The position numbers and the translations under genes were made by a program. A stretch of DNA of 53,546 bases from a virus. The DNA lies in the IMG/VR virus record IMGVR_UViG_3300032164_000019, positions 1-53,546 of that record, one strand, 5' to 3'. Below the pieces are notes generated by a model that was not told the origin of the DNA, did no database searches, and saw only the letters and a program-made list of their open reading frames with translations. Shown piece by piece: positions 1-53,546 of the stretch (its first letter is position 1; the number at the start of each line of letters is the position of its first letter).

Positions 1-1056
<1,056 letters not shown>

Positions 1057-1057
1057 T

Positions 1058-1231
1058 TTATGGATTTTTAAAATCTGGTGCTGGACCTAAACCTACAGCT
1101 TTCCAAAATGGTTCCCAAAATTTATACCAACGTTCCCAAGATTTAACACGTTCGGTTGGAGGTTGATCTTCGATGATTAACCTAATTAATTTACAAACTT
1201 CAGATATAGCTAAGAATGCGGCATCTGTCAT
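1058..1231 (-). CDS. Small Trp-rich protein of unknown function (57 aa)
   Basis: ATG at 1231 follows the stop of the next upstream gene by a few bases, and the TAA is one base before the collagen-like gene's ATG. The protein begins [16 protein letters not shown] and has an aromatic segment ([14 protein letters not shown], residues 31-44) followed by a Pro-rich end. There is no signal peptide or clear membrane span. The tight packing between two structural genes supports a real gene, perhaps a small virion or fibre-assembly protein. I do not recognise a family. Confidence 0.6.
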
Positions 1232-1237
1232 AATTCC

Positions 1238-1549
1238 CTATTCTAGAAATCCCCAAATTTGAGCACTAACACCACTAGTATCACTTTGAACAAAAACGTA
1301 CATTAAAGATCCTAAAACAATACCCAATCGTTGAAGAGTATCTTTAGGTAAAATCGTAACATCATATTCTACCCATTCACTAGAAGCGGGTGTACCGGTT
1401 ATACTAAAAGCTAATCGTACTTTAACATTACCAATAGTCCTATTACAAAAATTTATAGAAAAACTTGCAGTTTTGCCTGTAGGAACTTGGTATAGTTCAA
1501 TACTTGTTCCAGTACTTGTGATATTTGTTGAGTTATAAAAAGCAGCCAT
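1238..1549 (-). CDS. Small beta-rich virion protein (103 aa)
   Basis: The protein begins MAAFYNSTNITSTGTSIELYQ and alternates hydrophobic and polar residues as a beta-sandwich would. It has no signal peptide or membrane span. Its ATG overlaps the stop of the preceding 93-aa gene, and it precedes the collagen-like gene. Proteins of this size and composition often sit next to fibre genes in aquatic T4-like phages as small structural or fibre-adaptor proteins. The assignment rests on composition and context only. Confidence 0.6.
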   Translation of the reverse strand: MAAFYNSTNITSTGTSIELYQVPTGKTASFSINFCNRTIGNVKVRLAFSITGTPASSEWVEYDVTILPKDTLQRLGIVLGSLMYVFVQSDTSGVSAQIWGFLE

Positions 1550-1830
1550 TAGAATATATTCCTTAAACTTGCAAAATAATACGGTTTTAACTGTGATGCT
1601 TGGAGATCATATTGTCTAAAAACTTCCGCAATGAAAGCGGCAGAAGCCACATTAGTAAACTTATTGGTTGTTTCATCCCATACCATTAAATCACCATCAT
1701 TTACCGGATCTTCAAGAGCAAATAAATCACTTGCGATAGATATATTATTGGCTCTATCAGCAATAAGATTTGTTTTTTGACGCCAAACATCAAAAGTATC
1801 TGTAACTAAAACTGGTAATAGTACGGCCAT
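1549..1830 (-). CDS. Small conserved virion-module protein (93 aa)
   Basis: The preferred start is the ATG at 1830 (MAVLLPVLVTDTFDVWRQKTN). A longer frame reaches 1872, but its extra 14 codons would overlap the upstream gene. The sequence DTFDVWRQKTNLIADRANN resembles short segments repeated in fibre-type proteins of aquatic T4-like phages. The remainder (VNDGDLMVWDETTNKFTN) looks like a small beta domain found in fibre proteins. The gene overlaps the downstream 103-aa gene at its stop, so translation is probably coupled. Likely a small tail or fibre component; the family was not confirmed. Confidence 0.6.
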   Translation of the reverse strand: MAVLLPVLVTDTFDVWRQKTNLIADRANNISIASDLFALEDPVNDGDLMVWDETTNKFTNVASAAFIAEVFRQYDLQASQLKPYYFASLRNIF

Positions 1831-1831
1831 A

Positions 1832-2059
1832 TTAATATTTAGCTCCCCCAAATACCATAGTTTTATTTTCAATTAAACCTAATTTAGATTTAATTAATTC
1901 TAATTCTTGTTCCAGAGTATCTACCCTTTGTTTTAAACTTTTTGCCCGCTCACTATGTATTTTAGCTTGTTGAAAAGAACTAGAATCGGTATTAATTATC
2001 CCATGTGAACGCATATCACGGTGTAAATTACTCGATCCTTCAATTGGTATGGTCGTCAT
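1832..2059 (-). CDS. Small coiled-coil protein (75 aa)
   Basis: Residues about 33-62 (QAKIHSERAKSLKQRVDTLE and following) form a clear heptad-like coiled coil with many Leu, Glu and Lys. The N-terminal 30 residues are polar. There is no membrane segment. The gene overlaps the preceding small gene by four bases and ends just before the 93-aa gene, as expected in a virion operon. A trimeric coiled-coil adaptor in the tail-fibre region is plausible, but no family is recognised. Confidence 0.55.
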   Translation of the reverse strand: MTTIPIEGSSNLHRDMRSHGIINTDSSSFQQAKIHSERAKSLKQRVDTLEQELELIKSKLGLIENKTMVFGGAKY

Positions 2060-2295
2060 GTTGGTGTATTCTGCCTATCATATGCGGTTAACTCATCATC
2101 CTTAGTATTATCATTACCCATCCGTTTTACAAGATCTTTTTGTCTTTTATTCTTATCCACCACTATTCGTTTATCTCTTATGATAAACTTAGGAGAATTC
2201 TGCCGGAATGACGATGTATTATCATCGTTCCCATATTCTGCCATGGTGTCCGGAGCCGCCAGTTCTTCTAACACAAATTCTTTAAATCCTATCAT
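2056..2295 (-). CDS. Small charged protein of unknown function (79 aa)
   Basis: The frame opens at 2319, but the ATG at 2295 (MIGFKEFVLEELAAPD) is preferred because it follows the stop of the DUF4815 gene closely. The protein is very polar, with a basic middle (FIIRDKRIVVDKNKRQKDLV) and an acidic, Asn-rich remainder. No signal peptide, membrane span or known motif is visible. Its place in the run of small genes after the giant structural gene suggests a virion assembly role, but this is only context. Confidence 0.5.
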   Translation of the reverse strand: MIGFKEFVLEELAAPDTMAEYGNDDNTSSFRQNSPKFIIRDKRIVVDKNKRQKDLVKRMGNDNTKDDELTAYDRQNTPT

Positions 2296-2296
2296 A

Positions 2297-5200
2297 TTAT
2301 GTCCCCAATGCAATACCAACGAAGTCTGTTAATAAAGGTACTTGAGTAGGATCGGTTGATTTTAACACTATCTTAATGGAGAATGTAGTAAAATCTCCAA
2401 TTTGTTCTGCTGTATAATTATATTCCTTAAAATCATAAGGTGTTTGGGCCGATGCACTTTCACTTGTATCATCCAACGTCATTAAGGTATATCTTAATGT
2501 ATCGAATACCTCACTACTATCCGGTCTTAATACTCTATAATATACGTCAATGTCGGCAACAGACGGTTTCATAGCGGTAACATTAATTCTTAATGTATTT
2601 GCAGGATCTTTTAAAGTCAACCGTCTTGTAATGTATTTTGTTGCTGTATATCCACCGGTTGCGGCGGTTTCGGCTTTATAATGTGTTAATGGACTTAACG
2701 TAACTACTTTAGCACCCGTTTCGGCTAAACTAGTTTGGTTTGGATCAGTATGCTCTATGGCAACTTCTGTTCCAACAGGACCAGTAGCTCCCATAGTTAT
2801 AGAAGAATTCAAAACTTTAAAATAATATGGTCCGGTTGTAGCATTGGCACCTGCTCCAGTTCCAGCAACAGAAATATAGGTATCCGCTTCGAACACAGTT
2901 AAATCTGTACCAGTTTCACCAGCCAGAATCATATTCCAATTATTAGGACCAGTTGGTCCCACAAACGTAACGGCCACATCTACCAATTTATTTTCTAAAA
3001 AGTCATCAAATCCTTCAATATTTCTTGCTTGTGTAGGACTATCCACTCTATTACCAATCACCGTCGCCGCAATTCGTTGAGTATCTATTACAGGCGAAAT
3101 ATTATCCAAAGTTGTGGTTAATAATGCCTTTAAGATAAAAGATTTTTCATCAAAAGCATCTGTTCCAGATAACATATTTTCTTCATTAACAGGACTAGCA
3201 ATCAATCTAGGCTTTAAAAATGGTATATTTTCATTTACAACTATAGCCGAAAAATCATCATCTTTGTCATATATTGTTGCCGAACCATCAACTCCAACAC
3301 TTGATGTTGTTTTTATTCCCCAATCAATTTGTGTATTACTAAAAATCATATCCTGAACTAACAAATATAATAAATCCATTTGATGATTGTAAGACGCTAT
3401 AACACCATTAGGACCAACATCTCCACTAGATGAGGCGGCCGACGCGGTACTAACATCTATAATATATGAATCTAATTCCGCACTTTGGATCACATATTCA
3501 CCGTAAGCATATCCATCACTTAATATCACACCATCGGTAATTTTATTAGCATTAATTCCATTATATGTATTTCCAGAACCGCCATTAGCTATACATTCGG
3601 CTTCAGATAATCCGATTTTTACATAAGAACCAGTAGGCATCCCATGATCCGGATGTTTAACTCTAATCAACTTAGTACCTTTACTTGTAGTGAATGGCAA
3701 AGATCTTAATGTTTCTGTACCTAATACCGGATTAGTAAAATAAACGGTTGCACCAGTAGGATTTGTATCAAATACACATCTGTATATGGTAAATTTAATA
3801 TCTTCAAATTGTTCTGCTGTCCACGTACTAGCATTTTGTGATTTGAACATTGACCCGGCATATGGTTGTTGACTAATAATCCTATCGCTATTAATCATCT
3901 TTTCACCAAGACGACTAACAAATATTTCGTACATATTTGAATTGGATAAAACTACAAAAGCGTATTCGGCATTATTTTGTAAATATACCGGACTCGAAAA
4001 TTCAAATGTTGTAGCTGATGCCGCATCATCCGAAATATTAACAGCATCCGGTGTTAATGTTACTTCAGAGAAAGGAACAATCTTTTGTGAAGGGTATCCA
4101 TTTATTACTTCCCGTATTTGTACTGTGACGGGTATTGTTGGATCTTTTGTGTTGAAATAAAGATACATCTTACTTAAGAATACACCACCTGGTTTATCGG
4201 CAATTAAAAATGTTTGAGCAAGAGGATCTACCCACCGTATGATATCTACTGATTCAGAAATAGTTTCTAAATTTACGAATGACGTTCTTTCGTTTTGGCT
4301 AGTAATGATCCTAGAATCGGAAACAGAAACTCTTTCAAAACTAGGTTCTATTACTGAGGTGATAGTATTTTGTTTGCTCTCTAATACCCCAGATGCCACA
4401 TACATGGTATCAGCAAAACTTGTGGCATTCGGACTATTAAATTCATCGTCCGTTAATCTAAACAATTTGCGCCCAGTTTTAAATGCTATAGAACCGGATG
4501 ATTGAGGAATTAAAAACCAACCAGATAAACTACCAATACCGTCAGTTATTAATACTCGATTAGCCGATTGTAAATCTACTTCTGGGCCGGGTAATGCTGA
4601 ATTATTCGGAACCACAACATCAACCGGTTTACAATGATCTTTTACCGAAATTCCATCAAAATATGGATAAAATTTCGTATTAGGTTTTAATCTTTTTGCT
4701 TTAAATTTTATATAACGGCTACGGATATAAGGAACTATGCTCAAATTTACAATACGATTATCTACCACAGTTCTAACGACCTGAGGAACTGCGGTTGTTC
4801 TGATACCCAGTCTAGATTGTCTGGTAGATGTTGTAGCTACCGTCCTAGTAGCTTCCGTTACTGTGGTTCTAGTAGTATTTGTAATTTCGTCCAAACCTCT
4901 AACGGAAACCGTAACACTTCTAGGATCACTTCTACTTACTGTGGAACTTTCGGATACTCCACTCCAATCCGTTCGCCATTCATCCCATATAGTTCCGATA
5001 ACTCTATTTGCGCGATCTAAAAATACCACATTATCATAAGCTGAAGAATCGTTAATTAAAATATCAGGACGAACTTCGGTATCTTTCCATGTATCTGTAG
5101 CAGGATCTAATGTTACCGAACCCACCCAAGAATAAATAGCATATGGATTAACATTTTCTATACGTGAAGCGTATGGTTGTACTATAAATTCACCTTCAGT

Positions 5201-8200
5201 GTATTTACAAGTCAATAAAGTATTTTCAGGTTTAATGGTTTTATATTCGAAATTTGCACTGTTTAAAGTGTTAAATTCTAAACTTACCGAATCCGAAAAA
5301 TATGTTGGTCTAGCATATCCTTGAGCCGCATCGATAGCAACTTTATAATCGGAATTAAAAACATCTCCAATATTATGTCCGGTAAATGGATCTACAACAA
5401 ATCCATTTTTAAATCTATCTAACCCAGTTGAAGAATCTATAATTTTTAAATCCTTTGTTTCTTTTTCTAATAGATTTAAATTGGTATAATACTCAACATT
5501 TTCAATCCGTTTCTCTAATTTACCAATATCTCTCATTGTATAACGTTTATTTTCAACAAACTTAACCTTTAAATCTTTATCAGAAAATGTATAAGGATTT
5601 AATGTGATTACGTATAATAACATTCCATCTTTTGGATCTGCCGGTGCAGATGGTGAATTAGAACTCGTACCTTTAATTACTTTAAAATAGCCCTTGTAAT
5701 CAAGATAAATTTTATCTATTCTTGATAGGTAATAACTAAAATCGAACATTATATCCGCATTAGCTTTTAATGGATCACCAGATGAAGAATATGAAGTTCC
5801 GGCATCAACCATTCTAGGACGAAAATCAAAACAATCTCTTAGGTTATAAACTTGATTATTTGCTAAGGATGTATAATTTGGAATATTAGCATACCAAGTT
5901 GTAGTACTACCATTAAAATTAGTATATGAATTTACGGAGAAATAATCACCATTTGAGCTATGTGTAAAATATTCAAAAGTAATAGTAAATCCTGTCGCAT
6001 CTGTAGAATTAGGTTCGTCATCTTTTAAGGAAATACTTCCCAATCCATAATGAGTATCTCTTTGTCCATCATCTAATTTATAACGAGAGGTGATGTTGGC
6101 TACGTTAGACGTTTCAATAACACTTACCAATCTATAAATATCAGCTTTACCTAAGGAAACATATGTTGGATTCGGATCACCGCTATTTGTAACAACAACG
6201 CTCCCAGTTACTAATGTTTTTGATTTTTCTTCGGCTATCTGTTTTTGAACGGTAGCCGATAAACGTACTGCTCCAGCTTGTGTTGGAGTAAATGAAAATG
6301 TGGCATTTGCATTTGTAAATGCTGGAGAACATGAAGCTAAATCTTCAATAACATTAGATCCTGTTCCACCCGCAAAATTAGTTGCCATATAATCCGCATT
6401 ATTAAACGATGTAAAAACTTCATCCGCGTTCGCATTAAAAGCAATAGGACCAGTACCACCAGCGGTTGTTGTAAAATAACGTCTTATCGGATATGTTGTA
6501 GCCACCTCATCAGCAGATGTTCTAATACTTTTTACTATACTCTGAGGTAAAGGATAAATTAAAATATTACTCGCCGTTTCAAATAATTTTGTACGCTTAA
6601 CTATAATACCGGTATTAACTGTAGATACATTTACAGGTATATTTACAGGATTATTTACTTTTCCGGTAATTGGACGAGTTAACATCTTACTTGAACCGGA
6701 ACTCCAACTAACTACTTTTTCTTGACTTGTAGCATCAGTTAAAGTACCTTCTACTGCAAATGTACCAATTGGATTTCTTATTTGTAATTCGGATAAAATA
6801 TTTCCGGTACATCCTGGAGTTCCCGCAAAATAATATGAATGAGCATTATCTATAGTTTTTCCGGAATTAAACTGAACATCAAAAACATACATCTTATATA
6901 TTGGATATGTGGGTGTTGTTGCGCCATTTGTTATTGTTCCAGTATAATATTCCGTTTCTCTAAGTCTAGCCGAACCTATTAATGAACCCGCGCTATTACC
7001 ATTTGAAGTTATCGCACCATCATATAATAAAAGTTTTGGTAAATCATCAAATGGAGGAAGAGTAAATACTCTATCTACCAAAATATAATTACCCATCGAA
7101 CCTCTAGTAATGGCGTTTACTTCTTGGTGTGAATCTCTTGCTTTATCCACCGCAACATATTTTGTTACCAATGTCTCAATTTCATAGCCTTTTACGTAAG
7201 CTTTACTCGGCATTAAACCAAATGCAATTTTTGACTCATCTCCACCTTCTGCTTCAGTATAAACCCCATTATTAGATCCCGAATTAAAATGTTCTCTAAC
7301 ATTTAACCCAAATGGTCTAATGCTATAATCACCAGATTCATCGCTCGTCCGTCTAGCTAATGTATCTTCAATTATTGAATAATCGGTTTTATCTACAAAT
7401 AATTCTTTAATTCCGTCACGTAACCTCAATAATTCAACAAAAGTTGAATCATCTTCCGAATCAACATCCCGCATAGCTAATACTAATTCTATTTTATACC
7501 GATGAGCGCCAGGTGCAGCATAATTTGGTGATCCTGCGGCGTTATCATTTAATGTAGCATCATCTTCTGGTGTTACAAGGGTCTCAACAATTTCTAATCC
7601 AACTTTAACTGTAGGTGTATTATTATACTTTTCTAAAACTATAGATTGGCTATCTACACGAACCAAATAACCATTAATGTAATATACTCCCTGTTGGATA
7701 TTTGCGGCTGAAGCTTTTCCAGTAGCATCAGTCGCTACGGTTGTTGCTACGGTTATTCCATCTAAAATAATCCCCTCACCATTAGAAAAAGTTTTTGTAG
7801 TGTAATTTGTACCAGAACTCAAATACTTTACATATAATGTGGTAGGATCTGTTCCTATGGTCTCTATGACACGTAAAACTTGAGCTTCAACACCGCTTGT
7901 TGCTCCTATTATAATAATTTTTTCGCCAAGATTAATAATTGATTCTGGATTTAAAGCTTCTAAATATCCGTCACTTATACTACCGTATAACTTAACATAT
8001 TCATAACCAGGATCAAAAGTAATTTGTCCAGGAATAACCATAGCACCATTTTTGAATAAATGGTCGCTAACTCTCGATACTTGATTCTGTAATATTGCCG
8101 AAAGATTATTCAACTCTCTGGCTTGAACGGCAACACCCGGACGAAATAAAGGTTTATAAAATTTATTTACTTCGGAGAAATCATCAAAATACGGACTTAC

Positions 8201-8218
8201 ATTAAAATTAATTGGCAT
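2297..8218 (-). CDS. Giant DUF4815-type virion structural protein (1973 aa)
   Basis: This is the largest gene in the window. The N-terminus (MPINFNVSPYFDDFSEVNKF, then FRPGVAVQARELNNL and a QNQVSRVSDHLFKNGAMVIPG segment) matches the start of DUF4815 proteins found beside gp8 in T4-like marine phages, from memory of that family. The rest is beta-rich and Ser/Thr/Asn-rich, as expected of an extended baseplate-fibre protein. It lies downstream of the wedge genes, separated from gp8 by a GIY-YIG endonuclease gene. A TATAAATA late-promoter box lies 21 bases before its ATG. Probably a baseplate-attached or tail-fibre protein; exact position in the virion is unknown. Confidence 0.85.
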   Translation of the reverse strand: MPINFNVSPYFDDFSEVNKFYKPLFRPGVAVQARELNNLSAILQNQVSRVSDHLFKNGAMVIPGQITFDPGYEYVKLYGSISDGYLEALNPESIINLGEKIIIIGATSGVEAQVLRVIETIGTDPTTLYVKYLSSGTNYTTKTFSNGEGIILDGITVATTVATDATGKASAANIQQGVYYINGYLVRVDSQSIVLEKYNNTPTVKVGLEIVETLVTPEDDATLNDNAAGSPNYAAPGAHRYKIELVLAMRDVDSEDDSTFVELLRLRDGIKELFVDKTDYSIIEDTLARRTSDESGDYSIRPFGLNVREHFNSGSNNGVYTEAEGGDESKIAFGLMPSKAYVKGYEIETLVTKYVAVDKARDSHQEVNAITRGSMGNYILVDRVFTLPPFDDLPKLLLYDGAITSNGNSAGSLIGSARLRETEYYTGTITNGATTPTYPIYKMYVFDVQFNSGKTIDNAHSYYFAGTPGCTGNILSELQIRNPIGTFAVEGTLTDATSQEKVVSWSSGSSKMLTRPITGKVNNPVNIPVNVSTVNTGIIVKRTKLFETASNILIYPLPQSIVKSIRTSADEVATTYPIRRYFTTTAGGTGPIAFNANADEVFTSFNNADYMATNFAGGTGSNVIEDLASCSPAFTNANATFSFTPTQAGAVRLSATVQKQIAEEKSKTLVTGSVVVTNSGDPNPTYVSLGKADIYRLVSVIETSNVANITSRYKLDDGQRDTHYGLGSISLKDDEPNSTDATGFTITFEYFTHSSNGDYFSVNSYTNFNGSTTTWYANIPNYTSLANNQVYNLRDCFDFRPRMVDAGTSYSSSGDPLKANADIMFDFSYYLSRIDKIYLDYKGYFKVIKGTSSNSPSAPADPKDGMLLYVITLNPYTFSDKDLKVKFVENKRYTMRDIGKLEKRIENVEYYTNLNLLEKETKDLKIIDSSTGLDRFKNGFVVDPFTGHNIGDVFNSDYKVAIDAAQGYARPTYFSDSVSLEFNTLNSANFEYKTIKPENTLLTCKYTEGEFIVQPYASRIENVNPYAIYSWVGSVTLDPATDTWKDTEVRPDILINDSSAYDNVVFLDRANRVIGTIWDEWRTDWSGVSESSTVSRSDPRSVTVSVRGLDEITNTTRTTVTEATRTVATTSTRQSRLGIRTTAVPQVVRTVVDNRIVNLSIVPYIRSRYIKFKAKRLKPNTKFYPYFDGISVKDHCKPVDVVVPNNSALPGPEVDLQSANRVLITDGIGSLSGWFLIPQSSGSIAFKTGRKLFRLTDDEFNSPNATSFADTMYVASGVLESKQNTITSVIEPSFERVSVSDSRIITSQNERTSFVNLETISESVDIIRWVDPLAQTFLIADKPGGVFLSKMYLYFNTKDPTIPVTVQIREVINGYPSQKIVPFSEVTLTPDAVNISDDAASATTFEFSSPVYLQNNAEYAFVVLSNSNMYEIFVSRLGEKMINSDRIISQQPYAGSMFKSQNASTWTAEQFEDIKFTIYRCVFDTNPTGATVYFTNPVLGTETLRSLPFTTSKGTKLIRVKHPDHGMPTGSYVKIGLSEAECIANGGSGNTYNGINANKITDGVILSDGYAYGEYVIQSAELDSYIIDVSTASAASSSGDVGPNGVIASYNHQMDLLYLLVQDMIFSNTQIDWGIKTTSSVGVDGSATIYDKDDDFSAIVVNENIPFLKPRLIASPVNEENMLSGTDAFDEKSFILKALLTTTLDNISPVIDTQRIAATVIGNRVDSPTQARNIEGFDDFLENKLVDVAVTFVGPTGPNNWNMILAGETGTDLTVFEADTYISVAGTGAGANATTGPYYFKVLNSSITMGATGPVGTEVAIEHTDPNQTSLAETGAKVVTLSPLTHYKAETAATGGYTATKYITRRLTLKDPANTLRINVTAMKPSVADIDVYYRVLRPDSSEVFDTLRYTLMTLDDTSESASAQTPYDFKEYNYTAEQIGDFTTFSIKIVLKSTDPTQVPLLTDFVGIALGT

Positions 8219-8239
8219 TATTTGTATACCTACAGATGA

Positions 8240-8247
8240 TATTTATA
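8240..8247 (-). promoter_or_regulatory. T4-type late promoter box (TATAAATA)
   Basis: An exact TATAAATA lies in the short gap between the GIY-YIG gene and the 1973-aa structural gene, 21 bases before the latter's ATG. T4 late promoters consist of this box alone. The spacing leaves room for a short leader, so it is the best-placed late box in the window. Confidence 0.6.
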
Positions 8248-8264
8248 AAGGATAATATTAAAAT

Positions 8265-9068
8265 TCAACAACCAACCGCAACACATGTATTCCCATTTAA
8301 AATACTGCAAATAAAGCCTTTATGATGCGGTAGTCTTCCTTTAGCTACCGACGACATATTACCATTACTGAGAACATGAATACGACAAAACTTAGCCATG
8401 TTGGTAATATTTTCAGTATGGCCGTCTGGGAATGTTACCGAATAATTTTTTGTCCAGGATATTTTACCAATTCTATCCTCTGACATTCTTCGTTTTGTTT
8501 CTTCTTTCATTGGTTTACCTTTTAAAGCATTGATAAACCCATTAGCATATCGGTTAATAACCATATTTTGTAATTTTTTCTTGGTATCTTCGGAATGGAT
8601 TTTTCCTACTCTATATGTGTTACCTTTGTTGGCTACCGATATCTTCGTTTTCGTTTCATTCGTATGATGGCGACCAAACATGGGATTCAATTCACCAGAC
8701 CTTAGTTTACCTCGCCACCGATTATTTTGAGACATTTTCTGCCTCGTTTCGTGGGAACATTTCCACCCGCCCTTTGATCCTCCTGGTTTTGTATTGTAGC
8801 CGTTTTCTTGTGTGTTATATTCTTTGATAAATTGTGGTTCCAAAACATTTAACGCATAATTACCATCATAGGAAGTTGCTATCGCAACACACTTAAACCG
8901 TTCTACTCCATATTTACGAATAGCCGCATGTAGGCGATAATGAGAATTTCGTTTAGTTGCCGCGTATACATGCGTTGCCCAGCGATGCTCAAGAGTTTTT
9001 GAAGTAAAACCAATATAGTTTTTACCATTAACCAAATTAGTAATCTTGTAAATTATGAATTCGGCCAT
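8265..9068 (-). CDS. Free-standing GIY-YIG homing endonuclease (267 aa)
   Basis: The N-terminus carries a GIY-YIG core (FIIYKITNLVNGKNYIGFTS, residues 4-23), followed by conserved downstream residues including RHW-like TLEHRWATHVYAA and an N-proximal Glu region (NVLEPQFIKEYNT). Repeated short segments of the type H-E/S-x-T-K/R-x-K-M/I, NPMFG and HSEDTKKKL (about residues 105-195) are NUMOD3-like DNA-binding motifs. The family makes double-strand breaks that copy the gene into allelic sites. It sits between gp8 and the DUF4815 gene without interrupting either frame, so it is free-standing rather than intronic. Confidence 0.9.
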   Translation of the reverse strand: MAEFIIYKITNLVNGKNYIGFTSKTLEHRWATHVYAATKRNSHYRLHAAIRKYGVERFKCVAIATSYDGNYALNVLEPQFIKEYNTQENGYNTKPGGSKGGWKCSHETRQKMSQNNRWRGKLRSGELNPMFGRHHTNETKTKISVANKGNTYRVGKIHSEDTKKKLQNMVINRYANGFINALKGKPMKEETKRRMSEDRIGKISWTKNYSVTFPDGHTENITNMAKFCRIHVLSNGNMSSVAKGRLPHHKGFICSILNGNTCVAVGC

Positions 9069-9080
9069 ATAATTAAATAC

Positions 9081-10832
9081 TCACATTTCTATTATACATT
9101 TTATGTCCTCTAGTTGATCCGACGCTCTGGTTATTGCACGTCTATTCTCAACATATAGGATATAACCACTATTTGGTTGTAAATCTGGAAAAACTATATT
9201 TCCTACAGAATATACGCTAGTATTATCCGGAATTATATCCCAATCAGGATGCACAATAGCTACTTTATCACCAGAAACTACCGAATTTGATACTATCCTT
9301 CGTTGTTGACCTTCTCCCGTTCCATCAACAATACGAATAGAATAACCAGCATATTCATTTACTCCAGCGGGATCCGAAAGACTTAAGATGATTTGATCGG
9401 AATTTCCACCTAAAGCCGTTCCATTAAAAATCTCAACTTTTCCCGTTTTTGAATCGCTTTCATTTTCAATAATTTCATCTGGCATAAATGTGCCGATAAC
9501 ATTAACTAATCGTAAAATATTAGTATCATTATCAAAATCTAAAACATCACCAATAGCCGAACTAGATGCTCCTATAATTACTTCATCCGTCTCGAAAGGA
9601 TCCCCACTATGTTCCGTTAAACATAAAGAATGGGTTTGTATATGTGTGGTGGCTGAAGCTATAACACTCGATCCATATAATTTAGGATTTAAAACAATTC
9701 CTATTTTTCTAAAATCATTCGTAACGTTAAATCCTCCTTCATTATAAGCAAATTGAACATCCATCAATACAAAATATCCACCTAATTCAGACACAGCATC
9801 GGAACCATGTCCATTTGGAGGAGGTATAACCGCTCTTAATTCCGATCCACCAGAAATAACACAAGTAGCTGTAGCGGTTCCGAAATCAAAAGATACTGTT
9901 GGTATATCAACATATTCACTTCCACCATCAGTTACAGTAACTAAAGTAACTACACCATTTAAAATAGTAGCGGTGGCTTTCGCGCCGGAGCCAGATCCAC
10001 CAGAAAAAATAACACCAGGAGCACTATTATATCCCGAACCACCATTTGTAATAATAACCGATGTAACTTCACCTTCCTGTGCCGTTACTACTGCATTAGT
10101 ATATGAAGCCCCTCTATCCGTAATCTGTAATGAAGTTATTACACCGTTTTTAATAGTTGCTTCTACTGTAGCATTTGAACCATTACCTGTAATTGTTATA
10201 TCTGGTGGAGTATTATATCCGTATCCACCATTTTCAATTAGAATGACATCTATAGAACCATCAACAGCAGATTGTTGAACATCAAATTGTTTGCTACCAT
10301 CCGAAACAATTAACGCTTTTACAGGAATCCAAAAATCGGTTAAAAATTTTTGTGCATCAGCAGAACCTACGGTAAACATAAATTTCCATTGATATTTGTC
10401 TACTGTAGTAATAATATTTGTTGAGGTTCCGGTCGGTTGCACAAATGATGGACCCCCATAGTTATTAGACAAACATTTATAAACACCCAAATCACTTGTG
10501 AAAACGTAAAATGGTTTTAATCCTAAAGTTGGATCAAATAAATCTATAGAATCATCATATGGTTGATAAACAACTCCCATTTTCCAATCATATCTAGGTA
10601 TTACCAAACTGCAATTCGATATGCTTAATCTTTTTAGGTGAAAAATTTCCGACCAATCATTAATGTGACTTAATACTGTATCTTTTGGAAAATCGGGAGC
10701 ATCTTCGTCATCCCAAGGTGAAGTTTTTCCAATGAAAAAATACACATTGTTATCGGTTAAGTTATCACCAATACCGGCTATAAATTTTTGAGCCGCGTAA
10801 ATTCGAAATTTGTTGGTTACTATAGCAGCCAT
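9081..10832 (-). CDS. 8: Baseplate wedge protein gp8-like (583 aa)
   Basis: The start MAAIVTNKFRIYAAQKFIAG, a YFFIGKTSPWDDE segment and the YKCLSNN...YQWKFMF stretch match gp8-type wedge proteins of T4-like marine phages. T4 gp8 is 334 aa; this one is longer because residues about 195-330 contain several Gly-rich repeats of the form GGxGY-x-PP-x-I-x-GxG. gp8 joins gp7 and gp10 in the wedge. The order gp25-gp6-gp7-gp8 on the same strand supports the call. A CATAAATA box lies six bases before the ATG. Confidence 0.85.
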   Translation of the reverse strand: MAAIVTNKFRIYAAQKFIAGIGDNLTDNNVYFFIGKTSPWDDEDAPDFPKDTVLSHINDWSEIFHLKRLSISNCSLVIPRYDWKMGVVYQPYDDSIDLFDPTLGLKPFYVFTSDLGVYKCLSNNYGGPSFVQPTGTSTNIITTVDKYQWKFMFTVGSADAQKFLTDFWIPVKALIVSDGSKQFDVQQSAVDGSIDVILIENGGYGYNTPPDITITGNGSNATVEATIKNGVITSLQITDRGASYTNAVVTAQEGEVTSVIITNGGSGYNSAPGVIFSGGSGSGAKATATILNGVVTLVTVTDGGSEYVDIPTVSFDFGTATATCVISGGSELRAVIPPPNGHGSDAVSELGGYFVLMDVQFAYNEGGFNVTNDFRKIGIVLNPKLYGSSVIASATTHIQTHSLCLTEHSGDPFETDEVIIGASSSAIGDVLDFDNDTNILRLVNVIGTFMPDEIIENESDSKTGKVEIFNGTALGGNSDQIILSLSDPAGVNEYAGYSIRIVDGTGEGQQRRIVSNSVVSGDKVAIVHPDWDIIPDNTSVYSVGNIVFPDLQPNSGYILYVENRRAITRASDQLEDIKCIIEM

Positions 10833-10841
10833 ATAATGTAT

Positions 10842-13640
10842 TTATGGTAGAGATATACCCCTAGCAATCATAACCACTTTTAAATATAAATACGCTTGGG
10901 TGTATTCGATATCGGATAAATCTCGATTGTAAACTAACACATATGCTACATTTCCATCTAAAAAATTTCCGACATCTAAAACATTACTGTTAATATATTC
11001 GATAACATTTATACCACCGTAATAACCTGTACCAAAAGCCCTTTCTCCAAAATAATTTGTGTCAGTATTAACTATTTGACTAGAAAAATATCTAAATCCC
11101 CAAAGTGTTTTTCCAAAAATAGAACGATTAAAATAACTATTATTTGTATACGGCGGAACAAATCCTTTATTTCCTATAATCCATCCGCTTGAATTATTTA
11201 CTATAGGAGTTCCATCAACATCAACACCATATTGCCCAGTAACTTTTAATGTCCTATTTACATCACCAGTAAGAGTATTCGCATTATATCGCAAACATGC
11301 CGTAAACCATGTTTGAGGAATGATAGTTCCATTTGGGGTACTTACCAATAAATCATTTCTTATTCCGTTATTTTTTTGAGATCGAAATATTAATGCTCCA
11401 TTTGTATCAACACTTATACTATAACCAGAAACGGTAGTATTACCAGTAACATCTATACATCCAATAAAATCATTTATGGAATTTAAATTATTTACCTTTG
11501 CGATTATCACTACCGTTTGTTTTAATGGATTAACAGGAACAGTTAAACATGTAGCCATTTGGTCTACTCCATTAAATAATAATCCGGTAGATGAAAATGA
11601 TGGATCGGAGGTTTCAATATTTGAAGTTCTACCTATTACACCGTGGTGCTTATCATTAACCGATTGTATATCCCACAATCTTTGTCTATCCGATAAATTT
11701 AAAATACAATCATATTCAGTAAGGAGTTCAAGTGTTGGAACATTATTGGGTATCTTAATTATCTTTACATACGGATCAGCAACATGATTTCTTTTGGTTT
11801 CAGGTTCTAATGTTACGGTTTCAATTGTTGTGGTACCATACAAATCCATAGATGTGTTAGCTGGTTGGTATGGTTCGTAATAATAATCATCATTAGGAGA
11901 AACGTAATCAAGGTCACGCCCGGCAAATATTGTTTTAAGATTTGAAAATGTAGTAGGATCTTGAAATTCCTCGATATCTCCAGCATTTACATGATATCTT
12001 TGACGGAAATGTTCATATGGAGCATAATAAAATTTATTCCGTTCAAGATTTTTGTATGTTGGATCTATCATGAAGTGAGATTCTATATCAACTTCACCGA
12101 ATACAATAGTACCGGCGGGATGTAATAATTTCTTTACAATATCCCTATATGTATTAATAGAATTTCCTGTTTTTAAAACATACGAAAAATCTTGCCAATA
12201 ATAACTATCCTGTAATCTTTTATCGTTTGATAGGAAACTATCAGTACCAACCCATCTACCAGGAAAAGTACCTAAAGCTCCTATACCTAATGTTATTTCG
12301 GCATTACCATTTCCTATATTTGTTACATCCGCTGTTGCAGACGTATAATCTAAACCAAAATCTTTGATGGCGATTTTCTTTATTTGACCTAAAGCAATAC
12401 TATAATGCGAATCGATTGTAGGTAATATAGACCAATCCTCATTAACCGTAAATTTATTGGTCTCCATATCAAATGATATGATACGTTTGGTTTCACCAAT
12501 TCCAGGACCATCAATGATAGAAATATTCATACCAACATAATAATTTTCATCTTTAGGAGGATCTATCGTAATTGTGGGTGGACCGGTATATGAAGAACCT
12601 GGATTTGTAACGATAATTCTTTCGACTTTACCTAACAAATTGAGAACTGCTACTGCTGTTCCATTTCCAGTAACAGTAACATCCGGTGTAGAAGTATAAC
12701 TATACCCCTGCGATAAAACTCTAATTTTGTCTATCGAATCTGATTCAGCAAGAGCCGTATGTAAAATAGCCACAGCCGTAGCGGTAAATGAAGTTACGGT
12801 TATAGTTGGAGATGTATATGTTATAGGCGGACCTATATCATCTACAGCACTATTCTCGGAAGAAATTACTCTACCAATTATTGTACCACCAACAGATTCG
12901 ATTGATATTAAAGCATTAGAACCATCACCATCAACGATAATTAAATCATTTGCGGAATATCCGGTACCCGGATTAACTATAGTAGCCTCGGATACTATTC
13001 CATATATGCTTTCTTGTATAATATTGTTATTATCCAAATAAACATTAATTAATTCACCAGGAATAAATGTACCCAATACACTAGATAACGTTAATTCGGA
13101 TACTAAGTTTGCTCCAATATTAAATCGTATAACACTTTCAATGTGGGCATGTGCCCCAGACTCTACGCCTCTTAATTCTCTTGATACAAAAGCCGAAGTA
13201 TCATGAATAGTTGTTACTCGTATAACCTTTTGAGTATCCCATTTACCATCCGATGGTCGTAAAAGATCTTTTTTAGGATAATAAAACTCCACATTTTCAT
13301 TATATAATATTCGGAAAAGAAATTTATAACTTTTTTCAGAACCTCTAGCCCGGTAGAAATCTTTAATATGTTTGACCAACAATCTTTTATCAGCTAAAAC
13401 GGATATTGGTATATTAACTAAAAATTCTTTTCGGAAATGGTCAACAAATTCATCTAATGTTAAATCCACATCACGGTAGGTAATAAGATTTTTTATACCA
13501 GTATACGCATTTCCGGTTAATTCCAACCATTCATAATAAGCTTCGAGAAAAGCTATAAATGTAGGATAATTTTCTTTTATAAAATCAGGTAATTGTTGAT
13601 TTATAAAAGGCGAAATAGATCGTTCTGGGATTCTTAGCAT
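10842..13640 (-). CDS. Baseplate wedge protein, probable gp7 counterpart, with C-terminal LamG-like domain (932 aa)
   Basis: The N-terminal motif (FINQQLPDFIKENYPTFIAF followed by LEAYYEWLE) and the segment with RARGSEKSYKFLFRILYNE recur in large wedge proteins of T4-like marine phages. Position between gp6 and gp8 is that of gp7 in T4 (1032 aa). The middle has Gly-rich beta repeats (GYSYTSTPDVTVTGNG) like those of the neighbouring gp8. Residues about 650-930 resemble a LamG/concanavalin-type sandwich (LLFNGVDQMATCL, WFTACLRYN, FGKTLWGFRYFS, VAYVLVYNRDLSDIE), which may bind carbohydrate. The gp7 identity rests mainly on synteny. Confidence 0.75.
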   Translation of the reverse strand: MLRIPERSISPFINQQLPDFIKENYPTFIAFLEAYYEWLELTGNAYTGIKNLITYRDVDLTLDEFVDHFRKEFLVNIPISVLADKRLLVKHIKDFYRARGSEKSYKFLFRILYNENVEFYYPKKDLLRPSDGKWDTQKVIRVTTIHDTSAFVSRELRGVESGAHAHIESVIRFNIGANLVSELTLSSVLGTFIPGELINVYLDNNNIIQESIYGIVSEATIVNPGTGYSANDLIIVDGDGSNALISIESVGGTIIGRVISSENSAVDDIGPPITYTSPTITVTSFTATAVAILHTALAESDSIDKIRVLSQGYSYTSTPDVTVTGNGTAVAVLNLLGKVERIIVTNPGSSYTGPPTITIDPPKDENYYVGMNISIIDGPGIGETKRIISFDMETNKFTVNEDWSILPTIDSHYSIALGQIKKIAIKDFGLDYTSATADVTNIGNGNAEITLGIGALGTFPGRWVGTDSFLSNDKRLQDSYYWQDFSYVLKTGNSINTYRDIVKKLLHPAGTIVFGEVDIESHFMIDPTYKNLERNKFYYAPYEHFRQRYHVNAGDIEEFQDPTTFSNLKTIFAGRDLDYVSPNDDYYYEPYQPANTSMDLYGTTTIETVTLEPETKRNHVADPYVKIIKIPNNVPTLELLTEYDCILNLSDRQRLWDIQSVNDKHHGVIGRTSNIETSDPSFSSTGLLFNGVDQMATCLTVPVNPLKQTVVIIAKVNNLNSINDFIGCIDVTGNTTVSGYSISVDTNGALIFRSQKNNGIRNDLLVSTPNGTIIPQTWFTACLRYNANTLTGDVNRTLKVTGQYGVDVDGTPIVNNSSGWIIGNKGFVPPYTNNSYFNRSIFGKTLWGFRYFSSQIVNTDTNYFGERAFGTGYYGGINVIEYINSNVLDVGNFLDGNVAYVLVYNRDLSDIEYTQAYLYLKVVMIARGISLP

Positions 13641-13645
13641 TTACA

Positions 13646-15454
13646 TTATACCGAATTTGTTTGCATATTTACGGTTACATCATTTGTTTCTAAAGTTATG
13701 ATATCATTTCTAAGAGGAATAATATCATTTACCGTTGGTGTAGCAGATACTTTAATTTCTAAAGATCCATCATAAATGCTATCTGGTATAAATTCTACCA
13801 AAGTAACTTCACCAGTATCATAATTTACAGTTCCGGCATTAGATTTTACTATGACTATGCTTGTCCCAACTCGTTTATATACACGTAAAGTACCTAAACC
13901 ATCATCATCAATTTGGAATAAATCTCCGCTTTCATATGCTTGTGTATACGTCGGATCGCTGGTAACAACAAACTTAGAACTGGATATCGTACTAGGTTTT
14001 ATAGCGTTATTATAATTTATAGCAACGTCTTGAAATATTCCTAAAATAGGAGTAAACCGTTTTTGTATTTTAAGATTTGTTAAATTATTTAGGATACTAT
14101 TTTCGCATTCATCAATTTCTCTGGATAATCGACTATACCTAAAAGTATTTTCAAATTTGTTTATTTCAGTTAAAGCAAAATCGTTTATTACGGTAATTAC
14201 CAAATTCTTCAATTGGTTAGATGTAAGCGTAGTTAATTGTGGATTATATTTTATTAAAGATGTTATTTCAAGGAAAATATAAGAAGGATCTATTATCTCA
14301 GGTATAACCGTTACAACATTTTTTGATTTTAAGATATCAGAAATAATGGCAGCCTTTGTAACTTCTGTTATAACATAACCACTTGCTGGTTTTAATGATA
14401 TAAACACTTTGCCATAAATTGGTGGATCATTATTTTCTCCACCCCATACCGATAACGAATCTATATTAGGATAATCTCTCTGAAGGATTGTTTTATAATC
14501 GGATGCGGTAACAGCCCGATTTTGTGCCTCATAATTTTTAGGAGCAGAAAATCTAACACTTTCAATATCTTCTCTGTCCGAACCACCATACGCCGCTGTT
14601 ACAGTCGTTACCGTAACATCCGAATATCCGCCAGCAGCGGTAACACACTCAAATGTTGATGCTTTATTTGGTGTATCTTTATTACCGGTTATGTATTCTA
14701 TAATTATTATATTATTGTCAACCAGAGATTTACCTATAAAACCATCACCAAAATAAACCTCATATTTACTATCTTCGGTTTCCTGTAAAAAGAAGACCAA
14801 AGAACCTCCACTCAATTCATTTACATCATCAGCCAATTCATAAACTTCTGTAAATGAATTGGCTGAACTCGCTTGAACTCTTACGGTAATAGTTGAAGTA
14901 TCTACATTAGCATTAGGTATAACATATTTCAAATCGGTATTGGATAAATCTACCACATATCTGTGTGTATACCCAATTCCTTCTTTCAAAATAACATCGG
15001 TTGCGTTGTATTTAGTATTAATTATATCCAAATCTAAAGTATAGGTTCGATCGGTAACAAACGTATATGTAGTTCCATCTAAGATACTTGAAAATTTGGT
15101 AAATTTCTCAATAGTGATTTTTGCAGGTGGATTACTAGTTGGAATAATTTCTAAATCAACAACAGCCGTAGCAGATACACAACTTCTAGGAACATAATTT
15201 AGTTGTTTTGCTATTGACACAATGGAATTTCTTAGATCCGCGCTGTCTAAAAATTGTTCATTGGCCACCATATTGAGATAATATGCTAGATATTGGGTAT
15301 TATACGATAAAATATCTAATAATATAGATAATCCTGATCCTTCAAAATCGTAATCGGTAAAAGTGCTTTGTGATTTTAGGAATTCTTTAAGACTAGCTTT
15401 TATTCCATCAAAATCTAAATCGGTAATTTGGAACTTTTTATTTGGATTTGCCAT
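13646..15454 (-). CDS. 6: Baseplate wedge protein gp6 (602 aa)
   Basis: The N-terminus contains the gp6/gpJ hallmark: LKEFLKSQSTFTDYDFEGSG followed by LSILLDILSYNTQYLAYYLNMVANEQFLDSA. The later NYEAQNRAVTASDYKTILQRDYP stretch is typical of the J-like wedge domain. gp6 forms the iris-like ring that connects wedges. Length is close to T4 gp6 (660 aa). The ATG overlaps the stop of gp25 upstream by one base, the usual order 25-6. High confidence. Confidence 0.93.
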   Translation of the reverse strand: MANPNKKFQITDLDFDGIKASLKEFLKSQSTFTDYDFEGSGLSILLDILSYNTQYLAYYLNMVANEQFLDSADLRNSIVSIAKQLNYVPRSCVSATAVVDLEIIPTSNPPAKITIEKFTKFSSILDGTTYTFVTDRTYTLDLDIINTKYNATDVILKEGIGYTHRYVVDLSNTDLKYVIPNANVDTSTITVRVQASSANSFTEVYELADDVNELSGGSLVFFLQETEDSKYEVYFGDGFIGKSLVDNNIIIIEYITGNKDTPNKASTFECVTAAGGYSDVTVTTVTAAYGGSDREDIESVRFSAPKNYEAQNRAVTASDYKTILQRDYPNIDSLSVWGGENNDPPIYGKVFISLKPASGYVITEVTKAAIISDILKSKNVVTVIPEIIDPSYIFLEITSLIKYNPQLTTLTSNQLKNLVITVINDFALTEINKFENTFRYSRLSREIDECENSILNNLTNLKIQKRFTPILGIFQDVAINYNNAIKPSTISSSKFVVTSDPTYTQAYESGDLFQIDDDGLGTLRVYKRVGTSIVIVKSNAGTVNYDTGEVTLVEFIPDSIYDGSLEIKVSATPTVNDIIPLRNDIITLETNDVTVNMQTNSV

Positions 15455-15843
15455 TATCTTAACCGTTCTAATATTAGTGGTAATGATATAGGTTCGGGTC
15501 TATTGTTTATAGAAAAAACTATCAACGCATTATAAGCATTTTGGTCTGAATTAGCTGATACTGTTACACCTATAACACTAACTCTAGGTTCGAAATTATT
15601 TAGTACCTCTTCAATAGATTTTTTAATCCTAATAGCCGTTAACTGTTCGATGTTTTCAAATAACATTGCCGTTACATCACAACCAATCTCCGGATGCATT
15701 GGTCGTTCATAGTGTTTAGTAAACACTAAAGCTTTAACGGATTCTATGATAGATCTGGTATCTAGGTGTCTAGCTACATCTCCAGTAATTGGATGCCGAG
15801 TGAAAGCTAAATTTAGATCTTTAAATTGGCGTGTTATTGGCAT
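15454..15843 (-). CDS. 25: Baseplate wedge protein gp25 (129 aa)
   Basis: Sequence features of the gp25 / W family are clear: DLNLAFTRHPITGDVARHLD, then IIESVKALVFTKHYERPMHPEIGCDV, and an IKKSIEEVLNNFEPRVSVIGV segment. T4 gp25 is 132 aa. It is a wedge core component that contacts gp6 and the sheath. A TATAAATA box lies six bases before the ATG, very close for a conventional leader. The stop overlaps the gp6 start. Confidence 0.95.
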   Translation of the reverse strand: MPITRQFKDLNLAFTRHPITGDVARHLDTRSIIESVKALVFTKHYERPMHPEIGCDVTAMLFENIEQLTAIRIKKSIEEVLNNFEPRVSVIGVTVSANSDQNAYNALIVFSINNRPEPISLPLILERLR

Positions 15844-15873
15844 TATTAATATTTATATGTTAAAAAAGGATAT

Positions 15874-18418
<2,545 letters not shown>

Positions 18419-18487
18419 ATACAATTATTTATCTAGGACTTATACACTCTCTAGAGTACCTGGTCCCCTCTAAATGAATACATTTAT

Positions 18488-18516
18488 ATTATAGCAGTTT
18501 AAAGAGTGTTTGTCAA
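18488..18516 (-). promoter_or_regulatory. Sigma70 promoter, consensus -35 and -10
   Basis: On the minus strand TTGACA (18516-18511) and TATAAT (18493-18488) are separated by 17 bp. It lies in the 126-base gap between gp27 and gp5 and should start a transcript near 18481 covering gp5, the collagen-like gene and the wedge genes. Confidence 0.8.
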
Positions 18517-18544
18517 GCATTTGCCAAAATATATTTTCATATCT

Positions 18545-19849
18545 TTATGGGAACGGAGAAAAAACTGAATCTTTAAACAATTCCATATGATTCGTATAAT
18601 CCGTGCTTTTTACGTGATGCCTTAGACTAGCGATTATATATTTACCAGAAAAATACTTCTCTTCACGTGGTTTGATTTCACCTTCGTATATCGGTTCTGG
18701 AGATGGTAAATATATTCGGACTATTTCACCAACAGTCCTATTACTATCACCCGGGGTTATCATTTTTAATTTTAAATTATGTATTTGCTCCAATTGTGAA
18801 GCGCGTTGTAATAACCATTGGTCCGCATGATTTTCAAATTGTTGTCCGACCCTAGAAGGATACATTTTTATTTTAGCGTTTGGATTTATTAAAGATCCTT
18901 CTTGATCTGAAATAAAGGTAAATCCGCTTTTTTTTCTTTCTATATCTTGTTTCGTAGCCGGTTCAACGTGTTTAAATTTCTCCCAAGTTTTCTTGTAGTC
19001 AAACTCAGTGGTGAACGCTTTTTTACGATCTATGCTATGAATTAATAGTCTGCTCCCATACTCCCCACGCTCTAAATTCTTCAATATATCAATGGGGTCC
19101 GCGAACTCATAAGATTGAATCCCTCGGAAATCTTGGGGTAAATCTCGCAACATGTGCGAAGCGTCACTATCGTATGGTAAACGCACGTTTGCCACTTGAT
19201 ATACATAAGTCATTATTGGTCCGGATACATCCATCAATTTCGATAGAGAACAAAAATTGAATCCATTCCTATTTTCAAAATAAATATAATTCGATCCTTC
19301 ATACGCTACAGAATTAGCTCTTGCTGCTAACCAATTTATAGCTCTAATTGGGTTCCAATTAGGAATAACTATATGGTGTAAATACTTTGTTGGTTCGACG
19401 ATTTGCACATATGGATTTTCTAAATAATTATAGTGTATATCCTCAAATATAGATGATATTAATTTTCCTTTATAACTTTTGCTTACTCGGGTATTAAAAT
19501 CCTTAAAATGTATTTCTGAGGTAAAATGTATAACGTAAGTCTGAGATCTTTCGGCGGATAATTTTGCATCCGAAACTTTATATACCCTAAACTCTTTTAA
19601 GTATGGATTTTTTCTATTTGGAGATTGGAATTCTATTAATATCTTTTCGAATCCGAAAATAGGAATATTTCGAATTAGGTTTGAAGAATCGCCCACAACA
19701 ATATTACCATAAACCGTATTATTGAATAGGTCTTCGTGGATATTAATTTCAGCCGTTACATGACGTAACTCCACAACCGCACCGGTTTTGGATGTTATCT
19801 GGACACGGTGAATCAATACATCTCTTGCATATGTATTATTGATTTCCAT
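18545..19849 (-). CDS. 27: Baseplate central hub gp27 (434 aa)
   Basis: The protein has the gp27/gpD-type tube-domain pattern: an N-terminal beta domain (VLIHRVQITSKTGAVVELRH, INIHEDLFNNTVYGNIVVGDSSNLIRNIP), a middle segment with IFEDIHYNY and PIRAINWLAARAN, and a C-terminal segment with GEIVRIYLPSP and FSGKYIIASLRHHV. T4 gp27 is 391 aa. It forms the trimeric hub ring on which gp5 sits. It overlaps the gp53 stop by one base and precedes gp5. Confidence is high from motifs plus synteny. Confidence 0.9.
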   Translation of the reverse strand: MEINNTYARDVLIHRVQITSKTGAVVELRHVTAEINIHEDLFNNTVYGNIVVGDSSNLIRNIPIFGFEKILIEFQSPNRKNPYLKEFRVYKVSDAKLSAERSQTYVIHFTSEIHFKDFNTRVSKSYKGKLISSIFEDIHYNYLENPYVQIVEPTKYLHHIVIPNWNPIRAINWLAARANSVAYEGSNYIYFENRNGFNFCSLSKLMDVSGPIMTYVYQVANVRLPYDSDASHMLRDLPQDFRGIQSYEFADPIDILKNLERGEYGSRLLIHSIDRKKAFTTEFDYKKTWEKFKHVEPATKQDIERKKSGFTFISDQEGSLINPNAKIKMYPSRVGQQFENHADQWLLQRASQLEQIHNLKLKMITPGDSNRTVGEIVRIYLPSPEPIYEGEIKPREEKYFSGKYIIASLRHHVKSTDYTNHMELFKDSVFSPFP

Positions 19850-20382
19850 TATTCACTTAATCCACTTAAAAGTTTATCTATTTCTTCCTCTATTTGACCT
19901 AGGTAAACTTTTTCCAACAATTTGATTGTTCTTTTAGATTCATTAACACCATTATAATAATCGTAGCAATTTACGGCTAATCTTTCATTATCGGCTAAAT
20001 CATCATATGTGGTAAAATCGATATAATTACCATACAAATCTTCATAGTGATGGATAAGTTGAGTCGAAGCTTCTACCGAACCATATATACTTTTAATAAA
20101 GGCTATAAAATTATTATATGACATCAACCAATCAAAATATGGATCAGTAACATCATTACACATCATTACAATCCAATAATATTTGGTAGATCCGTAATAC
20201 TTATGAGCAATAGTTTCAGGAGAATCTCCATCTTCTAATATCCATTGATCGTAGACATATAAGTTATTTTTAACGAGATTCCGAATCTTTACGCGATGTA
20301 CTATATTGGTTAAAAGATAAAATATTCCAGATCCATCTACATCAAATTCTTTTAATGGAAATTTTGAAAAATAGCCAGTCAT
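19849..20382 (-). CDS. 53: Baseplate wedge protein gp53 (177 aa)
   Basis: Residues about 42-80 (YDQWILEDGDSPETIAHKYY, then GSTKYYWIVMMCNDVTDPYFDW) are the LysM-like motif found in gp53. T4 gp53 is 196 aa. It clamps neighbouring wedges together in the baseplate. The gene overlaps gp48 upstream and gp27 downstream by single bases, so the three are translationally coupled. Confidence 0.92.
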   Translation of the reverse strand: MTGYFSKFPLKEFDVDGSGIFYLLTNIVHRVKIRNLVKNNLYVYDQWILEDGDSPETIAHKYYGSTKYYWIVMMCNDVTDPYFDWLMSYNNFIAFIKSIYGSVEASTQLIHHYEDLYGNYIDFTTYDDLADNERLAVNCYDYYNGVNESKRTIKLLEKVYLGQIEEEIDKLLSGLSE

Positions 20383-21536
20383 TAGTAACCTTCTTCGATC
20401 CGTTTACGAGTCATTATTTCAACTTCTGTAAACTTTAATCCTAAAGTTAGAATAGTTGGAGCACCTCTAAGGTCACCATTAGCAGCATACGTTGTTCTAA
20501 AAGGAACATATGCTCTATTAGGTGTGTAATTTACCGAAATATTGGTAAGTACGCATGTGGATATTTTATTCACATAGTTATTTTCTTCTCCAGCAACGTA
20601 AAACACGATATCAAATTCAGCCGGATAAATCCAAAATCTTCCTATACCTGAAGTATTTAATTCTGGAGTGGCATAATATTTGAAGGTTTTTATAATTTCT
20701 CTAACTTCATTAGATTCTTCTGGAGAATCGGGCATAAATTTCCACTCGAAGGAAAATGATCTAAAATCCGGAGCTTCAAATATTACTTCACGGTGAGGAT
20801 TAAATGCGATCCGACCCTGTAAAAAAGCGGCTTCGGCTGCCTTATTTGCTCCATGATAACCTAAAATATTACTAATACCAGTTAATGTGTCATTTATGAG
20901 AGAATGTGCGGCCGTTCCTACTATTTCCCTTAGGTCTAAACCAGGTGCACTACCTTCCTTCGCAGTTGTTAGCTGCATCAAATCTCCGATTAATTTTAAT
21001 TGTTCGGATTTCCAGTTTTGACTATATAATGCTTGTATAGAAGGAGGCATGTACAGAGCTATCATTTTATTGATTCGTGTGGTTTGCCTGGAGGTATTAC
21101 CTCTTTGGGCGAGCGTATTATTAGCTCTAGCAATATTAGAATTAACTCTCGATAAATCCGATCCTACCAAACCAGCCGCATTATTAAATTTTCTAAAATT
21201 GGTTAATGATTGACCCTCTTTAGGGGAAAACATTTGCGCCATTTCCATATATTCGGTAATTAACGAATTCGTTTCATTAACGAAAAAACATACATAATGA
21301 TTTACTTCAGGAGATCCCAAATTCGAAGGATACCGTAAATTTTCATATTCAGAACTACTCAAAGGATTAGTGGGTATAACACTATTAAGAGCATCTCTAT
21401 TACTAGTTCCATAAGAACTATTGGCCGTTGGTTTTAAGGCACCTACGGCATTGGCCATATTTTCTTTTAGATCAAAACTCGAAACTTTTTTAAAAGCTGC
21501 CTGACCCGCGTTTTTAATGTTATCTAATAATCCCAT
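20382..21536 (-). CDS. 48: Baseplate tail-tube cap protein gp48 (384 aa)
   Basis: The N-terminus MGLLDNIKNAGQAAFKKVSS and the later INDTLTGISNILGYHGANKA, with PDFRSFSFEWKFMPDSPEES and the FRTTYAANGDLRGAPTILTL end, match gp48-type tube-adaptor proteins of T4-like marine phages (T4 gp48, 364 aa). It caps the hub and starts the tail tube with gp54, which lies in the divergent plus-strand operon. The ATG is only 14 bases from the divergent gp4 start, with a TATAAATA box between. Confidence 0.85.
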   Translation of the reverse strand: MGLLDNIKNAGQAAFKKVSSFDLKENMANAVGALKPTANSSYGTSNRDALNSVIPTNPLSSSEYENLRYPSNLGSPEVNHYVCFFVNETNSLITEYMEMAQMFSPKEGQSLTNFRKFNNAAGLVGSDLSRVNSNIARANNTLAQRGNTSRQTTRINKMIALYMPPSIQALYSQNWKSEQLKLIGDLMQLTTAKEGSAPGLDLREIVGTAAHSLINDTLTGISNILGYHGANKAAEAAFLQGRIAFNPHREVIFEAPDFRSFSFEWKFMPDSPEESNEVREIIKTFKYYATPELNTSGIGRFWIYPAEFDIVFYVAGEENNYVNKISTCVLTNISVNYTPNRAYVPFRTTYAANGDLRGAPTILTLGLKFTEVEIMTRKRIEEGY

Positions 21537-21550
21537 ATAACTATATTTAT

Positions 21551-21994
21551 ATGGCTTATTCAGGAAGATTCAAACCAAAAGATTCTCAAAAATATAGAGG
21601 AGATCCAACTAATATCATATTTCGTTCTCTTTGGGAAAGAAACGTAATGATGAAATTTGACGCCGATCCAAATGTATTAATTTGGAGTTCAGAAGAATTT
21701 GTTGTATGGTATAATTCCCCTCTAGATGGTAGAAACCATAGATATTTCCCAGATTTTTGGTTAAAATATAAAAAGAAAAATGGGGAAATAGTAACGTATC
21801 TTGTTGAGGTTAAACCAATTAATCAGATAAATCCTCCTAAAATACCCAAAAGAAAAACAAAAAATTTCTATGAGAGTTGTCGGAGATATGCAGTAAATAA
21901 AGCTAAATGGAAAGCCACAGAAATCCTTTGCGAAAAACAAGGTTGGGAATTTAAACTCTTAACGGAGAAAGATATTCTTCCAGGTCGACGCTAA
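21551..21994 (+). CDS. 4: Head completion protein gp4 (147 aa)
   Basis: The sequence MAYSGRFKPKDSQKYRGDPT, then SLWERNVMMKFDADPNVLIW and RYFPDFWLKYKKKNG with YLVEVKP, matches gp4 (also called gp50) of T4-like phages (150 aa). The PD...E-V-K residues are those of a TnsA-like PD-(D/E)XK nuclease fold. gp4 acts in head completion before tail joining. It is the first gene of a plus-strand operon, divergent from gp48. Confidence 0.92.
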   Translation: MAYSGRFKPKDSQKYRGDPTNIIFRSLWERNVMMKFDADPNVLIWSSEEFVVWYNSPLDGRNHRYFPDFWLKYKKKNGEIVTYLVEVKPINQINPPKIPKRKTKNFYESCRRYAVNKAKWKATEILCEKQGWEFKLLTEKDILPGRR

Positions 21995-22002
21995 ATATTA
22001 GT

Positions 22003-22941
22003 GTGCAAGTATATCGAGATAAAACAGGTAAATTCGTTTCAAAAACTGCTGCTGGCGCTATTGAATCCGCCATTCGGGTAGTAAGAGATATTTTAGGTAA
22101 ATACCGAAAAGTTCCGACTGTAGTTGAAGAATTAATTCCAAAACCTAAAGTTCCAGGTAAGTCTGAAGTTCCTCTTCAACCTAAATTACCTAAATTACCG
22201 GCAGTTAAATTACCACCAATTCCGAAACCAACAACAAGATTTTATGAATCTGGTCGAAAAGTTTATCCTGTTATTCCTAAAATATTCACGGCAGCCAGAT
22301 TAGCTGAATGGGAATTAAAAGATCCTAGAAAACCTAGAGAAGCTATGAATTGGTTAAGACGTATTATTAGGGAATTAGCAGCAAAACCATATGAAAGAGA
22401 ATTGCTAAAAGAAGCGAGTTTACGGAACGAAAATATAACCGAAAGACAAGGTCCTAAGTTAACACCTAAAGACCTAATGCACCGAACAACGAAAACTAGC
22501 GTTGTTCAAATAGGTAGTCTTTATTTATTTGATTACGATCCAAAATGGAAAAAGAAATTACCTTATTATGATATATTCCCCCTAGTATTTCCTATTGAGT
22601 ATTATCCGGATGGGTTCTTAGGGTTAAATCTTCATTATTTGAATCTTGTAGAACGTATATTCTTATTTAGGAATTTATTAGATTTCGCTAATAATACAAA
22701 ATATGATTATTCTACAAGATTACTCCTAGCTTATAGATTATTAAAAGGAGTAGCTAAATATAAGGAACATACTCCTTGTATTAAACGGTATCTAGCAGAC
22801 CATGTGAGGTCGAATTTCCTTAAGGTTAGACCGCAAGATTGGGAAACAGCCGTATTCTTACCTGTTGAGCGATTTATAAAGAAATCGAAAAGCTTTGTGT
22901 GGGCCGAATCAACAAAAAAGCATGGAGGAAGGACTAGATGA
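22003..22941 (+). CDS. Structural-module protein of unknown identity, possibly gp2-like (312 aa)
   Basis: The start is a GTG at 22003 (VQVYRDKTGKFVSKTAAGAI), nine bases after gp4. Residues about 45-75 are Pro/Lys-rich, a flexible linker. The C-terminal half has a distinctive domain: VVQIGSLYLFDYDPKWKKKL, then PYYDIFPLVFPIEYYPDGFL and GLNLHYL. I recall this aromatic-rich domain as recurrent in T4-like phages. In T4 gene 2 (DNA end protector) precedes gene 4, so a gp2-like role is possible from neighbourhood only. The stop overlaps the gp54 ATG in an ATGA. Confidence 0.6.
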   Translation: MQVYRDKTGKFVSKTAAGAIESAIRVVRDILGKYRKVPTVVEELIPKPKVPGKSEVPLQPKLPKLPAVKLPPIPKPTTRFYESGRKVYPVIPKIFTAARLAEWELKDPRKPREAMNWLRRIIRELAAKPYERELLKEASLRNENITERQGPKLTPKDLMHRTTKTSVVQIGSLYLFDYDPKWKKKLPYYDIFPLVFPIEYYPDGFLGLNLHYLNLVERIFLFRNLLDFANNTKYDYSTRLLLAYRLLKGVAKYKEHTPCIKRYLADHVRSNFLKVRPQDWETAVFLPVERFIKKSKSFVWAESTKKHGGRTR

Positions 22942-23798
22942 GTAGCATCTTACAATTTCAGGGGCAAGTAACTAAAGCTCTAGGTTTTGCAAAACCCAAC
23001 CGATATCGCGTCATTGTTGATTTGTTTAAAATCATAAACGGTAGCAATACTGGATTCCCATTTCGCGCCTTAAAAGTTAATGATATGAGAAATTCGGAGA
23101 GATTAGCATTTTTCTGTGAAGCGGCTACATTTCCTCAAAAAATGTTTGAAGTAGATGCTGTACAGCATCTTGGGCCTCCTAGAATTGGTGTTGGGGGAAG
23201 TGCAAGGTTTGATCGTTTTTCATTGAGATTTTATGTTGGACGCGATATGATGGAAAAGAAAATATTCGATGCTTGGTTATATGCTATAGAACATCCGGTT
23301 ACCAACGAACAGAATTTTTTAAAAGAATATTCCACATCAATAACTATTGAACAATATGATGACTTATCTTTATCTCCAGGTATGATACCTGGTGCTGGAA
23401 AAATAAATGATGTAATTTCAAAAACAACCAATACTGTTAATAGAGTATTGGGATATGCGTCTGATATAGTTAATTGGATACCAGGTAGAGTGGGATCAAC
23501 ATTATCGGGCATGACAAATACTGATACGTGGTTTTATGTAAAACCTACATATACTATTGAGTTATATGATGCTTTTCCAACATTTATTAATCCGATGGAT
23601 TTAAGTTACGGAATTCAAGATAGATTCCATCGCGTACAAGTTAATTTCGCTTTCAGAAAATGGGTTACAAAAGGATTAAAATACGGTGTGGTATCATCAG
23701 ATGTTAATTTCAATATGGTAGATGGTGATAGGATGGAAGAAACTTTAGATGAAATGATGACGAATTATGCTAATATGCCTGGTTTTTTGGGAGTATAA
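22938..23798 (+). CDS. 54: Baseplate tail-tube initiator gp54 (286 aa)
   Basis: The protein begins MSSILQFQGQVTKALGFAKP NRYRV and contains LAFFCEAATFPQKMFEVDAV and the VQVNFAFRKWVTKG segment. These follow the tail-tube (gp19-like) fold shared by gp54, a baseplate protein on which the tube polymerises. T4 gp54 is 320 aa. It starts in an ATGA overlap with the preceding gene and is followed by gp26. Confidence 0.87.
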   Translation: MSSILQFQGQVTKALGFAKPNRYRVIVDLFKIINGSNTGFPFRALKVNDMRNSERLAFFCEAATFPQKMFEVDAVQHLGPPRIGVGGSARFDRFSLRFYVGRDMMEKKIFDAWLYAIEHPVTNEQNFLKEYSTSITIEQYDDLSLSPGMIPGAGKINDVISKTTNTVNRVLGYASDIVNWIPGRVGSTLSGMTNTDTWFYVKPTYTIELYDAFPTFINPMDLSYGIQDRFHRVQVNFAFRKWVTKGLKYGVVSSDVNFNMVDGDRMEETLDEMMTNYANMPGFLGV

Positions 23799-23812
23799 AA
23801 GGAAAATAAAAT

Positions 23813-24535
23813 ATGTCTTTGCCAAAAATAGTGGTACCAACTTATGAGTTGATTTTACCATCGAAAAAAGAAAAAATACAATTTAGACCGTTCTTAGTGA
23901 AAGAAGAAAAGATCCTTCTTATGGCTGCGGAAAGTAAAGATTCATCCGAAATGATAAGAGCCATGAGACAAATTATAAAGAACTGTTTGTTAAATGAAAA
24001 ATTGGATATAGATAAATTACCGCTTTTTGATTTGGAATACATTTTCTTACAATTAAGATCCAAGTCCGTTGGAGAAGTTTTAGAAACGAGATTTGTTTGT
24101 AAAAATATTGTGGATGCTAAAGAGTGTGGTAATAGCGAAAAGGTTCTTATACCTTTAGATAAAGTTCAAGTAGAATTTCCAAAACAGGATTATTCTCTTA
24201 TTAAATTATCTGCTACAATGGCACTTAAGTTAAAATATCCAACATTTGAAATTTTAGAATTATTGGCCAAATCAACCGGTAATAAATACGATGATATATT
24301 TGCATCTATAGGTCAATGTATTGATTGTGTTGTGGATGGAGAAGAAGTTTACACCACATTTACTGATGAAGAATTAAATGAATTCCTCGAAAGTATGCCG
24401 AAAAATAAATTTGAATTGATTGAAAAATTCTTAGATAATCTTCCTAAAATAAAGATAGAAATTCCATTTCTTTGCAGAAAATGTGGATATAAAGAAACTT
24501 TGGTATTAGAGGACCTTCAAAGTTTTTTCGACTAG
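23813..24535 (+). CDS. 26: Baseplate hub assembly protein gp26-like (240 aa)
   Basis: A good ribosome site (AAAGGAAAA) precedes the ATG. The protein begins MSLPKIVVPTYELILPSKKE and has FRPFLVKEEKILLMAAESKD, a stretch typical of the T4 gp26 baseplate family, followed by CRKCGYKETLVL near the end, a zinc-ribbon-like pair with an earlier Cys pair. T4 gp26 is 208 aa. The end of the gene holds a slippery T-TTT-TTC, so a fraction of ribosomes may continue into the next frame, as in tail-assembly chaperones placed just before tape-measure genes. Confidence 0.85.
   Translation: MSLPKIVVPTYELILPSKKEKIQFRPFLVKEEKILLMAAESKDSSEMIRAMRQIIKNCLLNEKLDIDKLPLFDLEYIFLQLRSKSVGEVLETRFVCKNIVDAKECGNSEKVLIPLDKVQVEFPKQDYSLIKLSATMALKLKYPTFEILELLAKSTGNKYDDIFASIGQCIDCVVDGEEVYTTFTDEELNEFLESMPKNKFELIEKFLDNLPKIKIEIPFLCRKCGYKETLVLEDLQSFFD
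24508..24529 (+). promoter_or_regulatory. Probable -1 programmed frameshift site (T TTT TTC) joining gp26 and the gp51-like ORF
   Basis: The heptamer TTTTTTC at 24523-24529 is in the correct register (AGT TTT TTC GAC TAG) two codons before the gp26 stop. After a -1 slip the frame reads CGA CTA GTG TTT and continues into the 62-aa ORF. An SD-like AGAGGA lies at 24508-24513, nine bases before the slip site; such internal SDs stimulate -1 shifting. No clear downstream hairpin is seen. Confidence 0.6.
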
Positions 24536-24723
24536 TGTTTGGTCATGATACGTTGAGTAATTTTTATTTGACAAATTTTGCCATGGTACAACACCATAAG
24601 TATAGTTTGCATGAATTAGAGGATATGATGCCTTGGGAAAGAGTGATTTATATTGAATTATTGAATCAGTACCTAAAAGATAAAGAAGAACGAGAAAAGA
24701 AAAGGCAGGAGAGGGGTTTCTAA
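24535..24723 (+). CDS. gp51-like / tail-assembly chaperone extension (62 codons)
   Basis: The frame begins at a GTG that overlaps the gp26 stop (TAGTG) and can also be entered by a -1 frameshift upstream. It encodes a polar helical peptide with FAMVQHHKYSLHELEDMMPW followed by ERVIYIELLNQYL and a charged end. The HKYSLxELExMxPxER pattern is typical of the short T-like extension of phage tail-assembly chaperones and of the region annotated gp51 in T4-like marine phages. It is much shorter than T4 gp51 (249 aa). The tape-measure-like gene follows immediately. Confidence 0.7.
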   Translation: MFGHDTLSNFYLTNFAMVQHHKYSLHELEDMMPWERVIYIELLNQYLKDKEEREKKRQERGF

Positions 24724-27700
24724 ATGAAATTTACTAAGTATGGACCTAATGGAGAAATCTTAGAAAAAGGCCCAGACGGTAGATATTTACCGAGTACTCC
24801 AAAACCACCTACAAAACCTGAAGAAAAAATGTCATTAGAAGATCAAATGCTCGCGATGAGTTATACACCTACTCCAACAGGAAGCGATGGTCGTCCAACA
24901 AAAGAAGGAATTATAGCTCACGCTAAAAAGGTGGACGATTTACAAAGGAGAATTGTAGAGAGAGATAAAATATCCGCGGCTGAAAAAAAAGCGGCTGAAA
25001 AAAAAGCTGAAATAGATAAGGCCCGTGTTAAATCGGAACTTCCTAAACCAGCGGAACCTTTAAAACCTTCTGTGGTGAAACCGGCGGAATCAGTAAAAGA
25101 AAAAACGGATAGTTTTGCGGCTAAGTTGAAAAAAGAAGGAAAAGAAAGAACCGAACGAATAAAAGCGGATTTTTCAGAAAAAAAAGGAGAAGGTTTATTT
25201 TCTCTTTCCAGATTAGATTTTGTACCTAAAAAGGATAAAGAACCTAAAGCGGCTCCGAAATCCGAAGAACCTGAAGCGGCTCCAAAATCCGAAGAACCTA
25301 AAGTAGCACCAAAACCAGAAGAACCTAAAGCGGCTCCGAAACCAGAAAAACCGAAGAAAACTCCAAAACCAAAAGAACCTAAAGAAGCTCCAAAAAGAGT
25401 TAAAAAAGTTAAAGAACCTATAAGTGAACCAGCAATTATAGAAAAACCGAAGAAAACTCGAAAACCTAAAGAACCAAAATTAGCCGGGTTTGATGCCAAA
25501 TCATCTATAGGTAATGATCCAATACCTGAAACAAAAGAAGCACCTAAAGAAGAAAAAGCAGCAAAAGAAAATATAGCCAACAGAATATTTGGTAGATTAA
25601 AAAGTAAAGCAAAGGGATTTTTTGAAGGTGGTAAAAAAGTTGTAGAAAATACCGAAGAATCTCCAGAATTACAAGATACACAAACAGATGTTCCGAAACC
25701 CGATTTAGATGTTGAAAAACAACCTTTAGGTATGTTTGGTCAAACAACAATATATCATGCAAATAAGCCTGAAGAGGAAGAACCACCTAAAAAGAAACGT
25801 AGAAAGAAAAAAGGCGAAGTTGACGAAGAACCTACAGTAAAATCACAATCTACTGATCCTAAGTCTGGATGGGATTCGGAAGAAAATACTAGTATTTTTG
25901 GAGGATCTTCAAAACGGTTCTATAGAAAAGTAAAATTATCCAGAAAAGAAAAAAAAGATATAAATTCTGGAACAAATGAAATCGAAGATAGCGGAAAAAC
26001 ATCAAAATCGGATCCAGCACCTAAAAGTCTCGCAGGTATATTAAACAAGCATACTAAACTTTTGACGGTAATAGCTGCGGGCGTTAAGAAAATGTCTGGG
26101 ATAAAATCCAAAGATATAGATTATGAAGGCAAACTTACTGATAAATTAAAAGGTAAAACGGAAAGAGTTGTTGGTGAAAAAAGGAAAAAAGATAAAAATG
26201 GAATCTTTGATGATGATTTTCTTAAAAAATTAACAAGTAATAATCCGTTTGTTAATTTACCAATTGAGATGGCTAAATGGGGGTTAAGTTTTATTAGTTC
26301 ATTAGGAGCTATGATGGCTCTTAAACTTACGGCATTTGCAGTGGCCCTTGCGGCAGCATACGATTTATATAAAGGATTTAAAGAAGGTTATGATGATATT
26401 GATACTCAAAAACAAACTTTAAATCCATCTTTTGATACAGAAACCCAAAAAACGATGGGTGGTTTCGTTGGTATGGCCAAGACTACTGGACGTTGGCTAG
26501 ATAAAGTTAATGATAAAATTTTTGGTAAAAAGCGCCAAGGCGAACTTACATTTGAAGATATAGGTGCTTCATCTTCAACTAATGTCTTAAATCGGTTCGG
26601 TGAGGCAATGCATGATGTTGCTAATAATCCAATTGTACCAATGGTAGAAAATAATCCTGAAAATCAAGCTATAATTAAAGCAATATCCGAACAACAAAAA
26701 CTAGCGAGAGAAACGGGAATACCAACAAAACCTGAGGATGTAATTAAACCACCAACTCCTCCCCCTTCTAATGAAGCAATAAGATACCAACGTCAGGAAG
26801 CTTTAGAAAAATGGAAAAAAATTAGACAACCTATTATAGCACCAATACCACCATCTGATAGTAAAACAACATCTAATGTAGAAAGAGAAAAAGGACAACG
26901 GGGAGATCCTGTAGGAAAAGATCTTCTAACCATGGCTAGAATTTCGGAAACTGGTCCCAAGACAGGTAGTGCCGCAGATATTAAAGCTTATGGTAAGAAT
27001 AATAAAGATGGAGAAGGATATTCATATGGAGCATATCAATTTCATTCATTATATGGATTAAAAGAATTCTTACCTTTTCTCAAACAAAAATATCCAAAAT
27101 TTGCAAAAATTCTTTACGATGCTGGTGGTATCCCTGCCGCACAAAAAAATTCGCCTAAATTTGTTGCAGCATGGGAAGCATTAGCAAATAATAAGGAATT
27201 TCATAAAGCGCAGGATGAAGGAATATTAGAATTATATGGCAAACCAGTTTTCTCTTTAGTAAAGAGCCAAACCGGTTTAGATTTTTCAAAAAAATCATTG
27301 AAAATTCAATCCGGAATTGCATCAATGGCTATTAATAAGGGCAATCAAGGCGCAGCCAATATAATTAAAAGCACATTTTCAGGCGCAAATCAACAAGTGG
27401 TTGATAGTATGTCTGATAAAGAATTAGCAAATAGAATAGCTTCTTCTAGGGCATTGGATCTTGAAGGCAGTAAAAATAGAGGTGACCAAGGATTATGGAA
27501 TAGAATAGAAAATGAAAAAATAAGTATGGGAGGTGACCCCGGACAAAGAATTTTTAAAAACGACGAAGGTATAACTGTGCCTAGTCCTAAACCTACAGTT
27601 GAACTAGCAAAAATTGAATCTCCTCAAACAGGTAAACAACTCTACACCGCTTCAGTTAATGTTGAAGAACAAAGAAATGCACCACAACCTCAACAACCGG

Positions 27701-27828
27701 TTGTGGTGCAAACTAGCCAACAAAACACTAGTGTACAAAATAATACTATGATTACTCCGGCTAATCCTAGAGGAACCGAATCAACTCATGAGCAAATTAT
27801 GCGTAAGGCCTTCGGCGGTGGTTTTTAA
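24724..27828 (+). CDS. Tape-measure-like tail protein with C-terminal lysozyme-like domain (1034 aa)
   Basis: A strong site (GAGGGG) precedes the ATG. Residues about 60-330 are Lys/Glu/Pro-rich and hold 9-residue repeats (EEPKAAPKP type, about 170-225). A hydrophobic segment with MMALKLTAFAVALAAAYDLY lies near residue 545, as in many tape-measure proteins. From about 735 the DLLTMARISETGPKTG and GEGYSYGAYQFHSLYG segments resemble the muramidase-like domain at the VgrG3 C-terminus; the Glu of ISETG is the candidate catalytic residue. The position after gp26/gp51 fits a gp29 counterpart. Since gp5 here lacks lysozyme, this domain may supply wall-cutting activity. Confidence 0.75.
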   Translation: MKFTKYGPNGEILEKGPDGRYLPSTPKPPTKPEEKMSLEDQMLAMSYTPTPTGSDGRPTKEGIIAHAKKVDDLQRRIVERDKISAAEKKAAEKKAEIDKARVKSELPKPAEPLKPSVVKPAESVKEKTDSFAAKLKKEGKERTERIKADFSEKKGEGLFSLSRLDFVPKKDKEPKAAPKSEEPEAAPKSEEPKVAPKPEEPKAAPKPEKPKKTPKPKEPKEAPKRVKKVKEPISEPAIIEKPKKTRKPKEPKLAGFDAKSSIGNDPIPETKEAPKEEKAAKENIANRIFGRLKSKAKGFFEGGKKVVENTEESPELQDTQTDVPKPDLDVEKQPLGMFGQTTIYHANKPEEEEPPKKKRRKKKGEVDEEPTVKSQSTDPKSGWDSEENTSIFGGSSKRFYRKVKLSRKEKKDINSGTNEIEDSGKTSKSDPAPKSLAGILNKHTKLLTVIAAGVKKMSGIKSKDIDYEGKLTDKLKGKTERVVGEKRKKDKNGIFDDDFLKKLTSNNPFVNLPIEMAKWGLSFISSLGAMMALKLTAFAVALAAAYDLYKGFKEGYDDIDTQKQTLNPSFDTETQKTMGGFVGMAKTTGRWLDKVNDKIFGKKRQGELTFEDIGASSSTNVLNRFGEAMHDVANNPIVPMVENNPENQAIIKAISEQQKLARETGIPTKPEDVIKPPTPPPSNEAIRYQRQEALEKWKKIRQPIIAPIPPSDSKTTSNVEREKGQRGDPVGKDLLTMARISETGPKTGSAADIKAYGKNNKDGEGYSYGAYQFHSLYGLKEFLPFLKQKYPKFAKILYDAGGIPAAQKNSPKFVAAWEALANNKEFHKAQDEGILELYGKPVFSLVKSQTGLDFSKKSLKIQSGIASMAINKGNQGAANIIKSTFSGANQQVVDSMSDKELANRIASSRALDLEGSKNRGDQGLWNRIENEKISMGGDPGQRIFKNDEGITVPSPKPTVELAKIESPQTGKQLYTASVNVEEQRNAPQPQQPVVVQTSQQNTSVQNNTMITPANPRGTESTHEQIMRKAFGGGF

Positions 27829-29943
27829 GCTTTAGCCAAATTCTCGAAATAAGATAGATCATCACCTTCCCCTGTAGCCCAAGGTAGTTCATCACTATCC
27901 TTTTCAGACTCAGGTTCTGACTCTTTTTCTAATTTCTTTGGGGCCTTAACTTTTTTCGGCTTAGATTCAGCCACTTCCAATTCATCTTCAACAGTTTCAC
28001 TCTTAGCAGAACCATTAACATTACCAACAACCTTTAAGAATCTGGCCTTTAATTCATCATAAGTCTTAAAGTTCTTTTCATCGGTGAACTCACTTAAAGG
28101 ATATTCTTTCTCCCAAATCTTTTTGATTTCCGCATCCTTACCTTCACACAAAGCGGAAGGATTATCAAACATAGATTTATCATAATTGACATATCCTAAT
28201 ACTTTACCAGCACGAAGCTTAAAGTTTGCGCCATCCCAGAAAGAGAATGGATTAATAGGTTGATCTGTACTATCTTCAGCAGGATTCAAAAGATCATTAA
28301 TCTTCTCAAAGATTTTTTGTCCAAACTTAAATAGAAAAACTTTACCATTATTTGCAGGTTCTTTAGGATCACTAACTACCAAAATATTACTAACATAGAT
28401 GAGTTTTCTTTTACGGCCTCTAACAATATCTTGGTTTGCTTTTACTTCAGTATTCCAAAGAACTGTATTTGCTTCACAACTCTTATGTTGCGGTTAAATC
28501 GTTTCCATTTAACCTCTTATATTTTCATATAAGGACAGACTATATCACCACCCCTTTAAAGGGTGCTCTGCATTTCGAGAGTACTACTCTCTACTGGTAT
28601 ACCCATAGTCGTTGAACCTTCTCCATAGTTTTTAACTTTAGGAGCTTGGCTGCTGATTATCCAATTTAAAGACTTTTTAAACCTTTCAAGTTCTTCCTTT
28701 CGAAACTTAACACCTTGTTTTGTTTTTCTGATTCTATTAAAAACAGCAAATAAAAATATATATCCTTCTTTTTCTACTGCCATCTTTTTCTCAATACAGT
28801 TTTGATAATGTTTTTCCAAAGTATATTGGCTTTTTACTTCAATAATCAAATGTAAATGAGGCAAATAAATATCAGGATAATAAGTAGAATTACCGTAAAT
28901 AAAACTAGGAACATTAGAAATCCCAACTTTAATATCATTGTTATTAAAGTTGAAATCGTTAATAAGAATATCCAATACAAACCATTCATATCCTTGTACC
29001 TTTATTTCTTTTCCAAAGAAATTATATGATTTATACCAACTACTTTTTTCCTTAGTTTTCATAATCTTTTCCGAAATCGCTTTTCTTTCAAATTCATCCT
29101 TTTTTGACCATTGTAATTTGGTTTTTTCCGAATGAAAATTATTCCCATAACGATTAAGTATTGTTTTTTCTCTTTTTTCTAATAAAGAGACCCAATAAGT
29201 TTGTGTTTTTTGGTTTAAGGTTTTTCGTATGTTTAATTTAAAAGATTCTAATTTTTGAGGATCATTAACAAATCTATCCCTAACAGATTTTCTATGTTCT
29301 TCCGATTTACAAGCATGAATATCCGAACAATACTTTCCATATCCATCAGAAATACCTTTGAAAGAAACAACTTTATTACATCCATCAAAACGGCAAACAT
29401 CCTCATTTTCTTCTTTTAAGAACATATCATAATATTCTTTTGATTTTATACCCAATTTTCTCAACCTATTACACAAACCCCTTAACGTAGTAAATTCACT
29501 ATTATCAACAAGGCATTTAAATATTTTGTTATCCATAAAACTATTTATACCAATACATTTCAGGTTAACTCTATATTATGACTTGTGTGGTGCCTTAACT
29601 TAAGGACTTTCCAGCAATTAACAGAGTTTTCATTAAAAATTACTTTTTAATGCCGCTATTAGCTAACGGGGCAAGCTCTACCGCTGAGAGAAGTTAAACA
29701 ATTCTCAAATAACCATCCAGCGGTACCTTTAAATTGGTGTGTGAAATAACGAATAAATGGAAAATCTTCTCCTTCAGGAGCCATTAAAAAACGAATAACG
29801 GCACTACCATTATCGGCTTTATCTCGTTTTAGGGACCAGAAACGGTCATCAGCGAAGTTTGCTTTGGAATTTAAGCCCTCAATACGTTCTTGGAGCTTTT
29901 TACGGACATCATCTTTATTTTTCTTTAATTGTGCGAAATCCAT
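27825..29943 (-). CDS. 32: Single-stranded DNA-binding protein gp32, split by a group I intron (exons 29943-29666 and 28479-27825)
   Basis: Exon 1 encodes MDFAQLKKNKDDVRKKLQER, then FWSLKRDKADNGSAVIRFLM and the zinc region with H, C (FENC) and ACPV. Exon 2 resumes with CEANTVLWNTEVKAN and continues through ILVVSDPKEPANNGKVFLFK to an acidic tail. Joined, the frame is 310 aa (T4 gp32: 301) and restores the H-x12-C...CPVC zinc site. gp32 coats ssDNA in replication, repair and recombination. Without splicing, exon 1 stops two codons into the intron. A consensus sigma70 promoter lies upstream at 30001-30029, and the stop overlaps that of the convergent tape-measure-like gene. Confidence 0.92.
28480..29665 (-). 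mobile_element. Group I intron (1186 nt) in gene 32, with endonuclease ORF
   Basis: P1: exon CCGU pairs with intron AGCGG so that the splice-site U faces G, the group I hallmark. A P-like element AATTGCTGGAAAGTCC lies at 29618-29603. R (GGTTCAACGACTA, 28618-28606) and S (GATATAGTC within 28546-28533) pair through GACUA/UAGUC as P7. A P9-type hairpin GGTTAAAT/ATTTAACC precedes the 3' end. The last base is G (28480), and exon joining restores a continuous gp32 frame. The endonuclease ORF occupies 29536-28556. Confidence 0.9.
28556..29536 (-). CDS. Intron-encoded homing endonuclease, PD-(D/E)XK type (326 aa)
   Basis: An N-terminal Cys cluster (C48, C53, C70, C76) looks zinc-binding. Residues 110-165 contain KTILNRYGNNFHSEKTKLQW, a pattern seen in phage intron endonucleases. 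The catalytic core reads PD at 221-222 and E233-V-K235 in YYPDIYLPHLHLIIEVKSQY, giving PD-x10-ExK. The family cuts intronless alleles and drives intron homing. The last 20 or so codons overlap the intron R element and P7 region, so protein and ribozyme sequence constrain each other. A TATAAATA box is five bases before the ATG, which would favour late expression. Confidence 0.85.
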   Translation of the reverse strand: MDNKIFKCLVDNSEFTTLRGLCNRLRKLGIKSKEYYDMFLKEENEDVCRFDGCNKVVSFKGISDGYGKYCSDIHACKSEEHRKSVRDRFVNDPQKLESFKLNIRKTLNQKTQTYWVSLLEKREKTILNRYGNNFHSEKTKLQWSKKDEFERKAISEKIMKTKEKSSWYKSYNFFGKEIKVQGYEWFVLDILINDFNFNNNDIKVGISNVPSFIYGNSTYYPDIYLPHLHLIIEVKSQYTLEKHYQNCIEKKMAVEKEGYIFLFAVFNRIRKTKQGVKFRKEELERFKKSLNWIISSQAPKVKNYGEGSTTMGIPVESSTLEMQSTL

Positions 29944-30000
29944 ATGTACCTTTTATTTTTTTGTATTTTAATTATTCACTAGGTACTCATAATATAATCT

Positions 30001-30029
30001 ATTATACTACATTATAAGCAGGTTGTCAA
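30001..30029 (-). promoter_or_regulatory. Sigma70 promoter of gene 32, consensus -35 and -10
   Basis: On the minus strand TTGACA (30029-30024) and TATAAT (30006-30001) are 17 bp apart. The -35 element lies inside the end of the gp59 gene. The leader runs to the gp32 ATG at 29943 with an AAGG ribosome site, matching the high and separate expression gp32 needs. Confidence 0.85.
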
Positions 30030-30641
30030 CTTCTTTTTTAATTCCTGCTTAATATTATTTATATCGCATTTTATAAAGGGTCGGTATTTTTGTATCGAAT
30101 TATACCTTTCTACCCAAATAATATTACCTTTAAAATGTTCGTTATAATGTTTCAAAAATCCAAAAATCTCATCCAATATAATCAACGTTTCTAAAGAAAT
30201 AACCTTTTGAAAACAATATGTTATAATTAACGGAAACATTTGAAAATCTTTTCCTGAATACTCAAAAAGGCTTTTGAAGGATTTTGCATTGAATCTAATC
30301 GATGATAGTAGAATATCAATATCGCGCATAAAATAGTAAGAAATAGCGTCTGCCCGCTTTTTCCAAGCAAGGTAAAGTGCTTCAGAATCAGTATTTAAGA
30401 GCAAATCCCCAACCCAAGAAGGTTGATTCTGTGAAATGAAATTAGCTACGAAGAAATCTATTAGCTCAGTCCTAGTAAATTTCTTCGCTAGTTTCTCAAA
30501 GAAATACCGGTCTTTACGCTTTTCGAACGAAACTCTGGTAACATTCGTTTTACCGGAGTATTTGAAAAAGTCGTAAGAGGAGTTATCTGAGAAGTGGGCT
30601 TTTAACGCAATATAAACTTGAAAGGCTTCAAATGAGGACAT
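30012..30641 (-). CDS. 59: gp59-like helicase loader (209 aa)
   Basis: The N-terminus MSSFEAFQVYIALKAHFSDN followed by YDFFKYSGKTNVTRVSFEKR and KDRYFFEKLAKKF is typical of gp59, the protein that loads gp41 helicase onto gp32-coated forks (T4: 217 aa). The protein is mostly helical and basic. It lies directly between gp33 and gp32 as in T4. Its last codons contain the -35 box of the gene 32 promoter. Confidence 0.9.
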   Translation of the reverse strand: MSSFEAFQVYIALKAHFSDNSSYDFFKYSGKTNVTRVSFEKRKDRYFFEKLAKKFTRTELIDFFVANFISQNQPSWVGDLLLNTDSEALYLAWKKRADAISYYFMRDIDILLSSIRFNAKSFKSLFEYSGKDFQMFPLIITYCFQKVISLETLIILDEIFGFLKHYNEHFKGNIIWVERYNSIQKYRPFIKCDINNIKQELKKKLTTCL

Positions 30642-30671
30642 TAGGCATCATCTCTCCGAAAAACGATGATA

Positions 30672-30751
30672 ATAAAATTCGTTTAGTCATATAGGTAACT
30701 TTGAAGTGGCTTTAATTAAGTTTAATCTTTCCGCATCTAAACGAATTTTAT
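30672..30751. repeat. Perfect 15-bp inverted repeat across the gp33 3' end
   Basis: ATAAAATTCGTTTAG at 30672-30686 is the exact reverse complement of CTAAACGAATTTTAT at 30737-30751, with a 50-base loop. One arm is inside gp33, the other lies just past its stop before gp59. It could form an RNA hairpin between the two genes; no T-tract follows, so it is not a standard terminator. Confidence 0.5.
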
Positions 30752-30911
30752 ATTTAATTACGGAATTGATAAAAGGAGTAATATCAAGCACGTCTAATCC
30801 TCTACATGAGCAAAAGAAAGTAACGGCATCGATATAGTTTAATCTCCTATGTCGGACGATAGTTTCAATTTCAACCGCAAATTTATCAGGAGTCAATTTT
30901 ATGAACTCCAT
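30687..30911 (-). CDS. 33: gp33-like late transcription co-activator (74 aa)
   Basis: The sequence MEFIKLTPDKFAVEIETIVR, then HRRLNYIDAVTFFCSCRGLDVLDI and a helical, basic end, fits gp33 of T4-like marine phages (T4: 112 aa). gp33 bridges host RNA polymerase and the sliding clamp at late promoters; the TATAAATA boxes in this window are consistent with that system. Gene order 33-59-32 is that of T4. Short size makes the homology call moderate; synteny strengthens it. Confidence 0.8.
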   Translation of the reverse strand: MEFIKLTPDKFAVEIETIVRHRRLNYIDAVTFFCSCRGLDVLDITPFINSVIKYKIRLDAERLNLIKATSKLPI

Positions 30912-30991
30912 TGAATTACCTGTAAAAGTAAATAGAAAACTCCATAAGTAACGAGACTAGTAATTCCGATTACAATTAATTTGTCTTTCAT
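30899..30991 (-). CDS. 30-aa single-span membrane peptide
   Basis: ATG at 30991 has AGGAT nine bases upstream. The peptide is MKDKLIVIGITSLVTYGVFY followed by LLLQVIQWSS: a charged start and one hydrophobic span. Its end overlaps the gp33 start by 13 bases. The site, overlap and composition support a translated small membrane protein; function is unknown. Confidence 0.55.
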   Translation of the reverse strand: MKDKLIVIGITSLVTYGVFYLLLQVIQWSS

Positions 30992-30996
30992 ATTTT

Positions 30997-31158
30997 TTAT
31001 CCTAATAAATTACAACATTCTTCACAATAATATCCCCATTTTCCATCGGGATAAATTTCTTTCAATTTATCATCGATATTGAAATCGTAACCCTCTTTAA
31101 CTGCACGTATAAATCCGCATCTATCACAATAATCATGTCCATCACATAGAGTCCACAT
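30997..31158 (-). CDS. Small zinc-ribbon protein (53 aa)
   Basis: The frame begins at an ATG at 31158 and reads MWTLCDGHDYCDRCGFIRAV, then a charged linker and WGYYCEECCNLLG. The C-x5-C-x2-C and C-x2-C(C) groups form a plausible four-Cys zinc ribbon. It lies in the gap between the tmRNA gene and the 30-aa peptide, close to the latter. No specific family is recognised; a nucleic-acid or protein-binding role is likely for such ribbons. Confidence 0.6.
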   Translation of the reverse strand: MWTLCDGHDYCDRCGFIRAVKEGYDFNIDDKLKEIYPDGKWGYYCEECCNLLG

Positions 31159-31259
31159 TATATGTACATCGCCTTATTAATTCCTCTGAGATTAAGAAAA
31201 GAATCCATAATATTAAATGCTGGGATTTGATTAGAAGGTTCCCAGCCGACCTCCCTCAT

Positions 31260-31301
31260 TTAGGCGCTTGCGGCCATAACAAGTGGCTTAGTATTAATAG
31301 C
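31260..31301 (-). other. tmRNA tag reading frame
   Basis: The resume codon is taken as GCU at 31301 because AUA occupies -6 to -4, as in E. coli (AUAGUC before GCA). Thirteen codons read AINTKPLVMAASA and end in TAA. With the tRNA-derived Ala the tag would be A-AINTKPLVMAASA. The end is A-S-A rather than the usual L/V-A-A. Another frame through the region ends in QAPK and is less tag-like. Confidence 0.65.
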
Positions 31302-31385
31302 CTTTATTGTTTACGTTTTTCTCGTGGACGTCCCACTAGTCAGTCTTTCTCCGCCCCATTCGATCTTGTCGAATGCCTTACGCCC

Positions 31386-31558
31386 CCACCAGGGCCCTCA
31401 ATTATTTTATGTATTAAAAGAAGCTGGCATTACTCTCAAGATAGTTGAAATGGCTGGTAATTAACCGGTATAACCTCCATTCAACATTCCACTCTCTTAG
31501 CCACTCGCTCTAAGAACATGAAAAGACTAGTACAATTCCTAATTGAGGACCCTGGTGG
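31386..31558. repeat. Inverted repeat closing the tmRNA intervening segment
   Basis: The 18-base arm at 31386-31403 and the arm at 31541-31558 are complementary with a single G-U in RNA. Together they extend the acceptor stem through the CCA into the intervening segment, the structure expected in a precursor of a two-piece tmRNA before the loop is cut out. Confidence 0.8.
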
Positions 31559-31640
31559 AAGCGGCGGGATTCGAACCCGCGTCCAAAATCGCTTCAAACT
31601 TCGATTCAGAGTTAAACATCACTCAACGACTAACAATACT

Positions 31641-31669
31641 ATTATATATCATTCCAAACTATTTGTCAA
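31641..31669 (-). promoter_or_regulatory. Sigma70 promoter of the tmRNA
   Basis: On the minus strand TTGACA (31669-31664) and TATAAT (31646-31641) are 17 bp apart. A start near 31634 would begin exactly ahead of the acceptor piece. The -35 box overlaps the end of the 67-aa zinc protein gene. Confidence 0.87.
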
Positions 31670-31869
31670 GTACTATTTTTATTAGATTTCCAACTTATAA
31701 CTTCATCCGAATATAAAGCATATTCTAATAAATGTTGTTCTTCCGGTTCATCCGGATCACAATATGATTGGCACATGCAACAATATAAATCTCCATTACG
31801 GACTTTATGTAGACACTCATTCTTACATTTGGTGCATCTATATTTAGGGGGAATAGTTGTTCTTAACAT
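31666..31869 (-). CDS. Small zinc-ribbon protein (67 aa)
   Basis: The protein is MLRTTIPPKYRCTKCKNECL followed by HKVRNGDLYCCMCQSYCDPD and an acidic C-terminal half. Cys pairs at 12/15 and about 30-33 make a four-Cys zinc ribbon. It lies between the tRNA-Pro and tmRNA genes; its final codon region contains the tmRNA -35 box. No family is recognised. Small zinc-ribbon genes are repeated through this part of the genome. Confidence 0.6.
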   Translation of the reverse strand: MLRTTIPPKYRCTKCKNECLHKVRNGDLYCCMCQSYCDPDEPEEQHLLEYALYSDEVISWKSNKNST

Positions 31870-31890
31870 ATTCTTCGATTTTTCCTATTA

Positions 31891-31998
31891 TTAAATGTTT
31901 TGGACAACAATATTTCCGTTTTTAAGTTTATATGCGGAAGGTAATCCACAGCACGTTAGACTTTGAACTACCTTCCAAATGTCGGGGTAGCAGGTCAC
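31891..31998 (-). CDS. Possible 35-aa ORF starting inside the tRNA-Pro gene
   Basis: A GTG at 31998 lies in the tRNA T-loop, with AGGAGG ten bases upstream inside the tRNA itself. It reads MTCYPDIWKVVQSLTCCGLP then SAYKLKNGNIVVQNI and stops at 31891. The part outside the tRNA has coding-like composition. It may be a real short gene, or the remnant of a longer gene whose 5' end was replaced when the tRNA arrived. Confidence 0.35.
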   Translation of the reverse strand: MTCYPDIWKVVQSLTCCGLPSAYKLKNGNIVVQNI

Positions 31999-32054
31999 GA
32001 TCCTGCGGCCTCCTGATCCCAAATCAGGCGCTCTTCCAACTGAGCTACACCCCG
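31982..32054 (-). tRNA. tRNA-Pro (anticodon TGG)
   Basis: The cloverleaf has acceptor CGGGGTG/TACCCCG, D-stem GCTC/GAGC, anticodon stem CCTGA/TCAGG with loop TTTGGGA (TGG, reads CCA), and T-stem GCAGG/CCTGC. The T-loop is ATCGTGA instead of the usual TTCGANN, so T54 is lost. CCA is not encoded. A consensus sigma70 promoter lies upstream. Confidence 0.85.
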
Positions 32055-32081
32055 AAACTTATAAACTCTTTACTAAATTCT

Positions 32082-32110
32082 ATTATAGCATAAACCTATT
32101 TAGTTGTCAA
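32082..32110 (-). promoter_or_regulatory. Sigma70 promoter of tRNA-Pro
   Basis: On the minus strand TTGACA (32110-32105) and TATAAT (32087-32082) are 17 bp apart, between tRNA-Ala and tRNA-Pro. The transcript would start about 20 bases before tRNA-Pro. Confidence 0.85.
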
Positions 32111-32139
32111 GTATCATTTTCAAACCTCATGGAATTATT

Positions 32140-32214
32140 TGGTGGACCGACGGAGATTTAAACTCCGATTTTCCGGGTGCAAGCCGGTGTTCCTATCAGT
32201 TAGAAGATCAGCCC
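32140..32214 (-). tRNA. tRNA-Ala (anticodon TGC), CCA encoded
   Basis: The acceptor stem GGGCTGA/TCGGTCC contains G3-U70, the alanine identity pair, and is followed by A and an encoded CCA. The anticodon arm is ACCGG-CTTGCAC-CCGGA (TGC), with an A-A mismatch at its base. The T-arm is CGGAG-TTTAAAT-CTCCG, so the usual C56 is U. The D-loop is also atypical. The 5' end is one base after the stop of the upstream ORF. Confidence 0.75.
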
Positions 32215-32215
32215 A

Positions 32216-32569
32216 TTAAGTCTTTTGAAGATAATCTTTCAACTCACCGATTCCATCAGGATTTAATTTACCAACTTTTTTAGCCACTCCATCTTTCATA
32301 TGATGCCATTCTTTACCATCATAATCAATCAGGAATTGATTTTTTTTACTATCCTTATGGTCAAAGGTTACATGTTTATCTTCACCAGTTCGTTTATTAC
32401 CAAAACCTTGTGTTTTCAGTAAGGAATCTATTTCGGATTCATTACATTCTAATATTATTTGTTGTAAACGTTTCATAAAGGTATTTATACTGCTGAAGTG
32501 GTAATCCATCGCCTCGGCGAGTTGCTTCTCCAGAGTTTCGATGCGCTCCACGAAACTCGGTGTGCTCAT
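32216..32569 (-). CDS. Chimeric small protein: GC-rich N-terminus, AT-rich body (117 aa)
   Basis: The ATG at 32569 has a strong GGAGGG site inside a 75-bp direct repeat. Residues 1-27 (MSTPSFVERIETLEKQLAEA and following) are encoded by GC-rich DNA and form a coiled-coil stretch. From about residue 28 the DNA turns AT-rich and the protein continues with MKRLQQIILECNESEIDSLL and a charged C-terminal half. A second start, ATG at 32476, with a TATAAATA box just before it, may be the ancestral start. No family is recognised. tRNA-Ala follows directly. Confidence 0.5.
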   Translation of the reverse strand: MSTPSFVERIETLEKQLAEAMDYHFSSINTFMKRLQQIILECNESEIDSLLKTQGFGNKRTGEDKHVTFDHKDSKKNQFLIDYDGKEWHHMKDGVAKKVGKLNPDGIGELKDYLQKT

Positions 32570-32629
32570 TTTCCCTCCGCTTCCTCTCTCAGTGTTGCCG
32601 TTATGAGTTCACAGACCACCACCGATCCG
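32555..32629. repeat. 75-bp direct repeat, copy A
   Basis: Identical over 75 bases to 32780-32854, 225 bp away. On the minus strand it carries the end of one small ORF, a GGAGGG ribosome site and the MSTP start of the next. Copies A and B deliver the same leader to two different ORFs. Confidence 0.9.
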
Positions 32630-32794
32630 GCAGGATGCGATCCGTAGGCTTATTCGCGCGTCGTCCGCACTGGTCGCGTGTAGCAAGGCGCGCTGTATCG
32701 GGGTCAGGCGCGCGAACAGTTCATCGAATAGTTCCCGCTCCGCGGCGAGTTGCTGCTTCAGGAGGATAATAGTTCTGCTACTCGGTGTGCTCAT
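32609..32794 (-). CDS. Small GC-rich cassette protein (61 aa)
   Basis: It starts MSTPSSRTIILLKQQLAAER, with the same MSTPS start and identical 5' leader as the 117-aa gene downstream. Residues 10-40 form a helical, Ala/Leu-rich stretch. It overlaps the upstream 56-aa ORF in ATGA and ends inside repeat copy A, in another frame from the one used in copy B. The DNA is far richer in G+C than the phage, suggesting recent acquisition. Function unknown. Confidence 0.45.
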   Translation of the reverse strand: MSTPSSRTIILLKQQLAAERELFDELFARLTPIQRALLHATSADDARISLRIASCRIGGGL

Positions 32795-32854
32795 TTTCCC
32801 TCCGCTTCCTCTCTCAGTGTTGCCGTTATGAGTTCACAGACCACCACCGATCCG
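32780..32854. repeat. 75-bp direct repeat, copy B
   Basis: Second identical copy. Beyond it the similarity continues imperfectly as short CGATCCGTGTAG units, two of them in tandem at about 32850-32876. The pair looks like a partial tandem duplication of a small gene. Confidence 0.9.
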
Positions 32855-32961
32855 TGTAGGTACGATCCGTGTAGATGTGCCAGGCGCGCCAACTCCTCAT
32901 TCGTCGGAGGAACAACGCTTTTACTCATTCTTCCCTCTGCATTACATTCTGGACAATTCAT
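32791..32961 (-). CDS. First ORF of the GC-rich cassette (56 aa)
   Basis: The ATG at 32961 gives MNCPECNAEGRMSKSVVPPT, then NEELARLAHLHGSYLHGSVV and VCELITATLREEAEGK. An internal ATG (MSKS) has its own GAGGGAAGA site, much like the sites of the other two cassette ORFs. The stop forms ATGA with the next start. A sigma70 promoter lies at 32981-33008. The N-terminal C-x2-C could be half of a zinc site. GC-rich composition sets it apart from flanking genes; function unknown. Confidence 0.5.
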   Translation of the reverse strand: MNCPECNAEGRMSKSVVPPTNEELARLAHLHGSYLHGSVVVCELITATLREEAEGK

Positions 32962-32980
32962 TTTCTTCTCTCATACTATG

Positions 32981-33008
32981 ATTATAACACGTTTAATGAA
33001 TATGTCAA
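32981..33008 (-). promoter_or_regulatory. Sigma70 promoter of the GC-rich cassette
   Basis: On the minus strand TTGACA (33008-33003) and TATAAT (32986-32981) are 16 bp apart. It lies 20 bases ahead of the 56-aa ORF and inside the last codons of the DUF4326 gene. Confidence 0.75.
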
Positions 33009-33298
33009 TAAAATTTTTGTAAGGATATCCCATTAGCTATTTGGGCTAAAACATCTCCATGACAAGGTTTTGGATGACACCAACAACCTAAAACTTTACC
33101 TTTAAGATGAAATTTAACTAGTTTGATATAATCAGGATCCGAATTTACCATATATCTAAACGCCTTTATAGCATCTAATCTGGTTTCAACTTTATATGGA
33201 GTTTTAGAATTTATTAAATGACTATATGGATTTCCCCAAAATGAAGGACGTCCAATATAAACATCATATGGCTGCTTTTGACAATGTACGACCCACAT
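33005..33298 (-). CDS. DUF4326 family protein (97 aa)
   Basis: The ATG at 33298 (MWVVHCQKQPYDVYIGRPSF) is preferred to the longer frame because it reduces overlap with the SprT-like gene. Diagnostic motifs are VYIGRPSFWGNPYSH near the start and GKVLGCWCHPKPCHGDVLAQ near the end, with conserved Cys and His residues that could bind a metal. The family is common in phages and bacteria and its biochemical role is not established to my knowledge. It is downstream of and overlaps the SprT-like gene. Confidence 0.85.
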   Translation of the reverse strand: MWVVHCQKQPYDVYIGRPSFWGNPYSHLINSKTPYKVETRLDAIKAFRYMVNSDPDYIKLVKFHLKGKVLGCWCHPKPCHGDVLAQIANGISLQKFY

Positions 33299-33755
33299 TT
33301 TTCTTTTTTCTCCTGGTATAAATGATCCAATCATCACCTATAGTATCTTCTAATTTCAGATGAACAGATTCGAATTTTTCTTTCCAATCTTTAAAAGTTT
33401 TATTATGATCGGCAATACCAAATTCCACCCATTGATAATTGTGAACCATTTCGTGGGCTAATACCGTTATAAAAATAATAAATGATGGAAAAATTTGCAT
33501 AATAGTAAGATTACAAAACCTAATACCGGTTTTGGATGTATTACCCAAACAAGATCCCCAATGGTGTTTAGTGGTTTCTATATAATTTATTTTCTGGAAT
33601 GGTTTTACTTTTCCATCAAATATTAAATCGTTCAATATACTAAAAGCTCCCCTAGTGGAACTTCTAGAGGGAGAATATGGAGCATCTTTTAATAATAAAC
33701 TAAAATCTAATACTTTTGATGTAGTCGCCAAATGTATTGAACTCCCAGTAACCAA
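33264..33755 (-). CDS. SprT-like zinc metalloprotease (163 aa)
   Basis: H101-E-M-V-H105 with H117 in HEMVHNYQWVEFGIADHNKT is the SprT/zincin active site (HExxH plus a downstream His). WGSCLGNTSKTG upstream matches the W-G-S/K-C strand of SprT-type proteases. The start is uncertain: the frame opens at a TTG at 33755, with another TTG eight codons later preceded by GGGAG. Related proteins cleave DNA-protein crosslinks in eukaryotes (Spartan); the role of phage copies is unknown. It precedes DUF4326 in the same operon. Confidence 0.8.
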   Translation of the reverse strand: MVTGSSIHLATTSKVLDFSLLLKDAPYSPSRSSTRGAFSILNDLIFDGKVKPFQKINYIETTKHHWGSCLGNTSKTGIRFCNLTIMQIFPSFIIFITVLAHEMVHNYQWVEFGIADHNKTFKDWKEKFESVHLKLEDTIGDDWIIYTRRKKKNVGRTLSKAAI

Positions 33756-33761
33756 AAATAT

Positions 33762-34136
33762 CTATGTCTTTTCCCAATCAACATAATCATCCATTTCTGA
33801 TATTGTTATAGGTACAGCAAACTTATCCACCCAATAATCTATAATTTCCAGTCGTAAATCACAAATAAGATTCTTGTTTACATATAAATTTTCAGCAAAG
33901 GAATAAATCCAATTATTATACTCGAACCAATTTAGTACTAAATTTTCATTTAACGGGATGAAATTCACATAATCATCCACACGTATTTTACCATAAAATA
34001 TGGTAAATCCTCTTTTTACGTGTGGATGATTTGAATTCCAAGTTACCAAACACCTTTTAGTATTATAACGATATTTGCGTTTCGGCTGGCTCTGATTTTT
34101 CCAAATCCAATTCCAAAGGCGCTTCAATAGATTCAT
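33762..34136 (-). CDS. Unknown protein containing a long inverted repeat in its gene (124 aa)
   Basis: The protein starts MNLLKRLWNWIWKNQSQPKR and is rich in Trp, Tyr, Asn and basic residues; no membrane span or known motif is evident. Its start overlaps the end of the 239-aa gene by about 75 bases. The coding region contains a perfect 15-bp inverted repeat at 33971-34031 enclosing a 9-bp hairpin, so part of the protein sequence is constrained by palindromic DNA. No function can be assigned. Confidence 0.55.
   Translation of the reverse strand: MNLLKRLWNWIWKNQSQPKRKYRYNTKRCLVTWNSNHPHVKRGFTIFYGKIRVDDYVNFIPLNENLVLNWFEYNNWIYSFAENLYVNKNLICDLRLEIIDYWVDKFAVPITISEMDDYVDWEKT
33971..34031. repeat. 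Nested inverted repeat (15-bp outer, 9-bp inner stem)
   Basis: AATCATCCACACGTA at 33971-33985 is the exact reverse complement of 34017-34031. Inside, TTTACCATA (33987-33995) pairs with TATGGTAAA (33999-34007) around a 3-base loop. The whole could extrude as a cruciform or fold as RNA. It lies within an ORF, not between genes. Confidence 0.75.
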
Positions 34137-34782
34137 TTTTTAATTCCTTAGATTGTTTTTTTGCTAATCTTTCCTTTGCTTTCTTTCTAGCTAATCTTTC
34201 TTTTGCTCTTTTAGGAAGATTTTTAGGTTTTGGTTTTATCTCTTCAATAACCTTTTCTTTAATGATTGGTTCATCTTCTGGTTCTGGTGAAATAATCAAA
34301 TGCGGATATTTAGTTTCTTCTACTTTATCTACATTAGAAACCACTTCACGATCTGGTTGTCCCGCAAAATAGTGAGCAATATCAGGAAAAACACGCTTAA
34401 CATTATAAATTTGTATATTTGGGTATTTTGTTCTGAAACGTCCTTCTATAATATCTACAAGTAATTTCGACTCCTTCATGTATAAACTTTCCAACATGAA
34501 AAGTAAAATTTCCTTTTTCTTCTGAATAGGAATTTTTGTATTCTTTACAAAAATATACATTTTCCTGCATTCAGTATAGAGCGACATTTCTCCATATCCT
34601 TCAGGTACATCATTCATTCTAAATTCCGGAACAAGAACATCAAATTCAAATTTATCACATAATCCATACACCAAAATATTAGTTAATGCGACACTTTTAT
34701 TTTGCCATAATGTGAGTTCCAATTCGGATTCAGTTTTGCAGCCGTTTACTCTCTCTAAAATATCAGGTATTGATAATTTCAT
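34063..34782 (-). CDS. DUF6433-like conserved phage protein with charged tail (239 aa)
   Basis: Residues 1-150 follow a pattern I associate with the DUF6433 family of marine T4-like phages: MKLSIPDILERVNGCKTESE, then ALTNILVYGLCDKFEFDVLV, the PEGYGEMSLYTECRKMYIFV segment and MLESLYMKESKLLVDIIEGR. The C-terminal 80 residues are Lys/Glu-rich and disordered (RAKERLARKKAKERLAKKQS). It lies between RNase H and the 124-aa gene. Function unknown; family assignment is from memory. Confidence 0.65.
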   Translation of the reverse strand: MKLSIPDILERVNGCKTESELELTLWQNKSVALTNILVYGLCDKFEFDVLVPEFRMNDVPEGYGEMSLYTECRKMYIFVKNTKIPIQKKKEILLFMLESLYMKESKLLVDIIEGRFRTKYPNIQIYNVKRVFPDIAHYFAGQPDREVVSNVDKVEETKYPHLIISPEPEDEPIIKEKVIEEIKPKPKNLPKRAKERLARKKAKERLAKKQSKELKNESIEAPLELDLEKSEPAETQISL

Positions 34783-34789
34783 AATTCTC

Positions 34790-35650
34790 CTAAAATTCGT
34801 TAATATGTTCCATTAAATTTTTCATTCTATATTTAACCAAATATCCGAATATATTTCCTCTATTTGAATTAAATGGTCCATTAAACGCATCTATAATGTT
34901 CTTTTGTATTTCCTTTGGTATTTTATCTAAATCGATCAAAGTTTCATTTCTTTTAAATCCTACAAGCATTTGTGTAGTACAAAAAGCTTCTGGTTCCATG
35001 TCCACCCATACATCCAACTTATCATTTCTTAATGATGTTTGTCTTTTACCAGAAACCAAACAATCATCCGGACTTAAGAAATTTGGTATACCATCACCAA
35101 TATCACCACGCATAATATGAATTTTCTTTGTCTTTATAGGATCATCAATTGTTAAAAATGTACGATCCCTAGGTGAATATTGTTGAGTATTCGGATACTT
35201 CAATAATTGAAGAAAATCCTTATCCACCGATAATATGATATTCTTCTCAACTAAATGTTGATTTTTCGCAAGAGTTCCTATAATATCGTCTGCTTCCGCA
35301 CCAGGGACATCCAATACTTGATATGGAAGGTTATCTTCTAATTCGGTAGTAATCTTATTTAACGTATTTAGGATAAATTTCCAATCTAATCCCGAATCTT
35401 CTCTCGTCTTTTTCCTATTAGCTTTATAATAAGGAAATATCGTTTTTCTCCAGTACGTTCTATTATCCGCACAAAGTATTAATCTGCCGTATTTATAAGA
35501 AAATTTAACATTATAACCACGTAAGGAATTTAACGTCATATGACGTAAAAAATCCTCACTTATAAGATCCTTTTTCTTTTGTTTTATACTTTGGCCAAGC
35601 TGTGCAAATAAATTGGATAATAATACCGCACTCAAATCAACAAAAACCAT
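34790..35650 (-). CDS. rnh: RNase H / 5'-3' flap exonuclease, T4 Rnh type (286 aa)
   Basis: Acidic metal-binding motifs of the FEN-1/T4 RNase H family are visible: VDLSAVLLSN near the start, LCADNRTYWRKTIFPYYKAN, GAEADDIIGTLA and SVDKDFLQLL, with GDIGDGIPNFLSPDD as the helix-hairpin-helix entry. It removes RNA primers at lagging-strand 5' ends and works with gp32. T4 Rnh is 305 aa. In T4 rnh is followed by dsbA, 33, 59 and 32; here an accessory island separates rnh from 33. Confidence 0.93.
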   Translation of the reverse strand: MVFVDLSAVLLSNLFAQLGQSIKQKKKDLISEDFLRHMTLNSLRGYNVKFSYKYGRLILCADNRTYWRKTIFPYYKANRKKTREDSGLDWKFILNTLNKITTELEDNLPYQVLDVPGAEADDIIGTLAKNQHLVEKNIILSVDKDFLQLLKYPNTQQYSPRDRTFLTIDDPIKTKKIHIMRGDIGDGIPNFLSPDDCLVSGKRQTSLRNDKLDVWVDMEPEAFCTTQMLVGFKRNETLIDLDKIPKEIQKNIIDAFNGPFNSNRGNIFGYLVKYRMKNLMEHINEF

Positions 35651-35758
35651 TTTTATCTCATTTCTACTACTATTTAGTGTTCTAGACGCTATTTAAACAC
35701 TCAATCCTTTGCGCGGGACACGCTCTAAAATCGTTCGTTTTGATTCGTTCGCATCTAA
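35651..35758. other. Non-coding gap upstream of rnh
   Basis: About 110 bases between the 22-codon ORF and rnh. It holds short CGTTCG repeats (35733-35751) and a weak inverted pair AGTGTT/AACACT around a TAGACGC core. On the minus strand CTAAATAGTAGTAG occurs 25 bases before rnh and resembles TATAAATAGTAGTAG at about 45767-45782. No promoter or terminator is convincing. Confidence 0.4.
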
Positions 35759-35827
35759 CTAGCTTTCATCAAAAAATCGAAATAATCCTTTAAATATATA
35801 AGATCTACCTTTTGGACCCATTTTCAT
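35759..35827 (-). CDS. Tiny ORF (22 aa) coupled to the 43-aa gene
   Basis: It reads MKMGPKGRSYIFKGLFRFFD ES and begins in an ATGA overlap with the stop of the 43-aa gene. Basic and aromatic, with no motif. The overlap is the only evidence for translation. Confidence 0.3.
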   Translation of the reverse strand: MKMGPKGRSYIFKGLFRFFDES

Positions 35828-35955
35828 ACAATTTTCCACCTACGTTTACATTTATCACAATACCAATATGATTTATCCATTGAAGGCGTAATATGTAACC
35901 AAGCGTACCAGGAATGTATAGTCCAACACCACCATTTAGCAATATGAATTCTCAT
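35824..35955 (-). CDS. Small Trp-rich protein with a CxxC motif (43 aa)
   Basis: It reads MRIHIAKWWCWTIHSWYAWL then HITPSMDKSYWYCDKCKRRWKIV. Seven Trp residues and a C-D-K-C pair stand out; a zinc knuckle is possible. It lies in the gap after the 152-aa gene, with AGGATAAC a few bases before the ATG. Too short for a family call. Confidence 0.5.
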   Translation of the reverse strand: MRIHIAKWWCWTIHSWYAWLHITPSMDKSYWYCDKCKRRWKIV

Positions 35956-35970
35956 TTAGTTATCCTTTTA

Positions 35971-36429
35971 TCAATCTGATAGGAAAATCGGAGTTTGAAT
36001 CTCTGTCGGTCCATATTGAAAACACCCCTCTTTATAATAAGTATCCAAATGTTTTTGTATGGCTTCAGAAATTGAAATTCCGGATTCTATTGAAGTTGTT
36101 CCATAACACGGTTCTCCGATAGACCTTCTATGTAACAACCTAATTAAATCCTGTGATCGGACGAGTCTGTTGACTCCAGAATCAATGGTTATATTATGAA
36201 GATTATTTGATATAGTTATCATTTTTCCTTTTGAGAATTGTTTCATTTTTTGATCGAACTCCGAAACTACCACTATATCCATAAGATATCCATAATCCGA
36301 AAAAGACCTTACCAAATAAAATTGTTTCGGTTCTTTTACTTCGATTTGTTTAAAATCCGGTTCTTTCCTTTTAAAAATTGGAAAAAATGGAGTGAATATA
36401 CTACCGAAAAACAACCTTCTATCCATCAT
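35971..36429 (-). CDS. Unknown protein (152 aa)
   Basis: The protein starts MMDRRLFFGSIFTPFFPIFK, a hydrophobic, aromatic N-terminus that is too short and interrupted for a clear membrane span. The body is mixed alpha/beta (FYLVRSFSDYGYLMDIVVVS). The ATG overlaps the stop of the 382-aa gene by four bases. No family is recognised. The operon position with other small unknown genes suggests an accessory host-interaction or regulatory function, without direct evidence. Confidence 0.55.
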   Translation of the reverse strand: MMDRRLFFGSIFTPFFPIFKRKEPDFKQIEVKEPKQFYLVRSFSDYGYLMDIVVVSEFDQKMKQFSKGKMITISNNLHNITIDSGVNRLVRSQDLIRLLHRRSIGEPCYGTTSIESGISISEAIQKHLDTYYKEGCFQYGPTEIQTPIFLSD

Positions 36430-37574
36430 TTTGTTATCCTTAATAATATTGTATCCTTATTAATTCTAGGAGAAATATTCTGTTCCTTTTGATTAATCTT
36501 ATCCATAACATGCCTTAATGCCACTTTACCGAGTCTCATAAATTCAGGAAGAGTGATATTCGGTTTTCTAACTCGCTTACATTTCGAGGTTAAAACATCA
36601 TAATCTAAAATCTTAGTTCCTCGAACACCAAATCCCTTACTATTCTTTGCATTAAAAACTCCAAGTTTTCTGTACTTAGTGTTAAATATCCAAAGTTGAC
36701 TTGCTCCCAAAATATTCACAGGATCAATACTTCTAACAGCAAGATTTGTACCTGGAATCTTATACTCGAATAACGGCTTCAATTTCTTGGTAACAATCTC
36801 AGGTTTAATCTTTCGCTTTTTCCTAACTATTTTCGGTTCTTCCCTAACAATAGCATCAATTCCGGAAAAAAGATTATCGAAAAATGATTTAAGGTGGATT
36901 ATTTGATATTTGGATAGAGTACTCATTGTTTCTATACTCTCTTCATCCCGTTCTTCAAATGCCGCATCAATATCATCCCGTTGTCGTTCATAGCGTCGAA
37001 GAATGTTGGTTGCCATTTCCTTAGTAATATCAAATTTATTACACAAATCGGCAAAACGTAAAGAAAATGGTGTATTATTTTCTACAAATGTATCCAGCTT
37101 TTCATCAATTAACGCCATAATTTTTCTGGCATTATCATTGTAATATGTCCGAACAATTTTAACACCAGGTTTTCTTCCACGTCGAGAAACTTTTTCTTGT
37201 GTTTCTGGAACTACCAACAAAAGTTCTTCCGCTCTTTTATAAACTTTATCAATATAAGATTGGTCTAAAAGTGCTCCACGTAGTAACATCCTACATAGAG
37301 CGCCATACGTTCTAAAATTTGAATCTGAAATTTTTTCCAATAAATCTAATTTATTTTGCGGATATTCTTGAGTACGCAAATACTCTAACATCCACTTCTT
37401 TTTATGTTTATCATCAGAACAAGCATTATACCAACTTAATGCTTGCCCGACTTTATTATCCGTATCCGCGGGATCTATTTCAAAAGACCATATTGGTTCT
37501 TGACCATAGCCCCGATGCATTATTCGAGTTCTTTTATGCTTGATTTCCGATTCAGTAAGTTTTCTTCTTGCCAT
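36426..37574 (-). CDS. Unknown basic protein (382 aa)
   Basis: The protein is rich in Lys and Arg, starting MARRKLTESEIKHKRTRIMH. A helical half (residues 40-230) includes KVSRRGRKPGVKIVRTYYND, which looks nucleic-acid-binding, and FADLCNKFDITKEMATNILR, which could be a helix-turn-helix. The second half is beta-rich (KKLKPLFEYKIPGTNLAVRS). A sigma70-like promoter lies upstream. Proteins of this length and layout occur in T4-like marine phages, but I cannot name a family. Confidence 0.65.
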   Translation of the reverse strand: MARRKLTESEIKHKRTRIMHRGYGQEPIWSFEIDPADTDNKVGQALSWYNACSDDKHKKKWMLEYLRTQEYPQNKLDLLEKISDSNFRTYGALCRMLLRGALLDQSYIDKVYKRAEELLLVVPETQEKVSRRGRKPGVKIVRTYYNDNARKIMALIDEKLDTFVENNTPFSLRFADLCNKFDITKEMATNILRRYERQRDDIDAAFEERDEESIETMSTLSKYQIIHLKSFFDNLFSGIDAIVREEPKIVRKKRKIKPEIVTKKLKPLFEYKIPGTNLAVRSIDPVNILGASQLWIFNTKYRKLGVFNAKNSKGFGVRGTKILDYDVLTSKCKRVRKPNITLPEFMRLGKVALRHVMDKINQKEQNISPRINKDTILLRITK

Positions 37575-37599
37575 AGGTTTTCAAGTTCTCTATCTCACA

Positions 37600-37627
37600 A
37601 TTATAGTATAGCATATTTTAGCATCAA
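37600..37627 (-). promoter_or_regulatory. Sigma70-like promoter (TTGATG-16-TATAAT)
   Basis: On the minus strand TTGATG (37627-37622) and TATAAT (37605-37600) are 16 bp apart in the divergent gap before the 382-aa gene. Weaker -35 than the others. Confidence 0.55.
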
Positions 37628-37679
37628 AAACAATTGATAAATATTGGTGATGTTAAAAATATGATTTGAGGATAATATT

Positions 37680-37952
37680 GTGCCAATTTATGACTATAGT
37701 TGTAAAGAATGTAAGAATACCTTTGAAGAACGTCATACGATGTCCGAACGAGAAGTACCATTTAATATACCCTGCCCGAACTGTGGTAAAATGGCTGTTG
37801 AACAAATAATGTGTAGTCCCGCTATCTGCGATCCCGTGTTGATTGGAGTTAAAAAAGCACCTGCTGACTTCCAAAAATACGTTCTGGGACGAATAGCCGC
37901 ATCCGTCCCAGGTAATAAGATCAAAGATAAAATTTTTGCTAGGGATATTTAA
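37680..37952 (+). CDS. FmdB-like zinc-ribbon protein (90 aa)
   Basis: The start is a GTG at 37680, eight bases after GAGG. The N-terminus PIYDYSCKECKNTFEERHTM with CPNCGK about 22 residues later is the FmdB-type zinc ribbon (four Cys). The C-terminus (DFQKYVLGRIAASVPGNKIK) is basic. It is one of few plus-strand genes in this half and runs head-to-head with the 382-aa gene; its end overlaps the next minus-strand gene by four bases. Function in phages is unknown, often proposed to be regulatory. Confidence 0.8.
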   Translation: MPIYDYSCKECKNTFEERHTMSEREVPFNIPCPNCGKMAVEQIMCSPAICDPVLIGVKKAPADFQKYVLGRIAASVPGNKIKDKIFARDI

Positions 37953-38188
37953 GAAGCTTTAACTGCGTCCTTACGCTTTAAAGCCAATTTAAATTTATAA
38001 TCCACTTTCTTTTTTGGTCCCTTGAATTGGGGAGATTGTGATTCTGTAAATTGGTGCTTCTTTGGTACTGTAAGTTGTGGTCCTTCCAGTCCTTCCTGTG
38101 CTTGTGGTACTACATCCTCAATTTTACAATAGGGGCATCTTTTATAACCAGTAACTTTATTACAATTACTACATACTCGCATTGGCAT
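37949..38188 (-). CDS. Zinc-ribbon protein (79 aa)
   Basis: MPMRVCSNCNKVTGYKRCPY C gives Cys pairs C6/C9 and C18/C21, a compact rubredoxin-like zinc knuckle. The rest is polar with a basic end (KKKVDYKFKLALKRKDAVKA). The second Met (residue 3) is an alternative start. It overlaps its upstream neighbour, another zinc-binding protein, by 20 bases. Confidence 0.65.
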   Translation of the reverse strand: MPMRVCSNCNKVTGYKRCPYCKIEDVVPQAQEGLEGPQLTVPKKHQFTESQSPQFKGPKKKVDYKFKLALKRKDAVKAS

Positions 38189-38447
38189 TTTCTTTATCCT
38201 CTATAATCACATTTTCTTCTTTAACCTCCTGCTTAAGAGGAGTGTCTTTAGGTTTCTCCTCTTTAGCAGGAGAAAATGCAAAATCGTACTTAATGAAAAA
38301 TGGTCCGGTAGTACTACTCAAAAATTCTGGAGGAACCGATACAACCTCAGTTTCTCCGTGACAAAATACCGTCCACGTCATAGTAGACCGATCAATAGTC
38401 ATCTTATCAACCGGTTTTTTGCATTTAAAACAAACTGGTAAATTCAT
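38169..38447 (-). CDS. Small zinc-binding protein (92 aa)
   Basis: MNLPVCFKCKKPVDKMTIDR then WTVFCHGETEVVSVPPEFL. C6/C9 with a later C-H pair could form a zinc site. The last 35 residues are acidic and disordered. It is flanked by a WYL_2-like gene and another zinc-ribbon gene. No defined family. Confidence 0.6.
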   Translation of the reverse strand: MNLPVCFKCKKPVDKMTIDRSTMTWTVFCHGETEVVSVPPEFLSSTTGPFFIKYDFAFSPAKEEKPKDTPLKQEVKEENVIIEDKENANASM

Positions 38448-38449
38448 AC

Positions 38450-38752
38450 TTAATGTCCTACACTTATTCCCGTTACCTCCAACGGTAAAGTTGGTTGTTC
38501 GTTACTAGTATGCAACACCAATGAAGCCGAAATAACATTATATTCGTAGAATGAACGCCATCCACCCTTATCAATATCATAAGCTGAGATAAGTCCTTCT
38601 GGTCTAGGAGTTCCATTACCATTAGGTTTATCTTCTTCCGGAATTAAATCTTCATTAAGAGTACAAACCATAACTCTTTCTTCACCATCCAACTTTGTAA
38701 ATCGAATGGTTACCTGACCAGCATGTAAAGCGTCCAACAGTTCACTTTTCAT
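38450..38752 (-). CDS. WYL_2 / DUF2693-like SH3-fold protein (100 aa)
   Basis: The ATG at 38752 is chosen because it overlaps the pseT stop in TAATG. The sequence MKSELLDALHAGQVTIRFTK, then LDGEERVMVCTLNEDLIPEE and KGGWRSFYEYNVIS, matches the short Sm/SH3-like barrel family (DUF2693, WYL_2) common in T4-like marine phages. The fold often binds nucleic acid or small ligands; phage function is unknown. Confidence 0.75.
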   Translation of the reverse strand: MKSELLDALHAGQVTIRFTKLDGEERVMVCTLNEDLIPEEDKPNGNGTPRPEGLISAYDIDKGGWRSFYEYNVISASLVLHTSNEQPTLPLEVTGISVGH

Positions 38753-39657
38753 TAGAATTCTTCTCCTGTTCCGCATCGAAACAAATTAACACCCAAAACT
38801 TCCCAACATTCTCTAATAACTTGAGGCCTATCATCAAACACCGCAAAAACGTTATATTTACCTAAAATGTGATTATCATAAAGCTCACGTTTAACAACCG
38901 AATCTCGCCGTTGATCCCCATTCTCTCTCATAAACAATTCATACATATTCGGTACTATACAACACTTATTCTGTAACCATCCCACCGTAGATTCTCTAGC
39001 ACTTTCTTTTCTACCCGAAAAGAAAAATAACTTCATATCCGGAGAAAAGGTGCCCATTAAAGTGGCTACAGTGGTTAATACATATTGACAAACATCATCA
39101 TTTTCCACATTATCCGAATACATGCTACGATCTTTAGCTATAGCTAAAGTACCATCCAAATCACAAATAATACAATAAGGTAATGTTGAATCTATAACAG
39201 GTTTTACATCATCCTTCTTCAAAAATTGCTTATACATCCCTAAGATAACCTTCGCACCTACAGGTTTTGTTCTATCTTTATCTCGATCTAAACACGTTCT
39301 TAAAGGTACGTCAGTAAAAGATTTAACCTCAAATTCATATTCACAGAAATCGGGACGATAATCTCTCGCCTCATTAAACAATTTAACCAATTCTTTAAAA
39401 CGATCTCCGTGTTTAGGATGTAAATTGGTATCATCGACGATGATATTATAACCTAATTCCATTAACCTAGCGATCATAGAATCTCGCATTTCTACGATAC
39501 ATTTCTCATTATCTTTAGACCACTTACCATAGTCAACCATCTTCCGCAATTCATCCTTATTAACACGTTTATAAGTAGGATCTTTTGCTATCATTTCTTT
39601 AGCCCACGTAGATTTTCCACTTGCAGGCAAACCGTAAGTCATTATAAGTTTCTTCAT
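38752..39657 (-). CDS. pseT: Polynucleotide 5'-kinase / 3'-phosphatase, PseT (301 aa)
   Basis: The N-terminal P-loop kinase has GLPASGKSTW (residues 9-18). The C-terminal HAD phosphatase has D166-L-D168-G-T in CIICDLDGTL and later SGRKES and VFDDRPQV motifs. Length equals T4 Pnkp (301 aa). It heals broken RNA ends (5'-OH and 2',3'-cyclic phosphate) for sealing by RNA ligase 1, encoded 1.6 kb away. A sigma70 promoter precedes it inside the end of the nuclease gene. Confidence 0.95.
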   Translation of the reverse strand: MKKLIMTYGLPASGKSTWAKEMIAKDPTYKRVNKDELRKMVDYGKWSKDNEKCIVEMRDSMIARLMELGYNIIVDDTNLHPKHGDRFKELVKLFNEARDYRPDFCEYEFEVKSFTDVPLRTCLDRDKDRTKPVGAKVILGMYKQFLKKDDVKPVIDSTLPYCIICDLDGTLAIAKDRSMYSDNVENDDVCQYVLTTVATLMGTFSPDMKLFFFSGRKESARESTVGWLQNKCCIVPNMYELFMRENGDQRRDSVVKRELYDNHILGKYNVFAVFDDRPQVIRECWEVLGVNLFRCGTGEEF

Positions 39658-39665
39658 ATGCTCTC

Positions 39666-39695
39666 ATTATAGCATCTTTTTATAGAACTTGTCAA
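39666..39695 (-). promoter_or_regulatory. Sigma70 promoter of pseT
   Basis: On the minus strand TTGACA (39695-39690) and TATAAT (39671-39666) are 18 bp apart, within the last codons of the preceding nuclease gene and just ahead of the pseT ATG (39657). The leader would be very short. Confidence 0.7.
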
Positions 39696-40335
39696 CTTCC
39701 TTTTTAAAATCTCTTATGTGGTTTCCGGGGTTATCTACAAAAACTTGAGTTGATAAATCCTGTTCGCCCGCGATTAATATAACAATTTGTTTTGGTAATA
39801 ACTCAGTCATTTCATGGTACATAAATGCATATGCGGATGTTTGCATAAAATAGCTTTTTATCCATTCCAATTTCTTAGATCTCTTTGAAGTTTTGAAATC
39901 TATAATGGATAATTTACCATCATATTCACCAATTACATCTACGCGGCCAGCTACTTTTAATGTATTAGAAAATAACGTGGTTTCCATCAAATGTATGTTA
40001 TCGATAAGTTCTAATTTAGGTCGCAAATTTTGAAACATTATCTTGACCATAGGAGGATATTCTTCGATATTATCCAATTTATCCGTTAACAAGTAACTTT
40101 CTATAAGGTTATGAAACTTAGTTCCTCTGTCTAAGGCATAATCTCCTTCTTTTTTAGCAGCAACTTCACCTACACGTTTAATCCACTTATCAATACCTTC
40201 TTTATTATAATCTTTTAGGACTGTGGTAACACTTGGAAATTTTTTACCATCCGGAGTTTCGTAAAAACGTCCGCATTCATTATAAATTTCTTTTAAAGTT
40301 GGTGTTTGTTGGGTACGTATAAAGGATTTAAGCAT
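39667..40335 (-). CDS. RecB/Cas4-like PD-(D/E)XK exonuclease (222 aa)
   Basis: The motifs SVTTVLKDYNKEGIDKWIKR, a G-x-x-x-H (RGTKFHNLIE) and GRVDVIGEYDGKLSIIDFKT (D...D-x-K, with Q later in SYFMQTSAYAFMYHE) are those of the RecB/Cas4-type nuclease family. Such exonucleases are frequent in marine T4-like phages and act in recombination or host DNA degradation. It overlaps the 65-aa gene upstream by about 43 bases. Confidence 0.85.
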   Translation of the reverse strand: MLKSFIRTQQTPTLKEIYNECGRFYETPDGKKFPSVTTVLKDYNKEGIDKWIKRVGEVAAKKEGDYALDRGTKFHNLIESYLLTDKLDNIEEYPPMVKIMFQNLRPKLELIDNIHLMETTLFSNTLKVAGRVDVIGEYDGKLSIIDFKTSKRSKKLEWIKSYFMQTSAYAFMYHEMTELLPKQIVILIAGEQDLSTQVFVDNPGNHIRDFKKEVDKFYKKML

Positions 40336-40490
40336 GAAAATAATTCGGCAGCTATATTATCAATAGTATCTCGTTTAAAATCTATTCCACAGGAACATGA
40401 CATTTCACCATTTTCACCAAAAAGCTCATGCGAATCACTATGAAAAAGCCATATTAATTTTCTTAATTCTAAATTTTCTGATATGTCCAT
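40293..40490 (-). CDS. Unknown small protein (65 aa)
   Basis: MDISENLELRKLIWLFHSDS, then HELFGENGEMSCSCGIDFKR. A single C-S-C and a His pair are present. It overlaps the start of the Cas4-like gene and follows the M15 peptidase gene closely. Coding status rests on frame, ATG and packing; function unknown. Confidence 0.5.
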   Translation of the reverse strand: MDISENLELRKLIWLFHSDSHELFGENGEMSCSCGIDFKRDTIDNIAAELFSCLNPLYVPNKHQL

Positions 40491-40492
40491 AC

Positions 40493-40810
40493 TTATGGCC
40501 TCTGATCAAACTCAACATGTATATGGGTTTCTTCCAACAACACGTCCCATTGATAACCTAATGAGGATCTTAATCCCGGTACAAACGTCTTGGATAACCA
40601 ATCCTTAGATACTCCGATAGGTGTGATAGGCAGCCTACAATCAAATGCCAAACCACTATAATGAAATGAATTTGGCATGTGGGTGCCATCTTTCACTGAA
40701 GTAACAGTTAGCTCATTGCTAGTCGATTTATAATATCCATCAACTATGAGCATCCCGATTACAGTTTCAGGACGCACATCATGTATATCTACTCCTAGTT
40801 TAATTTTCAT
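40493..40810 (-). CDS. M15-type peptidase, candidate endolysin (105 aa)
   Basis: The zinc-peptidase motifs are SFHYSGLAFDCRL (H50 and D57) and THIHVEFD (H98), the SxHxxGxAxD ... HxHxE pattern of the M15 / D-Ala-D-Ala carboxypeptidase-like family that includes phage L-alanoyl-D-glutamate endolysins. Length is short for an endolysin and no signal peptide is present, so a holin would be needed. A perfect 10-bp hairpin lies just before its ribosome site. If not lysis, it could be a virion-associated peptidase. Confidence 0.75.
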   Translation of the reverse strand: MKIKLGVDIHDVRPETVIGMLIVDGYYKSTSNELTVTSVKDGTHMPNSFHYSGLAFDCRLPITPIGVSKDWLSKTFVPGLRSSLGYQWDVLLEETHIHVEFDQRP

Positions 40811-40823
40811 CTTTATCCTTTAA

Positions 40824-40847
40824 AGGCGGGACTATAAAGTCCCGCCT
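40824..40847 (-). terminator. Perfect 10-bp GC hairpin before the M15 gene
   Basis: AGGCGGGACT pairs with AGTCCCGCCT around a 4-base loop. On the minus strand it is followed by TTTAAAGG rather than a full U-tract, so it may be a weak terminator after the 108-aa gene or a leader hairpin next to the AAGGAT ribosome site of the M15 gene. Confidence 0.55.
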
Positions 40848-40880
40848 ATCCCTATCACAAATCTTCAATATAACTCCAGT

Positions 40881-41204
40881 TTACGGTGTTGGTGGTACTA
40901 CCGGTTGTACTACTGAATTATCTAAAACTGTTAATGATGCTAAACTATTTCCAAGTTTAACGGTTAAAGCATCAAGTTTTGACTGCAATGTCGGATCAAT
41001 TTGCCCAGTTAATGCCGCAATTTCTGCCTTTAATGTCGCATAGTCGGCAGCAAGTTCCGGAACAATAACAGCAATAGCATCCACTTTTGCTTGTAAGTCT
41101 GCTAAATTAACCCCCATGTCGTTGATCTCCTTTTTTAAAATATTAATAATATCGGGTAAGCTCAACCAAAAATTCAATCCTGTTGGTATTGCAGGTTTAC
41201 TCAT
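40881..41204 (-). CDS. Coiled-coil protein of unknown function (107 aa)
   Basis: The ATG at 41204 (MSKPAIPTGLNFWLSLPDII) follows a strong AGGTAGG site. Residues about 30-90 are a long Ala/Leu-rich helix (LADLQAKVDAIAVIVPELAA, LKAEIAALTGQIDPTLQSKL) ending in a Pro-rich tail (VVQPVVPPTP). No transmembrane span is visible. It precedes the candidate endolysin, so a lysis-accessory or virion role is possible. Confidence 0.55.
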   Translation of the reverse strand: MSKPAIPTGLNFWLSLPDIINILKKEINDMGVNLADLQAKVDAIAVIVPELAADYATLKAEIAALTGQIDPTLQSKLDALTVKLGNSLASLTVLDNSVVQPVVPPTP

Positions 41205-41224
41205 AAACACCTACCTATAAGTAT

Positions 41225-42310
41225 TTATGTTAAAACGTCTTCCAATTTTTCTGTAGCTATTCTATAGAATCCTTCACGAATAGATTTAACTAGACCTTTT
41301 CTCATTGAAAATAGAACACCGGAAAATCTTACATGCTTAACCTTAAAAGCAAAATCCTTTTGCAATTCAATAGAAGAATATTGGTTATAAAACTCCTCAT
41401 ACTCAGCAACTAAAATATCAATATTCCGTTCTAATTCTCTCATTTCCTCCAAATACTCCGGAAAATAAGATAATAACTCAGATTTTTCACCAAGCTTAAT
41501 CAAATCAATCATACGTCTGGTAGAAAAACCATCTTTCATATGATGAATCAAAACATATTTAGGACACTTAACCTTTATACGATTAAACTTATCATCCACT
41601 ATTACAAATCCCTCTTGCTGTAGAGGATTTAATTTGGAGGCCGCTAAAATAACATTAGATAAATTTCTAACAGAATAAGACCTAACAAAAAGGAATTCAT
41701 CAAAAATACATTTATCTAAATTTAATTCCTGAAAATTATTATTATTTCTTACTCCTATTAATACCAGAGAATTATCTTTTTGTTCCACGACCACACGGTT
41801 AAATGGAGACATAAGCTCAAACATATAGGTACAACATGGGATTAATTTACCGGAACTATATGTTAAATCCATAAAAGTTTTCCAAAATAATTCGGCAAAT
41901 GTAAAATCGTAATTACCAACATTCCCGCAAGCATTAGGAGAATTACGAGTAGCAACTTGCCACTTATCAGCATAAAAATAAACGATCATTAAAGATCCAT
42001 CAAACTTTTCTTGAATCCTAGCTGTACTCCAATCAATTTCATAATTGAAATTTTCACCAGCATTACAAAATCTATTAAATGGATATGCAACTACTTCCCA
42101 ATTTTTGTTGGAATTAAGGATAATACCACGACACTCCATAACTATAGGATGGTTTTTATGGTTTGAAGATTCAATCATATCATAATTAAATTGATATAAT
42201 TCAGGATAATCCGGATGTTTCTTAGCATATACACCAAGTTCTTCTAAATCTTTTAGAGCATCTTCTATAGGTTTACTCCGAAGAAAATATTGTATATTTA
42301 GGTTATTCAT
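41225..42310 (-). CDS. rnlA: RNA ligase 1, T4 RnlA type (361 aa)
   Basis: The ATG at 42310 (MNNLNIQYFLRSKPIEDALK) is chosen over a TTG four codons upstream. The nucleotidyl-transferase motif I is EKFDGSL with the adenylated Lys at about 102 (T4 Rnl1: K99). ECRGIIL and WEVVAYPFNRFCNAGE upstream and TYMFELMSPFNRVVV, EGFVIVDD and IKVKCPKY downstream are motifs of the family. It seals tRNA halves after PseT processing. The stop and neighbours leave little space, as in an operon with the 129-aa gene. Confidence 0.93.
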   Translation of the reverse strand: MNNLNIQYFLRSKPIEDALKDLEELGVYAKKHPDYPELYQFNYDMIESSNHKNHPIVMECRGIILNSNKNWEVVAYPFNRFCNAGENFNYEIDWSTARIQEKFDGSLMIVYFYADKWQVATRNSPNACGNVGNYDFTFAELFWKTFMDLTYSSGKLIPCCTYMFELMSPFNRVVVEQKDNSLVLIGVRNNNNFQELNLDKCIFDEFLFVRSYSVRNLSNVILAASKLNPLQQEGFVIVDDKFNRIKVKCPKYVLIHHMKDGFSTRRMIDLIKLGEKSELLSYFPEYLEEMRELERNIDILVAEYEEFYNQYSSIELQKDFAFKVKHVRFSGVLFSMRKGLVKSIREGFYRIATEKLEDVLT

Positions 42311-42314
42311 AATA

Positions 42315-42704
42315 TTATCCAAATTTTGCTTTCAGGCGAATATATTCTTCTTTATCGTGTTCTTCTCTTCGCCTAATATGTTCAAGGCTTTCTTGATTCT
42401 CTCGTTTTTGTTTTTCAATTTCCTTTTTAAGCCTGTCACGTTCGACTTTTTCAATAGTAAAACGCCGCAAATCACCATCTTCTGTATTTAATTGTTCCAA
42501 CGTAACAATAACTTGTTTATATTCGATTTCTTGGTACAAACAACAAGTACCGTTAACCATCGAATCACCATTGTTACTTATGTCTACTTCATCGATATCC
42601 CAACTATAACTACTATAAATCACATCCATTATAATTTTCCCTTTAAATTTAATGGTATCTAGGATATCTCTAGTTTTCAATACATCTTCGAGTGTTATGT
42701 TCAT
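42315..42704 (-). CDS. Unknown protein with charged C-terminal coil (129 aa)
   Basis: MNITLEDVLKTRDILDTIKF, then a beta-like middle (YSSYSWDIDEVDISNNGDSM) and a long charged helix (VERDRLKKEIEKQKRENQES). A sigma70-type promoter lies directly upstream. It immediately precedes RNA ligase 1 and is probably co-transcribed with it. No family is recognised. Confidence 0.6.
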   Translation of the reverse strand: MNITLEDVLKTRDILDTIKFKGKIIMDVIYSSYSWDIDEVDISNNGDSMVNGTCCLYQEIEYKQVIVTLEQLNTEDGDLRRFTIEKVERDRLKKEIEKQKRENQESLEHIRRREEHDKEEYIRLKAKFG

Positions 42705-42710
42705 AATTCT

Positions 42711-42739
42711 ATTATATCATTTTCCCGAAAGATATTCAA
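42711..42739 (-). promoter_or_regulatory. Sigma70 promoter (TTGAAT-17-TATAAT) ahead of the 129-aa gene and rnlA
   Basis: On the minus strand TTGAAT (42739-42734) and TATAAT (42716-42711) are 17 bp apart. It overlaps the end of the 57-aa ORF. Transcription would cover the 129-aa gene and RNA ligase 1. Confidence 0.7.
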
Positions 42740-42890
42740 GTATTTTTATTCTTGTTATTAAGTCCAATTTCTTTAAAGTATCATTAGCTTCTTCGGAAGA
42801 TAAATGTGGTAAATTTCCTCTATCTCTAACATGATTCCATCTAGATACTTCATCTTCATTTAATTCTCTGGGTAATATTTCCGTAACCAT
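42717..42890 (-). CDS. Unknown small protein (57 aa)
   Basis: The ATG at 42890 lies inside the end of the glycosyltransferase gene, overlapping it by about 31 bases in another frame. It reads MVTEILPRELNEDEVSRWNH then VRDRGNLPHLSSEEANDTLK and KLDLITRIKILEYLSGK. The charged helical composition and clean fill of the gap suggest it is real. Function unknown. Confidence 0.6.
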   Translation of the reverse strand: MVTEILPRELNEDEVSRWNHVRDRGNLPHLSSEEANDTLKKLDLITRIKILEYLSGK

Positions 42891-44059
42891 TCTAAATTTG
42901 TCCTATTGGGATTTATGTTATACCATCCTTTGTCCCAAAGGCCGTACAACATTTCAAAATATTCCTGATACATTAATTTAACCCGATCAATACTATAATT
43001 ATTAACAGCCCATTCTCGAATTTTTGTTGTATCCAATTTGTGGACATTTTTAGCTGCCCACACATATTGCTCCAAAGTTCTACAACGATATCCAGTTACA
43101 CCATGAATTACTGTTTCAGGAAATACTCCATGATCGGTGCTAATAACAGGAGTTCCACACATTTGAGCTTCCACATTAACACCACCAAAAGGTTCTAGAT
43201 AATCTGTAGGAACCAATACCGCCCGAGCTTCGCCCATCATTTTAGCTCTAGCAGGAACATCCAAAAGTCCAACATGATAAATATTTTTTCCTGTGAATGT
43301 TAATCCTTCTTCGGATTTAATATAACCATCACCTTGTTCTTTACATCCCTGGCCAGCTAGAAATAATTTCATCCCACTATAATTGGAAATATCAACTGCG
43401 GCCTGAATCCCCTTACGTTTAATTAATCTACCAATATAAAGCAAATAATTCTTTTTATTCTCTTTAGGTGTCATCGGAAAATCTAATGGATCAAAATAAT
43501 TAGGAATCACGGCATCATAATATCTACCGTCAATGATCTTAGCCATACCGTAAACATTATGCATCCAAGCGTATGATTCGAATACACAAAACCTTGAAAA
43601 TATTCCCGGATATCCTACTCCATATTCAACAACATGGACATCATGCTTCATATTGTTCTTTGAAGTAAATTCCTGTACTTGATCTGCTATTGGTTTATGA
43701 CATGTTCCACCTATCAAACATAAGAAATCTTTTGCCTGTTTACGTTTATTGATAGCGGCCGCTGCACTATTATTACTAGCAACCCAATAAGGTAAATTTG
43801 GATCCCAGTCAATTTTAAATCCTTTTGTTCTCCAATCAGTATCATTAATTAATTCGATTTGTTCATCCCGGCTAATAACGGTAATATGTTCATCACAATC
43901 CACAATACTACCATTTGTTCCGTAATGAAAAACAGTATGACCCAAACTCTTCATCATCTTACAGAAATTTAAAACTTTCTGGGTGTAAGCACAAGCGCAA
44001 AATTCTTTTGAAGTTACGGTGTGTGGTAAAGCTACTACATGAAATCTAAAGTTTTGCAT
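42860..44059 (-). CDS. GT4-family glycosyltransferase (399 aa)
   Basis: The GT-B fold is recognisable: an N-terminal sugar-acceptor half, then NYLLYIGRLIKRKGIQAAVD (start of the nucleotide-sugar domain), and the C-terminal motif with EPFGGVNVEAQMCGTPVIST, the E-x7-E signature of family 4. Phage enzymes of this type can modify phage DNA, virion proteins or host surface polysaccharide; the target cannot be told. It overlaps the 109-aa gene upstream by 14 bases. Confidence 0.87.
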   Translation of the reverse strand: MQNFRFHVVALPHTVTSKEFCACAYTQKVLNFCKMMKSLGHTVFHYGTNGSIVDCDEHITVISRDEQIELINDTDWRTKGFKIDWDPNLPYWVASNNSAAAAINKRKQAKDFLCLIGGTCHKPIADQVQEFTSKNNMKHDVHVVEYGVGYPGIFSRFCVFESYAWMHNVYGMAKIIDGRYYDAVIPNYFDPLDFPMTPKENKKNYLLYIGRLIKRKGIQAAVDISNYSGMKLFLAGQGCKEQGDGYIKSEEGLTFTGKNIYHVGLLDVPARAKMMGEARAVLVPTDYLEPFGGVNVEAQMCGTPVISTDHGVFPETVIHGVTGYRCRTLEQYVWAAKNVHKLDTTKIREWAVNNYSIDRVKLMYQEYFEMLYGLWDKGWYNINPNRTNLEWLRKYYPEN

Positions 44060-44375
44060 AATTACTATTTTGGAATCTTTCTTCTATTATTAAATTTTCT
44101 TCAGGATTCAAATACTCAACTTCCCAATTTCTTTGTTGTACTAATAGGTGGCCAGAATGAATAAGAGGAAAAATAAGATCTTTACTAAATGTTTCACCAG
44201 AAGAACAAAAATTATCTCGGACAATTATTAATCTTTCGTCTATTATGTGGATCGGTGTGGACGGAACTACAACATATCTAACGTACTTAGCATAATATTC
44301 AAAATCGGTCTTGGTATCTCGCACTTTGAACCATCGGTTTGGTTCTAATTCAGATCTATAAATATGAATAGACAT
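44046..44375 (-). CDS. Unknown protein (109 aa)
   Basis: MSIHIYRSELEPNRWFKVRD then YYAKYVRYVVVPSTPIHIID suggest a small beta-rich domain. It starts the glycosyltransferase operon, with a sigma70 promoter upstream that lies across the start of the divergent malectin-like gene. No family recognised. Confidence 0.55.
   Translation of the reverse strand: MSIHIYRSELEPNRWFKVRDTKTDFEYYAKYVRYVVVPSTPIHIIDERLIIVRDNFCSSGETFSKDLIFPLIHSGHLLVQQRNWEVEYLNPEENLIIEERFQNSNYAKL
44357..44364 (+). promoter_or_regulatory. Late promoter box (TATAAATA) for the malectin-like gene
   Basis: CTATAAATA on the plus strand ends 28 bases before the ATG at 44393, giving a leader of roughly 20 bases. It lies inside the 109-aa gene on the opposite strand. 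Confidence 0.5.
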
Positions 44376-44381
44376 ACTTAT

Positions 44382-44410
44382 ATTATACTACGATGCTTAA
44401 ACTAAGTCAA
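44382..44410 (-). promoter_or_regulatory. Sigma70 promoter (TTGACT-17-TATAAT) for the glycosyltransferase operon
   Basis: On the minus strand TTGACT (44410-44405) and TATAAT (44387-44382) are 17 bp apart. The -35 is within the first codons of the plus-strand malectin-like gene, so the two transcription units overlap at their 5' ends. Confidence 0.7.
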
Positions 44411-45118
44411 TATATCCTCTTTTTATTTTTTCTACTACCTGCATTCGGTCAACCCATCATAAAAATTAATACTGGTGGGGCACCTATAATAGACCAATAT
44501 ACTTGGACGAACGACAAGTATTATAGTGGTGGGACATTCTTTAAATCAACAAATATATTACCTCTTAATACATCCGCAATTTATCAAGATGTTCGATATG
44601 GTACATTATTTAATTATAGGATACCACTCCCTAATGGTAAGTATAACGTTATTTTAAAATTTATTGAAGTTGTAGAATCCGCTACAGACAGAAAATTCGA
44701 CGTATCTATTAATGGAATAAAATATATGACCGATTATAACATTTTATCTGATGTTGGTTTTAATATTCCTATAGATAAATCCTTTATTGTAACCACAGAA
44801 AATATGAACGGATTAAATATAGAATTTAAATCTTCGGTTCGATCTGCTATTATTGCTGGAATAGAAATAGATCAAGTTCCAATAGATCTACTATGTAATG
44901 TAAGAATTAAATCCTTAATATATAATTTAACAACCGTACAAATGTCCTTCGATATTAGCGATTCGACGGTTAATGTAGCATCCGTACTAGTGTTTCGTAA
45001 TGGATTATTGATGGCAAATACTATCGATTATTATTGGGAAACACCACTAAAAATAACATTTTATGCTATCCAACAATTAGAAATCGAAGATATCATAACC
45101 ATAGTTTATTTGTATTGA
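44393..45118 (+). CDS. Secreted malectin-like protein (241 aa)
   Basis: The N-terminus MLKLSQYILFLFFLLPAFGQ is a Sec signal peptide with cleavage probable after FG-Q. The mature part starts IIKINTGGAPIIDQYTWTND, then RYGTLFNYRIPLPNGKYNVI and VVESATDRKFDVSINGIKY, the pattern of malectin / di-glucose-binding carbohydrate domains. The C-terminal 70 residues form a second small beta domain. It is an isolated plus-strand gene with its own late-type box and converges on the RuvC-like gene, overlapping its end by 13 bases. It may act in the periplasm or at the cell surface. Confidence 0.75.
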   Translation: MLKLSQYILFLFFLLPAFGQPIIKINTGGAPIIDQYTWTNDKYYSGGTFFKSTNILPLNTSAIYQDVRYGTLFNYRIPLPNGKYNVILKFIEVVESATDRKFDVSINGIKYMTDYNILSDVGFNIPIDKSFIVTTENMNGLNIEFKSSVRSAIIAGIEIDQVPIDLLCNVRIKSLIYNLTTVQMSFDISDSTVNVASVLVFRNGLLMANTIDYYWETPLKITFYAIQQLEIEDIITIVYLY

Positions 45119-45648
45119 TCCATTATCCATTTACAAATAAAATAAGCATCAACTATATCGGTTGTTGGACTACCTAATTTCCGTTTTGGTTGAATTATTT
45201 CTTTTATATCTAATTCAGTATCCTGCAACCACGCTTCATACATTTTTTCCTTTGTTGCTGTTCCTTTTCCTGTTGCAAATTTTTTAATAGTTTGCGGAGG
45301 AACCAACCTAATAGGTATGTGTTTTACCCACAATTTATGTTTTAATAATCCTCCATTTTCACCTATGTTGAAAACAGCACGACCGGTAGATCCAAATGAG
45401 TAACCTTCTATTGCAACCATGCAATCATTAACACATTCTAATGCCCAATTAGAGATTTTATCATATCTTTCCTCATTACAATACCAAGATCCGTGTGTTA
45501 AAAAATTAAATTGACCATTTGATTCGAATGGTGCGATAATACGTTCGGATAAACTATAAAATTTGCATTTATCAAAACTGAATGTTTTACCAGAACATGT
45601 ACATATGGCAGGACTTGTTATCGAATAATCTATAGCCGCGTAGTTCAT
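45106..45648 (-). CDS. RuvC-like Holliday-junction resolvase (180 aa)
   Basis: RNase H-fold acidic residues are in order: D7 (YAAIDYSITSP), E81 (VAIEGYSFGSTG) and D164/D167 (TTDIVDAYF). The layout is that of RuvC-type junction nucleases. T4 uses the unrelated gp49 endonuclease VII, so this may replace it in resolving branched DNA before packaging. Its ribosome site (AGAGGA) overlaps the 3' arm of an 11-bp hairpin upstream. Confidence 0.8.
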   Translation of the reverse strand: MNYAAIDYSITSPAICTCSGKTFSFDKCKFYSLSERIIAPFESNGQFNFLTHGSWYCNEERYDKISNWALECVNDCMVAIEGYSFGSTGRAVFNIGENGGLLKHKLWVKHIPIRLVPPQTIKKFATGKGTATKEKMYEAWLQDTELDIKEIIQPKRKLGSPTTDIVDAYFICKWIMDQYK

Positions 45649-45654
45649 AAAAAT

Positions 45655-45692
45655 CCTCTGGGTCCCTATTCAATATTTGTTGGACCCAGAGG
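45655..45692 (-). terminator. 11-bp hairpin after RNR, overlapping the resolvase ribosome site
   Basis: CCTCTGGGTCC (45655-45665) and GGACCCAGAGG (45682-45692) pair perfectly around 16 bases. On the minus strand the stem is followed by ATTTTT and then ATG. It can end transcripts from the RNR operon, or hide the AGAGGA ribosome site of the resolvase. Confidence 0.65.
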
Positions 45693-45785
45693 TATTTAGG
45701 CCTCGCTTTATTTCTCTTATTTTATAGGCATTTACACCAATTAATTATATGTTCTAATATTTGAGACCTACTACTATTTATAACA

Positions 45786-47714
45786 TCAATGCAGTTCACA
45801 ACTACTGGAGGTACAACTTAATTCCTTATTAAGTTTAGTCCTATCATCCTTTTCATATTTTACAATCTGAGACCAATCGACTTCCTTCGGCATTTCAGAT
45901 AAGAGTTTATTATATTCCTCTTCATTTACTTCTTGATAAGGAGCTTGTTTATATGATCCACCATCATAAGGTAAAAAAGATAGACCTCCTATAATTTCAA
46001 AATTTTCATATACCCACGACGCAACTTTAAGCCATTCATTTTCTTTCACATAGATGGTATTACTAATGTTATGTTCTGCCCAACCCGTTTTAAATTTCTT
46101 CCATAAATCCAATTGCATAATACAATCAAAATCATCACGAAAAATAGCATTCGGTGGAGATTTTATAGGGAAAGAAAATATTAAAGTATTTTGGGGTTTT
46201 AATACACAATCTTCGTGTGGAAACCCTTGATCTATCATTAATTGGGATAATGGATCTTTTTTATCCATCCTAACCGTTCTCTTATAATAAAGAGAATAAC
46301 GCGGATGAATGCCACTAGAAGAATTGGATAATTGTGAAACATTCCCCGATGGTTTTATGGTAGTTACAGCCGCGGCAGGAGAAATACCTAAAATTTCAGC
46401 CCACTCTTCATTAGCTTTTATAGCAACATCCTTTAAATCTAATAAAGTTTCTACTGGACAACCAACTAGAAAAGGATTATCCATAATACCGGTTAACGAA
46501 ACCCCCAATAGTCTCTCCTCTTCACAATTTTTCTGCCATATTTTCCTAAGATATTTAAATTTGGTTAATGTGGATTGTAATGTTCCTAAAAAAGAAGCTA
46601 TTTGGATCTTTTCGGATAAACTATTATAATCATCTTCTTCTCGGACAATAACTTCAGACAAATTACAGAATGAATTAGATCGAAGCAAAATTTCGGAACA
46701 CGGATTTACACCAGCCACTTTACTCCAATCGCGTCTATCATTATTAAACTTCAATCCGGAAAAATTAATTATACCCCTTTCACCACTATTACTCCTATAA
46801 ATTGACATCCATTCCTCAATAAATTTACCAACTTCAGGTTTTTTATAATAAACGGCAGAATTATTTGCATAAGCTCTTTGAGGATTTTGTTCCCACCAAT
46901 TACCGGATTTAGCATAACGCATTATATTATCTTCTAAATCCGATAAAGATATTAGCGCGGCTCTACGAGTCCCACCAGACTCCGCGATTAATCCAATCTT
47001 ACAAACAATATCATGACACTCTAATGAAGTTAATTTTCTTCCTACGGCTTTTTTGAATGTACTAACCACAAAATTAAACATATCAACTAATGGTTCTGGT
47101 CCGGAGGCTCTTCCACCAAAAGTCTTTAATATTGCTCCATATGGACGAACTTTTTCTACATTCCATTGTGGTATTTTACCGGCATATAATAAAGTAATTA
47201 ATTCCCTTAATGCGGATGCCCATCCAATTTTTGAATCACCAACTCCAATAACAGTATCAGTAGGATATAATTCGGATTGTATCTCTGGTAATTTAGAAAT
47301 ATGTTTTTCTTCAACAGAAAACCCCACGCCTGTCCCACAACACGATAAATAAAGTATTTCATCAAAAGCATGAGGATGGTCTATAGCTAGGAACGAGCAA
47401 TTGTACCCAGCAACCTGGTGCTTCCTTAAAGCTTCTCCAGCACTTTTTAATGCTCTCATGGAAGGTACAACTTTTAACTTTAATATAGCGTCCCTAGATT
47501 TATCTATCCAAATATTAAACTTTTTCTCATTACTATCCAACTCATAACCACTTAAAATGTGTTCTTTAAAAAATCCTATATACCTATCTACAGTCTCCTC
47601 CCAAGTTTCTCTACGTCCTAATTCTTCTCTCCAACGAGAGTATTTACTTAAATGTATAAAATTGGAATAATCCGTTGGCAAATAACCTTGTACATCTGTT
47701 GGTAAACCTACCAT
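45786..47714 (-). CDS. nrdJ: Adenosylcobalamin-dependent class II ribonucleotide reductase, monomeric type (642 aa)
   Basis: The sequence follows the monomeric class II (RTPR) type: KVVPSMRALKSAGEALRKHQ, NCSFLAIDHPHAFDEILYLS, CCGTGVGFSVE, GVNPCSEILLRSNSFCNLSE, and PSGNVSQLSNSSSGIHPRYS. The C-terminal redox pair is CTSSSCELH. It reduces ribonucleotides to deoxyribonucleotides with B12 as radical source and no oxygen need. It is shorter than the L. leichmannii enzyme (739 aa). It follows thyX without a gap and ends before a hairpin terminator. Confidence 0.92.
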   Translation of the reverse strand: MVGLPTDVQGYLPTDYSNFIHLSKYSRWREELGRRETWEETVDRYIGFFKEHILSGYELDSNEKKFNIWIDKSRDAILKLKVVPSMRALKSAGEALRKHQVAGYNCSFLAIDHPHAFDEILYLSCCGTGVGFSVEEKHISKLPEIQSELYPTDTVIGVGDSKIGWASALRELITLLYAGKIPQWNVEKVRPYGAILKTFGGRASGPEPLVDMFNFVVSTFKKAVGRKLTSLECHDIVCKIGLIAESGGTRRAALISLSDLEDNIMRYAKSGNWWEQNPQRAYANNSAVYYKKPEVGKFIEEWMSIYRSNSGERGIINFSGLKFNNDRRDWSKVAGVNPCSEILLRSNSFCNLSEVIVREEDDYNSLSEKIQIASFLGTLQSTLTKFKYLRKIWQKNCEEERLLGVSLTGIMDNPFLVGCPVETLLDLKDVAIKANEEWAEILGISPAAAVTTIKPSGNVSQLSNSSSGIHPRYSLYYKRTVRMDKKDPLSQLMIDQGFPHEDCVLKPQNTLIFSFPIKSPPNAIFRDDFDCIMQLDLWKKFKTGWAEHNISNTIYVKENEWLKVASWVYENFEIIGGLSFLPYDGGSYKQAPYQEVNEEEYNKLLSEMPKEVDWSQIVKYEKDDRTKLNKELSCTSSSCELH

Positions 47715-48623
47715 CTATTCTCCTGATATTTTTGTGATATATTCTGGTACAGATCGCTGTCTTAAATTACGTATAAACTCCTTCATTTCTTCATATTCTC
47801 GTTTTGACATCTCATAATCTTCCGCTTCTCCTATAATGCCAAACGTATCATTATCGGATAACATTTGTATATCCATACGAGATAAGGTCCTACTAAGAAG
47901 TACATAATCCTGAAATGCTTCTGAGCTTAATGGGAAATAAGCTTTCACAAAATCATACATTGCCTCAGCATAATCCCGAATTTCCACTTGCGCGTGGAGA
48001 TCTAAACGAAGCTTTAAAAGATGGAATAAATTATGGAGATCCATTTTCCAATAACATTCGGTATAATTAGCTACAGGTAAAACCACCCTAGCCAACTCTT
48101 TAGTAAGGCCTTCTGTAAATTTAGAATTAGGATATCCTAAAAGGTCGGTGTACATGGTATATGAAGTCATACATGAGGTATCAATACGATTACGCATACT
48201 CTCTTTATACTTATCATGCCATTTTGCATCAGAACGACCTTGCTTATTCGTATCACTCTGAGGTTGTATATACTCCAATTCCGGTAAATAAAACTCATCA
48301 GACATTACCGAAAACCGGCCACTCATTTCATTTACCGAGGCCATCCTATGCCTAATTAATTGACGCATAACGAATATAGGAAGTTTAATATGGAATTTCA
48401 AAACCGCCATTTCGAAAACTGATGTATGGCGGTGTCTCATCATATAACGAATTAAATTCCTATCTTTTTCCTTCGAATATATTTTTTCATTATTTCCATA
48501 TGATACCCGGGCTGATTCGCATATTGTTTTATCAGACCCCATATATTCAATAAGTCCTACAAATCCAGCATTATGTACTAGTGTATAAAGTGGATTATCT
48601 TTAACTTGCTCTTGTGTTGTCAT
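47715..48623 (-). CDS. thyX: Flavin-dependent thymidylate synthase ThyX (302 aa)
   Basis: The ThyX signature RHRxxSxNExS is present as R91-HRMASVNEMS, followed by GRFSVMSDEFYLP. ELARVVLPVANYTECYWKMD and LFHLLKLRLDLHAQVEIRDY complete the conserved core. The enzyme makes dTMP from dUMP using FAD and methylene-tetrahydrofolate. It is in an operon with class II RNR, which supplies the deoxyribonucleotide pool. Length exceeds the usual 220-250 aa because of extra N- and C-terminal segments. Confidence 0.95.
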   Translation of the reverse strand: MTTQEQVKDNPLYTLVHNAGFVGLIEYMGSDKTICESARVSYGNNEKIYSKEKDRNLIRYMMRHRHTSVFEMAVLKFHIKLPIFVMRQLIRHRMASVNEMSGRFSVMSDEFYLPELEYIQPQSDTNKQGRSDAKWHDKYKESMRNRIDTSCMTSYTMYTDLLGYPNSKFTEGLTKELARVVLPVANYTECYWKMDLHNLFHLLKLRLDLHAQVEIRDYAEAMYDFVKAYFPLSSEAFQDYVLLSRTLSRMDIQMLSDNDTFGIIGEAEDYEMSKREYEEMKEFIRNLRQRSVPEYITKISGE

Positions 48624-48634
48624 TTCGTAAATCC

Positions 48635-49195
48635 TTATCTTCCTGTAGCTGAAGGATCATAATGTAATATCCTATATAAAATTCCTTTCGAATCTACAAC
48701 ATATCCATCTGGTACATTTTCGATATTAGTAGAATCTAAAGTGGATTTATCTCCATCCACATTTGTCTCTGTAATAGCTCGAATAGTATATATTGGTACA
48801 TTCCAAGCCGGAAGATCATTTAATTCCGGAAGATGATCTTGAAAATGCGCTACGGCCATTAAATTCCAAATAGCCTGAACAATATGATCCTCTTCCTTTT
48901 TACCCAACATATATTTACTAATATGGCGTAATGTACTGTTTAAAAGGCGGCTAAATTTCATTCCTTTTTCCCAATTTCTTTCCCCATAAGCTTTGGCACC
49001 TCTTTCATATACCAAAGCCAATCTTGCAATTGGTCCAGGAGGAATTAAATCAAATCTGCCACGACCTTCTTGACTATCTCTTTGCGCACCAGTCGGCATT
49101 TGTTCCGTTTTTCCACTCACTTCTACAGTATAAGGATATGATCCTGTAGTATCTATAGGATCGCTTGCATAACTATCAAAAGGTATATTATTCAC
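48635..49195 (-). CDS. dATP/dGTP pyrophosphohydrolase-like protein (186 aa)
   Basis: The GTG at 49195 is preferred (GGAG six bases upstream; GTGA overlap with the primase stop) over a TTG four codons earlier. The segment GAQRDSQEGRGRFDLIPPGP, then RLALVYERGAKAYGERNWEK and an E-E-x2-H-x4-W-N (DHIVQAIWNLMAVAHFQDH) fits the phage dATP/dGTP diphosphohydrolase family (DUF5664), an all-alpha MazG-type fold. It would adjust purine dNTP levels. Related enzymes work in some phages with 2-aminoadenine DNA, but no PurZ or DatZ is in this window. Confidence 0.8.
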   Translation of the reverse strand: MNNIPFDSYASDPIDTTGSYPYTVEVSGKTEQMPTGAQRDSQEGRGRFDLIPPGPIARLALVYERGAKAYGERNWEKGMKFSRLLNSTLRHISKYMLGKKEEDHIVQAIWNLMAVAHFQDHLPELNDLPAWNVPIYTIRAITETNVDGDKSTLDSTNIENVPDGYVVDSKGILYRILHYDPSATGR

Positions 49196-50214
49196 ACTTT
49201 TCTCCAATTTTCTAATTTCAACTTCGCTTTCAAACCATCAAACGTGTTAGAATTTATAATACGCAATATTTCCTTAGGTGGAAACCCACAAATGACCATA
49301 TCGTTTATATCCTTTAAAGCCAGATACGTGGGCCAAATACACACTTTAAATCCTAAACCAATAAACTTTTCCATCCTATGAATTATTTCGATATTTCTAG
49401 GTTCGTTATCATATATAATAGTCATCCTATCTTTCAATTGTATGATCTTAGGTAAATCGGATCCTCCGGCCGCTATACAATTGGATATGAAAAGCGAATC
49501 AAAAACTCCTTCAACCACATAGATATGCCTTTTTACATCTAACCTATCTAATCCGAATATTTTCGGAGCACCTCTATCAACCTTAATCGTAATGTACCGG
49601 AGTTCGTTATTTGATAATGTTCTTCCCTGAACAGCTATCAAATTACCTTTGGACCCAATAAATGGTATAACTAAACGCATATCCAACGCCTTCAATTGAT
49701 ATTCGTTATTAGGAACCAATAAATCTATAAACCCTTTAAAATCATTGGTATAATATAACGAGGAGTAAAATTTTTCTGGTATTTTTCGATAGACCACGTA
49801 CTCATATGCAAAATGTTGAGGACTTAATTCGGAAATAGATTCTAAACCTTCTACAATATCAATTGGAGAATATACGTCAAAATTTCTGACAGGTTGTTTA
49901 ATTTGCTCAGGTTTTTCATAATTGGAATGCTTATTTTCTCCACCTTTAAATCTCTCCGTAATATATTCTCTATGGAGAGAAACGTCTAATTCTTTTATAA
50001 AATTAGATAATGTAAGCCCTTTTCCACAATTATGACAAATAAAAAACATATCGACATTTTTCTTATAGAAAAATCCCCGGCATTTGTTTTTATTTTTCTT
50101 ACTGTCACCACAGATAGGACAACGGAAATTATACAGATAGTCTCGTTTTTTCTGAAATTTTTCCAACCGAGAAGAAATAAGACCGATGTATTTAGAATCT
50201 ATGTGTAAACTCAT
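49192..50214 (-). CDS. 61: DNA primase, T4 gp61 type (340 aa)
   Basis: The ATG at 50214 (MSLHIDSKYIGLISSRLEKF) is chosen because a sigma70 -10 box at 50230-50235 leaves no room for a longer product. The zinc finger is CPICGDSKKNKNKC... CHNCGKG; the TOPRIM motif is VVEGVFDSLFISN, with IIYDNEP downstream. gp61 makes pentaribonucleotide primers with gp41 helicase (T4: 342 aa). It heads the operon primase - pyrophosphohydrolase - thyX - RNR. Confidence 0.92.
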   Translation of the reverse strand: MSLHIDSKYIGLISSRLEKFQKKRDYLYNFRCPICGDSKKNKNKCRGFFYKKNVDMFFICHNCGKGLTLSNFIKELDVSLHREYITERFKGGENKHSNYEKPEQIKQPVRNFDVYSPIDIVEGLESISELSPQHFAYEYVVYRKIPEKFYSSLYYTNDFKGFIDLLVPNNEYQLKALDMRLVIPFIGSKGNLIAVQGRTLSNNELRYITIKVDRGAPKIFGLDRLDVKRHIYVVEGVFDSLFISNCIAAGGSDLPKIIQLKDRMTIIYDNEPRNIEIIHRMEKFIGLGFKVCIWPTYLALKDINDMVICGFPPKEILRIINSNTFDGLKAKLKLENWRKV

Positions 50215-50229
50215 AATAAATGTACTACC

Positions 50230-50258
50230 ATTATAACACAAACGAATATTAAATGCAA
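50230..50258 (-). promoter_or_regulatory. Sigma70 promoter of the primase/RNR operon
   Basis: On the minus strand TTGCAT (50258-50253) and TATAAT (50235-50230) are 17 bp apart. The start near 50223 leaves a leader of only about nine bases to the primase ATG. Confidence 0.72.
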
Positions 50259-50304
50259 CTATCCAGTACGAGATTTTTTATTCCAAATACCGGGTCATTA
50301 ATGT

Positions 50305-50772
50305 TTATTTCACTACCTTCGATATAAAATCTAAAATTACTGCCACCAGTCCACTTATAGCACCAATTGCAGCAAGAACGAATGTGATATTAAGCGATGC
50401 CTGTGATGCTTTACCTTTTAATTCAGCCCTGCTTTCACGTAATATACGCAAATCCGAATCAACAACTTTTTGATATGCACTGTGTTCCGCTTTAGTAAAA
50501 AACCCAGATGCTTGATCCTGCAATGCAGCACCGAATTCGTTCATTCCTTCTAGACGTTTTTCTATGCTTAATACAGTGGCAACTGTAGATTTTTCTAATG
50601 CCAATGCAGCGGCAGCGGTAGATCTTTCTAATGCCAATGCAGCGGCAGAGGTAGATTTTTCTAATGCCAATTCAGTGGCAAATATTCGGTCTTTAACTCC
50701 ATTTAGTTTGGAATCAAATAGCTTTTCTAATGCGTCGAGATCTTTTTGTTCTATTATATTGGTTTCTGACAT
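50305..50772 (-). CDS. Coiled-coil membrane protein with hendecad repeats (155 aa)
   Basis: Residues 35-67 are three near-identical 11-residue units (LALEKSTSAAA, LALERSTAAAA, LALEKSTVATV), a hendecad coiled coil. The C-terminus (SLNITFVLAAIGAISGLVAV ILDFI) is one transmembrane span followed by KVVK. A cytosolic coiled coil with a C-terminal anchor recalls proteins encoded near phage lysis genes, and holin-like or regulatory roles are possible. The ATG has an AAAGGAT site upstream. Confidence 0.65.
   Translation of the reverse strand: MSETNIIEQKDLDALEKLFDSKLNGVKDRIFATELALEKSTSAAALALERSTAAAALALEKSTVATVLSIEKRLEGMNEFGAALQDQASGFFTKAEHSAYQKVVDSDLRILRESRAELKGKASQASLNITFVLAAIGAISGLVAVILDFISKVVK
50572..50670 (-). 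repeat. 33-bp tandem repeats (3 units)
   Basis: Three units of 33 bp (TCTAATGCCAATGCAGCGGC core on the plus strand) encode the 11-residue repeats of the 155-aa membrane protein. Units are nearly identical in DNA, suggesting recent expansion. Confidence 0.8.
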
Positions 50773-50819
50773 AACGATCCTTTTACAGCCACTATATCAT
50801 AAACAAATATTAGATGTAA

Positions 50820-51155
50820 CTAGGATGTTCGCATTTTCTTAAATACGAAAGGATTAAACATTTGTAATATCTGTATTATACCCATTATTGCACCAAAACC
50901 CATGCCCATACCTCGTATAACAGATAATTCATTGGTTACTTTTTCCAATTTTTCTAACACCTTTTCATGAACAACCTTATTTTCAAGCAAAGCACTTTGT
51001 ATATAAGATACATCCAATTGTGTTTTAAATATGTCCGATTGTGTGGAGCGACTAGGAATATCTTGAGCAACCGTTATTCCTAACATTGATCCAAAAAAGA
51101 TTAAGTTGAGTGATAATAATATAATTCTAAAAAAATTCATACCTGGAATATGCAT
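50820..51155 (-). CDS. Exported or membrane protein (111 aa)
   Basis: The ATG at 51155 overlaps the upstream stop (TAATG); an alternative ATG at 51140 starts directly at the hydrophobic segment. MNFFRIILLSLNLIFFGSML then GITVAQ is a signal peptide or N-terminal anchor. A helical charged middle follows (LENKVVHEKVLEKLEKVTNE), and a second hydrophobic stretch (MGMGFGAIMGIIQILQMFNP) near the end. Topology would suit a spanin- or holin-like lysis protein, but no family is evident. Confidence 0.6.
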   Translation of the reverse strand: MHIPGMNFFRIILLSLNLIFFGSMLGITVAQDIPSRSTQSDIFKTQLDVSYIQSALLENKVVHEKVLEKLEKVTNELSVIRGMGMGFGAIMGIIQILQMFNPFVFKKMRTS

Positions 51156-51664
51156 TAGTTTTTACCTGGTAACTTTCTTCGTTGTATTTTATCGATCACC
51201 AATATTTTCTTTTTTCTCTTTTTATTAACACCAGGTTCACCTTGTAAACCTATACCTACTCCAGCTATATTACCTCCACCTACAGCATTAGCCGGCGCTT
51301 CTTCTTTTAAAGGCATAAATGTTTTTACAGCACTATGGAAATGTAATGTACCCCGCCCGGCGGCAACTCTACTACCACTTTTACTATTTAAGAAATAGTC
51401 ATCATTATTACCAAAAAATTCCGCCTGCCACCCAGATGGATGCACTACAGTATGTTTTTCTGTTTCGTGAGGTTTAAACCCAAGAAAATGTGCAACCGCT
51501 TTCATATTTTTATGTGGATCATTTTTAAATATTTTTGGTCGTTTTTTATCTACCAATTCTTTTAATTTAGTTCTAGCAACGTTTCCTTCCTCAGGTGTAC
51601 CTGGCCTGGAAGCTAAATTGGCGAGTTTTTCTTCTCTGGATCTATCATCAACTTCAATTATCAT
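51155..51664 (-). CDS. Conserved phage protein of unknown function (169 aa)
   Basis: The N-terminal half is charged and helical. The middle (HKNMKAVAHFLGFKPHETEK then HTVVHPSGWQAEFFGNNDDY) is a small alpha/beta domain. The C-terminus has NAVGGGNIAGVGIGLQGEPG V followed by basic residues (KKRKKKILVIDKIQRRK). The GxIAGVG...GEPG segment recurs at C-termini of phage proteins I have seen, but its role is not known to me. It overlaps neighbours by one to four bases on both sides. Confidence 0.6.
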   Translation of the reverse strand: MIIEVDDRSREEKLANLASRPGTPEEGNVARTKLKELVDKKRPKIFKNDPHKNMKAVAHFLGFKPHETEKHTVVHPSGWQAEFFGNNDDYFLNSKSGSRVAAGRGTLHFHSAVKTFMPLKEEAPANAVGGGNIAGVGIGLQGEPGVNKKRKKKILVIDKIQRRKLPGKN

Positions 51665-52062
51665 ATTTTCCCCAATTCATCTAAGATACACACATCTATA
51701 GTTATACTCGCTTCGGATATATCTTTTCCATCAATGCCTCTAACTATATCTGGTAAATAATTTAAAAACACCAAAAACGTTTTTAATATAAACCACAACT
51801 CAGGTTCTATTTTTAAAAATAATATCCTAGTAGCCGCTTCAACCCCAAATACATTATATAAAACAATTAGGTGATTTAATACCAACCTAATTTTTAAAAT
51901 ATCAACATCCTTATTCGTATTGTATCGCTTAAATAACCTCTTTAAATACTTAATATGGTTTAAATCTTGTAAAAATTCATCAACACAAACGCATTGCGGA
52001 TTATCATAATATTTTAAGGCATACATCAAATAATTGGAATTATTTAAATCATCAAATGACAT
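51661..52062 (-). CDS. Conserved T4-like phage protein of unknown function (133 aa)
   Basis: The sequence YLMYALKYYDNPQCVCVDEF, then LQDLNHIKYLKRLFKRYNTN and ILKIRLVLNHLIVLYNVFGV, resembles a small conserved helical protein seen in T4-like marine phages (I associate it with DUF7207). It is helical, with hydrophobic segments but no definite membrane span. Overlaps with genes on both sides suggest translational coupling. Function unknown. Confidence 0.6.
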   Translation of the reverse strand: MSFDDLNNSNYLMYALKYYDNPQCVCVDEFLQDLNHIKYLKRLFKRYNTNKDVDILKIRLVLNHLIVLYNVFGVEAATRILFLKIEPELWFILKTFLVFLNYLPDIVRGIDGKDISEASITIDVCILDELGKI

Positions 52063-52787
52063 TATTTTTTATGGATTCTTCTTAACAACTTATGTAAATT
52101 ATGCGACCCATTAGCTTTCATTAATTGCTTACCAGACGGATCTAAAGCTGTAAATGATAAACCTCTTTGCGCGTGCTGGTGAATATGAATTTTATGTCCC
52201 TGTGAATGTGTGTAAACTTGTGTTCCATCTGGTAAAGTATGTTTTAGCGCATACCCATGTCCGGATAATGTCCTATGATGACCTATAGTTTTCTTACTAT
52301 TCCAAGTTTCATCTAAAATACGCGATCCGGAGATATCGCTTTTATCTTCTCCGGATCGCTCATTAAAATTTACTTCGGGTACCACAGACCCGAGAATCTG
52401 AACATTTAAAGTGTACCATCCCTTTGTAAGAACCCAATGCACATCTAAATTAAAACTCGTAGGATGCCCAAACTGTTTTAAGGGTTTCAGATCATTACCA
52501 TACGCTCCAGTAAATACAGGAGCGTCAAAATCGACACTAGCGGTAGCAAGCTTTTGTTTAATAATCCCCATTACAGTATGGGGATTCATATAAGGTCTTG
52601 TTACAACGGATGATAACCAAGCGTTTACTCTTTCCAACATTTCATTATCTTTAGTTAACTGGAAAGGAGCTTTAATATCATCGTCGGCGGCGGGGATCCC
52701 ATCCAAGGGTCCAACTTTTGCAATGATGGACCCTTGTGCTGGGTAATCCGAATCTTCAACAAATTGTTTGAATGCTTTATCAATCAT
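52062..52787 (-). CDS. Unknown His-rich C-terminal protein (241 aa)
   Basis: MIDKAFKQFVEDSDYPAQGS begins a mixed domain with LERVNAWLSSVVTRPYMNPH and LATASVDFDAPVFTGAYGND. The C-terminal 70 residues are rich in His and Gly (SHSQGHKIHIHQHAQRGLSF type), suggesting beta repeats or metal binding. It lies between the Ig-like repeat adhesin and the 133-aa gene. Probably a virion-associated protein by position; no family recognised. Confidence 0.55.
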   Translation of the reverse strand: MIDKAFKQFVEDSDYPAQGSIIAKVGPLDGIPAADDDIKAPFQLTKDNEMLERVNAWLSSVVTRPYMNPHTVMGIIKQKLATASVDFDAPVFTGAYGNDLKPLKQFGHPTSFNLDVHWVLTKGWYTLNVQILGSVVPEVNFNERSGEDKSDISGSRILDETWNSKKTIGHHRTLSGHGYALKHTLPDGTQVYTHSQGHKIHIHQHAQRGLSFTALDPSGKQLMKANGSHNLHKLLRRIHKK

Positions 52788-52797
52788 ACATAACCTC

Positions 52798-53546
52798 TTA
52801 GTTTACTGCCCATCCACTAACATCTGTTGGAGTAAACGATAACGGACTAAAGTTTACTGTTCCGGAATCTTTAATAGTATCAGCACCTGTAGGTAATATA
52901 ACAGGAGTATCAATATGGAACTGTCCGGCGGTAGCAACATCACCAACAACAACAGTATATAAGAACTTCATACTGGTAGATGTTGACACTCCGGCATTAT
53001 ATGTGGCAGTTTTTATACTACTATTAAAATTCAACTCTAATGTTGGATTTCCGACAACTACAACAGGTTTGGTTGTGGCTACACTGATGGTTAATACATC
53101 ATCAGTTACCGGTTGCGTAGCATGAGCACTTGAGGCAATTGTTACAGCACCAAATGCACCAACATCATTTACGGCCCATGCTGTAGTAGTAGGCGGAGTA
53201 AATGTTAACGGACTAAAGTTTACTGTTCCGGAATCTTTAATAGTACCTCCGGCAAGATCAACAGGACTACCAACAACGAATTGGGTAGCTGTTGCTACAT
53301 CACCAGCAACAACAGTATATAAGAACTTCATACTGGTAGATGTTGACAATCCGGCATTATATGTGGCAGTTCTTCCGGTTACGTTGAAGGTTAACGGTAA
53401 TGTTGGATTTCCGGTAACAACAACAGGTTTGGTTGTGGCTACACTGATGGTTAATACATCATCAGTTACCGGTTGCGTAGCATGAGCACTTGAGGCAATT
53501 GTTACAGCACCAAATGCACCAACATCATTTACGGCCCATGCTGTAG
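52798..53546 (-). CDS. Ig-like repeat surface/adhesin protein, 5' end outside the window
   Basis: The frame is open from the right edge to a TAA at 52798, so only the last 248 or so residues are seen; the internal Met at 53349 is not the start. Repeats of exactly 120 residues contain SVATTKPVVVVGNPTLELNF, then ATYNAGVSTSTSMKFLYTVV and TIKDSGTVNFSPLSFTP. This matches bacterial Ig-like adhesin repeats (T-L-x-L-x-F ... A-T-Y-x-x-G ... F-x-Y-T-V). It is likely a long fibre or head decoration binding the host surface. The protein ends in a partial repeat (SGWAVN). Confidence 0.75.
   Translation of the reverse strand, partial: TAWAVNDVGAFGAVTIASSAHATQPVTDDVLTISVATTKPVVVTGNPTLPLTFNVTGRTATYNAGLSTSTSMKFLYTVVAGDVATATQFVVGSPVDLAGGTIKDSGTVNFSPLTFTPPTTTAWAVNDVGAFGAVTIASSAHATQPVTDDVLTISVATTKPVVVVGNPTLELNFNSSIKTATYNAGVSTSTSMKFLYTVVVGDVATAGQFHIDTPVILPTGADTIKDSGTVNFSPLSFTPTDVSGWAVN
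52798..53546 (-). repeat. 360-bp tandem repeat (at least two units)
   Basis: The sequence around 53101-53186 recurs exactly 360 bp further on at 53461-53546, with long identical stretches and a few changes between units. Further copies probably lie to the right of the window. Confidence 0.85.

Follow-up and report, generated by a model that had tools for sequence, protein, structure and literature searches.

The window, by which we mean the whole 53,546-nucleotide stretch of viral DNA analyzed here (IMG/VR record IMGVR_UViG_3300032164_000019), carries a complete circularly permuted tmRNA gene at 31634-31219 on the minus strand, in which an acceptor piece is followed by a 165-nt intervening segment and then by the coding piece. 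We consider it highly probable that the phage carries here an intact, circularly permuted ssrA gene whose product would work as a tmRNA together with host factors. The gene matches the Rfam tmRNA_permuted model (RF04321) at 57.6 bits against a cut-off of 47, over the full length of the model (positions 1-213), with an E-value of 1.2e-8 when the window is scanned with the whole of Rfam and 2.8e-12 for one genome; the same cut-off was exceeded in one of 14 control genomes. ARAGORN independently called a permuted tmRNA in the window with the tag AINTKPLVMAASA, and the fold of the 425-nt RNA has a z-score of -5.1, with equal stability reached in none of 100 shuffles. The preliminary description, made from the sequence alone, had read this stretch as a phage-encoded, circularly permuted two-piece tmRNA and suggested a covariance-model scan; that reading is borne out by the RF04321 match and by the T4-like context (gp33, gp59, gp32 and baseplate genes). 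The betaproteobacterial permuted model (RF01850, beta_tmRNA) matched the gene at 44.7 bits, below its cut-off of 84 though over its full length, and the alphaproteobacterial model (RF01849) did not report it over cut-off, although the tmRNAs of phages Melnitz, Mosig and HTVC008M are over. The sequence of the window tmRNA is strongly diverged and has drifted, since its RF04321 score is far below those of isolate phage tmRNAs (90.6-113.4 bits) and nearly all alphaproteobacterial ones (mostly 108-166).

The unit begins at its acceptor end with a sigma70 promoter (31641-31669, minus strand) in which both hexamers are perfect, TTGACA (31669-31664) and TATAAT (31646-31641) being separated by N17 and matching at 12 of 12 positions, just as previously described. 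Because the -10 box ends at 31641, the predicted +1 is G31634, which is also the acceptor piece's first base. The earlier span of 31219-31634 therefore ends where the expected +1 and the end of the post-tag pseudoknot lie, but leaves out the promoter.

The acceptor piece (about 82 nt, 31553-31634) was delimited from the sequence and the RF04321 alignment. It opens with the distal pairing strand GTTAGTC (31634-31628) and continues through the 3′ strand of P2 (CGATTTT, 31591-31585), a T-arm (GCGGG-TTCGAAT-CCCGC, 31580-31564), the 3′ strand of the acceptor stem (CGCTTCC, 31563-31557) and A73 with an encoded CCA (31556-31553, the CCA at 31555-31553). The coding piece (about 170-178 nt, 31210-31387), placed by the RF04321 alignment, sequence and fold and with a putative 3′ end, starts with the acceptor 5′ strand GGGGGCG (31387-31381) followed by TAAGGCATTCGAC, holds GGCATTCGAC near its start, and supplies the 5′ strand of P2 (AAGATCG, 31367-31361) and the GACTGAC (31345-31339) that pairs with GTTAGTC of the acceptor piece. 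In accordance with the preliminary description, the piece with the T-arm and CCA precedes the GGGGGCG piece on one strand, the acceptor strands pair at 7 of 7 positions including G3-U70, and AAGATCG/CGATTTT form P2. The stem additionally contains G4-U69. The register of P2 is backed by covariation in relatives: across 176 distinct viral permuted tmRNAs it pairs in 83% of cells, and in at most 54% if slid. The tRNA-Ala-like features are thus all present (acceptor stem with G3-U70, T-arm, TTCGAC D-region and P2), and the anticodon arm is absent. The T-loop, TTCGAAT, is canonical, in contrast to the GGCGGTA type in the alpha examples.

Ahead of the resume codon we read from the sequence a candidate PK1 (31313-31336) made of GTGG 31336-31333/CCAC 31327-31324 and the loop pairing ACGT 31331-31328/ACGT 31316-31313, a 4-bp plus 4-bp element that is too short for separate statistics and whose first stem is in the Rfam model. 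The tag reading frame called by ARAGORN (31260-31301) spans 13 codons from the resume codon GCT (31301-31299) to the stop TAA (31262-31260). The resume codon is in register in the RF04321 alignment, and inspection of the window revealed no plausible alternative tag frame. Past the tag lies an H-type pseudoknot (31219-31254; GGAGGT/ACCTTC and GCTGGGA/TCCCAGC); in dinucleotide shuffles, an equally good one appeared 18 times in 20000.

The ends of the intervening segment (31388-31552, from sequence and fold) are complementary and continue the acceptor stem past its 7 bp for another 17 bp, through A73-CCA, such that the precursor can form an unbroken acceptor helix of 24 bp (7 + 17) with the intervening segment as its cap. 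We considered this long extended stem as a novelty and rejected the idea, as most permuted relatives whose intervening segment is long show it too.

The surroundings of the gene are those of a T4-like phage. The 53.5-kb record carries T4-like baseplate genes, RNase H, RNA ligase and PNKP, and the gene order on the minus strand is tmRNA, gp33, gp59, gp32. The downstream neighbor of the tmRNA is a gp33-like late-transcription coactivator (30687-30911; Pfam PF16805, E = 8.3e-18), followed by the gp59 helicase loader (30012-30641; PF08993 and phrog_269) and by gp32 (27825-29943), identified by domain and family matches, whose two exons (29943-29659 and 28382-27825) are split by a group I intron. 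A contig from another metagenome (L122) contains the same tmRNA with zero differences. The two sequences are 99.69% identical over 9692 bp, with 28315-32682, tmRNA included, free of differences, and are too close for the shared gene to say anything on selection.

Several other features of the record were observed. The gp32 intron (Rfam match at 28516-28749) holds a 326-aa DUF7487 ORF (28556-29536) that looks like a homing endonuclease and had no match in the phage collection. Seventeen of the 30 differences between the window and L122 cluster at 27805-28314, in or beside the gp32 3′ exon adjoining the intron, and none fall in the intron or its ORF; this cluster could reflect exchange around the intron. 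Rfam reports a tRNA at 32143-32214 on the minus strand (43.4 bits) that ARAGORN does not, and which by eye looks like a tRNA-Ala(UGC) with G3-U70 and an encoded CCA. Six perfect promoters of the form TTGACA-N16/18-TATAAT are present on the minus strand (18516, 30029, 31669, 32110, 33008 and 39695), four of them within 3 kb around the RNA genes. A direct repeat of about 92 bp, 96% identical, occurs at 32555-32645 and 32780-32870 within small ORFs, and a collagen-like repeat (16297-16912) in a 439-aa ORF matches collagen-like genes of the Actinomycetia phage DSL-LC01.

To place the gene among its relatives, we searched IMG/VR with patterns that demanded no more than a T-arm and acceptor end, in some cases plus GGGG at the beginning of the coding piece, and obtained hundreds of loci. 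Together with loci collected afterwards, these gave 319 permuted calls by ARAGORN. In every permuted-tmRNA locus with a gp33 homologue (96/96, including HTVC008M, Mosig and Melnitz, with many near-duplicates and three copies of the window's own locus), gp33 lies downstream in the same orientation, usually with gp59 and gp32 next; in 92 loci it stays clear of the gene end given by ARAGORN, and in four it touches that end by up to 98 nt. Loci picked instead by gp59 and having at least 2.5 kb upstream showed a tmRNA upstream in 23 of 46 cases, all permuted, a fraction that holds for the clade of the gp59 query only. That query was a closer set of six sequences from tmRNA-bearing phages, as a 19-sequence alignment was too diverged for scanning, and a few of the resulting contigs overlap the pattern-fetched set. 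Near gp59 of the isolates phiM19, P-SSM2, S-B43, S-H35 and Marzo no tmRNA was found. The position of the Melnitz tmRNA directly upstream of the coactivator has been noted before (PMC9004378); the breadth of this arrangement across T4-like phages is added by the present analysis. Since the window tmRNA lies upstream of gp33-gp59-gp32, it is a member of this shared locus, which shows that it belongs to a locus common to many environmental T4-like phages and is not a recent chance pick-up.

The closest comparison among isolates is offered by the Methylophilales phage Melnitz (MZ577097, 46013-46345; PMC9004378), a T4-like phage that likewise has a tmRNA of the permuted two-piece form, genes for a gp33-like coactivator and gp59 following it downstream in the same orientation, and an isolate genome without SmpB. 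Unlike the window, Melnitz has an alpha-type T-loop, an alpha_tmRNA match of 106.7 bits, a glutamine riboswitch behind the tmRNA and the tag ANDNYVPVDYALAA, whereas the window combines a canonical T-loop with a tag ending in ASA, and an Rfam scan found no glutamine riboswitch in it. The Pelagibacter phages HTVC008M (KC465899) and Mosig (MT647606) are T4-like myophages with permuted tmRNAs on the same side of gp33, but these are alpha-type, score 90.6 and 93.6 bits and encode the tags ANFNEYALAA and GEDNFALAA, respectively. Four IMG/VR T4-like contigs (L187, L179, L201 and L207, tag ANNSDYSSAQVALAA) share with the window both the position upstream of gp33-gp59-gp32 and a coding piece starting GGCATTCGAC, but have a short intervening segment, an ordinary ALAA tag and an RF04321 score of 86.4. 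A further permuted tmRNA (L123:6397-6739, in IMGVR_UViG_3300017448_000004) also has GGCATTCGAC and a TKPL motif in its tag ATKPLTFAAAAGR. Unlike the window, however, this phage is not T4-like; it encodes a DnaB-type helicase, a DNA polymerase of its own and an integrase, and its tmRNA has no encoded CCA and a tag ending in GR, a charged residue. The tmRNA tree did not resolve the kinship of this gene with that of the window.

The preliminary description had also taken the tmRNA as a clue to host lineage, which stood in part: the canonical T-loop and the sub-threshold beta_tmRNA match do differ from the alpha-type pelagiphage tmRNAs, but the clue is weak and led to no host. In a tree of 176 mature tmRNAs the window sits on a long, unplaced branch. 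The RF01850 match was rejected as a sign of a betaproteobacterial host, as the same model matches alphaproteobacterial tmRNAs at similar scores. We also rejected a search for the host by a genome scan with the 5′ piece, which returned 26 stretches, all from Rhizobiales and without an RNA gene by ARAGORN, the six sites that were read being one recurrent non-tmRNA site. We also searched 398 Pseudomonadota genomes by pattern for permuted genes with a canonical T-loop; the results, by eye, were apparently only ordinary tmRNA or tRNA tails, so this type is without a matched bacterial control. The B12-dependent ribonucleotide reductase of the window is 52-55% identical to enzymes of roseophages and other alphaproteobacterial phages, a likeness that may be a weak hint of an alphaproteobacterial host. 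For the tail-tube cap, HTVC008M, Melnitz and Mosig, all three with permuted tmRNAs, are among the nearest named phages (27-29% identity), and a search of IMG/VR with this protein gave no match.

The most likely function of the gene would be trans-translation rescue with host SmpB and AlaRS; a search of the window record and eight further phage records, among them three complete isolates, found no SmpB gene. Reasoning from established tmRNA biology, host RNA polymerase would transcribe the gene early in infection, and host enzymes would excise the intervening segment, yielding two RNAs of about 82 and 170-178 nt, which the acceptor, P2 and distal pairings would hold together. Host AlaRS would charge the acceptor piece through G3-U70, and with host SmpB the tmRNA would rescue ribosomes stalled on broken infection mRNAs, adding A-AINTKPLVMAASA to the stalled product. 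We infer in the same way that the phage could control ribosome rescue during infection, as was previously suggested.

What sets the predicted product apart is the end of its tag, since ASA departs from the standard proteolysis signal, which usually ends in AA; an AA end is a usual rather than strictly defining feature of permuted tmRNA tags, and a few relatives also differ. Among 66 distinct tags from gp33- or gp59-linked T4-like loci, 64 end in AA (63 as called and one corrected), and the only real departures are the window's ASA and one LVA. In the corrected case (L046:3917-3951) the ARAGORN tag was misframed (DDCKSS...) and the sequence reads ANDEKFALAA, so automatic phage tag lists need checking. 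More widely, an AA end is found in 150 of the 168 distinct permuted tags from viral loci and in 33 of the 34 from Alphaproteobacteria. Four permuted tmRNA tags end in ANA (L015, L023, L026 and L033), with phage-type genes beside L015 and L026; polar penultimate residues may recur among phage tags.

One possible but doubtful variant of the preferred explanation, not exclusive of it, is that a working tmRNA whose -ASA end is a weak degron would free ribosomes while sparing tagged proteins, phage ones included, from ClpXP. The rarity of other ends among the T4-like and alphaproteobacterial tags argues for this, as do the slower degradation of an ASV tag variant than of LVA or AAV in E. coli and Salmonella (PMC11003136) and the finding that a degradation-deficient tag still supports ribosome rescue (PMC8012679). 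That the window tag is a weakened degron is a fair guess from ASV-type tag behavior rather than a result. Against it, ASA retains the terminal Ala and differs from ASV, the host protease may differ in preference, and one diverged tag may be drift. The broader proposal, that T4-like phages maintain their own tmRNA at a constant site ahead of gp33-gp59-gp32, and that in this lineage a tag without the normal degradation signal would uncouple rescue from destruction, is in our judgment unlikely.

It is improbable that the RNA is instead a decoy or decaying copy, one that binds SmpB or is charged without tagging and either lowers host trans-translation or does nothing. The low RF04321 score, long tree branch and odd tag would fit such a molecule, and a tag-less phage tmRNA is known from DS6A, a molecule of a kind that inhibits tmRNA (PMC4131195). 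However, every pairing, the promoter, resume codon, frame, stop and pseudoknot are intact, and L122 holds an identical copy, though one too close for a selection test. Host or chimeric DNA assembled into a phage contig is refuted, even though the window comes from a metagenome as a fragment lacking defined ends, by the T4 genes on both flanks, the independent presence of the tmRNA in L122 and the position shared with relatives that include finished isolates.

Two-piece tmRNAs in T4-like marine phages (Melnitz, Mosig and others) were reported in 2022, and a 2021 survey listed 402 phages with 133 unique tmRNA structures, 53 of them two-piece and 50 of these marine or aquatic (PMC9004378); 79 unique phage tmRNA sequences are in databases (PMC11915505). 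The window gene adds to these already published phage-borne permuted tmRNAs, and what is unusual in it is the strong divergence and the ASA tag end. In the open-licence literature we came across no work on degrons in phage tags or on a general linkage to gp33, and phage tmRNAs are listed in databases but hardly studied. That alpha-type and canonical T-loop genes alike occupy a fixed position in many diverged T4-like phages suggests that the gene has long been kept and does something for the phage, and the odd tag of the window offers a direct way to ask whether a phage tmRNA serves for freeing ribosomes, for recycling amino acids, or for both.
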